This document shows, piece by piece, positions 1 to 64,000 of a stretch of 64,000 nucleotides of DNA. The first letter of the stretch is position 1, and each line of letters begins with the position of its first letter. The translations under genes were made by a program, and so were the position numbers. Origin of the DNA: Bacteriovoracaceae bacterium (GTDB taxonomy: Bacteria > Bdellovibrionota > Bacteriovoracia > Bacteriovoracales > Bacteriovoracaceae); NCBI GenBank assembly GCA_019752535.1, contig JAIEMA010000064.1, positions 1 to 64,000 on the forward strand, given 5' to 3'. The notes below the pieces were generated by a model, which was not told the origin of the DNA, ran no database searches, and worked only from the letters and a program-made list of their open reading frames with translations.

Positions 1-593
1 TCAAAAATTTTTAGCGCGACAGCATCTTCCATTAATTCTGGAGTAAAGGGATCTTCTAGAAACTCAATTTGAGATTTCACATTCGGATGAACTTGATTCC
101 AAAAATTTTGAGCTTCATCACGCGCTTGAAACAATCCATTAAAATCAAGTCGCCATAAAAGAGTGGGATACTCTTTGATAAATTTTTCAGTTTCTCTCCA
201 GTTATGAATCGCCTCGGAGGTAATTTTTAATTTAACGGTCTTGGCATATGATGGAATAGCTCTGTTCTCAGTGAGTGTCACATGAGAGGGGTAATCCGCA
301 TCACTCAATAGAGATTTCTTTTTTTCTATGGCCAGCGCTTCATAATGGGCCCACATCAATGTCGCTGCAGCCTGAGAGAAGGGAGTGAGTTGAGTGAGGG
401 ATTCGATTTGATCCTTTAAGCTTGGGTCACCGAGCTCAGGCCAGGGAAAGAGATCTGCATGTCCAGGGGCTTTCAATCCCTCAAATTGCACCCGCACTAA
501 ACATCCTTGACGAGCTTCTTTGCCGCTCAATCGATTTGGCGTTGATTTGGGTTTCAACTCGTAAGGATAAAAAAGTATCTGTTTTACTTCCAT
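1..593 (-). CDS. menC: o-Succinylbenzoate synthase MenC (C-terminus cut off by window edge)
   Basis: Open frame reading leftward from an ATG at 593 to the window edge without a stop, so the first ~197 residues are seen. It belongs to the enolase-superfamily enzyme that dehydrates SHCHC to o-succinylbenzoate in menaquinone synthesis. The visible part holds a metal-ligand stretch RLDFNGLF (around residue 145) and a second one FLEDPF (around 180), as expected of the barrel domain. The start overlaps the end of menA by 10 bases, in line with translational coupling in the men operon. Assignment rests on these two motifs plus the neighbours menA, menH, menD and menF. Confidence 0.85.
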   Translation of the reverse strand, partial: MEVKQILFYPYELKPKSTPNRLSGKEARQGCLVRVQFEGLKAPGHADLFPWPELGDPSLKDQIESLTQLTPFSQAAATLMWAHYEALAIEKKKSLLSDADYPSHVTLTENRAIPSYAKTVKLKITSEAIHNWRETEKFIKEYPTLLWRLDFNGLFQARDEAQNFWNQVHPNVKSQIEFLEDPFTPELMEDAVALKIF

Positions 594-1465
594 AGGAGTG
601 CAATTGTGAGCAAGATTCCAAAAATTAAAAGATGCAATGAAGCTTTACCTAAGTAAGCATTAAGCTCTTTTGAGGGCGCGGTTTTTTGAACTCCGCTATT
701 CACTTTGACAGCAAAGATAAGCGAGAGAGCTGGAAGTAAGGTTGCAAGTTTCGATTCTGGCCACCACAAAACACCCATCACGTAGGGAGAGAGCAGAGCC
801 GAGGAAATTATCGCGCGAATAAAATTTTCTCCATAGCGTGCGGCAAGAGTTTTCTTTCCACTTTTTTTATCACCATGGATATCTCTTAGATTATTAATCG
901 CAATCATCGCCACACTTAATAATCCTATTTGTGTGCCGGCCAACCCTGCTCCCGGTACTGGGAATGCGCCAGTCAGTGCATAAGAGAGACCGCCAATGGC
1001 AACCCAACCAAAAAAGATTAAAACAAACACTTCACCCAAACCATTATAGGCAAGAGGAAAAGGCCCTGCAGTGTAAGCGATCGCTGCAAGAATTGAAACC
1101 ACACCGAGAATCACGAGAGGCCAGCCTCCTGCAACCATCAATGGGTAACCAGAGAGAAGCGCTCCAAGAATAGCAACTCCAGTTCCCATCCAAACCGCTT
1201 TTGGAGAGAGCCAACCTTGAGCAGTGGCGCGCGGAGGACCCAGCCTGTCGGGAGTGTCTGTACCCTTTTTGAAATCGGCCACATCATTCACAAGATTCGT
1301 CGTGATCTGAAGGCAGAGGGTGCAAAAAAGTGCACAGGCGACTAGAAACAATGAAATATCACTTTGGTAACGATAGGCGAGAGCACTTCCTACAAGAATA
1401 GGGGCCAGCGTGGCGGTCAGTGTCTTTGGACGAGTGGCCATAAGCCAGGCCTGAACTTGTGTCAT
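584..1465 (-). CDS. menA: 1,4-dihydroxy-2-naphthoate polyprenyltransferase MenA
   Basis: Integral membrane UbiA-family prenyltransferase of 293 aa that attaches the polyprenyl chain to 1,4-dihydroxy-2-naphthoate to give demethylmenaquinone. The first Asp-rich motif NDVADFKKGTD lies near residue 60 and a second polar motif NLRDIHGDKKSGKKT near 192; about eight hydrophobic helices surround them. Length is usual for MenA. The start overlaps the menH stop by four bases (ATGA-type), and the end overlaps menC. UbiA itself is excluded by context because all neighbours belong to the menaquinone branch. Confidence 0.92.
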   Translation of the reverse strand: MTQVQAWLMATRPKTLTATLAPILVGSALAYRYQSDISLFLVACALFCTLCLQITTNLVNDVADFKKGTDTPDRLGPPRATAQGWLSPKAVWMGTGVAILGALLSGYPLMVAGGWPLVILGVVSILAAIAYTAGPFPLAYNGLGEVFVLIFFGWVAIGGLSYALTGAFPVPGAGLAGTQIGLLSVAMIAINNLRDIHGDKKSGKKTLAARYGENFIRAIISSALLSPYVMGVLWWPESKLATLLPALSLIFAVKVNSGVQKTAPSKELNAYLGKASLHLLIFGILLTIALLWK

Positions 1466-2190
1466 AATTTTTTTGCCTGTGATTGGAGAATGTGAGGGGC
1501 CATAATTTGAGCTAACTCTTCTGGTGAATCAATTGGAATGCGATGAGCAGATTGGGGAATATATTTTTTTTCTATCCAAGAGGGAAAAAGTTTTGAGAAT
1601 TCTACATAACGCTCATCATTCTCTCCAAAGATGAGGAGAAGGTGTTGATTTATTTTTTCATTTAAAAGTTCTGGAATAAAATCTTGAGTCCCTGTACCCA
1701 TTGTTTCAAGCATCTGGGACCACTGCTTTCTTGTTTCCATCGTCACAATGGGAATACTTGGAACGAGAGATCCTTTGAGGGCTCCTCGGTCATTCCATTT
1801 CTCCCAAAACAAATCAAAGTCTTCAAGAAGCAGTTTGGCCCAGATGAGATCTTCTTTTTTGCGCTTCTCTTTTTCAGATGTTTCTTTAAAACCTGGATGA
1901 GCAGAAATCGCAATAACAAAGGAGAAGGTTCCTGGAGCCTCGATGAGAGCTTGAAGAGCGAGACGTCCACCCATGGAGTATCCAATCAAAACTGGATTCA
2001 CTCCCTCGCTCATCGCCCGTTGGGCCAGGTAGCGTGCGGCCATCGATAAATTTTCTGCACCCGTGACTTCTTTTTGCCAATTGAGAATTTCTGGTTGGAT
2101 GCCACTATAATGTGCGATGAAATCAGGACATGTGCCCCAATGATTTTCATCTCCTAAAAATCCAGGCAAAAGCCAAATAGGGTTTCTCAT
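1462..2190 (-). CDS. menH: MenH-like alpha/beta hydrolase (SHCHC synthase)
   Basis: Alpha/beta-hydrolase of about 242 aa that probably eliminates pyruvate from SEPHCHC in menaquinone synthesis. The fold is marked by an oxyanion-loop stretch LLPGFLGD at the N-terminus, nucleophile elbow GYSMGG (Ser about residue 72), an acid-bearing FGENDERY and a C-terminal SAHRIP carrying the catalytic His. I prefer the ATG at 2190 because it overlaps the menD stop as ATGA and has GGGAAG upstream; an in-frame ATG at 2202 is possible. Position between menD and menA in one operon supports MenH over a generic hydrolase. Confidence 0.87.
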   Translation of the reverse strand: MRNPIWLLPGFLGDENHWGTCPDFIAHYSGIQPEILNWQKEVTGAENLSMAARYLAQRAMSEGVNPVLIGYSMGGRLALQALIEAPGTFSFVIAISAHPGFKETSEKEKRKKEDLIWAKLLLEDFDLFWEKWNDRGALKGSLVPSIPIVTMETRKQWSQMLETMGTGTQDFIPELLNEKINQHLLLIFGENDERYVEFSKLFPSWIEKKYIPQSAHRIPIDSPEELAQIMAPHILQSQAKKL

Positions 2191-3725
2191 AGAGCTTCCC
2201 ATTTATCTTTGAAGGCTTGTGTTTCTTCAAAGTCAGGCTTGAGTTCAATGAGGCAATGCGGAGCTGAAGTGTTGAGATCATTCGAGTAGCTCATGCCCCA
2301 AAACTGCGCGAGAGATTGAAAATTGAGTTCATGAGAATTAATAAAACTTTGAGCGGGAAACATGCGCGAGAAAATTTGTCCGCCGGAGTTATTCATAATC
2401 ACAAGTTTTGTTTGAATTTCAGGATCTAAAAACTTGAGCGCCCATGGACCTTGCATATCGTAAAGAGCCGTGAGATCTCCTATGATAGCCCAGTTTTCAT
2501 GATGAGGTTTGCAATGCCCGTAGAATGAAGAGATTTGGCCATCAATGCCATTGATTCCTCGATTCTCTTGAATATCAAATTTCTTTGATTGAAGGGCATG
2601 TTCATTCCAATCTCTAATCGGTCTTGAGTTTCCAAGATAGATCATCGAATCAGGAGCGGCATGAATAGAAATTTTTCTGATCAGTGCCGCTTCACTTTTA
2701 GGAAACTCTTCAATCAGAGCATTGCGTTTTTCATGAATGAGGCGATCTTCTTGGATGAGATCTTTTCTTGCTTGAGATTTTTTCCCTTCACTCATCCATT
2801 TGATGAGCCAAGCTTTGAGATCGCCTTTTGAGTGTGAGCGATTAGGCAGACCACTCCAAAGGCTTCTGCCAAAAGAGACAACACTTCCATCCCAAAATTC
2901 GAGATCACGCCAAATTCTCCATGAAGGAACTCCTCCAAGGCGGATGACTCCATCAAATTCTCCCTTCTTTAACCATCTGCGTGCGGCTTGATCACCTGAA
3001 TAAAGAAGGTTTGCAATTGTTGAGGAGCGAAGCTGAGAGCTTGCCTCGGCAAGAACGGGTGCTTCAAACCATTGACAAAATTTTTCTACGATTTCCATTT
3101 CATCTGAGTCCAGTTGACCCACAAGGATTAATGGTTTTTTGAATTGAGGATACGAGGTAGTGATCTCTGCGTGTTGAATGGGAGAGAGAGCTTCCATTTT
3201 TCTAGGTTCATAAGCAGTGGGCTCTTTTATCCACAGCGGTTCTTGAAAGCAGAGATTGAGATGAATCGGTGTTTTTCTGCTCCAACTTTTTATCCATTGA
3301 GGAAAAGTTTCACCTTCTTCCCAATCTACAAGTGTGGGAGCGTATTGAGTGAATAGTCCGACTTGATTCATACTTTGCGGCGACCCACTTCCTCGATGCG
3401 AGCGTGGACGATCAGCACTTAAAAGAATCAAAGGAACTTGCGTGGCATGCGCTTCAATGACAGCGGGTAAAAGTTCTGCGAGTGCAGTTCCAGAAGTCAC
3501 ACTCACCACAACTGGAACTAGGTCACGTTTTGATCTGCCGAGAGCAAAAAAGGCGGCCGAGCGCTCATCTACAAAAGTGAGCACCTCCCAATCTAATTTT
3601 AAAATTTCTACGGCTTGAATCAGAGGTGCATTTCGTCCACCTGGACAGAGAATAAGTGTTCTCACTCCGAGCGAGTGAAAATCTGCAAGCAGCTGCATAG
3701 CAAAGACTAGCCCGGAAGTTTCCAT
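2187..3725 (-). CDS. menD: SEPHCHC synthase MenD
   Basis: Thiamine-diphosphate enzyme of about 512 aa that joins 2-oxoglutarate-derived succinic semialdehyde to isochorismate. The N-terminal PYR-domain signature CPGGRNAPLI and the DERSAAFFALG stretch with the catalytic Glu are typical of MenD, and GDLTALYD plus NNSGGQIF mark the C-terminal PP domain. The frame is open to an ATG at 3767, but that would overlap menF by 61 bases; the conserved N-terminus begins at METSGL (ATG at 3725), giving a 19-base overlap with the menF end. It is followed immediately by menH through an ATGA overlap. Confidence 0.93.
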   Translation of the reverse strand: METSGLVFAMQLLADFHSLGVRTLILCPGGRNAPLIQAVEILKLDWEVLTFVDERSAAFFALGRSKRDLVPVVVSVTSGTALAELLPAVIEAHATQVPLILLSADRPRSHRGSGSPQSMNQVGLFTQYAPTLVDWEEGETFPQWIKSWSRKTPIHLNLCFQEPLWIKEPTAYEPRKMEALSPIQHAEITTSYPQFKKPLILVGQLDSDEMEIVEKFCQWFEAPVLAEASSQLRSSTIANLLYSGDQAARRWLKKGEFDGVIRLGGVPSWRIWRDLEFWDGSVVSFGRSLWSGLPNRSHSKGDLKAWLIKWMSEGKKSQARKDLIQEDRLIHEKRNALIEEFPKSEAALIRKISIHAAPDSMIYLGNSRPIRDWNEHALQSKKFDIQENRGINGIDGQISSFYGHCKPHHENWAIIGDLTALYDMQGPWALKFLDPEIQTKLVIMNNSGGQIFSRMFPAQSFINSHELNFQSLAQFWGMSYSNDLNTSAPHCLIELKPDFEETQAFKDKWEAL

Positions 3726-4735
3726 GCTTTTTTCACGCTGTTGATTTTTTCTTGAATCTCTCTCCATTCAACCTCTTCTACTGAGTCGGCAATCACGCCA
3801 CAGCCAGCAGGAATAAATAAGTGATCAGCCCTCATGCGAATTTGTCTTAAAGCAACAATCGCCCAAACTTCTCCTGAGGGCCTATGATGAACCACCCAAG
3901 GCGCCGCAAAATCTTTTCTCTCATCAAAGCCAGGTAAACTATAAAGCCAATTTTTCGCCTTCTCCGTTCTTGGAAAAACACCCACAGCTGGAGTGGGATG
4001 AAGCACTTTTAAAATTTCACTCGGATCTAATTTAGTTTTTGAAACTAAACGAATCGAAGATCTTAAATGCTCAACACTTCCCGCTGTAAACCAGTGACGA
4101 TCTCCACGCTCAACCACACCGAAGGGCGAGAGCATTTCGACTATATCCTCTACCACAAGCTCATGTTCTTGGGCGTCCTTCTTTTCTTGCCAATCGGGAC
4201 GTTCTTGATTTGTCCAACGCGTTCCAGCGAGCGCCATGGTGTGAAGAGTTTTTCCCCCCGCCTCGATGTGAAAAAGCCACTCGGGAGAGGCCCCAAGGAC
4301 AGACTCATTCTCCAGTTCAGCCCCGTAAACAACGAGTTCTCGACCCAAATGAGGGGCTTGTGAGAGTAATTTTTCCCACAAGAGGGTTGCGCCTTTATAG
4401 GGAGCGCTTTGAGAAGCCCAGGGGACACCCTTTTTGGCCTCATTGGAGGTGATAAGAGCCTGAAGTTGTTGAAATGATTGGGAGAAGTCTTCTCGCTTAG
4501 AGTTCGTCCAACTCAGAGTTGAGGGAAGTTCCCCCTCGCCACACTGAGACAAATCTTCACGTCTAATAATTCGTGATCGCTTGGCGTTAAGAAATCTTGG
4601 ACTATCTAAGCTGAGAGGTTTAAAAGGCATAATAGAAATTTCCCATTCTGCCTCTTGAGAAGAGAGCGACCAAGGCCCTTCACAGAGAAGAACTCGGTCT
4701 GGAGAAATTTCGAATATAAATCGACCTTCAATCAT
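3707..4735 (-). CDS. menF: Isochorismate synthase MenF
   Basis: Chorismate-binding enzyme of 342 aa converting chorismate to isochorismate, the entry to menaquinone synthesis. The C-terminal catalytic half carries HPTPAVGVFPR, typical of MenF/EntC, a LAGTRW stretch, and a final GCGVIADSVEEVEWREIQEK with the metal-binding Glu residues. It is shorter than E. coli MenF because the variable N-terminal part is reduced. It is the first gene of the minus-strand men operon; only 27 bases separate it from the divergent DAHP synthase gene, so their promoters must overlap the coding ends or each other. Confidence 0.9.
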   Translation of the reverse strand: MIEGRFIFEISPDRVLLCEGPWSLSSQEAEWEISIMPFKPLSLDSPRFLNAKRSRIIRREDLSQCGEGELPSTLSWTNSKREDFSQSFQQLQALITSNEAKKGVPWASQSAPYKGATLLWEKLLSQAPHLGRELVVYGAELENESVLGASPEWLFHIEAGGKTLHTMALAGTRWTNQERPDWQEKKDAQEHELVVEDIVEMLSPFGVVERGDRHWFTAGSVEHLRSSIRLVSKTKLDPSEILKVLHPTPAVGVFPRTEKAKNWLYSLPGFDERKDFAAPWVVHHRPSGEVWAIVALRQIRMRADHLFIPAGCGVIADSVEEVEWREIQEKINSVKKAWKLPG

Positions 4736-4762
4736 AGAAGGTCATCATAGGGAGGAGCCTGT

Positions 4763-5557
4763 ATGAATGTAAAGTTCGCAGGACTCGACATCGGTGGCAA
4801 AAACTTTACCGTGATTGCCGGGCCGTGTGCGGTTGAAAATGAAGACCAAATGTTACAAGCCTCAAACGCAGTGAAAGCTGCTGGTGCACACGTTTTGCGC
4901 GCCGGGCTTTATAAATTGCGCACTCGCCCTGATGCCTTTCAAGGTTTAGGTCGCGATGGCTTTCCGATTGTAAAACTCGCCAAGCAAAAATGTGGTTTGC
5001 CGTTTTTAACCGAGATCACTTCGGCTTCTCAAGTTGAAGCACTCGCGGATATTGCGGACTTCATCATGGTTGGCACTCGCAACATGTATAACTATGATCT
5101 TTTAAAAGAATTGGGTCGCGCGCGCGTGCCAGTGGTTTTAAAGCGTGGCATGTCGGCCAAGGTTGAAGAGTGGATTAATGCCGCTGAATATATTGCTCGC
5201 GGCGGAAATGATAAAATAATTCTTTGTGAGAGAGGGATTCGCACGTTTGAAACGGCGACTCGTAACACTCTTGATCTTGCAGGCGCTCTTTGGGTGAAGC
5301 AGCGCTCGGCTCTTCCGGTTATCGTTGATCCAAGTCATGGCACGGGTATCCCTGCCTTGATTCCAGGTATGGCCGCAGCGACATTAGCCGCTGGTCTTGA
5401 TGGTGTGATGGTGGAAGTGCATCCGATGCCTTCAGCGGCACTCTCAGATGGCTCTCAAGCTCTTACGACTGAGCAGTTTGCGGACATGATGGAAAAACTC
5501 AAGCGTTTGGGTGAAGTTTGTAATCGCCCAGTACACGCACCAGGCGGACATCTGTGA
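4763..5557 (+). CDS. aroF: 3-deoxy-7-phosphoheptulonate (DAHP) synthase, type I-beta, no regulatory domain
   Basis: Barrel enzyme of 264 aa that condenses PEP and erythrose 4-phosphate, the first step towards chorismate. Seen are the PEP-site stretch IAGPCAVEN (about residue 20), KLRTRPDAFQG, and the late VDPSHGTG metal motif near 190. KDO8P synthase has the same fold, but the RTRP stretch and the final VEVHPMP are DAHP synthase-like. There is no N-terminal ferredoxin-like or fused chorismate mutase domain, so feedback control by that route is unlikely. A strong GGAGGAG ribosome site precedes the ATG. Its stop overlaps the GTG of the next gene. Confidence 0.87.
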   Translation: MNVKFAGLDIGGKNFTVIAGPCAVENEDQMLQASNAVKAAGAHVLRAGLYKLRTRPDAFQGLGRDGFPIVKLAKQKCGLPFLTEITSASQVEALADIADFIMVGTRNMYNYDLLKELGRARVPVVLKRGMSAKVEEWINAAEYIARGGNDKIILCERGIRTFETATRNTLDLAGALWVKQRSALPVIVDPSHGTGIPALIPGMAAATLAAGLDGVMVEVHPMPSAALSDGSQALTTEQFADMMEKLKRLGEVCNRPVHAPGGHL

Positions 5558-6249
5558 ATTCAAAAGCTGATCGCGTTCAGGGAATTTTCTCTCAAATTGC
5601 GCCGAAGTATGATTTGGTCAATGACGTGATGACTTTTCGCATGGCCCATTCTTGGCGTGCAAAAACTGTAAAATTATCAGGCGCAAAACCTGGAATGAAG
5701 ATTCTTGATGTTGCTACTGGAACAGGGGACTTCGCGATTGAATTTAAAAAAGTTGTGGGATTGGGCGAAGTGATCGGCGTGGATTTTTGCGCTGAGATGC
5801 TAGTGCCTGCTCCTTCAAAAGCGAAAGCTTTAGGATTTGATATTGCCTTTAAGCAAGGCGATGCCATGGCACTTGAGTTTGAAGAATCGTGCTTTGATGT
5901 CGTGAGTATTGGTTATGGACTCCGAAACGTATCTGATACCGGCAAAGCCATCAAAGAGATGTCTCGCGTCTTGGTGCCTGGTGGAAAACTCATGATTTTA
6001 GAAACGGGAAGATCTGAGTGGCCATTATTTAGTGCGGCCACTGAGTTTTATACCAGCAAAGTCATGCCCGTTTTAGGCGGCATGCTCTCTGGTTCAAAAG
6101 ACGCGTATAAGTATCTTGATTCCTCTTCAAAAGAGTTTCCTTATGGTGAGAAGCTTGTTGAGCTTTTGAAGCGTGAGGGCGGATTTAAAAGTGTTGTAGC
6201 TCATCCTTTGTTTGGGGGAGTGAGCTATATTTATGAGTGTCAGAAATAG
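5554..6249 (+). CDS. menG: Demethylmenaquinone methyltransferase MenG/UbiE
   Basis: Class I SAM methyltransferase of 231 aa performing the last menaquinone step. Motifs: FSQIAPKYDLVNDVMTF at the N-terminus (family signature), SAM-binding LDVATGTGDFA near residue 50, and YGLRNVSD near 125, characteristic of UbiE. It begins with GTG in a GTGA overlap with the DAHP synthase stop, so the two are translationally coupled. With the divergent men operon this completes most of the pathway from chorismate; menE and menB are not in the window. Confidence 0.93.
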   Translation: MNSKADRVQGIFSQIAPKYDLVNDVMTFRMAHSWRAKTVKLSGAKPGMKILDVATGTGDFAIEFKKVVGLGEVIGVDFCAEMLVPAPSKAKALGFDIAFKQGDAMALEFEESCFDVVSIGYGLRNVSDTGKAIKEMSRVLVPGGKLMILETGRSEWPLFSAATEFYTSKVMPVLGGMLSGSKDAYKYLDSSSKEFPYGEKLVELLKREGGFKSVVAHPLFGGVSYIYECQK

Positions 6250-6318
6250 ATAAAAATTTCTTAGTATTATATCCCTCTATTTAAATGTGCTATGACTTCC
6301 AAAAATCATGGAGGTCTT

Positions 6319-6615
6319 ATGAAACTACTCGTTTGTGCTGTTTTAGCGCTCTCTTCTTTTTCAGTTTTTGCTCGCTCTGCGAGCGAAGTGATTCAAGAGA
6401 TTGAAGCACGCGAAGGTGTTCAATGTTATCAAGTTTCTCAGTCTCGTGTAGAGCTTTGCCTTGGCATGCCAGGGTATGGGATTTGTCGTTTTACGAAGAC
6501 GTATGACTGCTTTGGTTCAAGCGAGTTTTCAGTTAAGCTTCGCATGAAATCTGTTCCGAGTGACGGTGGGAGATCGGTGAGTACAAGTGTGAGTAAAGTG
6601 ACGATTATAAGGTAG
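6319..6615 (+). CDS. Small secreted Cys-containing protein, unknown function
   Basis: I do not recognise the family. From the ATG at 6319 (preceded by GGAGGTCTT, an almost ideal ribosome site) the product is 98 aa with a signal peptide MKLLVCAVLALSSFSVFA and likely cleavage after VFA. The mature part is about 80 aa with four Cys (C-Y-Q, L-C-L, I-C-R, D-C-F), which could form two disulfides in the periplasm. An upstream in-frame ATG at 6292 is less likely. It is a single-gene unit: it is followed within 25 bases by a clear terminator. Confidence 0.65.
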   Translation: MKLLVCAVLALSSFSVFARSASEVIQEIEAREGVQCYQVSQSRVELCLGMPGYGICRFTKTYDCFGSSEFSVKLRMKSVPSDGGRSVSTSVSKVTIIR

Positions 6616-6637
6616 TTAAATAGGATTTTTTTAACTG

Positions 6638-6663
6638 AGCCCCACTTAAGTGGGGCTTTTTTA
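6638..6663 (+). terminator. Rho-independent terminator
   Basis: Perfect 10-bp inverted repeat AGCCCCACTT/AAGTGGGGCT followed directly by a T tract. It lies 23 bases after the stop of the small secreted protein gene and separates it from the next operon. Confidence 0.93.
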
Positions 6664-6789
6664 TTTCAAGGACTTATGCCCTTGTAATAAAAATAACTAA
6701 ACTTAGATGTATAAGTTTTATATTTCTCTTCGAATTAATCTCTCTATTTTTATAAATCGTTTATGTTTGTGTAAAAGAAGGGAGCATTT

Positions 6790-7173
6790 ATGAAGAAAAT
6801 AATTTGTATTTTAGGAATTGTATTTCCTGGCTTAGCAACAAAAGCTTTAGCACAACAGATGAAAATCCCAAGAATAGTTGACCTAAGTCCAGAGCGCTCT
6901 ATCCTCAAGCCAAGTCATGAAGAAATTAGAAAGCTATCCCTTTATGAGTCCTGCTCAGATGAAGAGCGCGTTTCATTTCTCAAGAAATTGATTCTCAATT
7001 CGAAAGTTGAAAGATCATCAACTTTAAATGATCTTTTACTTAAAACTAATCTTGAAGATATTTTAAGAGAGCCTATTGAGATTCAAAAGGATGCAATAAT
7101 TGAATTGATTCGCAAAGGGGGTCTTGAGTGGGGAAAAGTTATCGATCCTACAGAACATATTGGGTCTGCATAA
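6790..7173 (+). CDS. Secreted 127-aa protein, first gene of the YcaO/kinase operon
   Basis: Not recognised. The ATG has GGGAG eight bases upstream. An N-terminal signal peptide ends around KALAQQ (cleavage near residue 22), so the product is predicted to be periplasmic. The mature part is about 105 aa, charged and mostly helical in character, with a single Cys near residue 55 and none of the Cys/Ser/Thr-rich tail expected of a classical azole peptide precursor. It overlaps the next gene by 46 bases, so it belongs to the same transcript and is probably co-translated. It could be a partner or substrate of the downstream YcaO or lipoprotein; this is inference from position only. Confidence 0.6.
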   Translation: MKKIICILGIVFPGLATKALAQQMKIPRIVDLSPERSILKPSHEEIRKLSLYESCSDEERVSFLKKLILNSKVERSSTLNDLLLKTNLEDILREPIEIQKDAIIELIRKGGLEWGKVIDPTEHIGSA

Positions 7174-8636
7174 TTTTGATTCTAACGGTATCTTGCATGA
7201 AAGAAGAAAAAAACATTACTGCGTTGGTTCCTATTAGTGAGCAAGTTGCTAAAGTTGATCCTTCTGAGTTAAATTCAGTAAGCCAGTATTTTATAGCTGA
7301 TAATATCGGCTTGAAGCTTCTGCATGTTAATCAAAGTAATGATTATGAAAAGATACTTGCTGAAAGTATCGAATTCAATAATGATAGAACGGAAATAATC
7401 ATAACAATTAAAGATGCAAAGTTTTCAGATGGTTCAAGCATAACATCGACGGATGTGAAGAATACTTTCAAAAGGATGATGGTGAAGGGGAGCCCGCACA
7501 TACCCCTAAAAGACTTCATTAAAAAAGAAGACCATATCCAAAATCTCAATACTCCTTTTAATTCTTTTGAGGTAATTTCAGAAAAAAAATTAAAGATTCA
7601 CCTAAGCAGACCGACAAAAGAAATTCTATACTATTTTACTTTGGCTGATTCAATTATTTTGCACTCATCCCAAATAAAAGAAGAAAATCTCACGTTAAGT
7701 GATTGGAGCATAACTTCTGGCCCATACTTTCTAAGACAGAACAACATTTTAGAAAAGAATAAAATAAGTCTAGTTGCTACTAATGAAATGCCTGACAAGG
7801 TAAAGCTAATTCCTGCTCCGGAGGTTGGCGATACTAATGTTCTCACAACAGCAGACATGGGGTACTCATTTTTTTTAAAGAAAGAAATCCATGAGGAGAT
7901 ATCTCTTCCCCGAAATTATAAGTTTTCAACTGATTCATTTAGTACAATAAATTTCCTGGCAATAAACACAAAGTCAGATAAGTTTAAAGATATAAAGACA
8001 AGGCAATGGTTGAATAGCAAGATTCAAAAGCGATTTTTAAAAGATCTTCCTGGAAATCCATATTATAAGAAAGCAAATCAGTTTTTCTTGGTTGGTTCAA
8101 AGTTTTATAGAGAAAATTTTAATTGTGAAAATTTTCTTTCTGAAAGTGACAGAGTGCCAGATTCATTAAAAGATGGTTTGACAATTATGACGGCAGTTCA
8201 AGGGAAAAAGTTTGCTTTTGATGGTCTAGAAAATGAACTTGAGGCAGCGTTGGGAATTAAGGTAACTATAAACTTTACTGATTCTGTTGAACAGTACCAA
8301 AAGAGAAAAGTTGATAGAGACTACGATGCTTATTTTGTTCCTACTTCTGCTAGTTATCATGTAGCAAGTGAATCTCTGAATCTCCTTTATAAAGCAAAAA
8401 AGAGATTTGCCGATAATCCAAACGGAAAGATAAATGATCTTATTGATAGCTATCAGAAGAGTGAAGGAGATTCAGTTGGAATTGTTTCCAGTATTATTGA
8501 AGAAATGTGCAAAGAATCTGAAGTAATTCCGCTATATTATTTATCATCTCCAAAGTTTTATAATTCTTCAACGGTTGATATATCTGCCATGAACCCTAAC
8601 GAGTCGATGACTTTCTGGAGAATTCGTGTTCTCTAG
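7128..8636 (+). CDS. Family 5 (peptide/nickel type) solute-binding lipoprotein
   Basis: A 502-aa protein resembling periplasmic dipeptide/oligopeptide-binding proteins: the N-terminal half has the typical LAESIEFNND...DAKFSDGSSITSTDVKNTFKRM pattern. GTG start at 7128 with AAGGGGG upstream. The N-terminus has basic residues, a hydrophobic stretch WVCIILILTVSC and a lipobox-like TVSC, so it is likely lipid-anchored with Cys at residue 23. No ABC permease or ATPase gene is nearby, arguing that it captures a ligand for sensing or hand-off instead of import. It overlaps both its upstream (46 bases) and downstream (11 bases) neighbours. Confidence 0.75.
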   Translation: MGKSYRSYRTYWVCIILILTVSCMKEEKNITALVPISEQVAKVDPSELNSVSQYFIADNIGLKLLHVNQSNDYEKILAESIEFNNDRTEIIITIKDAKFSDGSSITSTDVKNTFKRMMVKGSPHIPLKDFIKKEDHIQNLNTPFNSFEVISEKKLKIHLSRPTKEILYYFTLADSIILHSSQIKEENLTLSDWSITSGPYFLRQNNILEKNKISLVATNEMPDKVKLIPAPEVGDTNVLTTADMGYSFFLKKEIHEEISLPRNYKFSTDSFSTINFLAINTKSDKFKDIKTRQWLNSKIQKRFLKDLPGNPYYKKANQFFLVGSKFYRENFNCENFLSESDRVPDSLKDGLTIMTAVQGKKFAFDGLENELEAALGIKVTINFTDSVEQYQKRKVDRDYDAYFVPTSASYHVASESLNLLYKAKKRFADNPNGKINDLIDSYQKSEGDSVGIVSSIIEEMCKESEVIPLYYLSSPKFYNSSTVDISAMNPNESMTFWRIRVL

Positions 8637-9537
8637 GTTAAAACTTTTATCAGCAGCTCCACAGTTACTTGATGCTCTTAAGAGTTACTCGGACTCATTT
8701 CAACTAGAGAGATCCTGGTCTCATAGTGGGATTCACACTGTACATTTGAGTCTTAAGAAAGATGAAGTAAACTACAATTCTTGGGGGATTGATACCAATG
8801 AAGCTGTTGCGTTGGCAAAGTCGTATATGGAAATGGTTGAGAGGATACACTCAACCATAATGCCATCTCTATGGATGACTTTTGATCAAAAATTCGTACA
8901 AAATTTAAACCAAGACTTAATTAGCAATTTTATGTCGACAACTTCTGGTTGCGCGGCTCATTTGACACGCTCAAGTTGTTTTAAGAATTCTGAAGAGGAG
9001 ATAGTTGAGAGGCATTCATTTACTGAGATTTGTCTTAAAAATATTTCTCCACTTAGAATTTATAATAACACTCTCATTTGGCGTGCTCCTAATAATTACT
9101 TTGTGTCTTTAGCCTACTATCTTATTCCCGATGGGGGAGTCATTTTTGGGGCCGGGGCAGGCAGCAATGAAAATAAAGCCATATTAAAAGCTCAGTTTGA
9201 ATTATCGGGTGCTGTGGCTTGGTCAAGAAATCCATCAAATGTCAAAATGCTGATGGAAAGCAACTGTTCCACAGGTTCTTCTTTTGTCAGAAAAAAACAT
9301 CTTTTATTAAACGATTTGCCTGCTTTTATGCAGAAGACTGCGCCTAATGGAATAGTAAAAAGTGTGGATGTGTATTATGGGTGCATTGATCTGTTGCCTG
9401 AGTTTTCAAATGTCGCTGGTTTAAATGTTACTCGAGCAGTATCACCAGATCTTATTCCTTTTTCATTTCTCCCGTTGAGAGAGCAACCATTTGGCGCCCT
9501 GTTTGATTCAGAGCTAGAGCATTGTGTTGTAGTTTAA
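8626..9537 (+). CDS. Divergent YcaO-domain protein
   Basis: 303 aa. YcaO enzymes use ATP to activate peptide amide bonds (azoline, thioamide, amidine formation). The hallmark ATP-site pattern is visible in order: EMVER at 69-73, a SGCAAHLT turn near 107 followed by EEEIVERH with E125/E128/R129, GAGAGSNENKA at 175-185 followed by AQFE (Q190, E192), and a late VTRAVSPDLIPF block resembling the C-terminal V-P-G-L region. The Ser normally at the start of motif 1 appears replaced by Lys64. The Pro-rich C-terminal tail of azoline-forming YcaOs is absent. GTG start with CTGGAG upstream, inside the end of the lipoprotein gene. No E1-like, TfuA or dehydrogenase partner is adjacent. Confidence 0.72.
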   Translation: MFSRLKLLSAAPQLLDALKSYSDSFQLERSWSHSGIHTVHLSLKKDEVNYNSWGIDTNEAVALAKSYMEMVERIHSTIMPSLWMTFDQKFVQNLNQDLISNFMSTTSGCAAHLTRSSCFKNSEEEIVERHSFTEICLKNISPLRIYNNTLIWRAPNNYFVSLAYYLIPDGGVIFGAGAGSNENKAILKAQFELSGAVAWSRNPSNVKMLMESNCSTGSSFVRKKHLLLNDLPAFMQKTAPNGIVKSVDVYYGCIDLLPEFSNVAGLNVTRAVSPDLIPFSFLPLREQPFGALFDSELEHCVVV

Positions 9538-9538
9538 T

Positions 9539-11200
9539 ATGAAAAAGAATATTCGGACTTCATTTTTGGTTGTAATGAGTGTCACAATAGGTTTGGTTAC
9601 ACTTATTGCGATTTTCGTATACGCAATTTATCAAAGAAATCAATTCGAGACGGAACTTCGTAGTTCAATTCAAAATCAAGCAAAGCAGATAATTGCCACT
9701 CATCCGGAAGAGAGAAAAACCCATCAGTATCTGATCATTCAGCGACTTTTAAAAAACATCAACAATGTAGAGTCTGTTGTCGTTTTAGACAAAGACTGTA
9801 AAACGCTCTTAGGTTCGATTTCCTTGCCAATTACTGATGGGATTTGTCCCTCAAATCAAGAAGGTCTTCTCGTCTTGCCCTATTCAGATGTTCTATCGGG
9901 CATTGGTTTTATAGTTATAAAGATTGAAATAATTAAGTTTGCAAAAAATGAAGTTCTTTTAGTACTTGGATTATCAATTTTACTAGCTTTAATAGTTTTC
10001 TTTGCTTTGAAGATAATTTGGGAAAAATACCTCTACAATCCACTACTGTTAGAAATTCAAGGAATTGTTTCTAGCGATAAAAGAGAAACATTCTCTGAGT
10101 TTAAGCCAATAATAAATCACTTAGACCAACTCCTTATTGAGAAAACATTTATAATTAAGCGGAAAATTGAACTAGAGTCAGAAGAGAAGAAATTTAAAGA
10201 AGCAATTAAGGTCGCTCACGATATTTTAAATCCTATTCAAGTTTTGAAATCGAATTCATCCACTGATTTAAAACTTAAGGCATTAGACCAAATCGAGAAA
10301 ACTGCATGGGACCTTCTCCCTGAAAAAGCACCATTATTCATAGAGAGCTTGAATGTAAACAATCTTATTTCCCAAGTTATAGATATATTAAGATCTGAGT
10401 TCCCAGAACTTAATGTGAGCTTTAATGGACATGAGGAGTTTTATGCTCAGGTTTCATCTACTCATTTCCTTCGTTCATTTCAGAATTTGCTAAAAAATGC
10501 GATAGAGGTCCAATCTAATAATGTTCCAATAGAGATATGGGTTTCTGCAAATATTGATTATGTAACTATTCAAATAAATGACAATGGGCCAGGGTTCACA
10601 GATAAAGCTGGCGTTACAACCAAAGTTCACGGGAGTGGCGTTGGAATATCAAGTGCGAAGGCTTCCTTAGAGCTAATGAATGGTTCTCTTTCTTATGAAT
10701 CTAGACCTGAAGGTGGAATCAGAACTGTGATTAATTTGCCCTCAGATCAGATTCATCTTTTTTATGGACCTAAGCAAGTTCCTGTTACTTTTGGGGTTTA
10801 TATTCCGGGTATCATGCAAATTATGAATGCAAATGAGCTTTGCTCAAATCACTATGTCATATCTGTGTTTGATCCTCGATCTGAATTCAATGGTGTCTGG
10901 AAGAAAATTCTAGTATCTGATTTGAGTAGGATCAAATTGATTAAGATTGAGAAAGCTCTATTAGTAGATGATGATAAATATATACTGGCTAATTGGGTTC
11001 AGAAGGCTCAGCAGGTCGGAATTGATTTGAAAGTTGAGAAGCATAAAGTTGACGTTGTTACTGAGGAAGTCGTTTTTCTTGATAGATATCTTGATGGATT
11101 TGATTCATTTGAATGGCAGCAAGAACTTGTCAGGATTGGAAAGAGTGTTGTTTCTATCTCTGGCTTAAACTCTCGTAGTAAGATTCCTCCCTGGTCTTAG
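9539..11200 (+). CDS. Hybrid sensor histidine kinase with degenerate receiver domain
   Basis: 553 aa inner-membrane kinase. Two membrane helices (about 9-31 and 137-160) enclose a ~105-aa periplasmic sensor region. The phospho-acceptor box is VAHDILNP with His227. The ATPase domain shows NLLKNAIEV (N box), NDNGPGF (G1) and GSGVGIS (G2) near 315-375. A C-terminal receiver-like domain follows: acidic LLVDDD near 475 and a phosphorylatable Asp515 in VFLDRYLD, but the end is short. It starts one base after the YcaO stop, so expression is coupled; no separate response regulator gene adjoins. It probably reads the state of the periplasmic lipoprotein or 127-aa protein. Confidence 0.85.
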   Translation: MKKNIRTSFLVVMSVTIGLVTLIAIFVYAIYQRNQFETELRSSIQNQAKQIIATHPEERKTHQYLIIQRLLKNINNVESVVVLDKDCKTLLGSISLPITDGICPSNQEGLLVLPYSDVLSGIGFIVIKIEIIKFAKNEVLLVLGLSILLALIVFFALKIIWEKYLYNPLLLEIQGIVSSDKRETFSEFKPIINHLDQLLIEKTFIIKRKIELESEEKKFKEAIKVAHDILNPIQVLKSNSSTDLKLKALDQIEKTAWDLLPEKAPLFIESLNVNNLISQVIDILRSEFPELNVSFNGHEEFYAQVSSTHFLRSFQNLLKNAIEVQSNNVPIEIWVSANIDYVTIQINDNGPGFTDKAGVTTKVHGSGVGISSAKASLELMNGSLSYESRPEGGIRTVINLPSDQIHLFYGPKQVPVTFGVYIPGIMQIMNANELCSNHYVISVFDPRSEFNGVWKKILVSDLSRIKLIKIEKALLVDDDKYILANWVQKAQQVGIDLKVEKHKVDVVTEEVVFLDRYLDGFDSFEWQQELVRIGKSVVSISGLNSRSKIPPWS

Positions 11201-11251
11201 TATTGATTTTCTATGAATTATACTTTGACGAATCCGCTCAGAATTCTCTTT

Positions 11252-11783
11252 TCTTGCTCCGAATCCCTGAATCATTTAGAATTTAAAAACTGGTGAGGGT
11301 TAAACCCCATATGTCAGGATATGGGCCTCACCAAAACAAATCCCCGCATTCGAGGGGAAGTATTTAATAGAAAACCGCTGCCCCTTGCACCCAATCCCTG
11401 AATCACTTAGAATTAAAAAACTGGTGAGGGTTTGAACCCCTTTGTTCAGAGCAAAGGGCCTCACCAGAACAAATCCCCGCATTCGAGGGGGAGTTTTTAA
11501 TAGATAGCCGCTTCCTCTTGCACCCAATCCCTGAATCATTTAGAATTAAAAAACTGGTGAGGGATAAACCCCTTTGTTGCGAGCAAAGGGCCTCACCAGA
11601 ACAAATCCCCGCATTCGAGGGGGAGTTTTTAATTGAAATCGCTTCCTCTTGCACCCAATCCCCAAATCATTTAGAATTAAAAAACTGGTGAGGGTTAAAC
11701 CCCATAGGGCAGTACTATGGGCCTCACCAGAACCAATCCCCACATTCGCGACGGAGTTTTCAGATGCAATCGCATCTTTGGGT
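11252..11783 (+). repeat. Four tandem ~132-bp structured repeats (candidate multi-domain non-coding RNA)
   Basis: Units start at 11262, 11393, 11526 and 11657 (periods 131, 133, 131). Each has the same plan: an AT-rich left strand (ATTAAAAAACT), TGGTGAGG, a 7-8-nt bulge GTTAAAC, a 7-bp stem with a 6-7-nt loop, CCTCACCA, then CCCC-GCATTCGA-GGGG, then AGTTTTTAAT, which pairs with the left strand. This makes a three-way junction. The inner stem covaries: CCCATAT/ATATGGG in unit 1, CCCTTTG/CAAAGGG in units 2 and 3, CCCATAG/CTATGGG in unit 4. Unit 4 has lost the CCCC/GGGG hairpin. No sensible protein is encoded; strand is not determined. I do not recognise an RNA family. Confidence 0.8.
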
Positions 11784-11891
11784 TAGTTGGTCATTGAGTA
11801 GTGGAAATATGTCGCTGAAAGTTCTCTTGTGGAACATTGACATTAAGAGTGAGCGAAAATTTTATTGATTCAATCGTACTGAGTTATCGAT

Positions 11892-12149
11892 TTACTTATC
11901 TTTCTCTGATTCCCAAACCGTCCTCGGCTTCATCTTATTCTCTTTAAAGTAGTAGAGTGCCTCTTGAATCAAGACTTGATAGCCGCGGCCAGTTTCAGCG
12001 GAGAGTGCTTTAAAATATTCTACAACTTCATCATCTAGATTCATGAACACGCCTCGGCGAGTGGCTTTTTCAAAATCAAAGCCCTTGGCCATTTCGGCTT
12101 CCATTTCTTCGCGCTCTTTTTTTGTGAGTGGCTTGAAATTATGTTTCAT
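11892..12149 (-). CDS. BrnA-like antitoxin, orphan
   Basis: 85-aa protein with an unfolded charged N-terminus (LTKKEREEMEAEMAKG) and a C-terminal ribbon-helix-helix-like part: VFMNLDDEVVEYFKALSAETGRGYQVLIQEALYYF in outline, matching the BrnA pattern of a short strand, a helix, a Gly-Tyr turn and a second helix. BrnA normally follows its toxin gene brnT, but no toxin frame is found upstream on this strand (12150-12420) or downstream, so this is an orphan antitoxin, a plain regulator, or the remnant of a pair. An inverted repeat upstream may be its operator. Confidence 0.65.
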   Translation of the reverse strand: MKHNFKPLTKKEREEMEAEMAKGFDFEKATRRGVFMNLDDEVVEYFKALSAETGRGYQVLIQEALYYFKENKMKPRTVWESEKDK

Positions 12150-12176
12150 TGTTATTCTTTATCCTGTTTTAGCAGT

Positions 12177-12207
12177 AGTCTGAATGTATGTTGGGAATAC
12201 TCAGACT
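12177..12207. promoter_or_regulatory. Inverted repeat upstream of the BrnA-like gene
   Basis: Arms AGTCTGA and TCAGACT are perfect, with an inner GTAT/ATAC pairing, centred about 43 bases upstream of the start codon at 12149. Antitoxins of this class usually bind inverted repeats at their own promoter, so this is a candidate operator. No U tract follows on the minus strand, which argues against a terminator. Confidence 0.45.
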
Positions 12208-12420
12208 CGACTTGTTGAAAATCACAGGTCGCTCCAAGGTATTATATATATAAAATATATATCTGTCGAATTTGTGGGGTATCTCCTTGAAATTAATGCA
12301 ATTTGCAGGACACGCTCACAGAACCTTAAGACCCCAAAACTTAACGTTTAGGTGCAGGCGAGTCAGAAATTTTGTCTCCCAAAGAGAGACTTTCTTCATC
12401 AAAATCCTTATTGTTGAGTC

Positions 12421-13383
12421 ATGAAATATCTCGTCACTGGTGCTGCTGGATTCATTGCCGCAAAGACTGCGGAATTCCTCTTAAAAGACGGACACTCTGT
12501 TGTTGGTATCGACAACATGAACGACTACTACGATGTGACGCTTAAAGAGCACCGTCTTGAAAACCTCAGAGCTCATAAGAATTTCGAGTTTCAAAAAATT
12601 GATATTGAAAATAAAACTGACCTTGAGTCGATATTTAAAAAAAGTAAATTCGACGCAGTTTTAAATCTTGCGGCTCGCGCAGGTGTGCGCTTCTCGATGG
12701 AGCACCCCGAAGTTTACATGACCACCAATGCGATGGGGACCTTGAATCTTTTAAACCTCATGCGTGATCATCAGGTGAAGAAAATGGTTCTGGCGAGCAC
12801 GAGCTCTCTCTATGCGGGCCAGCCGATGCCGTTTGTAGAAACGCTGCCTGTAAACACTCCAATCTCTCCCTATGCGGCTTCAAAGAAGGCTGCAGAGGTC
12901 ATGGCTTACACCTATTCATTCTTATACAAGATGGATGTGAGCGTTGTGCGCTACTTTACTGTCTATGGCCCCGCCAGTCGTCCGGATATGGCCGTTTTTA
13001 GATTCATCAAATGGATCGATGAAGGGACTCCGATTGAGCTTTTTGGCGATGGCCTTCAGTCGCGTGATTTTACGTTTGTCGATGATATCGCTCGCGGCAC
13101 GATCGCAGCCTTAAAGCCTGTGGGTTATGAAGTCATCAATCTTGGTGGTGGTAATAATCCGATTGATCTCTTAACTGTGATTAAGATGATGGAAAAGCAT
13201 CTTGGTAAAACGGCGAAGATTCAGAATAAAGAATTTCATATCGCCGATGTGAAATCGACTTGGGCGGATATTTCAAAAGCTGAGAAGTTTTTAGGCTGGA
13301 AGCCTCAGGTAAGTCTTGAAGAGGGGATTCGTCAGTCTGTGGATTGGTATCTCTCTACCAAGAAGTATGGATTTAAAGTATGA
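12421..13383 (+). CDS. UDP-glucuronate 4-epimerase-like NAD-dependent sugar epimerase
   Basis: Extended short-chain dehydrogenase of 320 aa. NAD-binding GAAGFIAAK at the N-terminus, the stretch DNMNDYYDVTLKEHRL typical of GlcA epimerases of the CapI/LspL kind, and the active-site STSSLYAG with YAASKKAAE (Tyr and Lys of the catalytic triad). The third Gly of the usual GxxGxxG is Ala. It probably interconverts UDP-GlcA and UDP-GalA, matching the ugd gene at the right end of the window. The next gene, galE, overlaps its stop by four bases. Confidence 0.8.
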   Translation: MKYLVTGAAGFIAAKTAEFLLKDGHSVVGIDNMNDYYDVTLKEHRLENLRAHKNFEFQKIDIENKTDLESIFKKSKFDAVLNLAARAGVRFSMEHPEVYMTTNAMGTLNLLNLMRDHQVKKMVLASTSSLYAGQPMPFVETLPVNTPISPYAASKKAAEVMAYTYSFLYKMDVSVVRYFTVYGPASRPDMAVFRFIKWIDEGTPIELFGDGLQSRDFTFVDDIARGTIAALKPVGYEVINLGGGNNPIDLLTVIKMMEKHLGKTAKIQNKEFHIADVKSTWADISKAEKFLGWKPQVSLEEGIRQSVDWYLSTKKYGFKV

Positions 13384-14354
13384 GTATCCTGATTACAGGT
13401 GGCGCGGGTTACATCGGCTCACATGTCGTGAAGGCTTTGGGTCTTCAGGGCGAAAAACTAATCATCGTTGATAATCTCTCTACTGGTCATAAAGAAGCTG
13501 TGCTTTTTGGTGAGCTGGTTTTGGGTGATATTGGTGATGAGAAGTTCATGAATGAGCTGTTCACTAAATACAAGTTTGAATCTGTCATTCATTTTGCAGG
13601 ATCAATTGTGGTTCCTGAATCAGTGAGCAATCCTCTTAAATATTATCGCAACAATACTTTGAACTCAGAGCTCTTACTTGAGTTGTGTGTGAAGTATCAA
13701 ACAAAGCATTTTATCTTCTCCTCTACCGCTGCTGTTTATGGCATGCCAGAGAGTGGAGTTTGCAGTGAAGAGAGTGATCTAAAACCGATTAATCCATATG
13801 GCAGCTCGAAGCTCATGATTGAAGAGATACTTTGGGATGTGTCCCGAGCAAAAAATCTTAAAGGCGTGGCCCTTCGTTATTTCAATGTGGCCGGAGCCGA
13901 TCCCGAGGGACAATTGGGCCAGTCATTCCCTGAGGCAACCCATTTGATTAAAGTGGCGGCTGAAGTTGTAACCGGCAAACGCAGTGAACTTAAAATTTTT
14001 GGGACGGATTATCCCACACCTGATGGAACCTGTGTGCGTGATTATATTCACGTGAGTGATCTCGCCGATGCGCACGTGAAGGCGCTTCATTATCTTCGCG
14101 CTGGCGGAGAGACGGTGGCCGTGAATTGTGGATACGGTAGAGGTTTCAGTGTGAGTGAAGTTGTGGATCGTGTGAAGAAGGTCTCGGGAATTGATTTTAA
14201 AGTTCAAAAAGTAGAGAGGCGTCCCGGAGATCCGGCCGCTTTGACGGCCAAAGCAGATAAAATTCAAAAACTCTTTGGCTGGAAGCCCAAATATAATGAT
14301 TTAGATTTTATCGTGAAGACGGCGCTTGAGTGGGAAAAGACTAAACCTTTCTAA
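13380..14354 (+). CDS. galE: UDP-glucose 4-epimerase
   Basis: 324 aa, normal GalE length. NAD-binding GGAGYIGSH at residues 6-14, DNLSTGH, FSSTAAVYG with YGSSKLMIE (catalytic Ser/Tyr/Lys), RYFNVAGADP and DGTCVRDYIHV are all characteristic of GalE, giving UDP-galactose from UDP-glucose. It starts in an ATGA overlap with the previous epimerase and ends tail to tail with fcl, overlapping it by 14 bases. Confidence 0.95.
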   Translation: MSILITGGAGYIGSHVVKALGLQGEKLIIVDNLSTGHKEAVLFGELVLGDIGDEKFMNELFTKYKFESVIHFAGSIVVPESVSNPLKYYRNNTLNSELLLELCVKYQTKHFIFSSTAAVYGMPESGVCSEESDLKPINPYGSSKLMIEEILWDVSRAKNLKGVALRYFNVAGADPEGQLGQSFPEATHLIKVAAEVVTGKRSELKIFGTDYPTPDGTCVRDYIHVSDLADAHVKALHYLRAGGETVAVNCGYGRGFSVSEVVDRVKKVSGIDFKVQKVERRPGDPAALTAKADKIQKLFGWKPKYNDLDFIVKTALEWEKTKPF

Positions 14355-15264
14355 ATTCTCTAATCGCGATATCTAGACCCTCATCAAGAGTCACCTCAGG
14401 TTTCCAGCCAAGGGATGTAATTTTAGAGACATCTAATAGTTTCCTCATGGTCCCATCAGGCTTCGATGTATCAAAGACAAGTTGGCCCTTGAAATTCATT
14501 TTATGAGCGATCATCTTCGCGAGCTCACCAATCTCAATATCAATGCCTGTGCCAATATTCATAAAATCAGGAGCGTCTTTTAAGTTCATCACGTGAATGC
14601 AAGCGCGGGCCATGTCATCGACATAAAGAAATTCACGGCGAGGTTTACCGGATCCCCAGACTTTAAATTCACTTTCATTCTTTTTAATCGCTTGAGCCAT
14701 ACGAGCGATTAGCCCAGGGATCACGTGAGAGTGATTGAGGTCGTAATTATCATTGGGGCCATACAAATTTGTCGGCATGACTGAAATCCAATTGAGTCCG
14801 TATTGGCGTCTGAAGCTTTCAGTCGTTTTAAGACCAGCAATTTTTGCAATGGCATAAGGCTCATTGGTTTGCTCAAGAGGAGAGCTGAGTAAGTATTCTT
14901 CTTTCAGAGGTTGTGGTGCATTTTTGGGATAGATGCATGAGCTTCCAAGGAAGAGAAAGTTTTGAACTTTAGTTTTGAAAGAAGCATTGAATACGTTTTG
15001 CTGAATTAGTAGGTTTTCAAAAATAAAATCGGCGCGAAGTGTATTGTTGGCGACGATGCCACCGACAAGAGCTGCGGCCATAAAAACCACATCGGGTTTG
15101 TTTTTTTCAAAATAGGCTAAGGTGGCCGCTTGATTTAAGAGATCGAGTTCTGCTCTTTTGGGAGTGAAGAGATTTTCAAATCCCAAGCGTTTGAGCTCGC
15201 GCGTGATGGCCGACCCCACTAATCCGTTTGAGCCTAAGATGAGAATTTTGTCCGCTTTATTCAT
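14341..15264 (-). CDS. fcl: GDP-L-fucose synthase
   Basis: 307-aa NADP-dependent epimerase/reductase that turns GDP-4-keto-6-deoxymannose into GDP-L-fucose. Motifs: GSNGLVGSA at the N-terminus, AAALVGGIVANN (Fcl-specific), GSSCIYPK and YAIAKIAGLK (catalytic triad), and PTNLYGPNDNYD. Together with gmd 1.3 kb away it completes GDP-fucose synthesis. It stands alone on the minus strand, convergent with galE and divergent from hicA. Confidence 0.95.
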   Translation of the reverse strand: MNKADKILILGSNGLVGSAITRELKRLGFENLFTPKRAELDLLNQAATLAYFEKNKPDVVFMAAALVGGIVANNTLRADFIFENLLIQQNVFNASFKTKVQNFLFLGSSCIYPKNAPQPLKEEYLLSSPLEQTNEPYAIAKIAGLKTTESFRRQYGLNWISVMPTNLYGPNDNYDLNHSHVIPGLIARMAQAIKKNESEFKVWGSGKPRREFLYVDDMARACIHVMNLKDAPDFMNIGTGIDIEIGELAKMIAHKMNFKGQLVFDTSKPDGTMRKLLDVSKITSLGWKPEVTLDEGLDIAIREFRKV

Positions 15265-15343
15265 GGGGCCAATACTAGCGAGTTTTCATCGAATTTGAAG
15301 TTTTTTGCGCGTTCCATTCATTTAATATTAGCGAGTTAAGTAC

Positions 15344-15370
15344 CCTAAGGTCACAAATTGTGACCTTAGG
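15344..15370. repeat. Perfect 27-bp palindrome
   Basis: Arms CCTAAGGTCACAA and TTGTGACCTTAGG flank a single central A; all 13 base pairs match. It lies about 80 bases upstream of fcl and 205 upstream of hicA. There is no T tract on either side, so a simple terminator is unlikely; a protein-binding site or a mobile palindromic repeat fits better. Confidence 0.7.
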
Positions 15371-15540
15371 AAACATAAACCCTTAAAATTACATCTTTAA
15401 ATGGACCCGGGTTACCTGCGTTTCAATAGGGAAGATTCTAAGACTTTTTAGTTCTTTAAGGCGATTAGGCTAGTTGGCTCGATGTAGTTACCTCACGCAG
15501 TCAAATAGCGAAAAATCGATGACTTCATAAATATTCTATT

Positions 15541-15562
15541 TACCACATAAAAGTGGTATAAT
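15541..15562 (+). promoter_or_regulatory. hicAB promoter and operator
   Basis: Inverted repeat TACCAC-ATAAAA-GTGGTA (15541-15558) whose right arm overlaps a perfect -10 box TATAAT (15557-15562), 13 bases before the hicA ATG. No good -35 box is seen. Binding here by the HTH domain of HicB would block the promoter, as known for hicAB autoregulation. Confidence 0.65.
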
Positions 15563-15574
15563 TTAGGGGCTACT

Positions 15575-15757
15575 ATGCCGATAAGTGGCAAGGAAATGAA
15601 GAAGATATACGAGAAGCATGGATGGCGTGAGCTTCGCCAAAAAGGCAGCCATGTCATTATGGGAAAAGGTGAAGACAGGGAGACAATCCCACTTCATAAA
15701 GAGCTTAAGAAGGGATTGGAGAGTTATCTGTTAAAGCGCATAGGAGAAAAAAAATGA
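15575..15757 (+). CDS. hicA: HicA toxin (mRNA interferase)
   Basis: 60-aa double-stranded RNA-binding-like toxin. It has the family layout: a first helix SGKEMKKIYEKHGW, then RQKGSHVIM with the catalytic His in the GSH motif, then IPLHKELKKGL. HicA cleaves mRNA when free of HicB. Toxin-first order and a four-base overlap with hicB are typical. The spacing from promoter is short, and no strong ribosome site is seen (GGGGCTACT only). Confidence 0.92.
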   Translation: MPISGKEMKKIYEKHGWRELRQKGSHVIMGKGEDRETIPLHKELKKGLESYLLKRIGEKK

Positions 15758-16185
15758 AATATCACTTTAAAATTCATGCTGAATCTTCGGGGTATTGGGC
15801 GGACTGCCTTGAGTTAAAAGGGTGTATTTCCCAAGCGGACACAAGAGAAGAGTTAGAGGTCAATTTAGAAGAGGCGCTTAATCTTTATTTGTCTGAGCCG
15901 CTCAATTCAAAACATATATTTCCAAAGCCTATAGGAAATCTTGAAGGAAAAAATATTATTGGCGTTCTTGTCCATCCGTCTGTCGGTTTTGCAAATCGTT
16001 TGAGAGAGTTTCGGATAAAATGCAAATTAACTCAGCATCAGATGAAGGATAGGCTTGGTTTTAAATATTTATCCAGCTACCAGCGACTTGAAGACCCTAA
16101 GCGAGCTAACCCTGAACTGAGAACTATGTATCTTATCAAGAAGTCATTTCCGAAATTTAAGTTTGAGGATATTTTCTTGGTTTAA
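15754..16185 (+). CDS. hicB: HicB antitoxin with C-terminal HTH
   Basis: 143 aa. The N-terminal half is the partly degraded RNase H-like HicB fold (YHFKIHAESSGYWADCLELKGCISQADTREE in outline), and the C-terminal half (about 88-140) is an XRE-type helix-turn-helix (FRIKCKLTQHQMKDRLGFKYLSSYQRLED). It neutralises HicA and should bind the inverted repeat at the operon promoter. AAAAAA-rich ribosome site AGGAG precedes the ATG, which overlaps the hicA stop. Confidence 0.92.
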   Translation: MKYHFKIHAESSGYWADCLELKGCISQADTREELEVNLEEALNLYLSEPLNSKHIFPKPIGNLEGKNIIGVLVHPSVGFANRLREFRIKCKLTQHQMKDRLGFKYLSSYQRLEDPKRANPELRTMYLIKKSFPKFKFEDIFLV

Positions 16186-16200
16186 CAGCAGGTACAAATA

Positions 16201-16413
16201 TCACGCAACATGATTTTTAGAGGCTTGGATGAAGTCTTGAGCGTTTTCTTCGAGAAGCTTTTCAATAGATTCTTCAGAAACGGGGATATTCTGTTCATGA
16301 AGATCACTTAAAATATTAAAGAGAATATCAGTCACAAAGTTTTTTGCTTCGATATCACCCGAGGTTTCTTTGACAATTTTGTAAAGTGTTGCGATTGATT
16401 TAGCAGCTTTCAT
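16201..16413 (-). CDS. Small acidic-helical protein, unknown
   Basis: 70 aa, no recognised family. Predicted all-helical with an amphipathic pattern and no signal peptide or Cys; ribosome site AAGGA five bases from the ATG. It lies tail to tail with hicB (15-base gap) and upstream of gmd's end on the same strand, but is separated from gmd by 150 bases and is probably its own unit. A cytoplasmic protein or an unknown small regulator are both possible. Confidence 0.5.
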   Translation of the reverse strand: MKAAKSIATLYKIVKETSGDIEAKNFVTDILFNILSDLHEQNIPVSEESIEKLLEENAQDFIQASKNHVA

Positions 16414-16563
16414 GTGATCCTTATCGGAAGAATGGAGACTAAGTATAATTAGCGTGATTTCAGCAGCTTATCGCGCATCTCTTTGAGGCCTCTATAGATG
16501 ATTGATGTTCTATTATGAAGAGATAAAGTTTGTTACAACTCTCATTCTTCAATTTAGAAACAG

Positions 16564-17646
16564 TTACTCATGATAATTAAAAACTTTATGTCCACCCTCG
16601 AGAAGATACTTGTCTTTTTTGAACAAGGCCATATCAGCGGCCATCATGTCTTTCACGAGTGTTTGCAGATTATGCTTGGGCTTCCATCCCAATTGAGTTT
16701 TAGCTTTGGTCGGATCCCCTAGAAGAAGCTCGACTTCTGTCGGACGGAAATATTTTTTATCAACGGCCACGACTTCTTTGCCTTTATAAAAGCCTCGCTC
16801 GTTCACGCCTTCACCCTTGAATTCAATTTCCATTCCGGCTTCAAGAAAAGCCATTTTCACAAAATCACGAACCGTTGTGGTGACACCGGTGGCGATCACA
16901 AAATCTTCAGGCTTCTCTTGCTGAAGCATGAGGTACATCGCTTCTACATAATCCTCAGCATGACCCCAGTCGCGTTTAGCGTTAAGATTACCGAGATAAA
17001 GTTTCTCTTCAAGGCCCAAGGCAATTTTTGAAGCGGCACGAGTAATTTTGCGAGTGACGAAAGTTTCACCGCGCAGTGGGGATTCGTGATTGAACAAGAT
17101 GCCATTACAGGCAAACATGCCGTAAGCCTCGCGGTAGTTCACCGTGATCCAGTAGGCGTAGAGCTTGGCTACGGCATAGGGAGAGCGTGGATAGAAGGGC
17201 GTGGTCTCTTTTTGCGGAGTTTCTTGCACCAGGCCATAGAGCTCAGAAGTAGAGGCTTGGTAAATTCGAGTTTTCTTTTCAAGCCCCAAAATGCGAATGG
17301 CTTCGAGAAGACGAAGAGTACCCGTTGCGTCAACGTTAGCGGTGTATTCAGGAGTCTCAAATGAAACCTGTACGTGGCTCATTGCGCCTAAATTGTAGAT
17401 CTCATCAGGCTGAACTTCTTGAATAATGCGAATGAGATTCGTTGAATCCGTTAAGTCCCCGTAATGAAGTTTAAGTTTGACGTTTTTCTCATGAGGGTCT
17501 TGGTAGAGATGATCGATGCGGTCTGTGTTAAAGAGCGAGGCGCGACGTTTGATGCCATGAACCTCATAGCCCTTCTTTAAGAGAAGCTCTGTGAGATAGG
17601 CGCCGTCTTGGCCGGTTATACCTGTGATGAGGGCGGTTTTTTTCAT
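16564..17646 (-). CDS. gmd: GDP-mannose 4,6-dehydratase
   Basis: 360 aa. NADP-binding [44 protein letters not shown], catalytic STSELYG and [10 protein letters not shown], and [17 protein letters not shown] are near-invariant Gmd signatures. It makes GDP-4-keto-6-deoxy-D-mannose, the substrate of the Fcl encoded nearby. The gene is monocistronic and divergent from the nonulosonic acid genes, with 175 AT-rich bases between the two starts. Confidence 0.97.
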
Positions 17647-17821
17647 TCAAGACCTGTTTGTTTTTTAGAGGACGATTTTATGAAAAACAAATATAGAATT
17701 TGAAGTGCCAAAAAACAAGTTTCACCAAATATATTGCTAATTGTTATTTTTTTCAAAAATTACGACTGAAAATGGGCTTATATAAGTATAAAAACAGCAC
17801 TTCATTTACTAATATCTCTAA

Positions 17822-18841
17822 ATGATAAATCAATCTTTTCCCGTTTTTATAGCTGAAGTTGGCGTAAATCATGATGGGTCACTTTTAAAGGCTAAAAAAT
17901 TAGTGGATGCTGCGGTGGAAGCAGGTGCAACGATTGTGAAGTTTCAAACTTTCAAGACGGAAAAGCTGGTTACTAAGTCTGCTGAAATGGCAGAATATCA
18001 AAAAAAAAATATTGGCAAACAAGACTCACAGTATGAAATGTTAAAAAAACTCGAGTTGAGTTATGACGATTTCGTAGAACTAAAAAAATATTGTGTTGAA
18101 AAAAAAATCGAATTCCTTTCGACCGGGTTTGACATTGATTCACTAAAGTTCTTGGCATCACTAAATCCGAATTGTTGGAAAATTCCTTCTGGTGAAATTA
18201 CTAACTTACCATATCTTGAGTTTATAGCTGCTCAAACGGGACTAGTGTTTATTTCGACTGGCATGGCGACAATGGAAGAGGTTGATGAGGCTTTTAAGGT
18301 AATAAGTAATATTAGAAAATCTGACAAGGATATATATGTCATGCATTGTACGACACAGTATCCGGCAGAACTTAAAGACATAAATTTGAATGTATTAAAA
18401 AAATTCAATGAAAAATTTAAAAACCAAATTGGATATTCTGATCATTCGATGGGCATTGAGGTTTCGTTAGGAGCAATTGCTCTCGGATCAAAAATTATTG
18501 AGAAGCACATTACGTTGGACACCAGTGCTATCGGCCCGGACCATAAGGCTTCAATATTGCCTCAAGAATTCAAAATGTTAGTTGATTTGGGACGAAATAT
18601 TTTTTTATCTCTTGGTACAGATATAAAAAATCCCACTCAAATTGAAATTCAGAATAAAGCAATCGCCAGGAAATCTATTGTTGCAAAAAAAATGATCAAA
18701 AAAGGCGAGACATTTTCAGTAGAGAATTTGGATATTAAGCGCCCAGGAACGGGTCTCTCTCCAATGTGTTGGTACAAAATAATGGGAAGAGCTGCGAGCC
18801 GTGATTACGATACGGACGATCTCATTAACGAGTCACTATGA
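17822..18841 (+). CDS. Nonulosonic acid synthase (LegI/NeuB family)
   Basis: 339 aa: an N-terminal NeuB barrel (AEVGVNHDGSL, VKFQTFKTEKLV, LSTGFD, GYSDHSMG, EKHITLD) and a C-terminal SAF antifreeze-like domain from about residue 275 (ARKSIVAKKMIKKGETFS). It condenses PEP with a 2,4-diacetamido-hexose to form a sialic-acid-like sugar. The companion LegB/C/G genes favour legionaminic over N-acetylneuraminic acid. Start codon at 17822 follows a weak ribosome site. It overlaps the next gene by four bases. Confidence 0.88.
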   Translation: MINQSFPVFIAEVGVNHDGSLLKAKKLVDAAVEAGATIVKFQTFKTEKLVTKSAEMAEYQKKNIGKQDSQYEMLKKLELSYDDFVELKKYCVEKKIEFLSTGFDIDSLKFLASLNPNCWKIPSGEITNLPYLEFIAAQTGLVFISTGMATMEEVDEAFKVISNIRKSDKDIYVMHCTTQYPAELKDINLNVLKKFNEKFKNQIGYSDHSMGIEVSLGAIALGSKIIEKHITLDTSAIGPDHKASILPQEFKMLVDLGRNIFLSLGTDIKNPTQIEIQNKAIARKSIVAKKMIKKGETFSVENLDIKRPGTGLSPMCWYKIMGRAASRDYDTDDLINESL

Positions 18842-19605
18842 TTAATCACTTTGTACGACTGTTAAACAGTAGCAATTCTCTTACATTTTCAAATGATACT
18901 TTGAAAGTTTGCCTGCCTGATAAATTTATGAAAATTGGGATAGGAAAAGTTGGAAAAAAAAAGTTACATCAAGAGTATGAACATTTGGTTTTTTTGGGAT
19001 CGACCAAACTCTCAAAATTTATTCCAAGATATAATCTTGAAAGCAATTTTTTTTGTAACATTTTAAATGTGGAGTCTCTTCTACCAACGGATAGAACATT
19101 TGATGCTGCAAAAAAAATTTATGACCATTTTAATGCATTGGCTAGTTATCAAACTTTAAGTTTAGAAATAATACCTTACTTAAAGAAAGAGATTCACTGC
19201 GCGGGAATGGATTTTTTTTTAAATCAAATTGAAAAAAAAGAAATGCTTATTGGTCCGATCCATGGGGATTTTCATTTGAATAATATTATGAAAAATCAAA
19301 GTGGCGAGTTAAAAATTATCGATTTAGATTTATCTATGAAAAACTGGATTCGTCAGTTTGATCTGATTAATGTTCTCGTTTCTGAATATATTCTTACCCA
19401 AGGAGTAAAGTGGAAGGAAGCCTTTCTAGCTGCTTGGAAAAATCAAATGGCGTTGGCGGCTCTAGATGAGAGCTGGCCGGAGTGTAGTGTAGAAGATAAA
19501 AAAATTCATTTTTATTTGTATTTTATTAAAAGAACGATTGATGAGCATGTTGAATTCACTTCAGAAGAGCATTTGAAGCTCTTGCAGGTATTGGGGTTGA
19601 GTTAA
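18838..19605 (+). CDS. Aminoglycoside/choline kinase-like phosphotransferase
   Basis: 255 aa with the protein-kinase-like APH signature: IHGDFHLNNIM (Brenner motif with catalytic Asp) near residue 142 and KIIDLDLSMKNW (metal-binding DLD, in place of the common DFD/DWE) near 158. The N-lobe is short. The substrate is unknown; in a glycan locus a sugar or amino-alcohol is plausible. It sits between the nonulosonic acid synthase and an ABC transporter, with overlaps on both sides, so it belongs to the same transcript. Confidence 0.65.
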   Translation: MINHFVRLLNSSNSLTFSNDTLKVCLPDKFMKIGIGKVGKKKLHQEYEHLVFLGSTKLSKFIPRYNLESNFFCNILNVESLLPTDRTFDAAKKIYDHFNALASYQTLSLEIIPYLKKEIHCAGMDFFLNQIEKKEMLIGPIHGDFHLNNIMKNQSGELKIIDLDLSMKNWIRQFDLINVLVSEYILTQGVKWKEAFLAAWKNQMALAALDESWPECSVEDKKIHFYLYFIKRTIDEHVEFTSEEHLKLLQVLGLS

Positions 19606-21252
19606 ATGAAGAGAAGCGACTTGCTACAAATTAAAAAATTTATCCCAGATAAAATTTGGAAATTGATTGTTGGTTCAATCTTTATTGGTGTGCTGAGCTT
19701 TTTTGTAGAGTCATCGATGATTATTATTCTCCAGGGAGTTCTTGTTTCTTTAGGTTTAATGGCACGAGAAGCTTCTAGCCTTCCAGATTTTTATCCAACA
19801 TCTGTACTGCCTGCTTTTTTGGCTGTAGCAGGATTTGGATTCTCTCGCTCAGTTGCAAACTTTTTTAAAACCCATATGGCCGCCCTTGCACAACATCAAT
19901 TTACTTCATTCATTAGGTCTAAAATTTTAAAAATAGCTGTTAAGAAAGGTAACACTGTTTCTCATGATGAAGTTATCGCATATTTTTCAGAAGTTACGAC
20001 TCAGTCTGGAAATGTGATTCTCTATATCAATCTTTTGACTTCATCATTGATCTGTACAGGCTTACTTTTTATTCTTGGTTTGTATGTTGCTTTTTGGGAA
20101 ATGGTTATCGGTGTTATTGCTTTAGGACTAATTGCAATACCGTATGCAAAGTATAATCAAAAAATTAAAAAATCTGGAGCAGGGCTTGTTGTTGAATGGG
20201 AAAAAATTAACAACGTAATCCTCATAGGTTTAAAAAATAATTTTTTCCTTAAGATTTTTAATTTAGAAAATAAGGAAATACAAAAAGGTGAAGGAATACT
20301 AAGAGAGTACGAAAATCATTTAAAGCAGTACTCATTTATCGCCTCATTCTTTTTCTCACTGCCATCATTTTTAGGTGTTTTAGTTGTTTGTTTCATTTCA
20401 ATTGTAGGTAAAAGCTATTTGGGGTCCGATTCCATAAAATTGCTTTCATTTTATTATATTTTTATAAGATTTTCACAGTTTGCAAGTGAGAGTTACGCGT
20501 CCTTTGCCTTCTTTTCACTCAATTATGAAGGTGTGAAAAAATTGTCAAATTGGCTCAAGCTTCATCTTTCAGATATTCAAGAAGATATGCGACATAACGG
20601 TAAGAAGATTGAAAAATGTGAAGATGTCACGGTTTCAATTCAAAACTTGAGCTTTGGATATTCTGGTAAGCTGCTATTTCAAAATTTAAACATTGAACTA
20701 AAGAAAAGCGATTTTTTGTTAATCAAAGGTCATTCAGGTAGCGGCAAGAGTACTTTGCTAAATTTAATCTTTGGTCTTATCAAGCCAACTTCAGGCAATG
20801 TTCTTTTTAATGGGGAGCACGAGATTAAAAATTTGGCAGATATAATTGGTTATGTCGGGCCTGAGCCATACCTAATACCAGGAACAATTCGTGAAAATTT
20901 AGTATATGGTTCAAATATATCTGTTACAGATTCTGAGATGTATGGAGCACTTGAAAAAGTAGGGTTATTAGACTTAGTTCAGAGTTTTTCAGAAAAGCTA
21001 GACTATCGATTAAGTGATCATGCGCAAATCTCAACTGGTCAACGACAAAGACTTTCAATGGCGAGGGCTATTATCCGTCATGCGCGAATTTTTATATTAG
21101 ATGAAGCTACGTCTAATATTGATCATTACACAGAGGATAAAATTATAAAAATTCTTGAAGAGCTTAAAAAAGATATGATTATCGTTTCTGTTTCTCACAA
21201 GGATTCGTTCGATAATTTGGCGACTACAAGACTTGTTTTGGGAGACAATTAA
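19606..21252 (+). CDS. ABC exporter, fused membrane and ATPase domains
   Basis: 548 aa, MsbA/PglK-like half transporter. About six hydrophobic segments fill residues 15-310; the ATPase part has Walker A GHSGSGKST (near 375), signature STGQRQRLS and Walker B IFILDEAT. PglK-type proteins flip lipid-linked oligosaccharides, and the location inside a sugar locus suggests export of a glycolipid or sugar intermediate. A Wzx flippase is also encoded at 55457, so the locus holds two candidate flippases. It begins one base after the kinase stop. Confidence 0.82.
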   Translation: MKRSDLLQIKKFIPDKIWKLIVGSIFIGVLSFFVESSMIIILQGVLVSLGLMAREASSLPDFYPTSVLPAFLAVAGFGFSRSVANFFKTHMAALAQHQFTSFIRSKILKIAVKKGNTVSHDEVIAYFSEVTTQSGNVILYINLLTSSLICTGLLFILGLYVAFWEMVIGVIALGLIAIPYAKYNQKIKKSGAGLVVEWEKINNVILIGLKNNFFLKIFNLENKEIQKGEGILREYENHLKQYSFIASFFFSLPSFLGVLVVCFISIVGKSYLGSDSIKLLSFYYIFIRFSQFASESYASFAFFSLNYEGVKKLSNWLKLHLSDIQEDMRHNGKKIEKCEDVTVSIQNLSFGYSGKLLFQNLNIELKKSDFLLIKGHSGSGKSTLLNLIFGLIKPTSGNVLFNGEHEIKNLADIIGYVGPEPYLIPGTIRENLVYGSNISVTDSEMYGALEKVGLLDLVQSFSEKLDYRLSDHAQISTGQRQRLSMARAIIRHARIFILDEATSNIDHYTEDKIIKILEELKKDMIIVSVSHKDSFDNLATTRLVLGDN

Positions 21253-22232
21253 TGAAAAGAGTGCTTGTTACTGGTGCAGACGGATTTATTGGCTCGCATC
21301 TTTCTGAGTTTCTCGTTCAGAAGGGTTATAGGGTACGCGGACTGGTTAATTATAATTCATTTAATAGCTGGGGATGGTTAGATACAAGTCCTTATGCAAA
21401 GGAAATGGAAATTGTATCTGGTGATATTCGTGATCCCTTTTTTTGTAAAACGATCACCAAAGAGATTGACGTTGTTTTTCATTTGGCGGCACTTATTGCC
21501 ATACCATTCTCTTATCAAGCGCCACAAAGTTATATTGAAACGAATGTAAATGGGACTGCCAACATCTGCCTTGGAGCTATCGAGAACAATGTTGGTCTCG
21601 TAATTCATACCTCCACTTCTGAAGTATATGGAACAGCAAAATACGTCCCTATCGATGAGAATCATCCGCTTCAGCCTCAATCGCCTTATAGTGCTTCAAA
21701 AATTGGTGCAGATGCAATGGCTCAAAGTTTTCATAATTCCTTTGGGTTGCCACTTATAACCGCGCGACCTTTTAATACATATGGACCGAGACAATCCGCC
21801 AGAGCAATTATCCCTACAATAATCACTCAGATGCTGGCAGGAAAAAAAACAATCGAACTGGGGGATATATCTCCAACGAGAGATTTTAATTTTGTTTTAG
21901 ATACAGTTCTAGGCTTTTATAAATTATTTCAAGCAGAGAAAGCTGTCGGCAAATGTGTGAATATTGGTTCAAACTCAGAGATTAGTATTAAGGATTTGTT
22001 TGAAAAAATTAAAAAAATAACAAATTCACAGTGTGAACTTGCGGTCGACAAGACTCGTATTCGCCCAGAAAAGTCAGAAGTATACCGTCTTCTGGCCGAC
22101 AATGCCCTTATAAAAGAAATTGCAGGTTATATTCCAGAGTTTGGATTGGATCGTGGTCTTGAAGAAACTGTAAAATGGTTTTCTGACCCAATTAATCTAA
22201 AAAAATACAAATGGGATATTTACAATGTTTAG
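21252..22232 (+). CDS. legB: UDP/GDP-HexNAc 4,6-dehydratase (LegB-like)
   Basis: 326-aa extended SDR. GADGFIGSH at the N-terminus, RGLVNYNSFNSWGWLD (a LegB-type stretch), HTSTSEVYG with YSASKIGAD (catalytic residues) and RPFNTYGPRQSARAII. In legionaminic acid synthesis LegB makes the 4-keto-6-deoxy sugar used by the aminotransferase LegC, which is encoded next with an eight-base overlap. Its ATG overlaps the ABC transporter stop. Confidence 0.87.
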   Translation: MKRVLVTGADGFIGSHLSEFLVQKGYRVRGLVNYNSFNSWGWLDTSPYAKEMEIVSGDIRDPFFCKTITKEIDVVFHLAALIAIPFSYQAPQSYIETNVNGTANICLGAIENNVGLVIHTSTSEVYGTAKYVPIDENHPLQPQSPYSASKIGADAMAQSFHNSFGLPLITARPFNTYGPRQSARAIIPTIITQMLAGKKTIELGDISPTRDFNFVLDTVLGFYKLFQAEKAVGKCVNIGSNSEISIKDLFEKIKKITNSQCELAVDKTRIRPEKSEVYRLLADNALIKEIAGYIPEFGLDRGLEETVKWFSDPINLKKYKWDIYNV

Positions 22233-23361
22233 GGAGCAAATTGAGTTCATTAAGGGATTGTATGCAAAAAACGAGCTTTCTTTGCATGAGCCAGTTTTTG
22301 GTGGCAATGAGCTAAAGTATGTCTCTGAATGTATAAACTCAACATTTGTTTCGTCTGTAGGACAATTTGTGAATAAGTTTGAAGAGAGTGTTTGCCAGTT
22401 TACGGGTGCAAAATTCGCCGTTGCAACGACTAATGGAACCTCAGCTCTTCACCTCGCACTAGTGGCTTTGGGAGTTGAAGCTGAGGATGAAGTTATTACT
22501 CAGAATATTACTTTTATTGCAACAGTTAATGCGATTTCTTATTGTCGTGCAGTCCCGATTATAATTGATTGCGACGAAGATAATTTAGGATTGTCTCCGA
22601 GGCTTTTAGAGAGATTTTTGGATGAAAACGCAGAGCTTATGGATGGGATTTGTGTTAATAAAAAAACAAAACGTAAGATTAAAGCGTGCCTTCCTATGCA
22701 TGTTTTCGGTCATCCAGTTAAGCTTGATGACTTGATTCTAGTCTGTAAAAAATGGAATATTACTATTATAGAAGATGCTGCTGAGTCTTTGGGATCATAC
22801 TACAAGGGCAGACACACAGGTACATTTGGTGAAGTTGGTATCTTGAGTTTTAATGGAAATAAAGTGGTTACTACTGGTGGCGGGGGAATGGTTGTAACAA
22901 ATAATTCCGAGCTTGCTAAACACCTCAAGCATTTGTCGACGACAGCGCGAGTTGCTCATAAGTGGGATTTTATTCATGATGAAATTGGCTTCAATTATCG
23001 ACTTCCCAACCTGAACGCAGCTCTTGGCGTGGCACAATTAGAAGTTCTTCCATCTTTTCTTGAAAACAAGAGAGACACGGCAAAATCCTACAAAACATAC
23101 TTTGAGTCTAAAAGTATAAAATTTTGGAACGAAAGCTTAGATACGCGATGTAATTTTTGGTTGAATGCAATAATACTGAAAGACAAAAATGAGCGTGATG
23201 TTTTTTTGGAACAAACCAACAGCAGTGGACTTATGACAAGGCCACTTTGGAGTTTGATTTCCGATTTAAAAATTTACAATCACGCCGTAAAAACTTCTTA
23301 TCCAAATTCGGAGTACTTTAGAGATAGACTAGTTAATATCCCGAGTGGAGTTAGAAGATGA
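22225..23361 (+). CDS. legC: PLP-dependent sugar 4-aminotransferase (LegC-like)
   Basis: 378-aa DegT/DnrJ family aminotransferase. LHEPVFGGNELKYV at the N-terminus is typical of LegC; NGTSALHLAL, EDAAESLGS (Asp pairs with PLP nitrogen) and SFNGNKVVTTGGGG (Schiff-base Lys) are visible. It should aminate the LegB product at C4. Overlaps legB and legG by eight and four bases, so the three steps are made from one coupled message. Confidence 0.87.
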   Translation: MFREQIEFIKGLYAKNELSLHEPVFGGNELKYVSECINSTFVSSVGQFVNKFEESVCQFTGAKFAVATTNGTSALHLALVALGVEAEDEVITQNITFIATVNAISYCRAVPIIIDCDEDNLGLSPRLLERFLDENAELMDGICVNKKTKRKIKACLPMHVFGHPVKLDDLILVCKKWNITIIEDAAESLGSYYKGRHTGTFGEVGILSFNGNKVVTTGGGGMVVTNNSELAKHLKHLSTTARVAHKWDFIHDEIGFNYRLPNLNAALGVAQLEVLPSFLENKRDTAKSYKTYFESKSIKFWNESLDTRCNFWLNAIILKDKNERDVFLEQTNSSGLMTRPLWSLISDLKIYNHAVKTSYPNSEYFRDRLVNIPSGVRR

Positions 23362-24479
23362 AAAAAGTTGTCGCTTTTACAAGCACCAGGGCGGATTATG
23401 GCCCTATTTTTCATCTGATAAAATCTCTTTCGTCAGATTGTGAGTTGCATCTGTTTGTAACAGGAACGCATCTCTCAATGAAACATGGTTACACGATTGA
23501 TCTTATTGATAAAAGTATTTTTAAAAATATTCACAAACTTCCTGTCGATTTGGAGGGTACCGAGGCTGATATTTTTGCTAGTACTTTGAAATTGGTTTCA
23601 GCTGAACTAAAAAAGCAACATTACGACATTGCGATAGTTTTGGGCGATCGTTTTGAAGCTCTCGCTTTTGGTGTTGGCGCCTTTATGGAAAATATCCCTC
23701 TTGTTCATCTTCATGGCGGGGAAATTACTTACGGTGCAAAAGATGATAGTTATCGGCACTGCTTAACGAAGCTTTCTCAACTGCACTTCACGGCACACCA
23801 AGACTATTCCAAAAGGGTGATCCAGCTTGGGGAAAATCCGACGTCTGTCTTTAACGTCGGTGCATTTGGCTTAGAATATTTGAAATCATTTAACAAAAAA
23901 TCTAAAGCCGAACTTTCAAAGATTTTAGATTTTGATTTAACTAAGAAAATATTTTTGGTTACTTTACACTCCGAGACTCATGACGAATCCAATGTCGAAA
24001 ATGCAGTTAGAGAAGTATTGGATGGCCTTGCACATTTCACTGATGCAAGTATAGTCATTACGATGCCAAACATAGATGTTGGAGGAAAAATTATCAGAAA
24101 ATATCTTAATGAATTTTGCCGAACATATAAGAATGCCAAGTGCTTTGAAAACTTAGGTTCAGATAATTACCTTAGCGTGATGGCAATCTCGAATATCGTG
24201 ATTGGTAATTCGTCTAGCGGGATTTATGAAGCTCCTTACTTTAAGATACCGACAATAAATATTGGGAGTAGACAGGCGGGTAGAATTAAAGCCGAAAGTG
24301 TGATTGACGTTAAGTATGATAAAGATCAGATAAGGGATACGATACAAAGAGTGTTAAAGGGCTTAGATTTAAAAGATATGCTTTACCCCTTTGGCCAACC
24401 AGACGCATATATAAAAGCGAAAGATATTATATTAAATTTTTCTTTTGAGCCAATGAAAAAATTTTATGACAAAAATTAA
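23358..24479 (+). CDS. legG: Hydrolysing NDP-sugar 2-epimerase (LegG/NeuC-like)
   Basis: 373 aa of the WecB/NeuC fold. TSTRADYGP at the N-terminus, HGGEITYGAKDDSYRH, LHSETHDES and GNSSSGIYEAP are NeuC/LegG signatures. It removes the nucleotide while inverting C2, giving the free 2,4-diacetamido-mannose-type sugar for the synthase at 17822. It overlaps legC by four bases; the PtmE-like gene starts within its last codons. Confidence 0.87.
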   Translation: MKKVVAFTSTRADYGPIFHLIKSLSSDCELHLFVTGTHLSMKHGYTIDLIDKSIFKNIHKLPVDLEGTEADIFASTLKLVSAELKKQHYDIAIVLGDRFEALAFGVGAFMENIPLVHLHGGEITYGAKDDSYRHCLTKLSQLHFTAHQDYSKRVIQLGENPTSVFNVGAFGLEYLKSFNKKSKAELSKILDFDLTKKIFLVTLHSETHDESNVENAVREVLDGLAHFTDASIVITMPNIDVGGKIIRKYLNEFCRTYKNAKCFENLGSDNYLSVMAISNIVIGNSSSGIYEAPYFKIPTINIGSRQAGRIKAESVIDVKYDKDQIRDTIQRVLKGLDLKDMLYPFGQPDAYIKAKDIILNFSFEPMKKFYDKN

Positions 24480-25521
24480 TAAATACGTAGTTAATGAAAA
24501 ATCTTCAATTTTTAATGCAATTAAATTTATTACGGAGCAAGGAACTCAATTTGCAATAATTGTCGATGATTCTATGAAGCTCAAAGGGGTCATTACTGAT
24601 GGTGACATCCGAATTGGAATTCTTAGGAGCCTTGATCTCCAGTCTTCTGTCACGAATATTATGAATAAGAATCCTAAGATTCTTCAGGTCGGCTACGAGC
24701 ATGGGCAATTAATTAAGCTTTTAAATAAATTTAAAATCAAGCAGCTTCCAATTGTTGATAAAGATATGAAAGTTGTTGATGTTTATTTAAATAATAAAGA
24801 GACATTCATTGAAAATGAGAGGAGAAACCCTGTCGTACTCATGGCGGGTGGGTTAGGTTCTCGTCTTGGTGAGTTGACATCTAATTGCCCAAAACCTCTT
24901 TTAAAAGTTGGGAACAAGCCTATTCTAGAAATTATCCTTGAAAATTTTATTGAGTATGGTTTTAAGAATTTTTATTTTTCAGTTAACTACATGTCGGACC
25001 AGATTGAACAATATTTCAAAGATGGGTCGGACTGGGGTGTGAGTATAAGCTATATCAAAGAAACTGTTAAACTTGGTACAGCGGGAGGTCTTGGTCTTGC
25101 AGATTTTGATCGGGATGAGCCAATCATCATAATGAATGGAGATCTGTTAACCAAGGTGAATTTCAGTCAGTTATTGGACTTTCATGAGAAGTCTAAATCA
25201 GATGGTACAATGTGTGTACGCAAGTATGATTTTCAAGTTCCCTATGGAGTTATTGAGACTGACGGGGACTCGATCCAAAAGATTATAGAAAAGCCGATTC
25301 ATGCTTTTTTTGTGAATGCAGGTATATATGTTCTTAACCCTAAATTTTTAGACTACATCAAGCAGGGCGAATATATGGATATGCCAACTCTATTTGATTT
25401 GGCGAAAACGAAGATGAAAAACCTCAAAGTTTTTCCAATTCATGAATACTGGCTTGATATTGGCCGACTTGAAGATTTTGAGAAAGCCCAAGTCGACTTC
25501 AAAGTCTTTTTTAACAATTAA
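24466..25521 (+). CDS. ptmE: CBS-domain sugar nucleotidyltransferase (PtmE-like)
   Basis: 351 aa: two N-terminal CBS repeats (about 1-60 and 62-118) and a C-terminal nucleotidyltransferase with LMAGGLGSRL, CPKPLLKVGNKPI and MNGDLLT. In Campylobacter, PtmE of this layout makes GDP-glucosamine, so the nonulosonate here may be built on GDP-linked GlcNAc as in legionaminic acid synthesis. The CBS pair could sense a nucleotide. Ends tail to tail (four-base overlap) with the minus-strand aminotransferase gene. Confidence 0.85.
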   Translation: MTKINKYVVNEKSSIFNAIKFITEQGTQFAIIVDDSMKLKGVITDGDIRIGILRSLDLQSSVTNIMNKNPKILQVGYEHGQLIKLLNKFKIKQLPIVDKDMKVVDVYLNNKETFIENERRNPVVLMAGGLGSRLGELTSNCPKPLLKVGNKPILEIILENFIEYGFKNFYFSVNYMSDQIEQYFKDGSDWGVSISYIKETVKLGTAGGLGLADFDRDEPIIIMNGDLLTKVNFSQLLDFHEKSKSDGTMCVRKYDFQVPYGVIETDGDSIQKIIEKPIHAFFVNAGIYVLNPKFLDYIKQGEYMDMPTLFDLAKTKMKNLKVFPIHEYWLDIGRLEDFEKAQVDFKVFFNN

Positions 25522-26846
25522 TTAAATTTTCTAAAAACTGGTTTTAAAATATGACCTTGTAAATATTTTTCAAAACCATCATTAAGACCTTTTTCATAGA
25601 CTTTAAGTGCGGTCTTAGCGGCAGTTAAGGTTTGATCTAGCTCGCTTTCCTTGTGAGCATAGCTAATTGAGACATACGCCATGATGATTTTTTGCTTAAT
25701 CATCTCTTGATTGAAGAGTGTTCTTAGTCCCCAGCTTAAATTTAAGTCTTTATCAAGAGTGCTATAGATGGGCGAACACGGAATTCCAGACAAAAAGAAA
25801 TTTTTCTCAATACCTAGGTCTTTTGCAATACCGTTAATTCCTTCGGTTAATTTACGTCCATAAGACCACATGTGCTCGGGAATATTTCGTTCTTGGTAAA
25901 TATTAATCGTTTCAACCAATGCTCCCATGCCACACATTTCTGCTCCATGAGTAGTGGAAGTGAGAAAAACTCGCTCATGCTGGTGATGAATACCACCTCT
26001 TTCCATGTACTCACGCTTTCCTCCAAGAGCTGCTACAGAAAATCCGTTTGCCATCGCCTTGCCAAAAGTAATGAGATCAGGATCGATATCATAGTAATGA
26101 GCCGCTCCAAGGTTGTGCCATCGAAAACCAGTTATCATTTCATCAATTATGAAGAGGGAGTTATTTTGTTTGCAAAGATGTTGAACATCATGAAGAAAAT
26201 GTTTTTTAGTTCCAGGAAAGTATGTGGAAGCGCATGGTTCAACTGTTGTTACTGCTTCCATGATAACGCAAGCAATCTTGTCTTTGTGGGACTCAAAAAT
26301 TCTTTTGAGTGAGTCGATATTATTGTAATTGAAATAAACAGTCAGTTTTTGAATATCTTCTGGAACACCACTATTTACAACGGTATTGCCAATAAACCAG
26401 TCATCATAGGAGAAAAAAGGATGTTCAAGACATCTTACGACAATGTTTTTTCCTGTTACTGCCCTTGCAAGCTTTACTGACGCGGAGGTCACGGCAGAGC
26501 CGTGCTTCGCAAACTTAACCATTTCGATGCTTGGAATGAGTTCACAGATTTTTTGAGCAGCTATGATTTCAATTTCTGATGCGCGTGTAAGATTGTTACC
26601 GTTTTTAATTTCGCGAAAGGCTGCCTCAGATACCCTGTCTTCAGCGTACCCAATGCCAACGGAACGAAGTCCCATGCCATAATCAAGGAATTTTTTCCCT
26701 TCAACATCCCAAACGTAGCAGCCTTTTCCTGCTGATAGAACAGCAGGGGCATTAGATGGAAATTGATCGTCGCCACGACTGTAAGTGTGGGCGCCACCAG
26801 GTATATATTTATGTGCTAACTCTTGAGCTTGTTTATTGGTGAACAC
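25518..26846 (-). CDS. Glutamate-1-semialdehyde-type aminotransferase (class III)
   Basis: About 442-aa class III PLP aminotransferase resembling HemL: KYIPGGAHTYSRG at the N-terminus, FAKHGSAVTSASVKLARAVTG, IIDEMITGFRW, and ITFGKAMANGFSVAALGG with the Schiff-base Lys. The role is not heme synthesis by context: it lies with a dioxygenase and an amidotransferase in the nonulosonate locus, so it likely transaminates a sugar or side-group precursor. A longer frame starts at 26906 inside the preceding gene; the GTG at 26846 has AAGG at proper distance and avoids the overlap. Confidence 0.78.
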   Translation of the reverse strand: MFTNKQAQELAHKYIPGGAHTYSRGDDQFPSNAPAVLSAGKGCYVWDVEGKKFLDYGMGLRSVGIGYAEDRVSEAAFREIKNGNNLTRASEIEIIAAQKICELIPSIEMVKFAKHGSAVTSASVKLARAVTGKNIVVRCLEHPFFSYDDWFIGNTVVNSGVPEDIQKLTVYFNYNNIDSLKRIFESHKDKIACVIMEAVTTVEPCASTYFPGTKKHFLHDVQHLCKQNNSLFIIDEMITGFRWHNLGAAHYYDIDPDLITFGKAMANGFSVAALGGKREYMERGGIHHQHERVFLTSTTHGAEMCGMGALVETINIYQERNIPEHMWSYGRKLTEGINGIAKDLGIEKNFFLSGIPCSPIYSTLDKDLNLSWGLRTLFNQEMIKQKIIMAYVSISYAHKESELDQTLTAAKTALKVYEKGLNDGFEKYLQGHILKPVFRKFN

Positions 26847-26853
26847 AAAAACC

Positions 26854-27609
26854 TTATTCCTTAACACTGAAATCAAATGTAGAGGGGCAATGATTAATAG
26901 CTGCAATTCTACAACTAATAATAAAACGAACTTTGTTACTAGATGGATTTTTATTGGATCTGTGGACTATGTAACTGTGAAGACCGACGAGGTCCCCTGG
27001 TTTTGCTATTGCGAACAATTCTTGGTTTTCAATTTTTAAATGATCAATGTTTTGAATAACAAGATTCGTTACTGAGTTAGGGACGGCCTTTTCTTTTTTC
27101 TTGAAGGGAAGTTTTCCGCGATTGTTTGATCCGTCTAAGACGCTCATTGTTCCATTGTCCATAGTTGCATCATGGATTACAGGAAGCCAAAAATGAATGA
27201 CGTTTTCAAGTTCTTGATGATAGTGAATTTCTTGATGCCAGTCATAGCTTATGCGTTCATCACCCGGTATCCCAAAGAGCAGACCTGCGCCTAGTTCAAT
27301 ATGAAGAAGGTTAGGGTAAATCGTATCCATGGCTTTTTTAAGTTGAACCCTGAGCTGATCAATTTCAATTGATCTGCTTATTGTTTGATAGATTAAATAA
27401 AGTTGATGAGAGTTTTCTTTATTGAGGCGAATAACTGTTTCATCAATTGTTTCTCCTTTATGAGAAACTGTTGCAAACAGTTTTTTGATAAAGACTTCGG
27501 CTTCTCTAATTAGAGACTGAGGAATAAAATCTTTAATGGCAAAGAATCCATGTTTTTCATATGAACTTTTAATATCTTCTAGTCTGATAAAGGGAATTGA
27601 GTTGCTCAT
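26854..27609 (-). CDS. Phytanoyl-CoA dioxygenase-family Fe(II)/2-oxoglutarate oxygenase
   Basis: 251 aa. Fe ligands are visible as YDWHQEIHYH (H-x-E) near residue 115-125 and a distal His in HSYIVHRSNKN followed by an Arg that would bind 2-oxoglutarate. These enzymes hydroxylate or otherwise oxidise small molecules. It lies between the WbpG-like amidotransferase (four-base overlap) and the class III aminotransferase, which suggests the three act on one modification. The substrate cannot be told from sequence. Confidence 0.75.
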   Translation of the reverse strand: MSNSIPFIRLEDIKSSYEKHGFFAIKDFIPQSLIREAEVFIKKLFATVSHKGETIDETVIRLNKENSHQLYLIYQTISRSIEIDQLRVQLKKAMDTIYPNLLHIELGAGLLFGIPGDERISYDWHQEIHYHQELENVIHFWLPVIHDATMDNGTMSVLDGSNNRGKLPFKKKEKAVPNSVTNLVIQNIDHLKIENQELFAIAKPGDLVGLHSYIVHRSNKNPSSNKVRFIISCRIAAINHCPSTFDFSVKE

Positions 27610-28727
27610 AAAATCTCGCTAGTTAGCTTCCAGGCTCCATTAATTTTTTCAAGGTAGGTTTTGTTGGCAAATTTATCGAATACTGCATCGAGCTCGTTGC
27701 GTGTCATTTGGAAATAGTCACAATAAATCTTAATGTATTCTTCTGGTGGGTAGTGGCCATCAAAACGTTTGACGAGATGTTTGCCTTGTTCCCTCTCGAG
27801 TGCCCCGCGCCTAATGTCGATACCTACATCAGCAGTACAACGGCCAAAGCCAAACTTTAAGAACATCAAATAAGAATGTAGATCGTATAGGAAAGTGTCA
27901 GTCTGTGCAAAGTTAGTATAAGTCCCTACAGAAGCGTCGGTCCTTTCTTTTAATCCACATTTCTCTTTTGCTACTAAGTAGTGGTGATAAGGATCCCAGT
28001 TTTCAAAAAAAGAAAAATGTGTAATAGCAAGGTTACCTTTTTTTGCCTCATCCATAGAAGGGTAAAGCCAGAAATAAAGTTCATTTTCGGAGAATCCAAG
28101 ATCAATATATTTTTTAGGATCAATTCCACTTAAATAGATTTTAAGTGAGTCTTCAAAATCATAATATGGAGTTGACTTCAGTTTATCAGTTCCACCATAT
28201 TCTGTTTCACCTTCTTCTCCAAACATGATGAGTGGAATCTTAAAATTAATAGCCGTTTTAAAAATTGCAACTTGGACATTAGTCATCCATGCCATAAGGG
28301 GTTGTCCAAATTCAACCAAAGTTTTTTTTGCAATTGCTTGGGATACCATTGGGTTGGCATGGATGGTAATGCAGTCGTATCCACTTTGGATGAAGCGTTG
28401 CAGATTTTCATCTCCAATAGGCATCGGAGTAGGAGGAGCGATGTGAACACAAAGTGGATTCATTTTGAGTTCATGTTTCATCATGTAAGCGACATATGAA
28501 CTGTCTTTTCCGCCGCTCACAGGGACGATGCAATCAAAATTTCCATTTTGAGAGCGATACTTGTCACAAATTTCTTTTAAAAGACTACCTCTGGCGGTCC
28601 AGTCGATTTTTTTCTTTTCTTCAGCCCAAGTGCATGCATTGCAAACACCTTCGTTATTAAAGGTAATTCGAGGGCGAGTTGCCGGCATAAGACATTTTGT
28701 GCAGCGTTGAAGCAAGGCGACGCCCAT
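27606..28727 (-). CDS. N-acetyl sugar amidotransferase (WbpG/PseA/PtmG family)
   Basis: About 373-aa ATP-PPase of the kind that converts an N-acetyl group to an acetamidino group using ammonia delivered by a HisH/HisF-like pair. Seen: N-terminal RCTKCLMPATRPRITFNNEGVCNAC (four Cys, Zn site), and the PP-loop VSGGKDSSYVAY near residue 75. GAGAGG ribosome site precedes the ATG at 28727; the frame itself opens 15 bases earlier. HisH and HisF homologues are encoded at 32834 and 33459. Confidence 0.87.
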   Translation of the reverse strand: MGVALLQRCTKCLMPATRPRITFNNEGVCNACTWAEEKKKIDWTARGSLLKEICDKYRSQNGNFDCIVPVSGGKDSSYVAYMMKHELKMNPLCVHIAPPTPMPIGDENLQRFIQSGYDCITIHANPMVSQAIAKKTLVEFGQPLMAWMTNVQVAIFKTAINFKIPLIMFGEEGETEYGGTDKLKSTPYYDFEDSLKIYLSGIDPKKYIDLGFSENELYFWLYPSMDEAKKGNLAITHFSFFENWDPYHHYLVAKEKCGLKERTDASVGTYTNFAQTDTFLYDLHSYLMFLKFGFGRCTADVGIDIRRGALEREQGKHLVKRFDGHYPPEEYIKIYCDYFQMTRNELDAVFDKFANKTYLEKINGAWKLTSEIL

Positions 28728-28858
28728 AGTAAATCCTCTCAAAAATTGATGATTTTGAAGGCAAATTATATGTTTTAGTACAATTTCCTGTAAATCGGTA
28801 TTTCAGATAGGAGAAAGTGTAGTTTATCAGGTAATGTTTTGAATATTGAGGAAAAAAT

Positions 28859-29833
28859 ATGGCAAAATTTTTAGTCATTGGTCTTGGATCAATGGGAAAA
28901 CGAAGAATACGTTGTCTTAAGAGTTTGAATTACACGGATATATCTGGTTTTGATGTACGCTCCGATAGAGCCAAAGAAGCGGAAGTAGAAATTGTTTCAA
29001 ATCTTGAAACCTTTATGCTGCAGTTTAAACCGATCTGCATCATTTCGGTTCCTCCCGATAAGCATCTTCCATACATGGAACTATGCTTGAAATATGGGTG
29101 CCATTTTTTTGTTGAAGCCTCAGTCATTATTGATGGGATGGAGGACTTTGAGAGGAGATGGAGCTCAAGTGGTTTAGTTGCAGCACCCTCCTGTACTCTT
29201 CTTTTTCACCCTGCAATTCAGCAAATTCATAAAATTGTGCAGCGAGAAAGATTAGGTAAAATTTCGAATATCATTTATCACTCGGGTCAATACCTTCCAG
29301 ACTGGCACCCTTATGAGAAGGTATCCGATTTTTACGTTTCTCAGAAAAATACTGGAGGTTGTCGGGAAATTGTACCGTTTGAACTGACTTGGCTATGCAC
29401 TGTATTTGGTTTTCCCGAAAAGAGCATTGGATTTTTTGGCAAGACCATTTCTATTGAGGGAGCAGAAGAAATTGACGATACCTACAACATGACCTCCAAA
29501 TTCAAAGAGGGTCATCTCATGTCCTTAGTCGTCGATGTTGTCAGTCGAGTGGCCACAAGAAGATTACTCATTAATGGAAGCGAGATGCAGTTGAGATGGA
29601 ATTGGGAAGATGACTATATCCAGTTGCATCATCCTAGCGAACGGATAGAAAAAATTAGCTTCAAACGATCTCAAGGCCATGAAGGATATAATCCAAATAT
29701 CGGCGAAGGGATGTACGTCGATGAGCTCCGCGCTTTTATTGAAAAAGTGAATGGAATTGGAAATTATCCTACAGATTTAGATTACGACACGATGGTATTA
29801 AAGGTTTTGAATGAGGTCGAGGCAACAAAATGA
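28859..29833 (+). CDS. Gfo/Idh/MocA-family oxidoreductase
   Basis: 324-aa NAD(P)-dependent dehydrogenase: N-terminal Rossmann fold with VIGLGSMGKRRIR, then SVPPDKHLPYMELCLKYGCHFFVEAS. Members oxidise or reduce sugar hydroxyl/keto groups, often in surface-sugar loci. It heads a plus-strand block (28859-34995), divergent from the amidotransferase with 131 AT-rich bases between the starts that must hold both promoters. It overlaps the next gene by four bases. The exact substrate is unknown. Confidence 0.78.
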   Translation: MAKFLVIGLGSMGKRRIRCLKSLNYTDISGFDVRSDRAKEAEVEIVSNLETFMLQFKPICIISVPPDKHLPYMELCLKYGCHFFVEASVIIDGMEDFERRWSSSGLVAAPSCTLLFHPAIQQIHKIVQRERLGKISNIIYHSGQYLPDWHPYEKVSDFYVSQKNTGGCREIVPFELTWLCTVFGFPEKSIGFFGKTISIEGAEEIDDTYNMTSKFKEGHLMSLVVDVVSRVATRRLLINGSEMQLRWNWEDDYIQLHHPSERIEKISFKRSQGHEGYNPNIGEGMYVDELRAFIEKVNGIGNYPTDLDYDTMVLKVLNEVEATK

Positions 29834-30588
29834 AAGCAGTGATGTTACTTAGTGCGAGATCAACATCAAAAAGATTGCCCAATAAACATTTTTTAAATTT
29901 GTGGAAGGGCTTAACTCCCCTTAATGTACTTTGTCGCCGCCTGAGTCGAACAGGGATTCCTATCTGTATAGTGACAACAACAAATAAGTCAGACGAAGTG
30001 TTTGATAACCTGAAAGGAGAAGGAGTCTCTGTTTTTAAAGGCTCAATAGACAATATTCCTTATCGTCAATATATGGCCGCAAAAAACCTTGGAGCAGAAT
30101 GGATCATCTCTATCGATGGCGATGACATTTTAACCTCGCCAGAAGGGGTAAGAACATTATTTGATACTATAAAAAATGATCCAGCTGCGGAGGATAAACT
30201 TTTCTATACTGTGGGGCTCCCTCTTGGGATGAACGCTAGTGCATATTCGGTTTCGTTGCTTGGTAAAAAAATACGCGGGAAAGAACAGCTGCAGTTTGAG
30301 ACGGGTTGGGGAAGAGTTTTTGGAGATGTTGTTAAAGTGGAAGTTAGCCAAAAAACGTTACCTTTTCCGGATAAAAAACTTCGCTTCACATTGGACTATG
30401 AGCAAGATTTTAATTTTTTTCAAAATATTGTTTCTCATTTTGAGACCTCAATTGAAACAGTCTCTACGGATAATATTTTGAGATACGTTTTAAATAATAA
30501 AATTTTTGATATCAATGAATCAATTATCGAGGAATATTGGAAAAATTTCTATCGCGAGAAGGAGTTAGAAGAAAATGCTTCAAAATAG
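29830..30588 (+). CDS. Cytidylyltransferase-like sugar nucleotidyltransferase (SpsF/LegF type)
   Basis: 252 aa. N-terminal LLSARSTSKRLPNKHFL is the CMP-sugar synthetase-type nucleotide-binding motif (L-A-R-x-x-S-x-R-L-P-x-K); SIDGDDIL and the LDYEQDFNFF stretch resemble SpsF/NeuA relatives. It is the best candidate in the window for making the CMP-activated nonulosonate, but the divergence from classical NeuA leaves another amino-sugar substrate possible. Overlaps the ACP fusion gene by 14 bases. Confidence 0.72.
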   Translation: MKAVMLLSARSTSKRLPNKHFLNLWKGLTPLNVLCRRLSRTGIPICIVTTTNKSDEVFDNLKGEGVSVFKGSIDNIPYRQYMAAKNLGAEWIISIDGDDILTSPEGVRTLFDTIKNDPAAEDKLFYTVGLPLGMNASAYSVSLLGKKIRGKEQLQFETGWGRVFGDVVKVEVSQKTLPFPDKKLRFTLDYEQDFNFFQNIVSHFETSIETVSTDNILRYVLNNKIFDINESIIEEYWKNFYREKELEENASK

Positions 30589-31672
30589 ACTACCTTCCGA
30601 TTTAGTTAAAGTTATTCAATCCATTGTCCCAGAATTCTTAGGAGATGGATCGGAGGCTTTGAGTCGATATGCAATCGATAGTTTTGATCTCATGACATTG
30701 AGAGCAATTCTTGAGGAAGAGCTACGAATACGTTTCTCTGACGATGAATGGGTTAATGTTAAAATATTTTCTGATTTTAATAAAACTGCTCATGCTTCTG
30801 AGTCTATAAATTTATCTGAAACGCTAGATTTGGTCCGTGATTATGTTCTAAATATGCCTCAGATGAATGTGAGTGGTCTTTCGGAGTATTGGTATCTTAA
30901 AGAAATCGGAGATATGCATTGGAGAATGATTGCAAAATCATTAGATGTACCATCCGATAGAATTCTAGATAAGGCAGGAAACAGGCTTTATTCAACATTT
31001 GTTAGAATCAAATTTAGCTCAACGCATTCTTTTTTTGAATTTAAAGAGAATGATCAAATTGATTTAAAATGTGAAATGGGTAGATTCGGGAATTTCTTTT
31101 TAAGCAAAAATACCTTAAAGAGTGAAAACAAAAAAATTTCTGCTGAATTGGTGACTAGTTTTGTTGCTCGCGGGAAAAACAACTCCGAGCTTCATAAAGC
31201 TACGCCTGTAAAAGAAGTTAATGAAAACGTACGGAATTATTCTACGGTTCCTCCGTTAATTGATACCTATCATTCAGTACGAAAAGAATTACTCATAACG
31301 TATGAAGTAGATGGGCTCAAATTCGACCTGAATTCTAAGCCGATTTACGAGATGGATTATCACCTTGATCCTTACATAGATTTAAATGGAGTCGGTTTAT
31401 TGTATTTTGCAGCTTATCCCCATATTTACGATACTTGTGAACGATCATTTATGAATAAAGAAATAGTTGGCCAAGATTGGTCTTTAGCAGCTTCGCCATT
31501 GAGCCGCGATACCTTTTACTTAGGAAATGTGGATGTGAAAGACAGTATTGTGTGCAGAGTTTTGGAGCATAAGATTAAAAATGGAAAGGCATACTTTGTT
31601 TCGGAGCTTATTCGCAAGAGCGACTCTAAACGTATTTCTATTGCAGTTTCCATTAAGGGGATGCACCCATGA
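30575..31672 (+). CDS. Acyl carrier protein fused to LnmK-like acyltransferase domain
   Basis: 365 aa in two parts. Residues 1-75 form an acyl carrier domain: four-helix pattern with IDSFDLMTL, the Ser being the likely phosphopantetheine site. Residues ~90-365 resemble LnmK/Pnap_2097-type double hot-dog proteins: GDMHWRMIAKSL, GRFGNFFLS, TSFVARGKNNSELHKATP, NGVGLLYFAAYP and DTFYLGNVDVKD. LnmK loads methylmalonyl-CoA-derived propionyl onto an ACP and decarboxylates it. Here the ACP is in cis, so the protein probably charges itself with a short acyl group for transfer to an amino sugar by the adjacent acyltransferases (NeuD-like or GNAT). Function is inferred. Confidence 0.72.
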   Translation: MLQNRLPSDLVKVIQSIVPEFLGDGSEALSRYAIDSFDLMTLRAILEEELRIRFSDDEWVNVKIFSDFNKTAHASESINLSETLDLVRDYVLNMPQMNVSGLSEYWYLKEIGDMHWRMIAKSLDVPSDRILDKAGNRLYSTFVRIKFSSTHSFFEFKENDQIDLKCEMGRFGNFFLSKNTLKSENKKISAELVTSFVARGKNNSELHKATPVKEVNENVRNYSTVPPLIDTYHSVRKELLITYEVDGLKFDLNSKPIYEMDYHLDPYIDLNGVGLLYFAAYPHIYDTCERSFMNKEIVGQDWSLAASPLSRDTFYLGNVDVKDSIVCRVLEHKIKNGKAYFVSELIRKSDSKRISIAVSIKGMHP

Positions 31673-32271
31673 AAAAAGCAATTATTATGGGTGAGGGAGG
31701 ACATGCAAAGGTCATTTACTCGTTTATTTCAAAACTTTATAATGACATAACATTTTATGGGCCAGTAATGGAAGATAAGATTTGGAAAGAGCCATCCAAA
31801 TATATGGAGCATGACTTTTTTTTAGGAATTGGCGATAATAAAATTCGTACCAAAATTTTCAAAAAACTAAAAAATCTTAATTTTAAAATGCCTATCTGTT
31901 ATGGGCCTAACACTTTCGTGGCTGAAGACGTAAAAGTTGGTGACGGTACTTTTGTTGGTGCCGGCGCATGCGTTATGGCGGGAGCAGTGCTTGGGGTCAA
32001 TGTGATTATTAATACGCTAAGCTCAGTTGATCATGATTGTATTATTGGAAACAATTCGCAAATCACGGCAGGCATTACGCTCGGGGGAGCTACCATCATT
32101 GGAGAAAATTGTTTTCTAGGCATAAAAGCGTCTACGGTTCCGGGTGTGAAAATAGGCAACAACGTCCAAGTTATGGCCGGATCTTTAATCGTTAAAGATG
32201 TCGAAAGCAACCTTATCGTAGGTGGCTACCCTGCCAAAACTATTAAGTATGTTGAGGAGGAACAGCTATGA
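31669..32271 (+). CDS. NeuD/PglD-like sugar O/N-acyltransferase
   Basis: 200 aa. N-terminal Rossmann-like part (IIMGEGGHAKVIYSFI) and a C-terminal left-handed beta-helix of hexapeptide repeats from about residue 80 (VGDGTFVGAGACVMAGAVLG...NTLSSVDHDCIIG with the catalytic His). PglD/LegH-type enzymes acylate the 4-amino group of UDP-diamino sugars, so this is the likely N-acyl transfer step of the nonulosonate. It overlaps the ACP-LnmK gene by four bases, which makes acyl-ACP a possible donor. Confidence 0.85.
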   Translation: MKKAIIMGEGGHAKVIYSFISKLYNDITFYGPVMEDKIWKEPSKYMEHDFFLGIGDNKIRTKIFKKLKNLNFKMPICYGPNTFVAEDVKVGDGTFVGAGACVMAGAVLGVNVIINTLSSVDHDCIIGNNSQITAGITLGGATIIGENCFLGIKASTVPGVKIGNNVQVMAGSLIVKDVESNLIVGGYPAKTIKYVEEEQL

Positions 32272-32834
32272 CTGAAAACACTTTCTTTTGTCTAAGTGGT
32301 AAACGCGTTTCACTTTATCCGTTTGAGAACACAGAGTTATATTCCTCGCATTATCTAAAGTGGATGAACGATAAAGAAAATGTGAAGACAATTGGCAGAA
32401 ACGATTATCTTTTGCCAGTAAGTCAGGAAAAACTTAAAGAGTATGTTCAGGGCTTAGATAAGAATAAAACGGCATTTTTTGGTATTTATTTTTCAGAGAG
32501 TGGAATTTCGCCTAAAGAAAAGATGCAATTTGTTGGCACTTTTAAAGTTTATGACATCGATTTTCAATCACGCAAAGCTTCTTTTGGAATTATGGTAGGT
32601 GAGCGGGGACTTTGGGGAAAAGGAATAGCAAGTGAAGCAATTCAAATTGTTTCAAACTATTGTACTTCGACACTTAATTGTCACAAATTGTGTGCGGGTT
32701 ATCTTGAGACAAATGTTGGCATGGCCAAAGCCTTTAAAAAGAACGGCTTTGAAGTTGAGGGGATTCTAAAAGATCATTTTTACGACACCGAAAAATTTCA
32801 TAATGTTGTGCTGGTAGGAAAGGTGAATAAGTAG
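32268..32834 (+). CDS. GNAT-family N-acyltransferase (PseH/RimL-like)
   Basis: 188 aa. The RimJ/RimL-type GNAT pattern is seen: WMNDKENVKTIGRN near the start, FGIMVGERGLWGKGIASEAI (acyl-CoA-binding pyrophosphate loop G-x-G-I-A) near residue 110-125 and NVGMAKAFKKNGFEVEGILKDHF at the end. PseH-type members acetylate a 4-amino sugar in pseudaminic acid synthesis; with the NeuD-like neighbour this gives two candidate acyltransferases for two amino positions. Overlaps the neighbours on both sides. Confidence 0.8.
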   Translation: MTENTFFCLSGKRVSLYPFENTELYSSHYLKWMNDKENVKTIGRNDYLLPVSQEKLKEYVQGLDKNKTAFFGIYFSESGISPKEKMQFVGTFKVYDIDFQSRKASFGIMVGERGLWGKGIASEAIQIVSNYCTSTLNCHKLCAGYLETNVGMAKAFKKNGFEVEGILKDHFYDTEKFHNVVLVGKVNK

Positions 32835-33457
32835 TGATTGTTATAATCGATTACGGGATGGGAAATATTGCTTCTGTAAAAAATGCTCTTGAGCATTTGA
32901 AGCTAAATTGTGTTGTTAGCCGTGATGCTGAAGTTATTATGAATGCTGACAAGCTAATTCTTCCAGGGGTGGGATCGTTTAAGAAAGCGATGGGTTATTT
33001 AAATCAGTATGGTCTTGTTGAAGTCTTAAATGAGAAAGTTATTAATCGCAAAACACCTGTATTGGGAATTTGCCTAGGGATGCAACTGCTTGCAGAGTTT
33101 GGAACGGAGGATGCAGAGGAAAGCCATCCGACACCGGGTCTAAAATGGATTTCGGGTAAGGTAACAAAAATTCAAACGATGTCTCCTGAGTACCGTGTAC
33201 CTCATATGGGGTTTAATTCCATTCGCCAAATAAATGAAAACCAAATTTTAAGGCAAATTCCCATCGATTCACATTTTTATTTTGTTCACAGTTATCACTT
33301 TCAAACTGACCAAGAAAATATTATTGCCGTCACAGAATACGAAAGTGAGTTAGTTGCAATTGTGGGAAGGAATAATATCGTGGGAGTGCAATTTCATCCA
33401 GAGAAGAGCCAACAGGTGGGTCTCAAGTTAATTCAGAACTTTGTGGGAATGATGTAG
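32834..33457 (+). CDS. hisH: HisH-like glutamine amidotransferase (LPS/nonulosonate type)
   Basis: 207-aa class I glutaminase. IDYGMGNIASVKNAL at the N-terminus, nucleophile Cys in LGICLGMQLL (about residue 80) and VQFHPEKSQQVG with the His/Glu of the triad. GTG start overlaps the previous stop. With the HisF-like product next door and the WbpG-like protein at 27606 it forms the ammonia-supplying half of an amidine-forming complex as in Pseudomonas O-antigen loci. Histidine synthesis is unlikely because no other his genes are present. Confidence 0.88.
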   Translation: MIVIIDYGMGNIASVKNALEHLKLNCVVSRDAEVIMNADKLILPGVGSFKKAMGYLNQYGLVEVLNEKVINRKTPVLGICLGMQLLAEFGTEDAEESHPTPGLKWISGKVTKIQTMSPEYRVPHMGFNSIRQINENQILRQIPIDSHFYFVHSYHFQTDQENIIAVTEYESELVAIVGRNNIVGVQFHPEKSQQVGLKLIQNFVGMM

Positions 33458-33458
33458 C

Positions 33459-34235
33459 ATGCTTAAAAAAAGACTCATATTTAGTTTGCTAGTGTCGGAT
33501 GGAAACTTTCAACTCAGTCGAAATTTTAATCTTCAAAAAGTAGGTAATCTTTCTTGGCTCTATGATTGTTATAATCTCGATGCAATTACTAAATCTATTG
33601 ATGAGTTAGTCATATTAAATGTCTCAAGAAATTTTGAAGAAGATAAAGCCTCATTTCTTGAGGTCGTTTCGAAGTTAGCAAAAAATTGTTTTATCCCTAT
33701 CTCTTTAGGCGGTGGGATTCGTAGTCTTGAGGATGCTTTTTTGTACATGGGCTCCGGCGCAGATAAGTTGGTTGTTGGTAATATACTTTTTAAAAATCCT
33801 GAACTCGTTAAGGAGCTCGTTTCCGTTTTTGGAGGTCAGAGCATCACTGCGGCCGTTGATTTTCTGCGTAAAGGAGACGACCGAATTATTCAAATTAATA
33901 ATGGCAAAGAAGTCATTGATTTTAAGTTTGAAGAAGGTCTTAGTTTTGTTAATTCGCTTGGAGTAGGAGAACTGCTTCTCACCTCTATTGAGAAAGATGG
34001 AACGGGGCAGGGATATGATTTAGAAGCCTATGAAATAGCCTCAAAAATATTAACAATACCGATTGTTGCATCTGGAGGTGTTGGTAAGTTTATTCATCTC
34101 TCGGAGAGTCTAAAGGTTCCCTACATATCGGCTTCAAATACGGCAAATATTTTTAATTTCATGGTTAATGGTCTAATTGATGCTAGAAAATCAATTGAAG
34201 ATTCTGGCACTAAACTCGCACATTGGAACTTATAA
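33459..34235 (+). CDS. hisF: HisF-like cyclase subunit (amidotransferase partner)
   Basis: 258-aa TIM barrel. KKRLIFSLLVSDGNFQLSR at the start carries the first catalytic Asp in a variant of the LxVxDG motif; SLGGGIRS, AAVDFLRK (second Asp) and ASGGVGKF are the phosphate-binding and catalytic loops. The altered N-terminal loop (SLLVSDGN instead of CLDVKDGR) sets it apart from histidine-pathway HisF and fits the HisF2 type that channels ammonia to a sugar amidotransferase. Two bases separate it from hisH. Confidence 0.85.
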   Translation: MLKKRLIFSLLVSDGNFQLSRNFNLQKVGNLSWLYDCYNLDAITKSIDELVILNVSRNFEEDKASFLEVVSKLAKNCFIPISLGGGIRSLEDAFLYMGSGADKLVVGNILFKNPELVKELVSVFGGQSITAAVDFLRKGDDRIIQINNGKEVIDFKFEEGLSFVNSLGVGELLLTSIEKDGTGQGYDLEAYEIASKILTIPIVASGGVGKFIHLSESLKVPYISASNTANIFNFMVNGLIDARKSIEDSGTKLAHWNL

Positions 34236-34236
34236 T

Positions 34237-34995
34237 ATGTATAAAGAGTTATTTGATTTCAAAGATAAAGTTGTCGTCGTTTGTGGTGCAGGTGGGCTCA
34301 TTGGCAAAGAGCTTGTTCAATGTTTTATTGAGTACAATGCAAAAGTTGTGGCCATTGACATTAATAAAATTAGACATGAGAACACAGATGTTCTTTGTCT
34401 ACAGATGGATATCAATTCAGAGCATTCAGTTTCGACAGCGTTAGACAACATTTTCAAGAAATTTGGACGTATTGATTCTTGGGTCAATTGTGCCTACCCA
34501 AGAACTTCCGACTGGAACAAGAGTGTTGAGGAGTCTGGACCTGAGTGGTTTAACAAAAATACAGAAATTCATCTTGGAGGATACTATCTGACTTCAAGGG
34601 CGGTGCTTGAAAGAATGAAGGTTCAAGGCGAAGGATCCTTGGTAAATTTTTCAAGTATCTACGGAGTTGTTGGGCCTAATTTTAATATTTATGAAGGGCT
34701 TTCAATCAATAATCCGGTCGCCTATTCGGCAATCAAGGCTGGTATTATTAATCTTTCGAAATATTTTGCTACATATTACGGGCCGTTCAATTTAAGAGTA
34801 AATTGCGTGAGTCCTGGGGGAGTATTTGATAACCAGGATTCCGTGTTCGTTAAGCGGTATAGTGCTTTGACCCCAATGAGAAGAATGGCAAAAAAACAAG
34901 AAATAGCTGGGAGTGTTTTATTTCTTTCAAGCAATGCTGCTTCTTACATCACAGGACAAAATTTGTTGATTGATGGTGGGTGGACAGCACATTAG
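34237..34995 (+). CDS. ptmA: Short-chain dehydrogenase (PtmA-like)
   Basis: About 252 aa from the ATG at 34237, two bases after the HisF stop; a longer frame from 34177 would overlap hisF. Classical SDR motifs: VCGAGGLIGKELV, NCAYPRTSDW, FSSIYGVVGPNF with YSAIKAGIINL (catalytic Ser/Tyr/Lys) and VSPGGVFDNQD. The NCAYPRT stretch is characteristic of PtmA from flagellin legionaminic acid loci. It ends convergent (abutting) with the minus-strand capsule-type gene. Confidence 0.82.
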   Translation: MYKELFDFKDKVVVVCGAGGLIGKELVQCFIEYNAKVVAIDINKIRHENTDVLCLQMDINSEHSVSTALDNIFKKFGRIDSWVNCAYPRTSDWNKSVEESGPEWFNKNTEIHLGGYYLTSRAVLERMKVQGEGSLVNFSSIYGVVGPNFNIYEGLSINNPVAYSAIKAGIINLSKYFATYYGPFNLRVNCVSPGGVFDNQDSVFVKRYSALTPMRRMAKKQEIAGSVLFLSSNAASYITGQNLLIDGGWTAH

Positions 34996-36630
34996 TCAAA
35001 TGATTTGAAGTGCTCTTAGGTATTGCGGTTCTGTTTTTGGGTCAATATTTTTTAGATTGCTCGTCATTTCGCGAAACACGAATTCAATATCTCTTTCTTT
35101 ATAACCCCAGATTTTCATAAGTAAGTCAGAAGTTAAAACAACATTGTCAGTGATCGAATATGACCTGAACGCTTCTAATGTGAGAAGGGCTTTTTCAATT
35201 TGGTACAAATCAAGTTTTTTTAAATTTTTGATATTACAAAGAACTGATTTATATTCTTCTAAATTTTCAGGTTGAATCGTAAAGCCAAGATCAGAGTAGA
35301 ACGGTCTTCCTGCAAGGACAACAGGTACACCAAAACATGAAAATTCAAGTCCAGCCGTACCGTTAATTGTTATGAGTGAGTGAGCATATTTAAAAGCAGA
35401 GTTTGTATTATAGTCAGAGGGAACTATTTTAATGTGCTCACACTGGGCTTTTTCAACAAGTGATTCAACAATACCTTCTTCGAGGTAAGCTTTGGCCGCG
35501 GGGTGAGGTTTTACAAGCCAATAAACATCGGGAATGGACTTACAAATCTCTATCGTTTGTTTGATCCATACATAATAGTCTTGAAACAATAAGAAATGAG
35601 AGCAGTGTGGGGCATCAGCAATGATGTGGGCAAAGATAAAAACGATGGGTTTGTTTTCTGTTAAATTGAGTGTTTGTCGAAGAATTTGTTCTGAATAGTG
35701 TTCTTTAGAAGCATAGGCGAGCTGAACGTCAACTTGATCAATATTTCCCATGAGCCGAGTTTCGAGATATTTCTTGCTTTCAGAAATTGTCTTTTCTTTT
35801 TCCTTTAAAGTTGAAACTTTGTTTTTTACAAAATTTCCAACGAATTCATGGTACACCGGTGTAAAGCAAACTTCTGGATTTGAATTTTTCTTAAGCTCTA
35901 CAACTTCAATGTCAGTCGTGAGAATGACACGAGTATTGTTTTCTAGGGCTACTCGGCATAGGGTGCCATAAATGACATAGCAGGGATGAGTGGAGATGAG
36001 AAATTCAGGCCTAAGCCTTTTAAGCAAGCGTTTATAGACGAGGACGTCATAAATGGCTCTTTTTATAAAGCTCTTCATATCTTCTTGTATAAGATCAATC
36101 GTTTTATCTTTTTTTAGAGATGAAGTGATCGAATCATACACAAGATCTCCAATATGAATTCCTGCAAATTTCAACTTGAGAAGATCTTCACCGGTACGGC
36201 AATTGTCGAGAATCTGTTTTGAGATGATGGCAACATATAGGCGATAGAGTTGATTAATAAGATTGCCAGCAAGTGAATAGTGGTTGGTAATCCCAAATGA
36301 TTCATAGAGGGCGATAGATTTTTTGTGTGTGTGAAGCATCTCGTCATAAAGCACCACGGGAATCAAGTCTGGGTGCTTGCTTTTAATGGCCTGGCAAATT
36401 AAACCAGTGCGATATAAATAGTTTGGGCCATAATCAGCAAGAATGCCTTCAACAAGAACATAACCTTTTGACCTGGCTGGCTTGCTGTTCTTCCATTTTG
36501 TGAAATTTTCCTTTAGAAACGCGTTTTCTGGTCCTGACAAAACCTCAGATGACTTTGCACCGTGAAGGCGATATATAACTTCTTGGATAATTTTTTTAAA
36601 AAATCCGATAGATCTTTTCATTAAAGACAT
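34996..36630 (-). CDS. Capsule-type glycosyltransferase (KpsC/KpsS-like)
   Basis: 544 aa. The C-terminal half shows WLVKPHPAAKAY and ITINGTAGLEFSCFGVPVV, a pattern shared by capsule polysaccharide synthesis proteins that transfer Kdo or related ulosonic sugars. The N-terminal half (1-250) has no motif I know. No signal peptide. It lies directly after the nonulosonate genes, so it is a candidate for transferring the CMP-nonulosonate; this is inference from family and position. Monocistronic and divergent from the methyltransferase at 36710. Confidence 0.65.
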   Translation of the reverse strand: MSLMKRSIGFFKKIIQEVIYRLHGAKSSEVLSGPENAFLKENFTKWKNSKPARSKGYVLVEGILADYGPNYLYRTGLICQAIKSKHPDLIPVVLYDEMLHTHKKSIALYESFGITNHYSLAGNLINQLYRLYVAIISKQILDNCRTGEDLLKLKFAGIHIGDLVYDSITSSLKKDKTIDLIQEDMKSFIKRAIYDVLVYKRLLKRLRPEFLISTHPCYVIYGTLCRVALENNTRVILTTDIEVVELKKNSNPEVCFTPVYHEFVGNFVKNKVSTLKEKEKTISESKKYLETRLMGNIDQVDVQLAYASKEHYSEQILRQTLNLTENKPIVFIFAHIIADAPHCSHFLLFQDYYVWIKQTIEICKSIPDVYWLVKPHPAAKAYLEEGIVESLVEKAQCEHIKIVPSDYNTNSAFKYAHSLITINGTAGLEFSCFGVPVVLAGRPFYSDLGFTIQPENLEEYKSVLCNIKNLKKLDLYQIEKALLTLEAFRSYSITDNVVLTSDLLMKIWGYKERDIEFVFREMTSNLKNIDPKTEPQYLRALQII

Positions 36631-36709
36631 TGATGTTTTCCACAGTTGCTTTATTTAGGAATATTTTAACTTTTTAACAATCTAAACTAAAGCACAAAGG
36701 AGCTGAACT

Positions 36710-38140
36710 TTGCAAATCAGACATATTGTAAAAATGAACTCTCGCCTAAGTTTTAAAGATTCCGCCAAGCCGATCCAGCGTTTTATGGAAATGCGTGCTC
36801 AAAAATATCAAATTGAAATAGCTTTTTGCTCGGAGTTCCCTGATAAGAACTCATTAAAGATATCTGGAATTTATCTTTTCTCTGATATGATAAATCCATT
36901 TTCTGATTATGATGAAATTTTGAACGTTCTTAAGCAATACTCTGCTTTTGATTGGACGCGTTTACAAGTAGAGGGACTTGTACCAGGAACCGGTTTTGTT
37001 GATATATTTAAAACTGGCGGCGAAGCTGATTTGCCTAAAACGTACTATTCAGGCCAGCAGGCGAGATTCAATCTTCAGATTAATATTTTTAAGTATAAGC
37101 GACTCAAGGTTTTTCTTCGTCTTCTAGGCAAGATTAAAGATCTTCATACATATAGTGTCGAGCAATTTGCCTCGAAACTAGAGTCAAAAGAAATTTTTGA
37201 ATTGGTCATTTCATATGGCGAAGACATTGAGATTGAATATTTTGATCACTGTCCTGTTTGTCGGTGTAAGAATGTTCAAAAGCTTTACCAGCAAGATTCG
37301 CAACCCTTCCTGGGATTCATTACAAAAAACTCATCTTTTTATACGCGTTGTCTTCAGTGTGAAGTTATTTATTTAAATCCTTGTCCTAAGCGTGAAGATA
37401 TTCCCCGGATTTATGATGAGTTTGACCGTCAAGATTTTGCTGCAAGTTTAAATTTCCCTTATGATGAAAAAAGTCAGAGAGGGAATTTTTTGGAAAAGCT
37501 TAAATTACCAGAAAAAAGTAAATCTCTAGATATGGGTGGTGGAATTGGAAAATTTAGCCAATTTTTGAAAAAGAAATATCCTGCTTGGGACGTCACTCAT
37601 AGCGATTTTGAAATAAAGCAATATCCAGAATTGGAAAAAATGGGAATTCAAACTAGGGCTCTCGATTTTACTTCGTCTTCTATTGGGGATTCTCAGTTCG
37701 ATTTAATTACGATGTGGGAGGTCATAGAACATATTCACCCTGAGAGATTGGAATTTGTATTTCAAAACATTGCGCGTGCGTTGGTTCGCGGTGGAATGTT
37801 TGTTTTTAGTACTCCTAACTTTGATTCTTCCCTCTGTAAGGCATTAGATTTCTACTCAGCTTGTCCTCCATTCCATACCTTTGTCTTTTCTGAGACATGG
37901 CTTACGCACTATTTTAGTAAGCATGCTGATTTTGAAATATCAAAAATAGGATATTGCTCTGACTTCTTGGATGATTTGGGTGGGTGGATGAAGTATGGAC
38001 AGCAGACTTCGCCGTCAATATCACTGAGAGGCATGTCAGAGTTTGTGAGTGTTTTGTCTGAAAACTCAAAGATTGATAAGGAATTGATGGCGGATAGTGT
38101 TGAAGGAACAGAGATTATTTATTGCCTAAAAAGGAAGTGA
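36710..38140 (+). CDS. SAM methyltransferase with Cys-rich zinc-like module
   Basis: 476 aa in three parts: an N-terminal ~175 residues of unknown fold, a Cys cluster CPVCRCKN...CLQC near 185-225 (like the zinc-binding start of some sugar C-methyltransferases), and a class I SAM domain from about 265 with LDMGGGIGKFSQFLK and DLITMWEVIEHI. TTG start with AAAGGAG eight bases upstream. Likely modifies a sugar; substrate unknown. The next reading frame starts two bases after its stop, so they are co-transcribed. Confidence 0.72.
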   Translation: MQIRHIVKMNSRLSFKDSAKPIQRFMEMRAQKYQIEIAFCSEFPDKNSLKISGIYLFSDMINPFSDYDEILNVLKQYSAFDWTRLQVEGLVPGTGFVDIFKTGGEADLPKTYYSGQQARFNLQINIFKYKRLKVFLRLLGKIKDLHTYSVEQFASKLESKEIFELVISYGEDIEIEYFDHCPVCRCKNVQKLYQQDSQPFLGFITKNSSFYTRCLQCEVIYLNPCPKREDIPRIYDEFDRQDFAASLNFPYDEKSQRGNFLEKLKLPEKSKSLDMGGGIGKFSQFLKKKYPAWDVTHSDFEIKQYPELEKMGIQTRALDFTSSSIGDSQFDLITMWEVIEHIHPERLEFVFQNIARALVRGGMFVFSTPNFDSSLCKALDFYSACPPFHTFVFSETWLTHYFSKHADFEISKIGYCSDFLDDLGGWMKYGQQTSPSISLRGMSEFVSVLSENSKIDKELMADSVEGTEIIYCLKRK

Positions 38141-38142
38141 TT

Positions 38143-39189
38143 GTGGGAAAAAGAGAAAAAATTATTTTTTACTACGATAAATTTCCTTTTGTAAAATATG
38201 TTCCCGTGTTTGGTCCTTTCTTGGATAACATCAAGAAAATGGATAAAGATCCTGTCGCTCTAAAAAAAGTAGATGAAATGGTAGAGCGCATTTTGTTTAT
38301 AAAAAATTTTCATCGGACGGCACCAAGAAAATATACCGGTGGAATTGTGTTAAATTTTCTTGGACTACACCCTTTTCTAGTAACTTTTCATCATATAACT
38401 TGGAAAATAAGGTCCATGGCCTACAGAGGGATAAAGTTATCGGAAAGGCCTATTGTAGATGAATTGAATATAAACGGTGTTATAATTATTCCTGATTTTT
38501 ATACACCAGAAGAAATTGCTGCTCTTCGGAGGGACTTTCAAACCAAAAGTCCTTTTTTTATTAGGCATTTTCCTGAATTTAAAGAAGGTTTAATTCTCGG
38601 CACAAATGCCGTCAAGCCTTGGACATAGCCACTTCAGTCTGAGGTAGCGGAAAAACTCTTTATAAAAAATGTGAAACTGCAAAATATAATTGGGAAGGCG
38701 TCAGGAAGAAAATTACGCCTTAATCCAGAAGTTAGCTATTTAGAATATTTATGCAAATTGAGTGATCTTGGGAAAGAGCAGGTGGATGGACAGGACCGCT
38801 TGCATTGTGATGTAGCCTATCCATCGTTTAAAGTATTTGTTTACGTTACTGATACAGATGCTTCCAATGGGGCTTTTATTTATGCTCCAGGTTCTCATAA
38901 ATTTAGCTTGAAACGCCTTTGGATCGAATACAAGATGTCTATTAAGTATTATGTAAAACATTTTAAAGGCGATATTAAACCTGAAGTCCTTTCTGAAGAT
39001 GATTTAAAAACGCTGAACATCGATGAAAAATCAATGGAAGGAAAATCTGGTTCAGTTATTATTTTTAACACGATGGGGTTTCATAGAAGAGGGAATTTTA
39101 CTAATTCACAAAAACCTATTAGGCAGGTCGCACTTGTCAACTATCGCTACCTGGATTCCTGGGCAAATGTAATTGGTTGGGAAGCGTAA
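38143..39189 (+). pseudogene. Phytanoyl-CoA dioxygenase-family gene broken by an in-frame TAG
   Basis: Two open stretches in the same frame, 38143-38625 and 38629-39189, are separated only by TAG at 38626-38628 (after VKPWT). Read through, they form one protein of about 348 residues. The N-terminal piece has the dioxygenase entry motif NGVIIIPDFYTPEEIAALR; the catalytic ligands, RLHCDVAYPSF (H-x-D) and TMGFHRRGNF (distal His), are only in the second piece. An internal GTG at 38671 lacks a ribosome site. GTG start at 38143 has AAGGAA upstream. Best read as a nonsense-mutated gene; sequencing error is possible. Confidence 0.75.
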
Positions 39190-39191
39190 AA

Positions 39192-40340
39192 TTAAAAAAT
39201 TATTCCCTTCAGCCTTTCCTGGAAAATATTTTTTTGGGAAAGACTGTTGTAGGTGGAAGCTGGATTGTCGCCTTTAAGAACTTTAATCATAGCTTCCGCA
39301 ATTTCTGATTCATTATTTGGATCAACGAACAGTGCATTCTCCCCCAAAAATTCTTTATAAGCATAGATACGAGAATAAATCACTGGGGCGCCAAGGGATA
39401 AAGCTTCTAGTGGTGGGATGTTGGTTGGGCCAAAAAATGTCGGCATGACTAACGCTTTAGTGCTCTTATATAAAGCAATAATCTCTTCTTCTGAAACATA
39501 ACCGGGGAAAATAACAGAATCACGTAGATCAAGGTTTTCAACTAGTTTTAAGGTATCATCGTACCCATTTTTTTTCCCACCGGTTAGTACGAGAGCAACA
39601 TCTGGAATTATTTTTTTTACGACAGAAAATGCTTCGATTAATTTTGTGTGGTTCTTGTGCATCCAAAACTGAGCAGGGTAAAAGAAAAATTTGGGAGGAA
39701 TATTGAAACGGTCAAAGATGCTATAGTCGGGTTTTTTTCCTAAAAGATAGTCAGGTATAATATAGGGTATTATCACTGTTTTTGGCGCATATATATGGCC
39801 ATAAGATTCGCAAACTTGATCTTTGCCCACGCTTGAGTCAACCATGATTTGGTAGGAGTATTTGCAAATATTTTTGTAGTGATACTCTCTAAAATTATAC
39901 TCCTTTGGATTTCCAACTTCGGGAAAACGCCTCTCATATCTATGCATGAGATCGTGAATAGTAGTAACTGAACGATATGTTCCGAAATAACTCATACTAT
40001 CTTGAGAAGGGAAGAAGCAAAGGTCACTGTTTGTTTTTCTTATTACAGATGCAATGGGATGGAAGTAATCACCAAGGTATTGCCAAATGTTTAAAGGAAG
40101 CTTGAGAGTCCTCCAAATTTTAAAAAGACCTTTGAAAAATAGATTATTTTTTACGACAATTGCTTTCTTGACACCCTCTGTTTGAAGCATCCTGTTCCAG
40201 GAATCATTCTCAATAATTACAGTTAGTGTGATTAAGTTTTTCTTCTCTAATTCTCTTAAGGATTGAAGCAAGCTCAAAGAATATTGAAACGTTCCACCCC
40301 ACGTTGGATCGCAACTGAGATATAGAGAAATGCTTTTCAT
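39192..40340 (-). CDS. Family 4 glycosyltransferase
   Basis: About 382 aa from the ATG at 40340, which overlaps the methyltransferase stop as ATGA. GT-B fold, retaining type: WGGTFQYSLSLL donor/acceptor loop at the N-terminus, TTIHDLMHRYERRFPE, PAQFWMHKNHTKLIEAF, FPGYVSEEEIIALYKS and MPTFFGPTNIPPLEALSLGAPV with the E-x7-E motif. Adds a sugar to the growing glycan; donor unknown. It is the last gene of a four-gene minus-strand block (42635-39192). Confidence 0.85.
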   Translation of the reverse strand: MKSISLYLSCDPTWGGTFQYSLSLLQSLRELEKKNLITLTVIIENDSWNRMLQTEGVKKAIVVKNNLFFKGLFKIWRTLKLPLNIWQYLGDYFHPIASVIRKTNSDLCFFPSQDSMSYFGTYRSVTTIHDLMHRYERRFPEVGNPKEYNFREYHYKNICKYSYQIMVDSSVGKDQVCESYGHIYAPKTVIIPYIIPDYLLGKKPDYSIFDRFNIPPKFFFYPAQFWMHKNHTKLIEAFSVVKKIIPDVALVLTGGKKNGYDDTLKLVENLDLRDSVIFPGYVSEEEIIALYKSTKALVMPTFFGPTNIPPLEALSLGAPVIYSRIYAYKEFLGENALFVDPNNESEIAEAMIKVLKGDNPASTYNSLSQKNIFQERLKGIIF

Positions 40341-41092
40341 TTTTTCAAAATGCTGTAAACGGCCCATGAGTTATCAGATGGCACCACATCTTTTTGCATC
40401 CATGCTGCGTGATGAATTTGTTGTAAACCAGCTACTTCCGCAAAAAGTTTTATTTCGGGAGAAAAGAAATATCTCATCGGATGTTTCTCGTGCAGTTGGC
40501 TGGTCTTTTGATCGGCTATGTTTTTTATCTCAATATCAAAGTTAACAGTCGCTACGTTGGCAGCATAGTCTAGAGTCGTGCTGGCATTACGAGTAACTGA
40601 AATTTCTTCGGTAGAAAATTGTTTAGTTCTTTTTTCAGGCTTAATACTAAGAACTGCTGGGCCATACCAATAATCAATGATGCAGACACCACCCACCTTG
40701 AGATTGTGTTTTGCTGTCTTAAGGAAGTCAATTACGTCTTGATTCAGTGTTTGATAACTTAGAACGTGAAAAAGAGAAATAACAACATCAAATTCTTCAG
40801 CTAAATCAAGTTGAACTCCGTCTCCGACGAGAAATTTGCAATGAGGTGACTTGTTGTTATGTTTAGCAATTTCAATCATGTGTTCTGATCGATCCACACC
40901 AGTGATATGAAAACCTTTTTCGGCTAAAAAAACATCGTGCTGACCCGTACCGCAGCCAATGTTCAAAATGGATTTGGCATTGGGGGCATATTTATGAATG
41001 AGGTGGGTAATAAACTCGGCTTCACCCTTGTAATCTTTGTCTTTATAGAGAGCATCATAATATTTGGCATAGTCTAAAAATACGCCGCTCAT
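40337..41092 (-). CDS. Class I SAM-dependent methyltransferase
   Basis: 251 aa. FLDYAKYYDALYKDKDY at the N-terminus, SAM motif ILNIGCGTGQHDVFLA near residue 43 and FDVVISLFHVLSYQT near 105. The family includes N,N-dimethyltransferases and O-methyltransferases of nucleotide-linked amino sugars. Directly downstream of a DegT aminotransferase (four-base overlap), so N-methylation of the amino sugar it makes is a reasonable guess. Confidence 0.8.
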   Translation of the reverse strand: MSGVFLDYAKYYDALYKDKDYKGEAEFITHLIHKYAPNAKSILNIGCGTGQHDVFLAEKGFHITGVDRSEHMIEIAKHNNKSPHCKFLVGDGVQLDLAEEFDVVISLFHVLSYQTLNQDVIDFLKTAKHNLKVGGVCIIDYWYGPAVLSIKPEKRTKQFSTEEISVTRNASTTLDYAANVATVNFDIEIKNIADQKTSQLHEKHPMRYFFSPEIKLFAEVAGLQQIHHAAWMQKDVVPSDNSWAVYSILKK

Positions 41093-42195
41093 ATGAGATC
41101 TCTTAAAGTCATGACAACTTCATCAATTTGCTTTTCCGTTATTGCTAATCCGCTTGGGATGTAGAAACCACGTCTTGCTATATTTTCTGCATGAGGAAGT
41201 TTTTCATTTTTAAAAAGACCATTTTTAAGTAGAACCGGTTGTTCATGCATGTTCCAAAAAAATGGACGAGTCCCAATGCCTTTTGCGCCAAGAAGTTTAC
41301 AGAAGGATTCAGCGTCGTGTTTGAAGTCTGATTTTAGAACAATTGGAAAAACCCAGTAGATGTTTTTGGCATAATCAGTTTCAGGAATGGCTAATTGAAA
41401 AGCACTAATATCTTTTAATTTCTCATTATAGAGTTTTCCCATCCAACGCTTTTTTTCAACAAACTCATTTATTCTTTCAAGTTGTGCAACCCCTAAGGCA
41501 GCTTGAAGATTTGTCATTCTAAAATTCCAGCCAAGTTCATCATGTACAAAACGTTTCTCAGGTTTGAAGCAAAGATTGCGGAGTGATCTGCAGTGGATTG
41601 CGACTTGATCATCGTCAGTGAGGATCATACCTCCCTCACCAGTTGTAATGTGTTTGTTTGGATAAAAACTAAAGGTCGAGATGTCTCCAAAACTTCCACA
41701 CTTCTTATCTTTGTAGGTTTGGCCGTGCATCTCAGCGGCATCTTCGATAATTTTTAGATTATATTTCTTTGCAACTGCGAGTATGGGATCCATATCACAG
41801 GGAAGTCCATAAATATGAACAACCATGATGGCTTTGGTTTTGTTAGTGATTTTTTTTTCTATTTGAGAAACATCAATATTGTAAGTGTTGGGATCGCAAT
41901 CAACTACGACAGGAATGGCACCCGCGCGAACAATAGCAGCTGCGCATGAAATGATAGTAAAAGTAGGCAAGATGACTTCATCACCTGGTTTGACTCCCAT
42001 GGATACTACTGCAGCATCTAAAGCAACTGAACCATTGGAAACAGCAATTGCATGTTTCCGCCCAGTATAATTTGCCATTGTATCTTCGAATTTTTTGATA
42101 AATGGCCCTTCTGAAGAGATCCATCCTGTATCAATGCATTCGTTGAGATATTTCTTTTCGTTACCATTGAGCAGAGGCTCATTTACCGGAATCAT
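41089..42195 (-). CDS. DegT/DnrJ/EryC1 sugar aminotransferase
   Basis: 368 aa. IPVNEPLLNGNEKKYL, VSNGSVALDAAV, EDAAEMHGQTY and SFYPNKHITTGEGG (PLP Lys) are clear. It is of the perosamine synthase-like group that aminates 4-keto-6-deoxy sugars; Gmd in this window makes GDP-4-keto-6-deoxymannose, so GDP-perosamine is possible but unproven. Two bases follow the cupin gene stop. Confidence 0.85.
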   Translation of the reverse strand: MIPVNEPLLNGNEKKYLNECIDTGWISSEGPFIKKFEDTMANYTGRKHAIAVSNGSVALDAAVVSMGVKPGDEVILPTFTIISCAAAIVRAGAIPVVVDCDPNTYNIDVSQIEKKITNKTKAIMVVHIYGLPCDMDPILAVAKKYNLKIIEDAAEMHGQTYKDKKCGSFGDISTFSFYPNKHITTGEGGMILTDDDQVAIHCRSLRNLCFKPEKRFVHDELGWNFRMTNLQAALGVAQLERINEFVEKKRWMGKLYNEKLKDISAFQLAIPETDYAKNIYWVFPIVLKSDFKHDAESFCKLLGAKGIGTRPFFWNMHEQPVLLKNGLFKNEKLPHAENIARRGFYIPSGLAITEKQIDEVVMTLRDLI

Positions 42196-42197
42196 TC

Positions 42198-42635
42198 TTA
42201 TGCCTTAATTTTTAAACTTGAAGAATTAACAGGTTCGAATCTTATTTTGTCTTTTTCACCAGCATAAGGCCCTTGTTTAACTTCAATCATTTGTAAATCT
42301 TCTAATACTTCAAATCCATGTCCACCCTGAGCTAGTAAAATTACATCTCCAGCATTCAATATTCGAGATTCTAAATAAACTTGCGAGTCATCGTAAAAAT
42401 CGACTCTTAATTTACCGCTTTTAATTATTAGAACTTCTTTAGTTAATTGAACTTCTCTGGGAACCGAATTATGCACATGAGGTGGTATAATTTTTTTTGC
42501 GGGATGACCCATTGCGGCTATTTGTTGAGAGAATTCATTAGGAGTATAAAATTCAACCCCTGAGGCTGAATGTTCACTTCGAATTATTATGGCTAATAGC
42601 TGGTTTCCGTGATGAATTTGCTCTAGGTTTTTCAT
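42198..42635 (-). CDS. Cupin-fold protein of sugar locus
   Basis: 145 aa. A cupin barrel is suggested by IPPHVHNSVPREVQ (metal-binding His pair), IIKSGKLRVDFYDD, LNAGDVILLAQGGHGFEVLED. It resembles WbuC-like or ketoisomerase-like cupins found beside sugar-modifying genes. First gene of the block with the aminotransferase, methyltransferase and glycosyltransferase; upstream 42636-42877 holds its promoter region. Catalytic role unknown. Confidence 0.7.
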   Translation of the reverse strand: MKNLEQIHHGNQLLAIIIRSEHSASGVEFYTPNEFSQQIAAMGHPAKKIIPPHVHNSVPREVQLTKEVLIIKSGKLRVDFYDDSQVYLESRILNAGDVILLAQGGHGFEVLEDLQMIEVKQGPYAGEKDKIRFEPVNSSSLKIKA

Positions 42636-42877
42636 TCGCAGATATTAAATTAAACGAGTACAAAGATCATTAGAAAGATTGTATCTTTTATATGTCGCGA
42701 GAAAATCTTTAATTGGATTTATAATAAGTGTCATATGTTTAACTTGTGAAAACTGCCAAGTTTACCTTGCGAAGGTAATATCTTTTGTGTAGAGAGTGCA
42801 AGTTTGGGCAAAAGGCTAATTAAATGAAATCTTAAATTTATTTAAGATAAAAAAGAGTTGCTACGGCATTTAATTTT

Positions 42878-43324
42878 TTAAAGTTGAGGCTTTCCTGGAT
42901 TACCAACTACAGTTGATTCTTTAGATGTATTTTTTGTAACAACAGCCCCAGCTCCAATTAAGGAGTTCGATCCTATTTCAATTCCGGGTAAAATGGTAGC
43001 ATTCGCGCCGATCGAGGCACCTTTTCTTATAATTGTTTTGGGATATTTAGAAAGATGATTTTGGGATTTTGGATATTTATCATTGGTAAAACTAGCTGAG
43101 GGCCCAATAAAGACGTTATCTTCGATAACAATCCCGTCATAAATCGAGACGTTGTTTTTAATCGTCACATTATCCCCAATGACGACATCGTTTTCAATAA
43201 AGCAGTGAGAGCAGATATTGCAATTTTTACCAATTTTGGCACCAGGAAGAATGACAACATATTGCCAAATGCGGGTGCCGGCACCAATGTTTGATGTCTG
43301 TACATCAGAAAGTGGGTGAATCAT
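42878..43324 (-). CDS. Hexapeptide-repeat sugar N-acetyltransferase (WbpD/FdtC-like)
   Basis: 148 aa left-handed beta-helix: [27 protein letters not shown] repeats in outline, [21 protein letters not shown], then FTNDKYP and [14 protein letters not shown]. WbpD and FdtC of this type acetylate the 3-amino group of UDP- or dTDP-3-amino sugars. With FdtA- and FdtB-like genes 2.3 kb away it may complete dTDP-Fuc3NAc. Separate unit on the minus strand, divergent from the GT2 gene at 43372 (47 bases between). Confidence 0.8.
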
Positions 43325-43371
43325 AATGAGGCATTATCAATTACTTTTTTTCACTATAGAAGAGGTATTTC

Positions 43372-44292
43372 TTGAGCTTAGTGTCAGTCATTATTCCTTG
43401 TTATTATAATCAAGAAAATGTGGCGTCGACATTTAGAGAAATTAGTAATGTATTAAACTGTTTGGATTGTGAATTTGAGGTTGTCTTTGTTGATGACGGC
43501 TCAAAGGATCAAACTTTTAAGGAATTAGAATTACTAAAAGTTGCTCACCCTCATCAAGTCAAAGTCTTAAAACTAGTGAAAAACGTCGGCTCCTATACCG
43601 CTATTTTAGCTGGTATGAGTCACGCCAAAGGCGATTGCCTTACTGTGATTTCTGCCGATCTCCAGGATCCACCAGAACTTATTTCTCAAATGTATTCTCA
43701 CTGGAAGCGGGGCAGCAAGCTTGTGCTCGCCGCTAGAATAAAACGAAGTGATGGTTTTTTTAATAATATATTTTCTACTCTCTACCATCTCTTAATTCAA
43801 AAAATGGCCATTCCCGGAGTCCCAAAAGGTGGTTTTGATTTTGTCATGTTCGACAGAGAATTGCGTGATCACGTATTAAAAATGAATGAGAGAAACACCA
43901 ATACTCTCTACTTGCTCCCTTGGCTTGGATATTCCTATGTAACGATTCCTTATGAGAGAAGAAAAAGAGAGCATGGGAAATCACGTTGGACCTTTTCAAA
44001 AAAGCTTAAGCTCTTTATTGATTCATTTGTGTCTTTTACCTATTTTCCCATTAGGGCGATTTCTGTTAGTGGGATATTGTTGGGATTAATTTCTTTGATT
44101 TATTTGCTATTTATTCTTTATTCAAAAATTTCTGGAAAGATCCAAATTGAGGGTTGGACGGCTACGATGGTGACAATATTAGCCATCTCTGCTTTCCAGA
44201 TGATCGCTCTAGGAGTGATTGGAGAATACGTTTGGCGATGTCTTGATATCGTAAGAAATAGACCGCAATACATTATTGAGAAAGAACTTTAA
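43372..44292 (+). CDS. Membrane-anchored family 2 glycosyltransferase (GtrB/DPMS-like)
   Basis: 306 aa. N-terminal GT-A domain with SVIIPCYYNQENV, VFVDDGSKDQT and SADLQDPPELI, then two C-terminal membrane helices near 230-290. This is the layout of polyprenyl-phosphate glycosyltransferases such as GtrB, which make an undecaprenyl-phosphate sugar for a periplasmic GtrS-type enzyme; the convergent membrane protein gene at 44273 may be that partner. TTG start with AGAGG upstream. The stop region overlaps the partner gene tail to tail by 20 bases. Confidence 0.85.
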   Translation: MSLVSVIIPCYYNQENVASTFREISNVLNCLDCEFEVVFVDDGSKDQTFKELELLKVAHPHQVKVLKLVKNVGSYTAILAGMSHAKGDCLTVISADLQDPPELISQMYSHWKRGSKLVLAARIKRSDGFFNNIFSTLYHLLIQKMAIPGVPKGGFDFVMFDRELRDHVLKMNERNTNTLYLLPWLGYSYVTIPYERRKREHGKSRWTFSKKLKLFIDSFVSFTYFPIRAISVSGILLGLISLIYLLFILYSKISGKIQIEGWTATMVTILAISAFQMIALGVIGEYVWRCLDIVRNRPQYIIEKEL

Positions 44293-45559
44293 CTCCCTTT
44301 AATTTATAAAACTCAGCGACACAGTAGTTTTTCCAGTCTTTCTCATCTGTCGAGATTTCGTGACTATTAAGGCTTCTAGGCGTTTTATCCTTAAAGGGAG
44401 CAACATTCACAATTTCTGCTTGGTTCATTTTTCCTGCAAGCCTCAGCTCTTCGTCTCGATTCAAGAAGTGATCCCTAAGTTTTAAGCCTCTGTAAAAATC
44501 AGACCCAACGAATAATGTGGTGATGAATATAAAGATAGCAGCAGTGTGAGTTTTATATTTATTAATAGGGTAAGAAATTCTGATACTAGAGAACATAGCA
44601 AACAAGCCAAAACTAGACAGTAAGACGAATAACGAGGCTGGCCTTGAGCCATTAAAGCCCTGAGCAAAGCCCATGGGAAGACCTGAAGCAATTGCACTGA
44701 CAATTAAACTTACTCCAATGACCCGGCGATAACTCCTTGAGGATTGAGAGAGAAAAATAGAAGAGATGACTCCAAGTAAAATTGAAACCAGGTTGAGGTT
44801 TTTTGAAGAGTCTAAAAATGTTAAGGCCACATTTAAATAGGATTCAAAAAGATTGAAAAAGTTAAATGAAATGGCTTTAACGCTTTGAGCCCTCGCAAAA
44901 TTTCCTGGTGCCAAAAATAAAGGAATTGAAAATGAAGTAACGATCAGAGAGAGGATAAATAAATATTTAAAATGTTCTTTTTTGAAAAAGTCCCCTTTTA
45001 AGAATGTATAAGAAGCCATGAAAAAAATGAGGGCAGGAGGCACTGTCTCAATAGAATTTGATAGGATGAGAATAAAAAATATCAATCGAGCAGAAATTTT
45101 TTTGCCTTCATAGCATTTGATAAATTCTGAAAGGAAGTAAGGTATGAGAAGGTAGCTTAAAATATAAACGACTCCACCCGTGAACCAAATAACAATTCGA
45201 CTTAAAACGTTACGATAGGTGAGCCAGAGAGCTGTAGACATCAAGCTGAAGGCGAAATACTTCTCTTGAGTGATGAGTTTTGATAACTTGAAAGTGAAGA
45301 GCATAAAGACCAAGACCAGGAACATACTTATAAGATTGAGGTGAGTGAGGGGTATCACCAATGCAAAAAAACTGATTATGGCAGATGTTAGGAAGCGCCC
45401 TGTCCAAGTCTTATAAAGGTGAATTGCATAATTTAACTCACCGAATCGATGGGAGTAAATGACATTACAGAAATCATCAGCAACTGGGACTGCATTAAAT
45501 GCATTGGCCATCATCGCTAGGACATAAAGAGATAGACAGACGAATAAAAGTTTTCTCAT
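44273..45559 (-). CDS. Multi-pass membrane protein, GtrS/GT-C-like (DUF6056-type)
   Basis: About 428 aa with ten or more hydrophobic helices. An early acidic motif AVPVADDFCNVIYSHRFG in the first periplasmic loop and WTGRFLT are typical of GT-C-fold glycosyltransferases that use polyprenyl-phosphate sugars. Start chosen at the ATG 45559 (MRKLLF); the open frame extends to 45628 but that would run over the fdtA start on the other strand. Paired with the GtrB-like GT2 gene; a GtrA-type flippase is not seen. Confidence 0.7.
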   Translation of the reverse strand: MRKLLFVCLSLYVLAMMANAFNAVPVADDFCNVIYSHRFGELNYAIHLYKTWTGRFLTSAIISFFALVIPLTHLNLISMFLVLVFMLFTFKLSKLITQEKYFAFSLMSTALWLTYRNVLSRIVIWFTGGVVYILSYLLIPYFLSEFIKCYEGKKISARLIFFILILSNSIETVPPALIFFMASYTFLKGDFFKKEHFKYLFILSLIVTSFSIPLFLAPGNFARAQSVKAISFNFFNLFESYLNVALTFLDSSKNLNLVSILLGVISSIFLSQSSRSYRRVIGVSLIVSAIASGLPMGFAQGFNGSRPASLFVLLSSFGLFAMFSSIRISYPINKYKTHTAAIFIFITTLFVGSDFYRGLKLRDHFLNRDEELRLAGKMNQAEIVNVAPFKDKTPRSLNSHEISTDEKDWKNYCVAEFYKLKGVKVLSQ

Positions 45560-45610
45560 ATAATTAAGAGGAACATTAGTTAAATTTTTAAGAAGAAACA
45601 ATATCTCTCT

Positions 45611-45976
45611 ATGGCAAATCTCATTCAACTTCAGAGTTTTAGTGATTATCGAGGCTCACTAGTCGCGATCGATAAAATTCTCCCTTTCGAAATGAAGAGA
45701 GTCTATTTTATTCATGGCGCAACTACCAAAAGAGGTGGGCACCGTCATATAAAGACTTTCCAGGCACTTCTTTGCCCAAGTGGAAGTTGTGAAATTTTTG
45801 TTGATTCGGGCACTAAGGAAGAAGTGTATTTGTTAGATGACCCTTCAAAGTGTCTCATTCTTGATCCCTCTGATTGGCATACGATGGATAAATTCTCTAA
45901 AGACTGTGTACTCTTGGTGATTGCTTCAGAACATTTTGATAAAGACGATTATATTGCCGAGAAGAATCATGATTGA
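45611..45976 (+). CDS. fdtA: dTDP-4-keto-6-deoxyglucose 3,4-ketoisomerase (FdtA-like)
   Basis: 121-aa single-cupin sugar isomerase. DYRGSLVAIDK near the start, KRVYFIHG, KRGGHRHIKTFQ with the metal/catalytic His residues, and LDPSDWHTM are typical of FdtA/QdtA/TylM3-like enzymes. It diverts the RmlB product towards dTDP-3-amino sugars. Overlaps the next gene, the aminotransferase, by eight bases (ATGATTGA). Confidence 0.87.
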   Translation: MANLIQLQSFSDYRGSLVAIDKILPFEMKRVYFIHGATTKRGGHRHIKTFQALLCPSGSCEIFVDSGTKEEVYLLDDPSKCLILDPSDWHTMDKFSKDCVLLVIASEHFDKDDYIAEKNHD

Positions 45977-47057
45977 TTATGAGAATCTCTCTAAACTCAA
46001 TGCCCCCTTTTTTGAAGACTTTAAAAAAAGTTTCTCTCAAACCTTAGATTCGGGTTGGTACGTGCTTGGAAAAAATGTTCTAAGTTTTGAAGAGAATTTT
46101 GCACGTTTTTGCGGCTCGGGGCATTGCGTAGGAGTTGCGTCAGGTCTTGATGCGTTGCTCCTGAGTCTAAAGGCTTTAAATCTTCCCTCTGAGTCTGAAG
46201 TCTTGGTTCCTTCAAATACTTATATTGCGACTATTTTAGCCATTATGCAGCTGGGTCTAAAGCCTGTTTTAGTAGAGCCTAGGCTTGAAACTTATAATAT
46301 TAACCCCGATGAGATCAGAAAGAAGATCACTTCTCACTCTCGAGTGATCATGGTCGTTCATCTCTATGGCAAAGCTTGCGAGATGAGTGAGATTAATAAA
46401 ATTGCTCAAGAGTATAATCTGAAAATTATTGAAGACTGCGCTCAGGCCCATGGGGCAAGTATTAATGGCCAAAAAGTTGGAACGTTTGGAGATTTTGGCG
46501 CTTTCAGTTTTTATCCGACAAAGAATTTAGGTGCGCTAGGTGATGCAGGGGCGATCACAACGAATGATCCGAGTTTTGCCCAAGCGATTAGAGTCTTAAG
46601 GAACTATGGCTCAGAGAAAAAATACTACAATGAAGTGATTGGTTATAATTCGAGATTAGATGAAGTTCAGGCAGGATTTCTTGATATTAAATTAAAATCT
46701 CTGGACCAAATTAATCAGCACAAAATAAACCTCGCTAAAACTTATCATGAGAATTTAAAAGAGCATGTCATAAAGCCTATCAAACAAGAGGGCTATCAAG
46801 ATGTCTTTCATATTTATAACATTCGACACTCTAGAAGGGATGAGTTGAAAGAGTATTTACTTGAGAGGGGGGTGAAGACAGAGATTCACTATCCAGTCGC
46901 TCCGCATTTACAAAAAGCTATGCGAAATGCTCAGCTTGGAGAGAGTTTTCCTATATCCGAAATGATCCATCAGACGACTTTGAGTTTGCCTATTTCTTTC
47001 TTCCATACGACAGAAGAAATTTTTAAAGTGTGCGAAATAATTAATTCATTTAGGTAA
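45969..47057 (+). CDS. fdtB: dTDP-3-amino-3,6-dideoxyhexose transaminase (FdtB/QdtB-like)
   Basis: About 362-aa DegT-family PLP enzyme. GSGHCVGVASGLDALLL, EDCAQAHGA and SFYPTKNLGALGDAG (Schiff-base Lys) match FdtB/QdtB/TylB. Start placed at the ATG 45969, overlapping the fdtA stop; the frame itself is open from 45921. With FdtA it produces dTDP-Fuc3N or dTDP-Qui3N depending on the isomerase stereochemistry, which sequence reading alone cannot settle. Confidence 0.87.
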   Translation: MIDYENLSKLNAPFFEDFKKSFSQTLDSGWYVLGKNVLSFEENFARFCGSGHCVGVASGLDALLLSLKALNLPSESEVLVPSNTYIATILAIMQLGLKPVLVEPRLETYNINPDEIRKKITSHSRVIMVVHLYGKACEMSEINKIAQEYNLKIIEDCAQAHGASINGQKVGTFGDFGAFSFYPTKNLGALGDAGAITTNDPSFAQAIRVLRNYGSEKKYYNEVIGYNSRLDEVQAGFLDIKLKSLDQINQHKINLAKTYHENLKEHVIKPIKQEGYQDVFHIYNIRHSRRDELKEYLLERGVKTEIHYPVAPHLQKAMRNAQLGESFPISEMIHQTTLSLPISFFHTTEEIFKVCEIINSFR

Positions 47058-47062
47058 AACCA

Positions 47063-47827
47063 TTGATCAGCATTGTAAGCATTACATTCAATAATCATTC
47101 TGAATTAATTAACACCATTAAGAGTGTTGAGAGAATCCCATACATTGAACATATCGTTGTCAATGGCGGAAGTTCCCAAGAAACAACTGGTTTTTTAAAA
47201 ACATTTTCTGGAAAATTTATTTCAGAAAAGGATCATGGAATTTCTGATGCCTTTAATAAGGGTCTCTCGCTCGCCTCAGGTCTTGCAGTTGGTTTTCTTA
47301 ATAGCGGTGATGTGCTTATTGATCAAAGCTACTATTCTGAAGCCCTTGAGATATTTCAGAGCAAACCTGATGTTGGTTATGTTCATGCTGACATTGAGTT
47401 TATTGATTCAATTGCAGGAAGTCTGACTCTTAAGCCCAAAGATACTTTGCCCAATATGCCCTTTATGCATCCCACTCTCATTGTAAGAAAAGAAATAATT
47501 GAGAGAATTGGTGGATTTGACCTTCAATTCAAATCCGCTATGGATCTAGATTTTGCTTATAGGCTTATAAAGTCAGGAGCGAATGGCCATTACATCCCGC
47601 GTGCAGTTGTTAGGATGGACGGGCGCGGCATTTCTTCTAGTAGGCCCTTCTTAGGGATTAGTGAAAAATATAAAGTCGTTCTTAAAAACAAAGATTTCAA
47701 TTTCAAAACATGGCTCAAATTAAGTTTTGCTTTTTTCAGAACAACGCTTAGAGTTATTTTGATCAAAATTGGACTCCAAAACGTTATTTTAACTTACCGT
47801 CGAAAGAAGTATCTTTATTCTAAATAA
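47063..47827 (+). CDS. Family 2 glycosyltransferase (WcaE-like)
   Basis: 254 aa, inverting GT-A enzyme: ISIVSITFNNHSELINTIKS, HIVVNGGSSQET, EKDHGISDAFNKGL and FLNSGDVL (DxD replaced by SGD) match the group that includes colanic acid WcaE. TTG start five bases after the fdtB stop. C-terminal amphipathic/basic tail could hold it at the membrane. Donor unknown; position suggests Fuc3NAc or rhamnose. Confidence 0.82.
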   Translation: MISIVSITFNNHSELINTIKSVERIPYIEHIVVNGGSSQETTGFLKTFSGKFISEKDHGISDAFNKGLSLASGLAVGFLNSGDVLIDQSYYSEALEIFQSKPDVGYVHADIEFIDSIAGSLTLKPKDTLPNMPFMHPTLIVRKEIIERIGGFDLQFKSAMDLDFAYRLIKSGANGHYIPRAVVRMDGRGISSSRPFLGISEKYKVVLKNKDFNFKTWLKLSFAFFRTTLRVILIKIGLQNVILTYRRKKYLYSK

Positions 47828-47842
47828 ATAAGGATTTCCTCT

Positions 47843-48715
47843 ATGAAAGGCATCATTCTCGCTGGCGGCTCAGGCACTAGGCTCTTTCCCGCTACCATCT
47901 CAGTCACAAAACAGCTGATGCCGGTTTTTGATAAGCCCATGATATATTACCCGCTCTCGACTCTTATGCTGGCAGGCATTCGTGACATTCTCATTATTAC
48001 CACTCCTCACGATCAAATCCTTTTTAAAAACCTCCTTAAAGACGGCTCACACCTAGGCATTCGTTTAAGTTATGAAATCCAACCTGAGCCCAAGGGCCTG
48101 GCACAAGCCTTTACCATCGGTGAAAAATTTATTGGCAAAGACAGCTGTTGCCTCATTCTAGGTGACAACATTTTTTACGGTTATGGATTCTCGGGCATGC
48201 TTGAGCGTTCAGTGAAGCTCGATAAGGGTGCAACTGTCTTTGGTTATTACGTCGCTGATCCTGAACGCTATGGGGTTGCCGAAATGGATAAGGCCACAGG
48301 CAAAGTGATTTCTATTGAAGAGAAACCTAAAAATCCAAAATCCAATTATGCAGTAACAGGTCTTTATTTCTATGACAATCAGGTTGTTGAGATCGCAAAA
48401 AATCTCAAGCCTTCTCCAAGAGGTGAGCTTGAAATAACAGATGTAAATAAAGTCTATCTTGAGCGGGGTCAGTTAAGTCTTGAAGTGATGGGGCGCGGCT
48501 TTGCGTGGCTTGATACAGGAACGCATGAAAGTCTTCTTGAAGCTTCGAACTTCATTTCCACCATTGAGCATCGCCAAGGCTTAAAGGTCGCTTGTCTTGA
48601 GGAGATTGCCTTTAATAAGGGCTGGATGACGGCAAGCCAGGTTGAAGAAGTGGCACTTCCCATGGCGAAGAATCAGTACGGTCAATATCTTCTTAATTTG
48701 ATAAAGAAAAAATGA
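47843..48715 (+). CDS. rfbA: Glucose-1-phosphate thymidylyltransferase
   Basis: 290 aa. [60 protein letters not shown] and [10 protein letters not shown] are near-invariant RmlA/RfbA motifs. It makes dTDP-glucose, the root of both the rhamnose and 3-amino sugar branches encoded here. Good ribosome site AAGGATTTCCTCT. First of four overlapping rfb genes in the order A-C-D-B. Confidence 0.97.
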
Positions 48716-49260
48716 AATTCACTCCAACCCCTTTTAAAGATTTAATCGTTCTAGAGCCTAAAGTGTTTGGGGATTCACGAGGATATTTCTTTGAGTCTTA
48801 TAACCAAAAAACTTATGCGGATTTAGGTTTAAACTATCAGTTTGTTCAGGATAATGAATCTTTCTCTTCTTATGGAACTCTTCGTGGCCTTCATTTTCAA
48901 AGAGGTGAAGCCGCTCAAGCGAAGCTAGTGAGAGTGCTTGAAGGGAAGGTCTTGGACGTTGTCGTAGATCTAAGGTTGCATGAGCCTACTTTTGGTAAGG
49001 TTTTCTCCATTGAGCTCTCAAGTGAAAATAAAAAGATGATGATCATCCCACGTGGGTTTGCTCATGGATTTGTGGTCTTAAGTCCTACCGCTTTGTTTAG
49101 CTATAAGTGCGACAATTTTTATAATCCCTCTGCGGAATCTGGTCTTTTGTATAATGACCCTGATCTTGGCATCAATTGGCTAGTACCAGAAAAAGATTTG
49201 ATTTTATCAGAGAAGGATAAAAAGAATCCTCTCTTTAAAGACATCAAGAGCCACTTATGA
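48712..49260 (+). CDS. rfbC: dTDP-4-dehydrorhamnose 3,5-epimerase
   Basis: 182-aa cupin epimerase. [31 protein letters not shown] (catalytic His), [21 protein letters not shown] and YKCDNFYNP are standard RmlC motifs. ATGA overlap with rfbA. Confidence 0.97.
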
Positions 49261-50078
49261 TTTACGTGACAGGTGCTAATGGACAACTAGGGAATGAACT
49301 TAAAAGACATCTGCCGGATGCCCATTTTCTCAATCGCGAATCACTTGATCTCTCAAACCTTAATCAAGTGGAAGAGATTCTCAAGTCTACAAAAATTTCA
49401 ATCCTCATTAATTGTGCGGCTTATAACCAGGTCGATTTAGCTGAGAAAGAAAAAGAATTGGCCTTTAAAATCAATGCTGAAGTTCCTGGGCTTTTTTCTC
49501 GCTACTCTTTAAAAAATAAATTTAAACTCATTCATTTTTCCACTGATTATGTCTTTGATGGGAAATGCTCTGCTCCTTACAGCGAAGATCAAAAAGCTGA
49601 GCCTTTAAATTATTACGGTCAAACGAAGCTTGAGGGTGAAAAAAGAGTGATGGATGAAAATCCTAATAATTTAGTCATCAGAACCTCATGGGTACACTCG
49701 CAATTCGGCAATAATTTCGTGAAGACACTTCTCAAAGCAGGCCGCGAGAGAGAAGAGTTAAATGTGGTTTTTGACCAAGTTGGAACACTCACCTGGGCTT
49801 CGGATTTAGCCGATGCTGCTTTGAAAGCCCGAGAGCTTAAGGGGATTTTTCATTATTCAAATGAAGGGGTCTCCTCACGCTATGATGTCGTTGTTGAGCT
49901 CAAAAGACTTAAAAAATTTAAAGCCAAAGTGAATCCGATCCTCACAGAAGCTTATCCCGCTCCCGCTAAACGTCCTCACTATAGTGTTCTTGATAAAAGT
50001 AAGATCAAGAAGGCTTTAAATATTAATATTCCCCATTGGACAGAGAGTTTAGAGAAATGTCTTCAACAACTATCCTAA
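49257..50078 (+). CDS. rfbD: dTDP-4-dehydrorhamnose reductase
   Basis: 273 aa. GANGQLGNEL at the N-terminus, INCAAYNQVDLAEKE, FSTDYVFDG, YGQTKLEGE (catalytic Tyr/Lys) and RTSWVHSQFGNNFVKT identify RmlD, which completes dTDP-L-rhamnose. Overlaps rfbC by four bases; the rfbB start lies within its last codons. Confidence 0.96.
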   Translation: MIYVTGANGQLGNELKRHLPDAHFLNRESLDLSNLNQVEEILKSTKISILINCAAYNQVDLAEKEKELAFKINAEVPGLFSRYSLKNKFKLIHFSTDYVFDGKCSAPYSEDQKAEPLNYYGQTKLEGEKRVMDENPNNLVIRTSWVHSQFGNNFVKTLLKAGREREELNVVFDQVGTLTWASDLADAALKARELKGIFHYSNEGVSSRYDVVVELKRLKKFKAKVNPILTEAYPAPAKRPHYSVLDKSKIKKALNINIPHWTESLEKCLQQLS

Positions 50079-51067
50079 TCACAGGTGGAGCTGGCTTCAT
50101 TGGCTCAAATTTTATTCCTTATTATTTGGAATCAAATCCTCATGTGAAGCTGATTAACCTTGATCTCATGACTTACGCAGGTGATTTAACTAATTTAAAA
50201 GAAGTTGAATCTCATCCTCGCTATCAATTTATCAAAGGCGATATTTGTGACCGTCCCTTGGTTGAATCCATTTTCTCAAAAAATAACATACAAGGTGTCA
50301 TTCATTTTGCTGCTGAATCTCATGTGGATAATTCCATCACAGGCCCTGGAGAGTTCATTCGCACCAATGTGACGGGGACCTTTACGCTTTTAGATGTGGC
50401 CCGTATGACTTGGATGGAGAAGCCCTTTACGGTTAAAGCCGGCTATACGCATGCACGCTTTCACCATATTTCAACGGATGAAGTCTATGGAAGTCTTGGG
50501 GCTACAGGGCTCTTTACGGAAGAGACTCCCTACGCTCCTAATTCACCCTACAGTGCCTCTAAAGCGAGCTCTGATATGATTGTGAGAAGTTATTTTCACA
50601 CTTATGGCATGAACGTTGTGACCACGAATTGTTCAAATAACTATGGGCCGAAGCAGCATAATGAAAAACTCATTCCCACAATTATTCGTAAAGCTTTGAG
50701 TGGTCAGCCGATTCCAGTCTATGGCGATGGAAAAAATGTCCGTGATTGGCTTTATGTGCTCGATCATTGCACCGGGATCGCTAAGGTCTTTAAAGAAGGA
50801 AAGTCTGGGGAGACGTATAATATTGGTGGAAAGAATGAGAGAGAGAACATATTTATCGTGAAGCATATCTGCGGGATTTTAGATCGCCTAAAGCCACTCA
50901 AGTCGGGATCTTATACTCAATTTATCACTTTCGTCGCCGATCGACCGGGACATGATAAGCGCTACGCCATTGATGCCTCAAAAATTGAAAAAGAGCTCGG
51001 CTGGCTGGCGGATGAAAATTTTGAGACAGGTATTCAAAAAACTGTGGAGTGGTATCTTTCAAAATGA
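50057..51067 (+). CDS. rfbB: dTDP-glucose 4,6-dehydratase
   Basis: About 336 aa. GGAGFIGSNFI, LDLMTYAGDLTNL, HFAAESHVDNSI, HISTDEVYGSLG, YSASKASSDMIVRSY and NCSNNYGP are RmlB signatures. Start at ATG 50057 (MSSTTI), inside the end of rfbD; a longer frame from 50036 is open. Its product feeds RfbC/D and FdtA alike. The stop overlaps the following glycosyltransferase start as ATGA. Confidence 0.96.
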   Translation: MSSTTILITGGAGFIGSNFIPYYLESNPHVKLINLDLMTYAGDLTNLKEVESHPRYQFIKGDICDRPLVESIFSKNNIQGVIHFAAESHVDNSITGPGEFIRTNVTGTFTLLDVARMTWMEKPFTVKAGYTHARFHHISTDEVYGSLGATGLFTEETPYAPNSPYSASKASSDMIVRSYFHTYGMNVVTTNCSNNYGPKQHNEKLIPTIIRKALSGQPIPVYGDGKNVRDWLYVLDHCTGIAKVFKEGKSGETYNIGGKNERENIFIVKHICGILDRLKPLKSGSYTQFITFVADRPGHDKRYAIDASKIEKELGWLADENFETGIQKTVEWYLSK

Positions 51068-52281
51068 GACGAAAGAAGATTCTAGAGCTTCCATTTCTTC
51101 ACAGCAATCTTAGAGGACGTGTCCTTTACTTGGAATATATTAATCCTAAAATCATCTCGATCGAATCTCGACTTATCGAGAGAATTCTTGAAACGCCTGA
51201 AACCCCACTGCCATTTAAACCTGGTGATTTTGATAGCTTTTATATCAATTGCTCTAATGGATCTGGAAATATTGAAATTTTGATGAATGAAATTTTGCGA
51301 ATCTCTAGTCCGGGTTCGGTTGTGCTTTTAAAAATGTTTGAGAGTAAGGAGTTTCCTGTTCTCAAAAAAACATTCGAAGAGAAGGGCTATATATTTGATA
51401 AATCTTTAAAGATTCCCTACCTTCGAAAATTTTGGGGTCCAAGGAAGTGTTACAGTACTTTTAATTATTTTAAACTCGTTGAAGAGCAGCCAAAGAAGAA
51501 GATTTCTGTCGTGATACCGATGTTCAATAATGCTCACTCAATTCAGCGAGCCGTTGATTCTGTCGCAAAGCAAACTTACCCGATTGAAGAAGTGATTATC
51601 GTCAATGATGGCAGTACGGATAATTCACAGAGTGTGGTGGAAAATATTAAAAGTACTAGCCAGCTAAAGATTAAGCTTTTTAATCAAAAAAATGCAGGGC
51701 CTTCTTGTGCCAGAAATATTGGGATAAAAAACGCCACGGGAGAGATGGTGGCATTTCTTGATGCTGATGACTGGTGGTTGCCGGAGAAAATTGCCACTCA
51801 AGTGAGAATCCTTGAAAGTTTACCTGAGGCAGGACTAGTCTCTTGCAATAGAAACAATGAAATGTTTCCTCATTTTCTTATTTTTGGTTTTGGCAATTTT
51901 GTTCGACTCCCTTTAAAGTTACTTCTGATTAAAAACTTCTGTCCCACACCTACGGTATTGGTTCATCGTTCTATCTTAGAAAAAATTCTCTTTGATGAAT
52001 CAATGACTCATTTAGAAGATCTAGATATGTGGATTCGGATTTCCAAAAGTTATGATTGTTATCTCTTAAATAAGAGTCTTGTTACAACTGGAGACGGAAA
52101 GCCGAACTTTGGACATAGTGGGTTATCTCGTAACATCTTTTTGATGGAATTAGGGGAACTCAAGTGCATCTTGAAAGTTAAAAGAGATCAATTTATCTCT
52201 TTCTTTGAATACTTTCTTTTCTCAACTTACTCATTTTTAAAATTCATTCGAAGAATTTTTATAGTTTTGCAAAGACACTAA
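51064..52281 (+). CDS. Family 2 glycosyltransferase with N-terminal extension
   Basis: About 405 aa. The first ~145 residues have no clear motif (a small methyltransferase-like relic is possible from SPGSVVLLKMF). From residue ~150 a GT-A domain follows: SVVIPMFNNAHSIQRAVDS, IIVNDGSTDNS, GPSCARNIGIKNA and FLDADDWWLPEK. Last residues IVLQRH are encoded by the first copy of a 48-bp repeat (52261-52308), so its 3' end is at a recombination junction and its natural terminus may have been altered. Confidence 0.82.
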   Translation: MRRKKILELPFLHSNLRGRVLYLEYINPKIISIESRLIERILETPETPLPFKPGDFDSFYINCSNGSGNIEILMNEILRISSPGSVVLLKMFESKEFPVLKKTFEEKGYIFDKSLKIPYLRKFWGPRKCYSTFNYFKLVEEQPKKKISVVIPMFNNAHSIQRAVDSVAKQTYPIEEVIIVNDGSTDNSQSVVENIKSTSQLKIKLFNQKNAGPSCARNIGIKNATGEMVAFLDADDWWLPEKIATQVRILESLPEAGLVSCNRNNEMFPHFLIFGFGNFVRLPLKLLLIKNFCPTPTVLVHRSILEKILFDESMTHLEDLDMWIRISKSYDCYLLNKSLVTTGDGKPNFGHSGLSRNIFLMELGELKCILKVKRDQFISFFEYFLFSTYSFLKFIRRIFIVLQRH

Positions 52282-52308
52282 AATAGCAATATTGCTTCAT
52301 TCTCAATT
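52261..52308 (-). repeat. Remnant of a methyltransferase 3' end (copy 1 of 48-bp repeat)
   Basis: 45 of 48 bases match 54882-54929, the 3' end of the methyltransferase gene on the minus strand. Read on the minus strand it encodes LRMKQYCYFSVFAKL and a stop, identical in protein to the intact gene; all three base differences are silent third-codon changes. Upstream on that strand the similarity fades to scattered residues with frame breaks. It is the tail of a diverged allele left by recombination. Confidence 0.75.
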
Positions 52309-52570
52309 TGTGATATTGAGATTGAAAAAATGACGAAATCGATCTTTGATAAGTCAAAGCTCTGAATCAATATCTACAGTCTTTTCGACTACATAGTAAG
52401 CGATTGTCGGCTGACAATTATTGGTTTGGGCGCGTCAATCCGTTTTGGTTAAAAAATAGCTTCACTTACTTAATTATTTTGAATCCTGTATTGTCTTTAA
52501 TAATACAAGTGACAGAAACTAAGCACTTTCAGATTGTAAAGAATGGTATAACAAATTTTGGTTGATAATT
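52309..52570. other. AT-rich intergenic stretch before the acetylation module
   Basis: About 260 bases with no convincing gene. The first ~60 bases may be a decayed continuation of the methyltransferase remnant on the minus strand; the rest should contain the promoter of the MBOAT gene (TTGATAATT near 52562, no clear -10/-35 pair chosen). Confidence 0.45.
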
Positions 52571-53905
52571 ATGGTGTTTTCTAGCCTTGAATTTTTATTT
52601 ATTTTCCTACCAACATGCTTTCTTTTGGTAAATGTCTTTAATAAAAATAATAAATTACTCAATATCGTTTTATTAATATTGAGTCTGTATTTTTATTTTT
52701 TAGGCGAAAATATATATTTATATGTTTTGTTTTTAACAACAATAATTAATTATTTTTGTGCAAATTGGATTGTAAGTTATTCGCACCCAAAGATAATGAT
52801 TAATATTTGTATTATTTTAAATCTAGGTATTCTTATATACTTTAAGTATGCAGGATTTGTTTTATCCTTCTTAGATGTTAGAGATCCTAAAATACATCTC
52901 CCTCTCGGAATAAGTTTTTTTGTATTTCAGGCAATGAGTTACACAATAGATGTTTATCGCAAAGATATTAAGCCTTCTAAGTCATTTCATGAATTTTTAA
53001 TGTATATTTCTTTTTTTCCACAATTAGTGGCTGGGCCAATCGTCAGATATATTGATATAAATAATGAAATAAGAAAGAAGAACTATGATGTAATTGGTGG
53101 AATTGAAAAATTTATTTTGGGACTTTCAAAAAAGGTTCTGATTGCTGATCAAGTCGCATTCTATGCAGATTTTTCTTTTGGTATAAGTACTACAAGCCTG
53201 AATTCGAGTTTGGCTTGGTTAGGAATACTCTCATATTCACTTCAGATATATTTCGACTTTTCTGGTTATTCAGACATGGCCATTGGCCTTGGCAGAATTT
53301 TTGGTTTTAAGTTTTTAGAAAATTTTAACTACCCGTATATAGCAACGAGCATACAGGATTTTTGGAGGAGATGGCATATATCTCTTTCGACTTGGTTTAG
53401 AGACTATCTCTATATTCCATTAGGAGGAAATCGAATCAGCACTCACAGAACGTACATAAATCAGTTTGCGGTTTTCTTTCTGTGTGGACTCTGGCATGGA
53501 GCTGCTTGGAATTTTGTTATTTGGGGAGTTTTTCATGGTATGCTTCTTACTTTCGAAAAATTCTTCGGCCTCAATCATTTTTTTGAAAAGAATAGATTCT
53601 TTGGTCATTCTTACTCATTGTTAATGATAATGATTGGCTGGGTCTTTTTTAGATCAGACAATCTAAAAAAATCATTTGAATATATTTATAGATTGTTTAG
53701 CTTCTCATTCAAGCCAGTTGAAGTTTCAGTTTTATTTTTATTTTTATTAGTTGTAAGTATTTTGGTTTCTTCTGGTCTGCCATATAATCTTTTTTCACGT
53801 TTACCAAATAAGATAAAGAGCTTAACTCTTGTCGTCCTATTTTTCTTTTGCTCTGCTGTTTTAACCATACAAGGGCAAAGCCCGTTTATCTACTTTAGGT
53901 TTTAA
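52571..53905 (+). CDS. MBOAT-family O-acyltransferase (AlgI-like)
   Basis: About 444 aa multi-pass membrane protein. MVFSSLEFLFIFLP at the N-terminus is the classical AlgI/DltB-like start (ATG 52571; a TTG at 52562 is in frame). LPLGISFFVFQAMSYTIDVYR, FFPQLVAGPIVR, YSLQIYFDFSGYSDMAIG, FWRRWHISLSTWFRDYLYIPLGG and GLWHGAAWNFVIWG (catalytic His) are all present. It moves acetyl groups across the inner membrane for exopolysaccharide O-acetylation with the partner encoded next. Base composition is clearly more AT-rich than the rfb genes. Confidence 0.92.
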   Translation: MVFSSLEFLFIFLPTCFLLVNVFNKNNKLLNIVLLILSLYFYFLGENIYLYVLFLTTIINYFCANWIVSYSHPKIMINICIILNLGILIYFKYAGFVLSFLDVRDPKIHLPLGISFFVFQAMSYTIDVYRKDIKPSKSFHEFLMYISFFPQLVAGPIVRYIDINNEIRKKNYDVIGGIEKFILGLSKKVLIADQVAFYADFSFGISTTSLNSSLAWLGILSYSLQIYFDFSGYSDMAIGLGRIFGFKFLENFNYPYIATSIQDFWRRWHISLSTWFRDYLYIPLGGNRISTHRTYINQFAVFFLCGLWHGAAWNFVIWGVFHGMLLTFEKFFGLNHFFEKNRFFGHSYSLLMIMIGWVFFRSDNLKKSFEYIYRLFSFSFKPVEVSVLFLFLLVVSILVSSGLPYNLFSRLPNKIKSLTLVVLFFFCSAVLTIQGQSPFIYFRF

Positions 53906-53907
53906 AA

Positions 53908-54885
53908 ATGAAAATAAGATTGATAATCCTTTGTCTTTTGTATGCACCATTTTTTTACTGCTTAGGGGAGTTTTTTGTTTTAGATAAAAACGTTTCACTC
54001 AAAAGAAAAGATTTCATAATTTTTTTCAATGAAAAGTCACCTTTCATAAATAATCTTAAGAAGTTTTCATATAAATATTATTCACAGTTATCTCCATCAA
54101 AAATTTCTACCATCTGTATTGGAGAGGATAAATATCTTTTTTACTGTCCCCAATCAGATGGATTTCCAATTCGGGATATATTTTATGATTCCTTTGAGCA
54201 ATCTCTTGATCAACCGAATGATAAAGTTCTCAAAGCCGTTTTAACCCATCCGAAAACATATTATCTTGATATTCCATCTAAAATTAGAGTCTATTCTGAA
54301 AAGTGGCCTCTTGCTCGAGGTATAATCCATCAATATAATTATGCAGACAGGGCAGAAGAAATGTATTCTAAGTTACTGCAAAATCATTTTTTCTCAATTA
54401 GGGCAAATGAAAAAATTCTGCTGAATTCAAAAGATAAATATATTTACTTTTTTAGAGACACACACTGGACACCAATTGGTGCTTACGTCGTTTTGAAAGC
54501 GATGAATCTGCCTTTTTTTAATGAAGTTCAATTCAAGTTGGGTAAAACTTTAGAGGCTGATCTTGTTGCTATGTCAAACTCACTTATAGGGAGTCAGTTT
54601 GAATATGCAGATAATAAAGTCTTGGTTGAAAATCCGGAGGTAAACGTAAGAGTTTTAAAAAAAGATCGTATAAGAAAATTTCTTAATTCTACCAGCACCG
54701 GTCCAACGATTTTAGTTGTTGGTGACTCATTCAGAGAGTCCTTTAGCGTCGCTCTTTCAGGAATGTCTCGGGTCGTAGATGAGTATCACGTTTCATCATT
54801 TGATGAAAAAATGATCGATATTAAAAAATATGATTATATTTTTGTTCTGAGAGCTGAAAGGTATATTTATAAAAATATCTTATAG
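53908..54885 (+). CDS. AlgJ/AlgX-like SGNH acetyltransferase
   Basis: 325 aa. N-terminal hydrophobic segment MKIRLIILCLLYAPFFYCLG (signal anchor), then a periplasmic domain with FFRDTHWTPIGAY (catalytic Asp-His) near residue 190 and VVGDSFRESFS (Ser nucleophile) near 272, the AlgX/AlgJ layout. It would take acetyl from the MBOAT protein and place it on the polysaccharide. Starts two bases after that gene. Its last codons and stop (54883-54885) lie in copy 2 of the 48-bp repeat. Confidence 0.85.
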   Translation: MKIRLIILCLLYAPFFYCLGEFFVLDKNVSLKRKDFIIFFNEKSPFINNLKKFSYKYYSQLSPSKISTICIGEDKYLFYCPQSDGFPIRDIFYDSFEQSLDQPNDKVLKAVLTHPKTYYLDIPSKIRVYSEKWPLARGIIHQYNYADRAEEMYSKLLQNHFFSIRANEKILLNSKDKYIYFFRDTHWTPIGAYVVLKAMNLPFFNEVQFKLGKTLEADLVAMSNSLIGSQFEYADNKVLVENPEVNVRVLKKDRIRKFLNSTSTGPTILVVGDSFRESFSVALSGMSRVVDEYHVSSFDEKMIDIKKYDYIFVLRAERYIYKNIL

Positions 54886-55464
54886 TTTTGCAAAGACACT
54901 AAAGTAGCAATACTGCTTCATCCTCAATTCAAGAAATTTTGATTTAAGAGGCATGTGAAAATGTTCAATCTGCTTGAATCCAAAAGTCTCAACTGTTTCA
55001 CGTAATTTTTTTTCACTATAAAAAACTTTGTGGTCATGATCCCAGTTATAGCCAGCCGGAGCTGGGACTCCTATCATAAGATAGCCATCTTTCTTTAACA
55101 CACGATGAGATTCTCTGAGGATCTCTGAGGGCTCGCTGATGTGTTCTAAGACATTGTCCATAATGGCACTATCAAAAGTATTTTCTTCAAATGGCCATTT
55201 TTCTGGAACGAAATAGGCTTCAAATCCGAGTTCTTTGCAGTAATTGACATTGAATTCATTGACATCAATGCCTACAGTATTCTTTCTGTAGCTTAGAAAA
55301 CTTCCTGTCCCGCAACCAATATCCAGAGTTTTGCCCTTAAGGCGTGAATTGATACGGGGATAGAGCCATACTTGACGATAAAAATCTCCACGCCAGCTTT
55401 GTTTCAGCAGATAGTGGTGGTATTCAGCTTTAAGCTCTTTGCTCTCTAACTCATTCTTATCCAT
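54880..55464 (-). CDS. Class I SAM methyltransferase
   Basis: 194 aa. LDIGCGTGSFLSYR (SAM site), DSAIMDNVLEHISEPSEILRESHRVLKKDGYLMIGVPA and a C-terminal YCYFSVFAKL. Methyltransf_11-type, probably acting on a lipid-linked or nucleotide sugar. Its 3' end is copy 2 of the 48-bp repeat (54882-54929). Ends tail to tail with the AlgJ-like gene (six-base overlap) and overlaps the Wzx gene upstream by eight bases. Confidence 0.8.
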   Translation of the reverse strand: MDKNELESKELKAEYHHYLLKQSWRGDFYRQVWLYPRINSRLKGKTLDIGCGTGSFLSYRKNTVGIDVNEFNVNYCKELGFEAYFVPEKWPFEENTFDSAIMDNVLEHISEPSEILRESHRVLKKDGYLMIGVPAPAGYNWDHDHKVFYSEKKLRETVETFGFKQIEHFHMPLKSKFLELRMKQYCYFSVFAKL

Positions 55465-56746
55465 AATTCATCCCTTTGAGGTAGCTGCTAAGAACAACAA
55501 GAGCAATGGTCATGAATGATGTCATTAAAGCTAGTTTAGATGAGATCAATCTTTTTTTGTAACAAAATTGAAGATTCAAGACGAGATAAATCCCCTGAAA
55601 GGCCAGATAGGCATACTCAATGGCCTCTCTATTGGCAAATTTTTGAAGTAGAACAAAAGAGAGAATCACATAAAGCGCATTAGAGACGCTATCAAAGAGG
55701 ATGTACTCTTTTCGATAGCTTAAGCCGATCATGGTAAAAATAAAAAACCAGTTTATACAACGGAGCATTTCTGCGACAGAGAAAATGGAAAGGCTTGCCT
55801 GGTATTGCGCAATCTTCTCTCCGAATAAGAGCTTGAGAAAAATGAAATCGAGCGAGTTAAGAAGAATGAGCGCCAAAGCTGTTAAAGGCACAAGGAAGAG
55901 GAAAATTCTTTCACGAAATTGAACATCATTGGGCTTTTCTGAAACGGAAGCGAGATAGTAAGTCCCAAGACCTGAAATGATGGCAAGGGTGAGATAGCTC
56001 ACGAGGCTGAATTCTGCTTCAATCACACCCGTCTCTTGAAGGCCCAGGAAATGAACACTCAAAGATTTAACGATTAAGGGGCACAGAAACCCAATAGCAC
56101 CCGTGAGAATAGTGGCCAGCGAAGTCTTCTCAAAATCAGTGAGGCGTTGAAATTTTTCAGTTAGTCTTAATTCTTCTCTCGAGTAATGCTTCCAAACAAA
56201 AAAACTGATCAAAGCTGAAGCAGAATAGCTCACGAGAAACATCACACCCATCTGGGGCACAAAGAGAAAAGTCACAATCATAACAGCAAAAGGTAAAGCT
56301 TGTAGTAATCCTGAGGTTAGAAGATGTTTCTTAGCTGCTAAAATAAATCTAAAAAAACTGTAGTTCGTGAGTGTGAGAAAAACTAAAGGCGAGAAGAGGA
56401 TGAGATCAAAGAGTTTCATACTACCAAAAAGCGCCAGGGTAATGGGCTTTGAAAAGACAAGAATGACTATGGATAGGAGAATGGCGGCGATCTGAAAGTA
56501 TTTAAAAACTTGAGTGGTGAAAAATTGTTTGTCTTTCGCTTTTGAATAAGTCTCGATGACGGCAAAGCCGTTGCCCCAAGAAAGAAAGACAGTACAAAAT
56601 TGGATAAACTGGCGATAAATACCAAATTCAGCAATCCCTTCTACACCAAGTTGATCAGAGACAAGACGCAAGAGGATAAGGCCAAAGAGAGCTGACAAAG
56701 CAACTCCAGCCCCACTGCGTGCAAAGCTGTTAAGAAAGTCTTTCAT
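55457..56746 (-). CDS. wzx: Polysaccharide flippase (Wzx-like)
   Basis: 429 aa with about twelve membrane helices and the MOP-superfamily start LNSFARSGAGVALSALFGLILLRLVSDQLG. Flips undecaprenyl-linked repeat units. Neighbours on both sides (glycosyltransferase, WbaP-type, ligase-like) make the Wzx role likely. Sequence is too divergent for a sugar specificity call. Confidence 0.82.
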   Translation of the reverse strand: MKDFLNSFARSGAGVALSALFGLILLRLVSDQLGVEGIAEFGIYRQFIQFCTVFLSWGNGFAVIETYSKAKDKQFFTTQVFKYFQIAAILLSIVILVFSKPITLALFGSMKLFDLILFSPLVFLTLTNYSFFRFILAAKKHLLTSGLLQALPFAVMIVTFLFVPQMGVMFLVSYSASALISFFVWKHYSREELRLTEKFQRLTDFEKTSLATILTGAIGFLCPLIVKSLSVHFLGLQETGVIEAEFSLVSYLTLAIISGLGTYYLASVSEKPNDVQFRERIFLFLVPLTALALILLNSLDFIFLKLLFGEKIAQYQASLSIFSVAEMLRCINWFFIFTMIGLSYRKEYILFDSVSNALYVILSFVLLQKFANREAIEYAYLAFQGIYLVLNLQFCYKKRLISSKLALMTSFMTIALVVLSSYLKGMNYG

Positions 56747-57536
56747 TCGTCTCTTTCATGAAGTGATCTGAATAAACACCGTACTTTTGAAAATAATAAG
56801 CGGTGGAGAGCATATGAATCTTAAATATATGCATACTCTTATAACCGGCGCGCCCCCAAGCATGATAAGCAGTCAGTTCTCCAAAGACGGTATTGGTGCC
56901 GTTCGTTTCAAAGTGACAGCGACGTGAGAGATCAATATCTTCAAAATAGAGAAAGATACCTTCATCAAATCCACCGAGCTGCTCGAAGAGATCGCGGCGG
57001 AAAACCATAAACGATCCGCCGATACTAGGGCAGATAAAATCTTTGGTTTTATCAACATACATGAGGGTGTAGGGGTGAGTTTCGGGTTTATAGATTTTAA
57101 GTTTTTGAAAGATAAATCGCTGAGCAATATCCCAAAGGCTTGGGAGAAGACGATGCATATCCTGCGTTGATCCATCCGGATTTAAAAGACGGACACTGGA
57201 TAAGCCAATTTCAGGCTTAGCATCCATGCGCTCTTTAATTTTTTTCAAAAAGTAAGGATCTTCAAAATAAATGTCTGGGTTAACGACAAAAAAGTAGCTC
57301 GATTCTTTGGCTCTTTTGAAATTGCGATTGTGCGCGCTTCCGTAGCCCAGGTTTCTAATCTCTTTTTCATAACTAATATTCAAACCTGGGTATTCAATTT
57401 TATTTCTTGAAAAGGAATTATCCCAAACCAAGATCTCAAAACTCACGTCTTTTTGAAGAGAGATTGAGTGGAATAATTTATTGAGATCTTCAAAATTTGG
57501 ATTATAAACAACAAGTGAAATGGTGAAGTCCAACAT
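56730..57536 (-). CDS. Family 2 glycosyltransferase (rhamnosyltransferase-like)
   Basis: 268 aa. VVYNPNFEDLNKLFHSI, LVWDNSFSRNK, NLGYGSAHNRNFKRA, FVVNPDIYFEDP and GGSFMVFRRDLFEQLGGFDEGIFLYFEDIDLSRR are typical of WbbL-type rhamnosyltransferases. dTDP-rhamnose is made by the rfb genes of this window. Overlaps the Wzx start by 17 bases. Confidence 0.87.
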   Translation of the reverse strand: MLDFTISLVVYNPNFEDLNKLFHSISLQKDVSFEILVWDNSFSRNKIEYPGLNISYEKEIRNLGYGSAHNRNFKRAKESSYFFVVNPDIYFEDPYFLKKIKERMDAKPEIGLSSVRLLNPDGSTQDMHRLLPSLWDIAQRFIFQKLKIYKPETHPYTLMYVDKTKDFICPSIGGSFMVFRRDLFEQLGGFDEGIFLYFEDIDLSRRCHFETNGTNTVFGELTAYHAWGRAGYKSMHIFKIHMLSTAYYFQKYGVYSDHFMKETNERLS

Positions 57537-57546
57537 CTGCTAGTCC

Positions 57547-58887
57547 TTAGTAAGCATTCTTATTAATGAAGCCTTTCCAGAAGGTCATAATAATAATCCA
57601 TAGATCCATCCAAATGGACCAATTCTTAATGTAGTACAAATCGCACTCAATTCTTTTTTCAATGGAGGTGTCGCCTCGCCAGCCATTAATTTGCGCCCAT
57701 CCTGTGATCCCAGCTTTCATCTTGTGTCTGAGCATGTAAGTGGGAATTGACTGCTTAAACTCATTCACAAAAACAGGACGCTCTGGCCGCGGTCCCACTA
57801 AACTCATATCACCTATGATGACGTTAAAGAGTTGCGGGAGTTCATCTAGAGATGTTTTACGGATAATTTTCCCAATCGGTGTGACTCGGGGATCATCTTT
57901 CACAGTCCACGTCTCTTTATTGGAATTTCCCACAGTCATGGAGCGAAATTTCCACATTTTAAATTCTCGACCATCAAGTCCCATGCGCACTTGACCATAG
58001 AGAATGGGCCCCTTTGAAGTGAGCTTCACTAACAAGGCTAAAAGTAGAAGGAGAGGAGAGATGAGAAGCACTCCAAAAGTACAAAGGATGAGGTCAAAAG
58101 ATCTCTTAATGATGACACTGCTACTCTTTAAATTGGGCTCATTCACAAGAATAGCAGGTATTCCATTGATGATGTCGACGAGCTGGTAGCCCACAAAAGC
58201 ATTGGAGAGATCTGGAAGGACAATAATTTCAATAAGTGTGTTGTTCAAATCAATCAAGATTTTATTCACAATAGGATAATTTTGATTTTCAACACCAAAG
58301 ACAATGATATCTGGCTTTATTTTTTCAATCTCTAATAGATTGAGTCCATGAAGTTCTTCTTTGGTTTTAAGCCATGTCTTAATTTTGAATCCAAACTCAG
58401 GGTTGCGAGAGACTTTTTTGGCATAAGTTTGGATTTGCTCAGAGTTTCCAATAAGTAAGCACTGCTTTGAATGACTTCCGTCTTGGCGAATTTTTCTTAA
58501 GAGTCTTCGAAAGCTCAGTTTAAAACCAGTGAGTAACGTGCTTGAGATCAAGAAATGCGAGATCATGAACAAACGAGAGAGCTTGTATTCAGACAGGAAG
58601 TAGCTGATCACAATAAAAATTAAAAACGCGAGAGTGTTCGCTTTGAGAAGTGTAAAAATGTCGCGCTCAAGAGAGGTGAGTGATTTTGTAGAATACACTC
58701 CACGACTTCTGAAATAGTAATAATTCAAAAAAGTCAGCAGGATTGAAAATTTAAAATACCAATCAAATAATCCCTGTTGGGCATCAAGAAGATTACTTTC
58801 AAACCGCAAGAAATAACAAATCCACCAAGAAATATTGATGAGTAAAAGATCAGTGATCTTATTGGTGATTCCTAGACTGCGGTTCAT
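57547..58887 (-). CDS. Polyprenyl-phosphate glycosylphosphotransferase (WbaP/WcaJ family)
   Basis: 446 aa. Four to five N-terminal membrane helices, a CoA-binding-like middle domain, a further hydrophobic segment near 270 and the cytoplasmic catalytic domain with MGLDGREFKMWKFRSM, TSLDELPQLFNVI and GDMSLVGPRPERP (Asp-Glu and PRP motifs). It starts the repeat unit by placing a sugar phosphate on undecaprenyl phosphate. The gene lies at the head of the minus-strand assembly block, 10 bases before the rhamnosyltransferase. Confidence 0.92.
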   Translation of the reverse strand: MNRSLGITNKITDLLLINISWWICYFLRFESNLLDAQQGLFDWYFKFSILLTFLNYYYFRSRGVYSTKSLTSLERDIFTLLKANTLAFLIFIVISYFLSEYKLSRLFMISHFLISSTLLTGFKLSFRRLLRKIRQDGSHSKQCLLIGNSEQIQTYAKKVSRNPEFGFKIKTWLKTKEELHGLNLLEIEKIKPDIIVFGVENQNYPIVNKILIDLNNTLIEIIVLPDLSNAFVGYQLVDIINGIPAILVNEPNLKSSSVIIKRSFDLILCTFGVLLISPLLLLLALLVKLTSKGPILYGQVRMGLDGREFKMWKFRSMTVGNSNKETWTVKDDPRVTPIGKIIRKTSLDELPQLFNVIIGDMSLVGPRPERPVFVNEFKQSIPTYMLRHKMKAGITGWAQINGWRGDTSIEKRIECDLYYIKNWSIWMDLWIIIMTFWKGFINKNAY

Positions 58888-58899
58888 GAATGCAGGTTA

Positions 58900-60069
58900 C
58901 TAAATACGCTTTGCGGCGTCTACCTTGATGGCCAAACTTAACGCATATAGAAAAAAGATCATAGAGGCGTTATTCGCATCAAAGGTAACTTCAAATTGAC
59001 TTGAGATGACAAATGCCACGCCGAAGGGAAAGACGAGTGCTCTCACCAGACCACCGGCTTTGAAGACTTCCATAGCCCAGCTGATCACCCATCCTAAAAA
59101 GGCGATGAGTCCTAGGATGCCTGTGCCAGAAGCCACTTCTAAAAATAAATTGTGGGCATGAGCATCGTTATAAAATTTTGCATCTAAGTCATATTCAGTT
59201 TTGATTCGATTCAACTGTGAATGAAAGTTCGATAATCCCCAGCCTAAAACAGGTTTTTCTTGAGTAGCGATCATCGCCGCTTTCCACTGACTTCTTCTCA
59301 TATAGTCAGACTTGTTATTCTTACTCATAAGAAAGCGTGAATTATAATTTCCTGAACCAAAGAGATAAATCCCTACCAAGCACGCGACACCAAAGGCGGC
59401 AAGGCCTCCTAAAGTTAGACCAAGTTTTGGTTTAAAGTAGTAAAGAACAAAGGGAAGCCCGCAGAGGAATCCAAGAAGGGCACCACGAGTGTATGTCACA
59501 TACATTCCCGCAAATCCTAGGATCAAAGCTGGAATGGCCAATTTCCAATTAAACCAATTTTTCAATTTCTCACGATGAAGAATACATCCAAGCACAACGA
59601 GAAGGAGCATCGCTGAGCCGTAGCCGTATCTTAAGGTTGGAGTAAGTCCTCTGGCTCTCGGGGCTCCAGTTGAAAGGAGCATGTAAAGAGCGTAGCTACC
59701 GGATATAATGATGCTAGCGAGAAATGAGTTCGAGAGTATCTTTTTGGTTTTATCCGTTGCCAGTGGCAGCCAAGCTTTTAAAACAAAAATTCCACCGAAG
59801 CCAAAAATAAAATACTTAAGTCGTCCATAATTCTTGGATGGAGAGGGGAGCAATGAGTGATTGGTGAGAAGGCTTAATAGAGCAATTATTGTAAAGGCGA
59901 CGAGAAACCATGCGCTTGTGGGAAGCTTAAATGATCTATTTTTGATGTTCACAAAAAGAAAATAGGCCAACGGAATAGTAAAAAGAATTTGATAAGCAGA
60001 GAGGACAGTGACTGAAGTGAGTAGACCAGTGGCCAGAAAAAAGAGCGAGAGAGAAATTAACTGAATCAT
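58900..60069 (-). CDS. O-antigen ligase/polymerase (WaaL/Wzy family)
   Basis: 389 aa with about ten membrane helices. The periplasmic Wzy_C-type region shows GWGLSNFHSQ and NDAHAHNLFLEVASGTGILGLIAFLG, the pattern of O-antigen ligases and polymerases with the functional His. It polymerises repeat units or joins them to lipid A-core or another acceptor; the two roles cannot be told apart here. 12 bases before the WbaP-type gene on the same strand. Confidence 0.85.
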   Translation of the reverse strand: MIQLISLSLFFLATGLLTSVTVLSAYQILFTIPLAYFLFVNIKNRSFKLPTSAWFLVAFTIIALLSLLTNHSLLPSPSKNYGRLKYFIFGFGGIFVLKAWLPLATDKTKKILSNSFLASIIISGSYALYMLLSTGAPRARGLTPTLRYGYGSAMLLLVVLGCILHREKLKNWFNWKLAIPALILGFAGMYVTYTRGALLGFLCGLPFVLYYFKPKLGLTLGGLAAFGVACLVGIYLFGSGNYNSRFLMSKNNKSDYMRRSQWKAAMIATQEKPVLGWGLSNFHSQLNRIKTEYDLDAKFYNDAHAHNLFLEVASGTGILGLIAFLGWVISWAMEVFKAGGLVRALVFPFGVAFVISSQFEVTFDANNASMIFFLYALSLAIKVDAAKRI

Positions 60070-60079
60070 TCTTATACCT

Positions 60080-60565
60080 TTAAATTCTTTTTACAATCTG
60101 ATCAATAAGCCACATCTCGTTTGGTTTTGTAAGAGCAAAGATGAGCTGGCGAGTGAGACGCTTACTTGAAATGAGGCTCACTTCGATGATGGCCGACTTA
60201 TCTTCAATTTTTGAATGTGTGATCGTGTAGGAATCGAAATCGAGTAGCGCTTTCCAGATGTCTTCTGAGAGATAGGGACGAATAAGGGCCTTATCTCTTA
60301 ATTGTGTCTGAAGCCTTGAAGTCATAAATTGCCAAGCCGCTATTTGGCCCGAGTCTTTTTTAGGGATATCCATATTTCTCATCGAATACAGAATCACCTG
60401 AACGACTTCCTTTGCGTCATAGCGCTCAGAAGGATGAGGAAGAGTCACATCAATTTTTGAATCCGTTTCATTAATCGTTTTTTGAGTCATCGAACGGATA
60501 AGAAAATACTGAGCCGTAAAGACAATCAGGAGAGTAGGAATCATGATTTTGAGATTACTTTTCAC
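60080..60565 (-). CDS. Membrane-anchored small protein, possible NTF2-like (DUF4864-type)
   Basis: 161 aa. One N-terminal membrane helix (7-25), remainder likely periplasmic. IAAWQFMTSRLQTQLRDKALIRPYLSEDIW followed by beta-strands and a final MWLIDQIVKRI recall DUF4864/NTF2-like domains, but I am not certain. First gene of the minus-strand block ending at Wzx, so it may assist assembly. Divergent from mazE. Confidence 0.55.
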   Translation of the reverse strand: MKSNLKIMIPTLLIVFTAQYFLIRSMTQKTINETDSKIDVTLPHPSERYDAKEVVQVILYSMRNMDIPKKDSGQIAAWQFMTSRLQTQLRDKALIRPYLSEDIWKALLDFDSYTITHSKIEDKSAIIEVSLISSKRLTRQLIFALTKPNEMWLIDQIVKRI

Positions 60566-60610
60566 CTCTCTATGAAGGCCTAAAAAGGGGGCTCAGGCAA
60601 GTATTTGGGG

Positions 60611-60646
60611 TTGATTTTTGTGTTATAACGTGTTATAACACAAAAA
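60611..60646 (+). promoter_or_regulatory. mazE operator-promoter; predicted leaderless transcript
   Basis: Near-perfect palindrome TTTTTGTGTTATAAC-GT-GTTATAACACAAAAA at 60615-60646. A promoter lies in it: -35 TTGATT (60611-60616), 17-base spacer, -10 TATAAC (60634-60639). The expected start of transcription, about seven bases on, coincides with the A of the mazE ATG at 60646, and there is no ribosome site. MazE/MazF binding to the palindrome would block RNA polymerase. Confidence 0.7.
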
Positions 60647-60885
60647 TGGGTGCACTAAAACTACAAAAAATTGGCAATTCTCTCGGGTTTAGAATCTCAA
60701 AGTCAGATCTTGAGAAAGCAGGCTTTGATACAAATTGCGAATATGAATTAATCGCTGAGAAAGGGGTTATCATCCTGGTCAACAAGCGATCCCCACCATC
60801 AAAATGGAAATTTCCTCAATCGAAAATAGAGCCTGAAGATGTGGAGTGGTTAGATGCAAAACTCAGCGAAATACCAAAGAGGTGA
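60646..60885 (+). CDS. mazE: MazE antitoxin (AbrB/SpoVT fold)
   Basis: 79 aa. LQKIGNSLGFRISKSDLEKAGF is the swapped-hairpin DNA-binding motif of MazE/AbrB proteins; the C-terminal tail KWKFPQSKIEPEDVEWLDAKLSE is the disordered toxin-binding part. No Shine-Dalgarno sequence is found, see the promoter entry. Overlaps mazF by 32 bases. Confidence 0.9.
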   Translation: MGALKLQKIGNSLGFRISKSDLEKAGFDTNCEYELIAEKGVIILVNKRSPPSKWKFPQSKIEPEDVEWLDAKLSEIPKR

Positions 60886-61189
60886 TGTCTGGGAAGTGAT
60901 TCTTGATCCGACAAAGGGATCTGAGCAGCGGGGCACACGACCCTGTGTCGTTGTCTCTCATGAAGTGATGAACTCAGCACTTACAACTCTAGTCATGGTC
61001 CCGCTTTCGACAAAAATAAAAGAATGGCCCACAAGAGTTGATATAAAATTTTTAGAAAAACCAGGCCAAGCTCTTTGCGAACAAATAAGAACAGTAAGCC
61101 AAGATAGACTCACAAAAAAACTTGGTGAGTTAAATTTAAAAGAAATAGCTGAAGTAAGAATAGTCCTTCGCCAAATGTTTTTTGATTAA
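60854..61189 (+). CDS. mazF: MazF toxin (endoribonuclease)
   Basis: 111 aa. YQRGDVWEVILDPTKGSEQRGTRPCVVVSH in outline is the MazF/PemK start, with catalytic Arg; MVPLSTKIKEWPTRV and CEQIRTVSQDRLTKKLGELN follow. It cuts single-stranded RNA at specific short sites when not bound by MazE. Long overlap with mazE; the ribosome site is within the antitoxin gene. Ends tail to tail with ppk2. Confidence 0.93.
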   Translation: MQNSAKYQRGDVWEVILDPTKGSEQRGTRPCVVVSHEVMNSALTTLVMVPLSTKIKEWPTRVDIKFLEKPGQALCEQIRTVSQDRLTKKLGELNLKEIAEVRIVLRQMFFD

Positions 61190-61896
61190 TTCTTAAATAA
61201 CTCCCTCGTGAGCTTATCGATGCGCTTCTGTCTCATTTTTTTCGGAAAGTAAGCCTTAAGTGGCGCCAGCTCTTTTGTCACAATTTTTAAAACCTCAAGT
61301 CGCGCTTTCGCCTTATCGTTACTATCCACAATGTGCCAGCCCGGGCATTTTTTAAACATCACACTGCTGGCCTTGGTATAGGCATCCCATTTCCTGCGAT
61401 TTCTCACATCTTCTTCTGTGATTTTCCAATTTTTAAAGGGGTCTTCAAGGCGATCTTTAAATCGCTTAAGTTGCTCATCTTTAGAAACAGAAAGAAAGAT
61501 TTTAACAAATAAAATGCCATCATCCTTCATCATTTGCTCGAATTGATTAATCTCAACATAGGCTTCTTTGATTCGTGATTCACTGGCGAGATTTTCTACC
61601 TTTTCAACCAACACCCTTCCATACCAGGAGCGATCAAAAACCACCATATTGCCGGCTTCAGGGAGAAATTTCCAGAAGCGCTGAAGGTAATGCTGGCCTG
61701 CTTCGACAGGAGTCGGCTTGCCGATGGGAACAACCAGGCAGCTTCGTGGATCAAGGGTTTCCGTCAGGTGACGAATGCAAGTCCCTTTTCCTGCTGCATC
61801 GAATCCCTCGAGGGCAATAACCACTCTTTTTTGGGCGATGAAGGCCGCTTGCTGGTAGCGGAGCATGAGAAGCTTGAGATCTTCCATTGTCTTCAT
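61186..61896 (-). CDS. ppk2: Polyphosphate kinase 2 family protein
   Basis: 236 aa single-domain PPK2. Walker A VIALEGFDAAGKGT, then PIGKPTPVEAGQHYLQRFWKFLPEAG, Walker B VVFDRSWYGRVLVEKVE and lid module KITEEDVRNRRKWDAYTKA. Transfers phosphate between polyphosphate and nucleotides. Slightly shorter than many PPK2 enzymes but complete in motifs. Monocistronic by position; not linked to glycan synthesis. Confidence 0.93.
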   Translation of the reverse strand: MKTMEDLKLLMLRYQQAAFIAQKRVVIALEGFDAAGKGTCIRHLTETLDPRSCLVVPIGKPTPVEAGQHYLQRFWKFLPEAGNMVVFDRSWYGRVLVEKVENLASESRIKEAYVEINQFEQMMKDDGILFVKIFLSVSKDEQLKRFKDRLEDPFKNWKITEEDVRNRRKWDAYTKASSVMFKKCPGWHIVDSNDKAKARLEVLKIVTKELAPLKAYFPKKMRQKRIDKLTRELFKN

Positions 61897-61987
61897 AAAT
61901 AATCCTTAAAATAATGAATGCATCACTTTGACTTGTCTAGGTTGTCATATAATATCTTATAGATCCAAGCCTTTTGAGAGAGATCTT

Positions 61988-62896
61988 ATGAAGAAAAAAT
62001 TTATTCTCGTAAACGTTTCTGGCATTGGAGATATTGTTTCGAGTTTGATAGTCGCTAATCCACTTCTTAAACTTGGCACTGTGGCCATCGTCATTCCTAA
62101 AAATTTTAAAGGTCTATTAGCCGACACTGATTTTATCGAATTCACTGACAATCAAATTCCTGAAGAAGAATTTGATGTTCTTATTGATTTAACTTCAAAT
62201 ACACAGAGTCGATCTCTCACAAAAAAAATTAAAGCAAACTTTAAGCTAGGGAGAAGTAAAAACTTCTGGCATAAAATTAAATTCTCTCAAATCTATCATA
62301 AGATGGTTCCCAAATACCCCACTTCTGATCACATCACTTGGGACTTTAAGCCTATTCTTGATTACTTAAAAATTGAATTGAGCAATACAACCTATTTGAG
62401 CACTACTTTAAAAGCCGAAGAGAAAGAAGTTTGTATTCACATCGGTGCAGATAAAGAGATTCGAAGAATTCCCATTCAATTAATCGTAAAATGTTGTGAG
62501 TATTTTCAAGAGAGAAAAATCCCTGTTCGAATCATTGGAATAGAGCAGGAGATTGTGAATGAAGTGTTGGAGCGAACAAACGCTTATCCCCTATACGAGA
62601 AAGGGAGTTTATCAGATGTAAAACGTTGGTTAAATAACTCGATAATAACCGTTGCATCGGATAGTGGTCTTTTTCATTTAGCAAGCTCTCTGAATAAAAA
62701 ATCAATCGGATTGTATGGGCCAAATACTTACAAACGATCTGGATCAGTGAATCCAAATGCTCAAGTGCTTGAGCTCGATTATGATTGTCGCCCCTGTAAT
62801 CAGAATGTTGCCTGTCCTTATGAGAACAAGTGCATGAAGGATATAACTTGGGAAAGTTTGAAAGCGAAGATTGAAGAAATGATGGGGACCAAGTAG
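61988..62896 (+). CDS. Family 9 glycosyltransferase (heptosyltransferase-like)
   Basis: About 302 aa from ATG 61988 (GAGAG upstream; a longer frame opens at 61928). KFILVNVSGIGDIVSSLIVANPLLK at the N-terminus and VASDSGLFHLASSLNKKSIGLYGPNTYKRSGS near 240 are GT9 hallmarks; a late Cys group DCRPCNQNVACPYENKCM matches the heptosyltransferase-type C-terminus. Likely adds a heptose or related sugar to LPS core. Single gene between ppk2 and ugd. Confidence 0.85.
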   Translation: MKKKFILVNVSGIGDIVSSLIVANPLLKLGTVAIVIPKNFKGLLADTDFIEFTDNQIPEEEFDVLIDLTSNTQSRSLTKKIKANFKLGRSKNFWHKIKFSQIYHKMVPKYPTSDHITWDFKPILDYLKIELSNTTYLSTTLKAEEKEVCIHIGADKEIRRIPIQLIVKCCEYFQERKIPVRIIGIEQEIVNEVLERTNAYPLYEKGSLSDVKRWLNNSIITVASDSGLFHLASSLNKKSIGLYGPNTYKRSGSVNPNAQVLELDYDCRPCNQNVACPYENKCMKDITWESLKAKIEEMMGTK

Positions 62897-62983
62897 GAAA
62901 TTACAGTTTTGCGACGAGTTATCGTTTAAAGTTTCGCAAAAATTGTTATACTTTGGTGTCACTTTATATTGGAGAATCATCGC

Positions 62984-64000
62984 ATGAAAGTCACCATCAT
63001 TGGCACAGGTTACGTCGGTCTCGTTACAGGGACTTGTTTTGCTGAAATGGGTCATCAAGTGACATGCGTGGATATTGATGCGAAGAAAGTCGATCGCATG
63101 CGCTCTGGCGAGTGTCCCATCTACGAGCCGGGTCTTGAAAGCATGATGAAGTCCAATATCGAAGAGAAGCGCCTGACTTTTTCCACCACCTACGAATCTG
63201 TCACAACTTCACAAACCGTCTTCCTGGCCGTGGGGACTCCCTCATCTGAAACAGGCAAAGCTGACCTTAAGTATCTCTTCTCAGCTTGTGATGGAATCGC
63301 TCCTTACTTACAAGACGGCTCTGTCGTTGTCGTGAAATCGACTGTTCCCGTAGGAACGGGCTTTAAAGTGAGAGAGCATCTTAAAACTAAAACCAATAAA
63401 AAGTTCGTGGTTGTTAATAATCCAGAATTCCTCAAAGAAGGCTCTGCTGTTGAAGATTTCATGAAGCCTGAGAGAATTATTATCGGCTCGTATGATGAAG
63501 CCGCGGCTCAAGTCGTGGAAGAGCTCTATGAGCCGTTTAATCGTCAGGTCAAGCGCACGATCCGTATGTCGAATCTTTCTGCTGAAGTCACAAAATATGC
63601 AGCCAACTGTTTTCTCGCGACAAAAATTTCTTTCATGAACGAGATGGCCCGTCTCTGTGATGCCGTTGGAGCTGATGTCGAAGAAGTTCGCCACGGCATC
63701 TCAACGGATTCACGTATTGGCTCTCAGTTTCTCTATCCAGGTCCTGGATATGGTGGTTCATGTTTCCCGAAAGACGTGAAGGCGCTGGTACACACGGCAG
63801 TTGAACTTGGGATGAATCTTAAAATTGTAGAAGCCACAGAAGTCGTGAATAAAGAGCAGAAAAAATACATCGCCCAGAAAGTCCTTAAGCACTTCGGATC
63901 GGATCTTAAGGGAAAAACGTTCGCTCTTTGGGGCGTGGCTTTTAAAGCCAACACGGATGACATTCGTGAAACGCCGGCCATCGATACAGCGACAGCTCTC
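62984..64000 (+). CDS. ugd: UDP-glucose 6-dehydrogenase (cut by right window edge)
   Basis: 339 residues seen, no stop before the edge; typical length is about 430-450. MKVTIIGTGYVGLVTGTCFA (NAD site), VGTPSSETGKADL, KSTVPVGT, NPEFLKEGSAV, KYAANCFLATKISFMNE and GYGGSCFPKD (catalytic Cys). Makes UDP-GlcA, the substrate of the UDP-GlcA epimerase-like product at 12421. GGAGAATC ribosome site; an extended -10 TGTTATACT at 62944-62952 probably drives it. Confidence 0.97.
   Translation, partial: MKVTIIGTGYVGLVTGTCFAEMGHQVTCVDIDAKKVDRMRSGECPIYEPGLESMMKSNIEEKRLTFSTTYESVTTSQTVFLAVGTPSSETGKADLKYLFSACDGIAPYLQDGSVVVVKSTVPVGTGFKVREHLKTKTNKKFVVVNNPEFLKEGSAVEDFMKPERIIIGSYDEAAAQVVEELYEPFNRQVKRTIRMSNLSAEVTKYAANCFLATKISFMNEMARLCDAVGADVEEVRHGISTDSRIGSQFLYPGPGYGGSCFPKDVKALVHTAVELGMNLKIVEATEVVNKEQKKYIAQKVLKHFGSDLKGKTFALWGVAFKANTDDIRETPAIDTATAL

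Follow-up and report, generated by a model that had tools for sequence, protein, structure and literature searches.

What role could a YcaO enzyme play when it is encoded in one operon with a small exported protein, a solute-binding lipoprotein and a membrane histidine kinase? This question is raised by four coupled genes in the window, by which we mean the whole stretch of 64,000 nucleotides analysed here, from a contig of a Bacteriovoracaceae bacterium:

6790..7173, + strand: small exported protein of 127 aa, candidate YcaO substrate or signal precursor (Sec-like N-terminus, positional homologues)
7128..8636, + strand: family 5 solute-binding lipoprotein (SBP5) of 502 aa (PF00496, E=8.2e-26; conserved in relatives)
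8626..9537, + strand: divergent YcaO enzyme of 303 aa (PF02624, E=7.6e-5; SagD, E=2e-5; profile and fold)
9539..11200, + strand: membrane histidine kinase of 553 aa with a receiver-like tail (HATPase_c, E=8.7e-14; AlphaFold model)

All four open reading frames at 6790-11200 are present and coupled as the sequence-only reading of this DNA had described them, with a 46-base overlap, an 11-base overlap and a 1-base gap. We suggest, as a fairly probable interpretation, that the operon is a self-contained unit for making, exporting and sensing a YcaO-modified peptide. Directly after the kinase gene lies a tandem array (window 11252-11760, 3.9 copies of a 131-bp unit), and further on (11892-12149, - strand) an 85-aa open reading frame resembles BrnA-type antitoxins (E=4.5e-5, just under the cut-off).

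Taken alone, the 303-aa protein matches PF02624 with 22.6 bits, under the Pfam curated cut-off of 25.7, and its NCBIfam match is the SagD family. Relatives were collected as eight sequences found first in the family and then as a set of 30, and a profile of these 30 matches solved YcaO structures, namely MJ1094 (1.3e-21), McbD (6.7e-15), the M. kandleri YcaO (2.5e-11), LynD (3.5e-7) and TruD. The 34 best PDB matches of the AlphaFold model (pLDDT 83.6) are all YcaO structures, so that the assignment made from the letters alone now stands on both a profile and a fold. The core motifs are placed as follows:

8830..8844, + strand: YcaO motif 1, ExxER (E69, E72, R73), invariant in 30 relatives
8998..9015, + strand: YcaO motif 2, ExxERH (E125, E128, R129, H130), whose E, E and R do not vary among the 30 relatives
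9199..9201, + strand: YcaO motif 3 glutamate E192, invariant in the 8 closest relatives and present in >90% of the 30

G108 is likewise invariant across the 30 relatives. We take the E and R residues of these motifs to be ATP and magnesium ligands, in line with work on the E. coli YcaO, and the invariance of the catalytic-motif residues indicates that the protein has been kept as an enzyme. It is, on solid grounds, a YcaO with intact core motifs. No signal peptide is present, in keeping with a cytoplasmic protein, and its C-terminus reads EHCVVV, without the PHP or PxPxP-type end of azoline-forming and thioamidating YcaO RiPP enzymes, where most relatives end in PHPxG/A.

The same four-gene set recurs in dozens of relatives of the predatory Bdellovibrio. 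Scanning genome contigs for close homologues of the window YcaO gave no match, and no close copy was found in two genomes of the window's genus; query A5 was too divergent for the equivalent scan, which with query A6 returned six loci in Bdellovibrionota MAGs and a weak match in a Streptomyces-labelled MAG. Profile searches reached further, with matches in 32 of 129 genomes of the family and in 192 of 369 genomes of the phylum, where many weak matches will be ordinary YcaOs. In a neighbourhood sample made up of 77 loci fetched from the profile searches and the first nine, a same-strand SBP5 gene lies near 68 of 85 YcaO open reading frames, a proportion that reflects a biased sample rather than an unbiased rate, since these are the top matches of profiles built on module YcaOs. 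A kinase gene lies near 71 of the 85 and both partners near 66. The fairer sample consists of loci L056-L092, obtained with a profile of the 8 closest relatives only, and most of these also have SBP5 and kinase. The 68 SBP5-linked YcaOs represent 55 genomes, or 56 with that of the window (counted by hand), from at least nine families.

The coupling is tight as well as recurrent: SBP5 and YcaO genes overlap or lie <=20 bp apart in all 57 pairs with SBP5 directly upstream, as do YcaO and kinase genes in 50 of 51. The window's own genome holds 6 SBP5 genes in 3.49 Mb, a low background. Module YcaOs cluster together on the YcaO tree, where the module label changes 9 times against 16.5 in shuffles (0/500), on a quick tree with many weak branches. 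The order of all four genes is kept in relatives with only about 19-36% identity, which argues against chance. This neighbourhood survey, proposed with the sequence-only reading as one means to overturn it, instead found the four genes staying together.

Among the closest relatives, the order of small exported protein, SBP5, YcaO and kinase is seen in L017 and L020, and the neighbourhoods of L018 and L023 are cut off at contig ends. In L021, L022 and L024 the kinase gene is divergent; a subtype without the small gene was considered for these loci and rejected, as open reading frames of 53-64 aa, under the initial length cut-off, precede SBP5 there. L025 was discarded as a false match, and YcaO genes that have no SBP5 beside them (L065, L067, L070 and others) were excluded, being regarded as different systems. 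At L021:7034-8502 and L089:3599-5100 the SBP5 gene of the module appears split into two open reading frames, by a frameshift, a stop or an assembly error.

The candidate substrate matches no Pfam family, begins with the Sec-like N-terminus MKKIICILGIVFPGLATKALAQ, and has homologues at the equivalent place in L017 and L020. Two segments are of interest:

6790..6855, + strand: predicted Sec signal peptide, aa 1-22 (from the sequence and the hydrophobic N-termini of relatives)
7138..7170, + strand: C-terminal tail VIDPTEHIGSA, without Cys, at the site of the Cys-bearing tail in relatives

Across the phylum a small Sec-like open reading frame usually comes first, upstream of SBP5, and all 56 that were scored have a hydrophobic, Sec-like N-terminus. 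A Cys occurs within the last 20 residues in 38 of the 56, compared with 27% of other open reading frames at the same loci, and the Cys content of these proteins is 4.5% in the tail versus 1.0% in the middle. The remaining 18 have no Cys in their last 20 residues; some of the 56 are misassigned, so the true rate of Cys tails may be higher. Recurring tails include SSIC, SDVIC, TVCFGGGPG, GTICV, GGTICF and CxxC, and also TVC and TIC. In the clade L061-L077 conservation is higher in the signal peptide than in the middle of the mature protein, as if the signal peptide also served recognition, a role that has been suggested for the signal peptides of MNIO-modified bufferins (PMC12452194). The window copy is atypical, with a small protein that lacks Cys (its tail ends DPTEHIGSA where that of sister L017 ends DPTRPCL) and a degraded YcaO C-terminus, and the chemistry of this copy is the least certain of all.

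On the sensor side, the window SBP5 scores 91.4 bits against PF00496 (cut-off 32.4), has a GTG start and carries the lipobox LTVS-C; many relatives have an N-terminal membrane anchor in place of the lipobox. SBP5 proteins commonly bind peptides. The kinase contains the following elements:

9701..9928, + strand: periplasmic sensor region (roughly aa 55-130), in which C87 and C103 are invariant and may form a disulfide
10217..10219, + strand: phospho-accepting H227 in AHDILNP, invariant in 8 relatives
10931..11197, + strand: truncated receiver-like domain (D478, D515, K548; ends SKIPPW)

The invariance of C87 and C103 holds in the close group. Support for the receiver-like tail described earlier is weak: a tail profile finds response regulators as its best PDB matches (E=0.02), Pfam Response_reg is found in 2 of 7 members (best E=0.027) and the fold pattern is truncated in the AlphaFold model, but D478, D515 and K548 do not vary among 8 relatives. 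Module kinases end in zero, one or two receiver domains; the window tail is the counterpart of the second receiver in larger relatives, and the segment before it, modelled with low confidence, may be what is left of the first. A separate response regulator, reported as missing, is indeed absent from the window, whereas NtrC-type regulators are common in relatives, with an NtrC or receiver match near 33 of the 85 YcaO genes; the regulator at L076 carries a sigma-54 domain (Sigma54_activat, E=4e-55; Response_reg, 5.9e-15). Sigma-54-like -24/-12 sites such as TGGCCTTAAACTTGCT lie 20-106 bp before the small gene in L124, L125, L127 and L130. A promoter test gave p<=0.005 for 6 of 56 upstream regions, two of them near-identical, in a set that did not include the window, and such promoters upstream of some modules offer a weak hint of feedback.

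How does the module compare with known systems? Permease genes, as the sequence-only reading had stated, and ATPase genes are absent from the window operon, and none recurs beside relatives' modules; clustering and spot checks with Pfam found no E1-like/ocin-ThiF, TfuA or RRE partner in the window operon or recurring near relatives, in agreement with the earlier statement that TfuA and E1-like partners are missing. The module thereby differs from YcaO-dependent RiPP clusters (LAP/TOMM, thioamitides), which it resembles in that a YcaO adjoins a small protein whose tail carries Cys/Ser/Thr: it is without RRE/E1-like or TfuA partner and ABC exporter, its small protein bears a Sec signal, and SBP5 and kinase are fixed parts of it. 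A further likeness is the nitroreductase present in a few loci, between YcaO and kinase in L058 (PF00881, E=1.5e-13) and as weak matches adjoining L123 and L127, and rare beside relatives' modules overall. Nitroreductases oxidise azolines in known clusters, and their occurrence in or near these three loci is in line with azoline oxidation.

Periplasmic binding proteins report to hybrid kinases in LuxP-LuxQ and ChvE-VirA, and the module likewise pairs a binding protein with a kinase; it differs in that its binding protein belongs to family 5 and the operon itself encodes the presumed ligand. Closer in logic is the quorum-sensing system ComQXPA of Bacillus, where modifying enzyme, precursor, histidine kinase and response regulator are encoded together (PMC4008528), and to which modules with an NtrC-type regulator form an analogous set. 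In the module a YcaO takes the place of the isoprenyl transferase, the precursor carries a Sec signal, SBP5 is an extra receptor and the envelope is Gram-negative; it works alike without being a member, the two have no component in common other than kinase and regulator, we claim no sequence kinship with ComQ or ComX, and the window itself is without the regulator gene. ComQXPA-type logic fits the operon better than the sequence-only reading had thought. Bufferins and oxazolins, which are MNIO-modified and Sec-exported, share the Sec signal peptide and Cys motifs of the precursor (PMC12452194), whereas the module has a YcaO rather than MNIO/DUF2063 and sensing genes rather than copper defence. 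Sec-exported RiPP precursors are said to be rare, and bufferins are a case in which export by Sec has been demonstrated (PMC12452194); YcaO activity without TfuA is known from the E. coli YcaO acting on uL16 (PMC13063428).

For the substrate, chemistry, ligand, output and diffusibility of the proposed peptide system, we infer the following route. The small protein would be synthesised with its Sec signal peptide, and the cytoplasmic YcaO would use ATP to modify its backbone before or during export, most likely in the C-terminal tail, as an azoline or thioamide at a Cys/Ser/Thr-Gly stretch. After export via Sec, the tail would be released or displayed in the periplasm and bound by the membrane-anchored SBP5 with no permease involved, and the loaded SBP5 would contact the small periplasmic domain of the kinase. 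Phosphate might then pass via the kinase receiver domain(s) to the NtrC-type activator, which is encoded beside many relatives and in the window organism would be elsewhere or absent. The comparative evidence, namely phylum-wide recurrence, Cys-rich tails, lack of a permease, frequent membrane anchoring of SBP5 and NtrC-type regulators beside many modules, strongly supports one unit with peptide-signal logic, as the sequence-only reading had proposed; within this unit the YcaO may act on the small protein, and the product may be the ligand of the kinase. Neither a protease nor an outer-membrane exit for the peptide was found, so a diffusible signal is something we infer only.

Other explanations could account for parts of this evidence. 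The YcaO-modified tail could be a periplasmic metallophore or buffer, with SBP5 binding the metal-peptide and the kinase reporting the metal or a cofactor. The SBP5 family includes the nickel-binding NikA, the best NCBIfam match of the window protein (E=1e-9), the small proteins carry Cys or CxxC tails, and the Sec-exported RiPPs known so far, the bufferins, chelate copper (PMC12452194). However, genes for permeases, efflux or metals do not recur next to the module, many loci have a tail with a single Cys or without any, and the several divergent modules found in one genome point to private channels and not one metal; we consider metal sensing unlikely. Equally improbable, in our judgement, is that the small protein serves as an unmodified, CpxP-like regulator of the kinase in envelope sensing while the YcaO modifies SBP5, the kinase or another protein. 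Its length in some loci (up to 171 aa) is great for a precursor, the window tail is without Cys, and the substrate of the E. coli YcaO, uL16, is a folded protein (PMC13063428), yet the location of the Cys enrichment in the tail and the nitroreductases in or near some modules speak against it.

The sensing genes might also be directed at an exogenous peptide, for example from prey, while the YcaO part of the same operon would yield an unrelated product. The general affinity of SBP5s for peptides and the fact that several relatives are MAGs of predator lineages would suit this scenario; the order and overlap of YcaO, SBP5 and kinase genes, however, are kept over very large divergence, which makes separate action hard to explain, and we regard it as very unlikely.

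The reading as a unit that makes, exports and senses its own modified peptide has wider consequences. The module looks like an undescribed way to make, export and sense a chemically modified peptide, and no earlier description of it was found in the open-access literature, subscription papers being outside the search. If true, it would be, as far as open-access searches show, the first YcaO-modified peptide with dedicated sensing from the same operon, and would demonstrate Sec export for YcaO products. Dozens of natural pairs of enzyme and substrate would then be available for a YcaO that lacks an RRE partner, and this phylum of predatory bacteria would have a candidate system of communication. 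More tentatively, we raise the possibility of phylum-wide Gram-negative cell-cell signalling, in which a partnerless YcaO would turn a Sec-exported precursor into a thiazoline or thioamide autoinducer, read through private SBP5-kinase channels, up to three or more per genome.

Other YcaO systems were met alongside the module. The window genome encodes a second small divergent YcaO on contig C31 (L006:6492-11984; 278 aa, ending PLPHPLN), which adjoins a PqqD-like protein (E=3.5e-12), a JmjC/cupin protein and a protein of 364 aa that has a nitroreductase-like look and no Pfam match; this is a separate RiPP-like cluster. Two loci with a YcaO and a glycosyltransferase and no SBP5 (L075:3583-6439, L091:5000-7564) were set aside from the SBP5 module; a protein of 117-137 aa ending GFTTLTATN(C/S)SSYCD lies beside the YcaO, and these are probable glycosylated RiPP clusters. 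L056, L059 and L063, without SBP5, were set aside as another YcaO system, in which a 399-aa YcaO lies beside a radical SAM and B12-binding protein of 456-459 aa (Pfam, L056 copy).

Follow-up and report, generated by a model that had tools for sequence, protein, structure and literature searches.

A tandem array of four putative small-RNA genes in Bacteriovoracaceae, with structurally conserved relatives in small cassettes at tRNA 3′ ends

The tandem array and its surroundings

The window analysed here, a 64,000-nucleotide stretch of a Bacteriovoracaceae contig, carries on its + strand at 11252–11760 a tandem array of four putative small-RNA genes (u1–u4) with a unit length of 131–132 bp. The array was delimited with TRF (period 131, 3.9 copies, score 727, 86% matches) and with a repeat search in which successive unit starts were 132, 132 and 131 bp apart, and matches to two models of the element, R1 and R2, were obtained in all four units, bearing out the four-unit array that a first-pass annotation had placed here. 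Upstream of the array lies a run of genes for a solute-binding protein (7128–8636), a short protein on the + strand (8626–9537) and a protein with an HATPase_c domain (9539–11200); of the YcaO/kinase operon originally proposed for this position, the HATPase_c domain was found and the YcaO match of the short protein lies below the Pfam cut-off. The first gene past the array is on the opposite strand, and a BrnA-like antitoxin gene (11892–12149, - strand; below the Pfam cut-off) adjoins the array.

The layout is the same in all four units: a -35 box, a 17-bp spacer, a -10 box, an A-tract, a long arm (CTGGTGAGG...CCTCACCA(G)), a linker, a second hairpin and a U-rich tail. All elements are on the + strand, the promoters being assigned from the unit alignment (for u1 also from family conservation), the long arms (HP1) from folding and the unit alignment, and the second hairpins (HP2) from a terminator scan. 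In u1, the putative promoter (11254–11282) comprises a -35 box TTGCTC (11254–11259) and a -10 box TAGAAT (11277–11282) and is followed by a long arm with a one-sided bulge (11290–11334) and a terminator-like second hairpin (11341–11358). The remaining units have TTGCAC and TAGAAT as putative -35 and -10 boxes. Their positions in u2 are 11385–11390 and 11408–11413 (promoter 11385–11413), with the long arm at 11421–11467 and a terminator-like second hairpin, then a U-run, at 11474–11491; in u3 they are 11518–11523 and 11541–11546 (promoter 11518–11546), with the long arm at 11554–11599 and again a terminator-like second hairpin, then a U-run, at 11606–11623. In u4, the boxes at 11649–11654 and 11672–11677 (promoter 11649–11677) and the long arm at 11685–11730 precede a second-hairpin region at 11737–11761 that is partly eroded, has GTTTTC after it, was placed from the unit alignment and was uncalled in the terminator scan. 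No column of the outer stem or of the -10 box varies among u1–u4, and the apical loop is their most variable part, with changes in six of its seven columns.

Homologues and distribution

A DNA search of 59 relatives returned clear copies in two of four same-genus genomes. Model R1, built from six sequences, matched 29 of 129 genomes of the family at E ≤ 0.1, and model R2, built from 44 matches, gave 88 matches, spread over 33 of the 368 genomes searched for the phylum, at E ≤ 0.01, a threshold at which about four genomes would be expected by chance; one of the genomes added by R2 was a third member of the genus (G003). The R2-positive genomes comprise 31 in the family of the window and two in another family, although three weak entries may be due to chance (G205, E 0.0099; G033, 0.008; G123, 0.002). 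One row of alignment A4 (L056:7183, E 0.76) was taken as a false match, and alignment A8, used for R2 and for the counts below, has no match with an E above 0.0005.

At least two matches were present in 20 of the 33 R2-positive genomes, with a maximum of ten copies per genome, and tandem pairs recur among the relatives, for example in loci L054, L058, L083 and L104. The loops of the relatives carry group-specific motifs, either GCGACGA-like or TGCAGG-like. Beyond the array there were no further copies in its own genome, the next R1 match having an E of about 1, and no similar DNA was found in phage and plasmid records. A Clostridiales MAG, the single exact-pattern match among genome contigs, was judged a chance match as only a 19-base pattern was shared and the rest of the unit was absent; the same judgement was reached for 12 pattern matches in viral contigs, for which the best R2 E was 0.0033, in three identical stretches lacking a good second hairpin.

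As a separate observation, a rare motif, ACCTTTTCGACATGGATT, immediately precedes each of the two copies in the same-genus genome G004 (L016 7381–7406 and 7601–7626), and similar motifs occur near copies or a tRNA in G119 and G139 (L056 at about 4605 and L059 at about 2170). In a search of seven genomes, each contained 0–3 matches to the pattern.

Conserved secondary structure

All four units fold on the + strand into the bulged long arm that had been described for every unit, with fold z-scores of -2.0, -2.8, -3.2 and -1.2 for u1 to u4. The outer stem, TGGTGAGG/CCTCACCA, is invariant across the four window units, as previously stated, and the reported paired changes of the inner stem were recovered in a check of six sequences (the four units and two homologues), with A-U/U-A exchanges at two positions and U-A/G-C at a third. 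Other parts of the initial description required revision. The bulge is not fixed, as three of its eight columns vary (GTTAAAC, GTTTGAAC, GATAAAC), and the AT-rich closing stem, in which by eye the A-tract after the -10 box pairs with the U-run after the second hairpin, is near-perfect in u2 and u3 only and competes with an extension of the second hairpin (AGAAAC/GUUUUCU) seen in the family. The CCCC/GGGG hairpin ascribed to each unit is present in u1–u3 and is partly broken in u4, which received no terminator call.

Covariation extends to the homologues, in which the paired changes were retained. The outer stem of a G004 copy, TGGTAAGG/CCTTACCA, is doubly changed relative to the window, and among 44 family members both-sided changes were observed at 11 of 13 tested base pairs. 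Across these 44 rows there were 68 double-changed cells, compared with 19.3 in shuffled alignments (0/500 as high) and at most 10 in slid structures, and the outer stem and second hairpin were paired in 94.5% of cells. Since the 44-row alignment was fitted to R1, these counts are biased towards the structure; however, the fit is unlikely to be the full explanation of the covariation, given the large gap to both controls. The secondary structure is conserved by comparison with both shuffled and slid controls, and the original proposal of selection on RNA structure is upheld.

Promoter and terminator signals

Of 81 copies, 79 were kept for a promoter profile. A -35 TTG was found in 76 of these 79 family copies (11% of random 7-mers hold TTG by chance), the conserved -10 letters (T, A and the final T) each stood at 93–96%, and TG preceded the -10 box in 63. 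The window units share the 17-bp spacer (4/4) but, unlike most family copies, lack the extended -10 TG. A strict promoter scan of 11150–11950 returned no site because TTGCAC fits the -35 consensus at only three of six letters, and the promoter assignment therefore rests on conservation, from which each unit appears to have a sigma-70-type promoter of its own, as a gene for a stand-alone small RNA should.

On the + strand, the terminator scan identified terminator-like sites at u1, u2 and u3 but not at u4; with both strands taken together ten such sites were called, compared with 1.0 on average in shuffled sequence. The CCCC/GGGG hairpin and its U-run look like a terminator, at least in u1–u3. 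With a putative promoter and a hairpin followed by a U-run in each unit, four short RNAs would be expected rather than one long transcript, a reading preferable to the first-pass suggestion of a single tandem RNA with repeated binding of a protein or ligand.

Independence from neighbouring genes

The nearest downstream ORF shares the strand of the RNA in 43 cases and lies opposite to it in 37, with same-strand ORFs as near as 86 nt in L057 and L119, for example, and no protein family was found near the RNA in more than six of the loci examined. The RNA is independent of its neighbouring genes: as these are unconserved and lie on either strand, it is to be regarded as stand-alone and not as a leader. 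No partner gene or operon was conserved; this applies equally to the YcaO/kinase operon of the window, whose tie to the array is not kept in relatives.

A downstream motif and the origin of the array

A motif, TTTC-N5-TGAA, occurs about 62 nt (sd 1.5) beyond the end of the model, being present at +50 to +72 in 56 of 81 copies compared with 3 of 80 control stretches; 75 of 81 rows were kept in the downstream profile, with the window, L087 and rows with short flanks excluded. In the window, a counterpart (GTTC...GAAC; 11821–11835, + strand) is found at +61 with six of eight letters, after u4 only, and a same-genus copy in G004 has a counterpart at +63 with seven of eight letters. The conserved motif indicates that the ancestral RNA may have run beyond the second hairpin, and it is plausible that in some groups the motif forms a third hairpin; alternatively, it may act as a DNA site. 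As it is kept only after u4, the four units seem to reflect tandem duplication, inside an older and longer gene, of a segment reaching from the promoter to the second hairpin.

Relatives in tRNA-end cassettes

An ARAGORN scan of 58 relative loci identified 16 tRNA genes, including six for tRNA-His and six for tRNA-Phe, and in nine of these 12 loci the 3′ end of the tRNA-His or tRNA-Phe together with its terminator is repeated further along; there was no second tRNA-end copy in L059, L089 or L121. Of the 81 RNA copies, 19 have an exact 8-letter tRNA-end motif no more than 700 bp away, at recurring distances such as 148, 139–140 and 111–156 bp, and none was found within that range for the other 62, which include those of the window. 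The shortest cassettes are about 0.4 kb long, several tRNA-end cassettes carry the small-RNA gene, and one interval of about 376 bp in L055 holds the RNA only; this locus has nine tRNA-end copies (the tRNA itself counted) but three copies of the RNA. Proteins encoded in the loci of relatives include BlaI- and BlaR1-like proteins, an acetyltransferase, AbiEi/AbiEii, a HigB-like protein (below cut-off) and a lincosamide-nucleotidyltransferase-like protein. No integrase was found inside the cassettes among the subset of cassette proteins run against Pfam, and, with regard to an integron integrase (IntI), only general tyrosine-recombinase matches were located.

In G155, a complete genome from another family, the RNA lies between tRNA-His and a 27-bp repeat of the tRNA end. 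The end of this cassette is 95.7% identical over 323 bp to a cassette end in G118, a comparison across families f1 and f6, and this identity is strong evidence for horizontal movement of the cassette between bacterial families. The window has no tRNA gene, and no cassette end was found beside the array.

Known families and nearest systems

No Rfam 15 family reached its gathering threshold in the window, the best rows of a permissive search of 11200–11900 were far below gathering scores, and 15 relative loci yielded tRNAs only; the Rfam comparison proposed at the outset was thus carried out with no match, so that the RNA is uncatalogued. A housekeeping RNA of the 6S, SRP or tmRNA type was rejected in view of the patchy distribution (33/368 genomes) and the lack of an Rfam match, and a CsrA sponge was rejected as GGA is unconserved in the loops of the alignments. 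Full-text literature searches, with few subscription papers covered, listed no report of this RNA, nor any of cassette arrays delimited by tRNA in bacteria of this kind.

Several known systems resemble parts of this one. Neisseria sibling sRNAs are similarly several near-identical small-RNA genes side by side, each with a promoter and terminator, and Listeria LhrC is another sibling set; the sibling small RNAs differ in sequence and structure, while the present RNA is sporadic, mobile and found in up to ten copies per genome. Tycheposons are integrative elements that accrete at tRNA genes and have tRNA-end repeats and variable cargo. They share with the present cassettes insertion at tRNA 3′ ends, end repeats and variable cargo, the present ones being as small as about 0.4 kb and several of them carrying a small-RNA gene. 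The nearest analogue in kind, compared by description, is sRNA-Xcc1, a trans-acting small RNA of Xanthomonas that is carried as integron-cassette cargo and has spread between species (PMC12444791). Both are small RNAs moving in cassettes; however, sRNA-Xcc1 is described in integron cassettes with symE (PMC12444791), whereas cassettes of the present RNA are bounded by tRNA 3′ ends and have no conserved partner. Intergenic small RNAs have also been reported from the predatory bacterium Bdellovibrio bacteriovorus HD100 (PMC3627812), and any link between them and the present RNA is conjectural.

Interpretation and alternative explanations

The best explanation of the array is that it consists of four tandem genes for a stand-alone, probably trans-acting small RNA outside Rfam, combined with a regulatory or decoy action, and we place the probability of this reading at roughly three in four. 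The identification as small-RNA genes, judged from sequence features, is very probable; any particular mode of action is tentative. Each unit would give its own transcript of about 80 nt, with its 5′ end in the A-tract just before the long arm and its 3′ end set by the second hairpin. The copies would have arisen by tandem duplication of the segment from promoter through second hairpin, which could have raised the dose of the RNA and left the apical loops free to diverge. Relatives often move in small cassettes inserted where tRNA-His and tRNA-Phe genes end. A scaffold that stays fixed while the apical loop varies, the many copies and the lack of any constant tie to neighbours together point, by analogy, to a trans-acting regulatory or decoy RNA, in the most likely action of which a protein would bind the constant stem-and-bulge scaffold and the apical loop would contact a target RNA. 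A role as a protein-binding sponge only, with a targetless and freely varying apical loop, is possible if doubtful: it would suit the high copy number and the contrast between the loop (6/7 columns variable) and the outer stem (invariant in the window units), but the group-specific GCGACGA-like and TGCAGG-like motifs kept in relatives argue that the variation is not free.

Readings in which the units are something other than genes for a stand-alone RNA were also considered. The conserved structure, the recurrent tandem pairs (L054, L058, L083, L104) and the occurrence of relatives in mobile cassettes at fixed distances from the ends (148, 139–140 and 111–156 bp) could be taken to mean that the hairpin is a folded-DNA recombination site like integron attC and the array a run of nearly empty cassettes; this is improbable, as the junctions that repeat consist of tRNA 3′ ends and are over 100 bp away from the hairpin, in which attC junctions would lie, L055 has nine tRNA-end copies to three RNA copies, and a promoter kept in 76 of 79 copies would be needless for a DNA site. 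A cis-acting leader or riboswitch of the adjacent gene is very improbable, despite the copies 86 nt from a same-strand ORF in L057 and L119, because copies are not consistently placed upstream of a gene they could regulate (43 same strand, 37 opposite), there is no common neighbour family, a terminator-like hairpin lies within the unit and the next gene in the window is on the opposite strand. It is equally hard to credit that the array encodes the antitoxin RNA of a type III toxin-antitoxin system: the repeats are tandem and structured, AbiEi/AbiEii and HigB-like (below cut-off) genes occur in several relatives' loci and a BrnA-like gene lies near the array, but that gene is on the opposite strand, no toxin gene follows the array on the same strand, every repeat appears to have its own promoter and the family is without a shared neighbour.

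Four tandem genes for a stand-alone small RNA would add an uncatalogued RNA family with strong covariation, and one in which a structured small RNA spreads with small cassettes at tRNA 3′ ends and crosses bacterial families; the copy-number and loop variants among genomes form a natural series that would be useful for finding targets, and the RNA offers an entry point to a cassette system resembling an integron without attC. A more far-reaching proposal, which we consider unlikely, envisages an integron-like system whose tandem mini-cassettes attach at tRNA-His and tRNA-Phe 3′ ends and whose characteristic non-coding component is this RNA; it would govern the maintenance, expression or mobility of the cassettes, and the array in the window would be a copy of it that has settled and been amplified.

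Further features of the cassette loci

A tRNA-end array lies in L055 (G130:C15, 2284–15958), where small cassettes are bounded by repeats of tRNA-His or tRNA-Phe 3′ ends with the terminator, and similar arrays occur in L096, L060, L061, L065, L092, L054, L068 and L091; as many as nine copies lie within about 14 kb. The small RNA is absent from many of these cassettes, and the arrays are reminiscent of an integron whose attachment sites are tRNA ends. The tRNA-His cassette of G155 (L082, G155:C1, 7137–9874) carries a lincosamide-nucleotidyltransferase-like gene, an internal ISL3 transposase and the small RNA. A gene pair, one example of each member of which had no Pfam match, encodes a secreted protein (CGPHEIYVREQW-like) and a small lipoprotein and recurs near tRNA-His or tRNA-Phe in L055, L056, L060, L065, L092 and L121.
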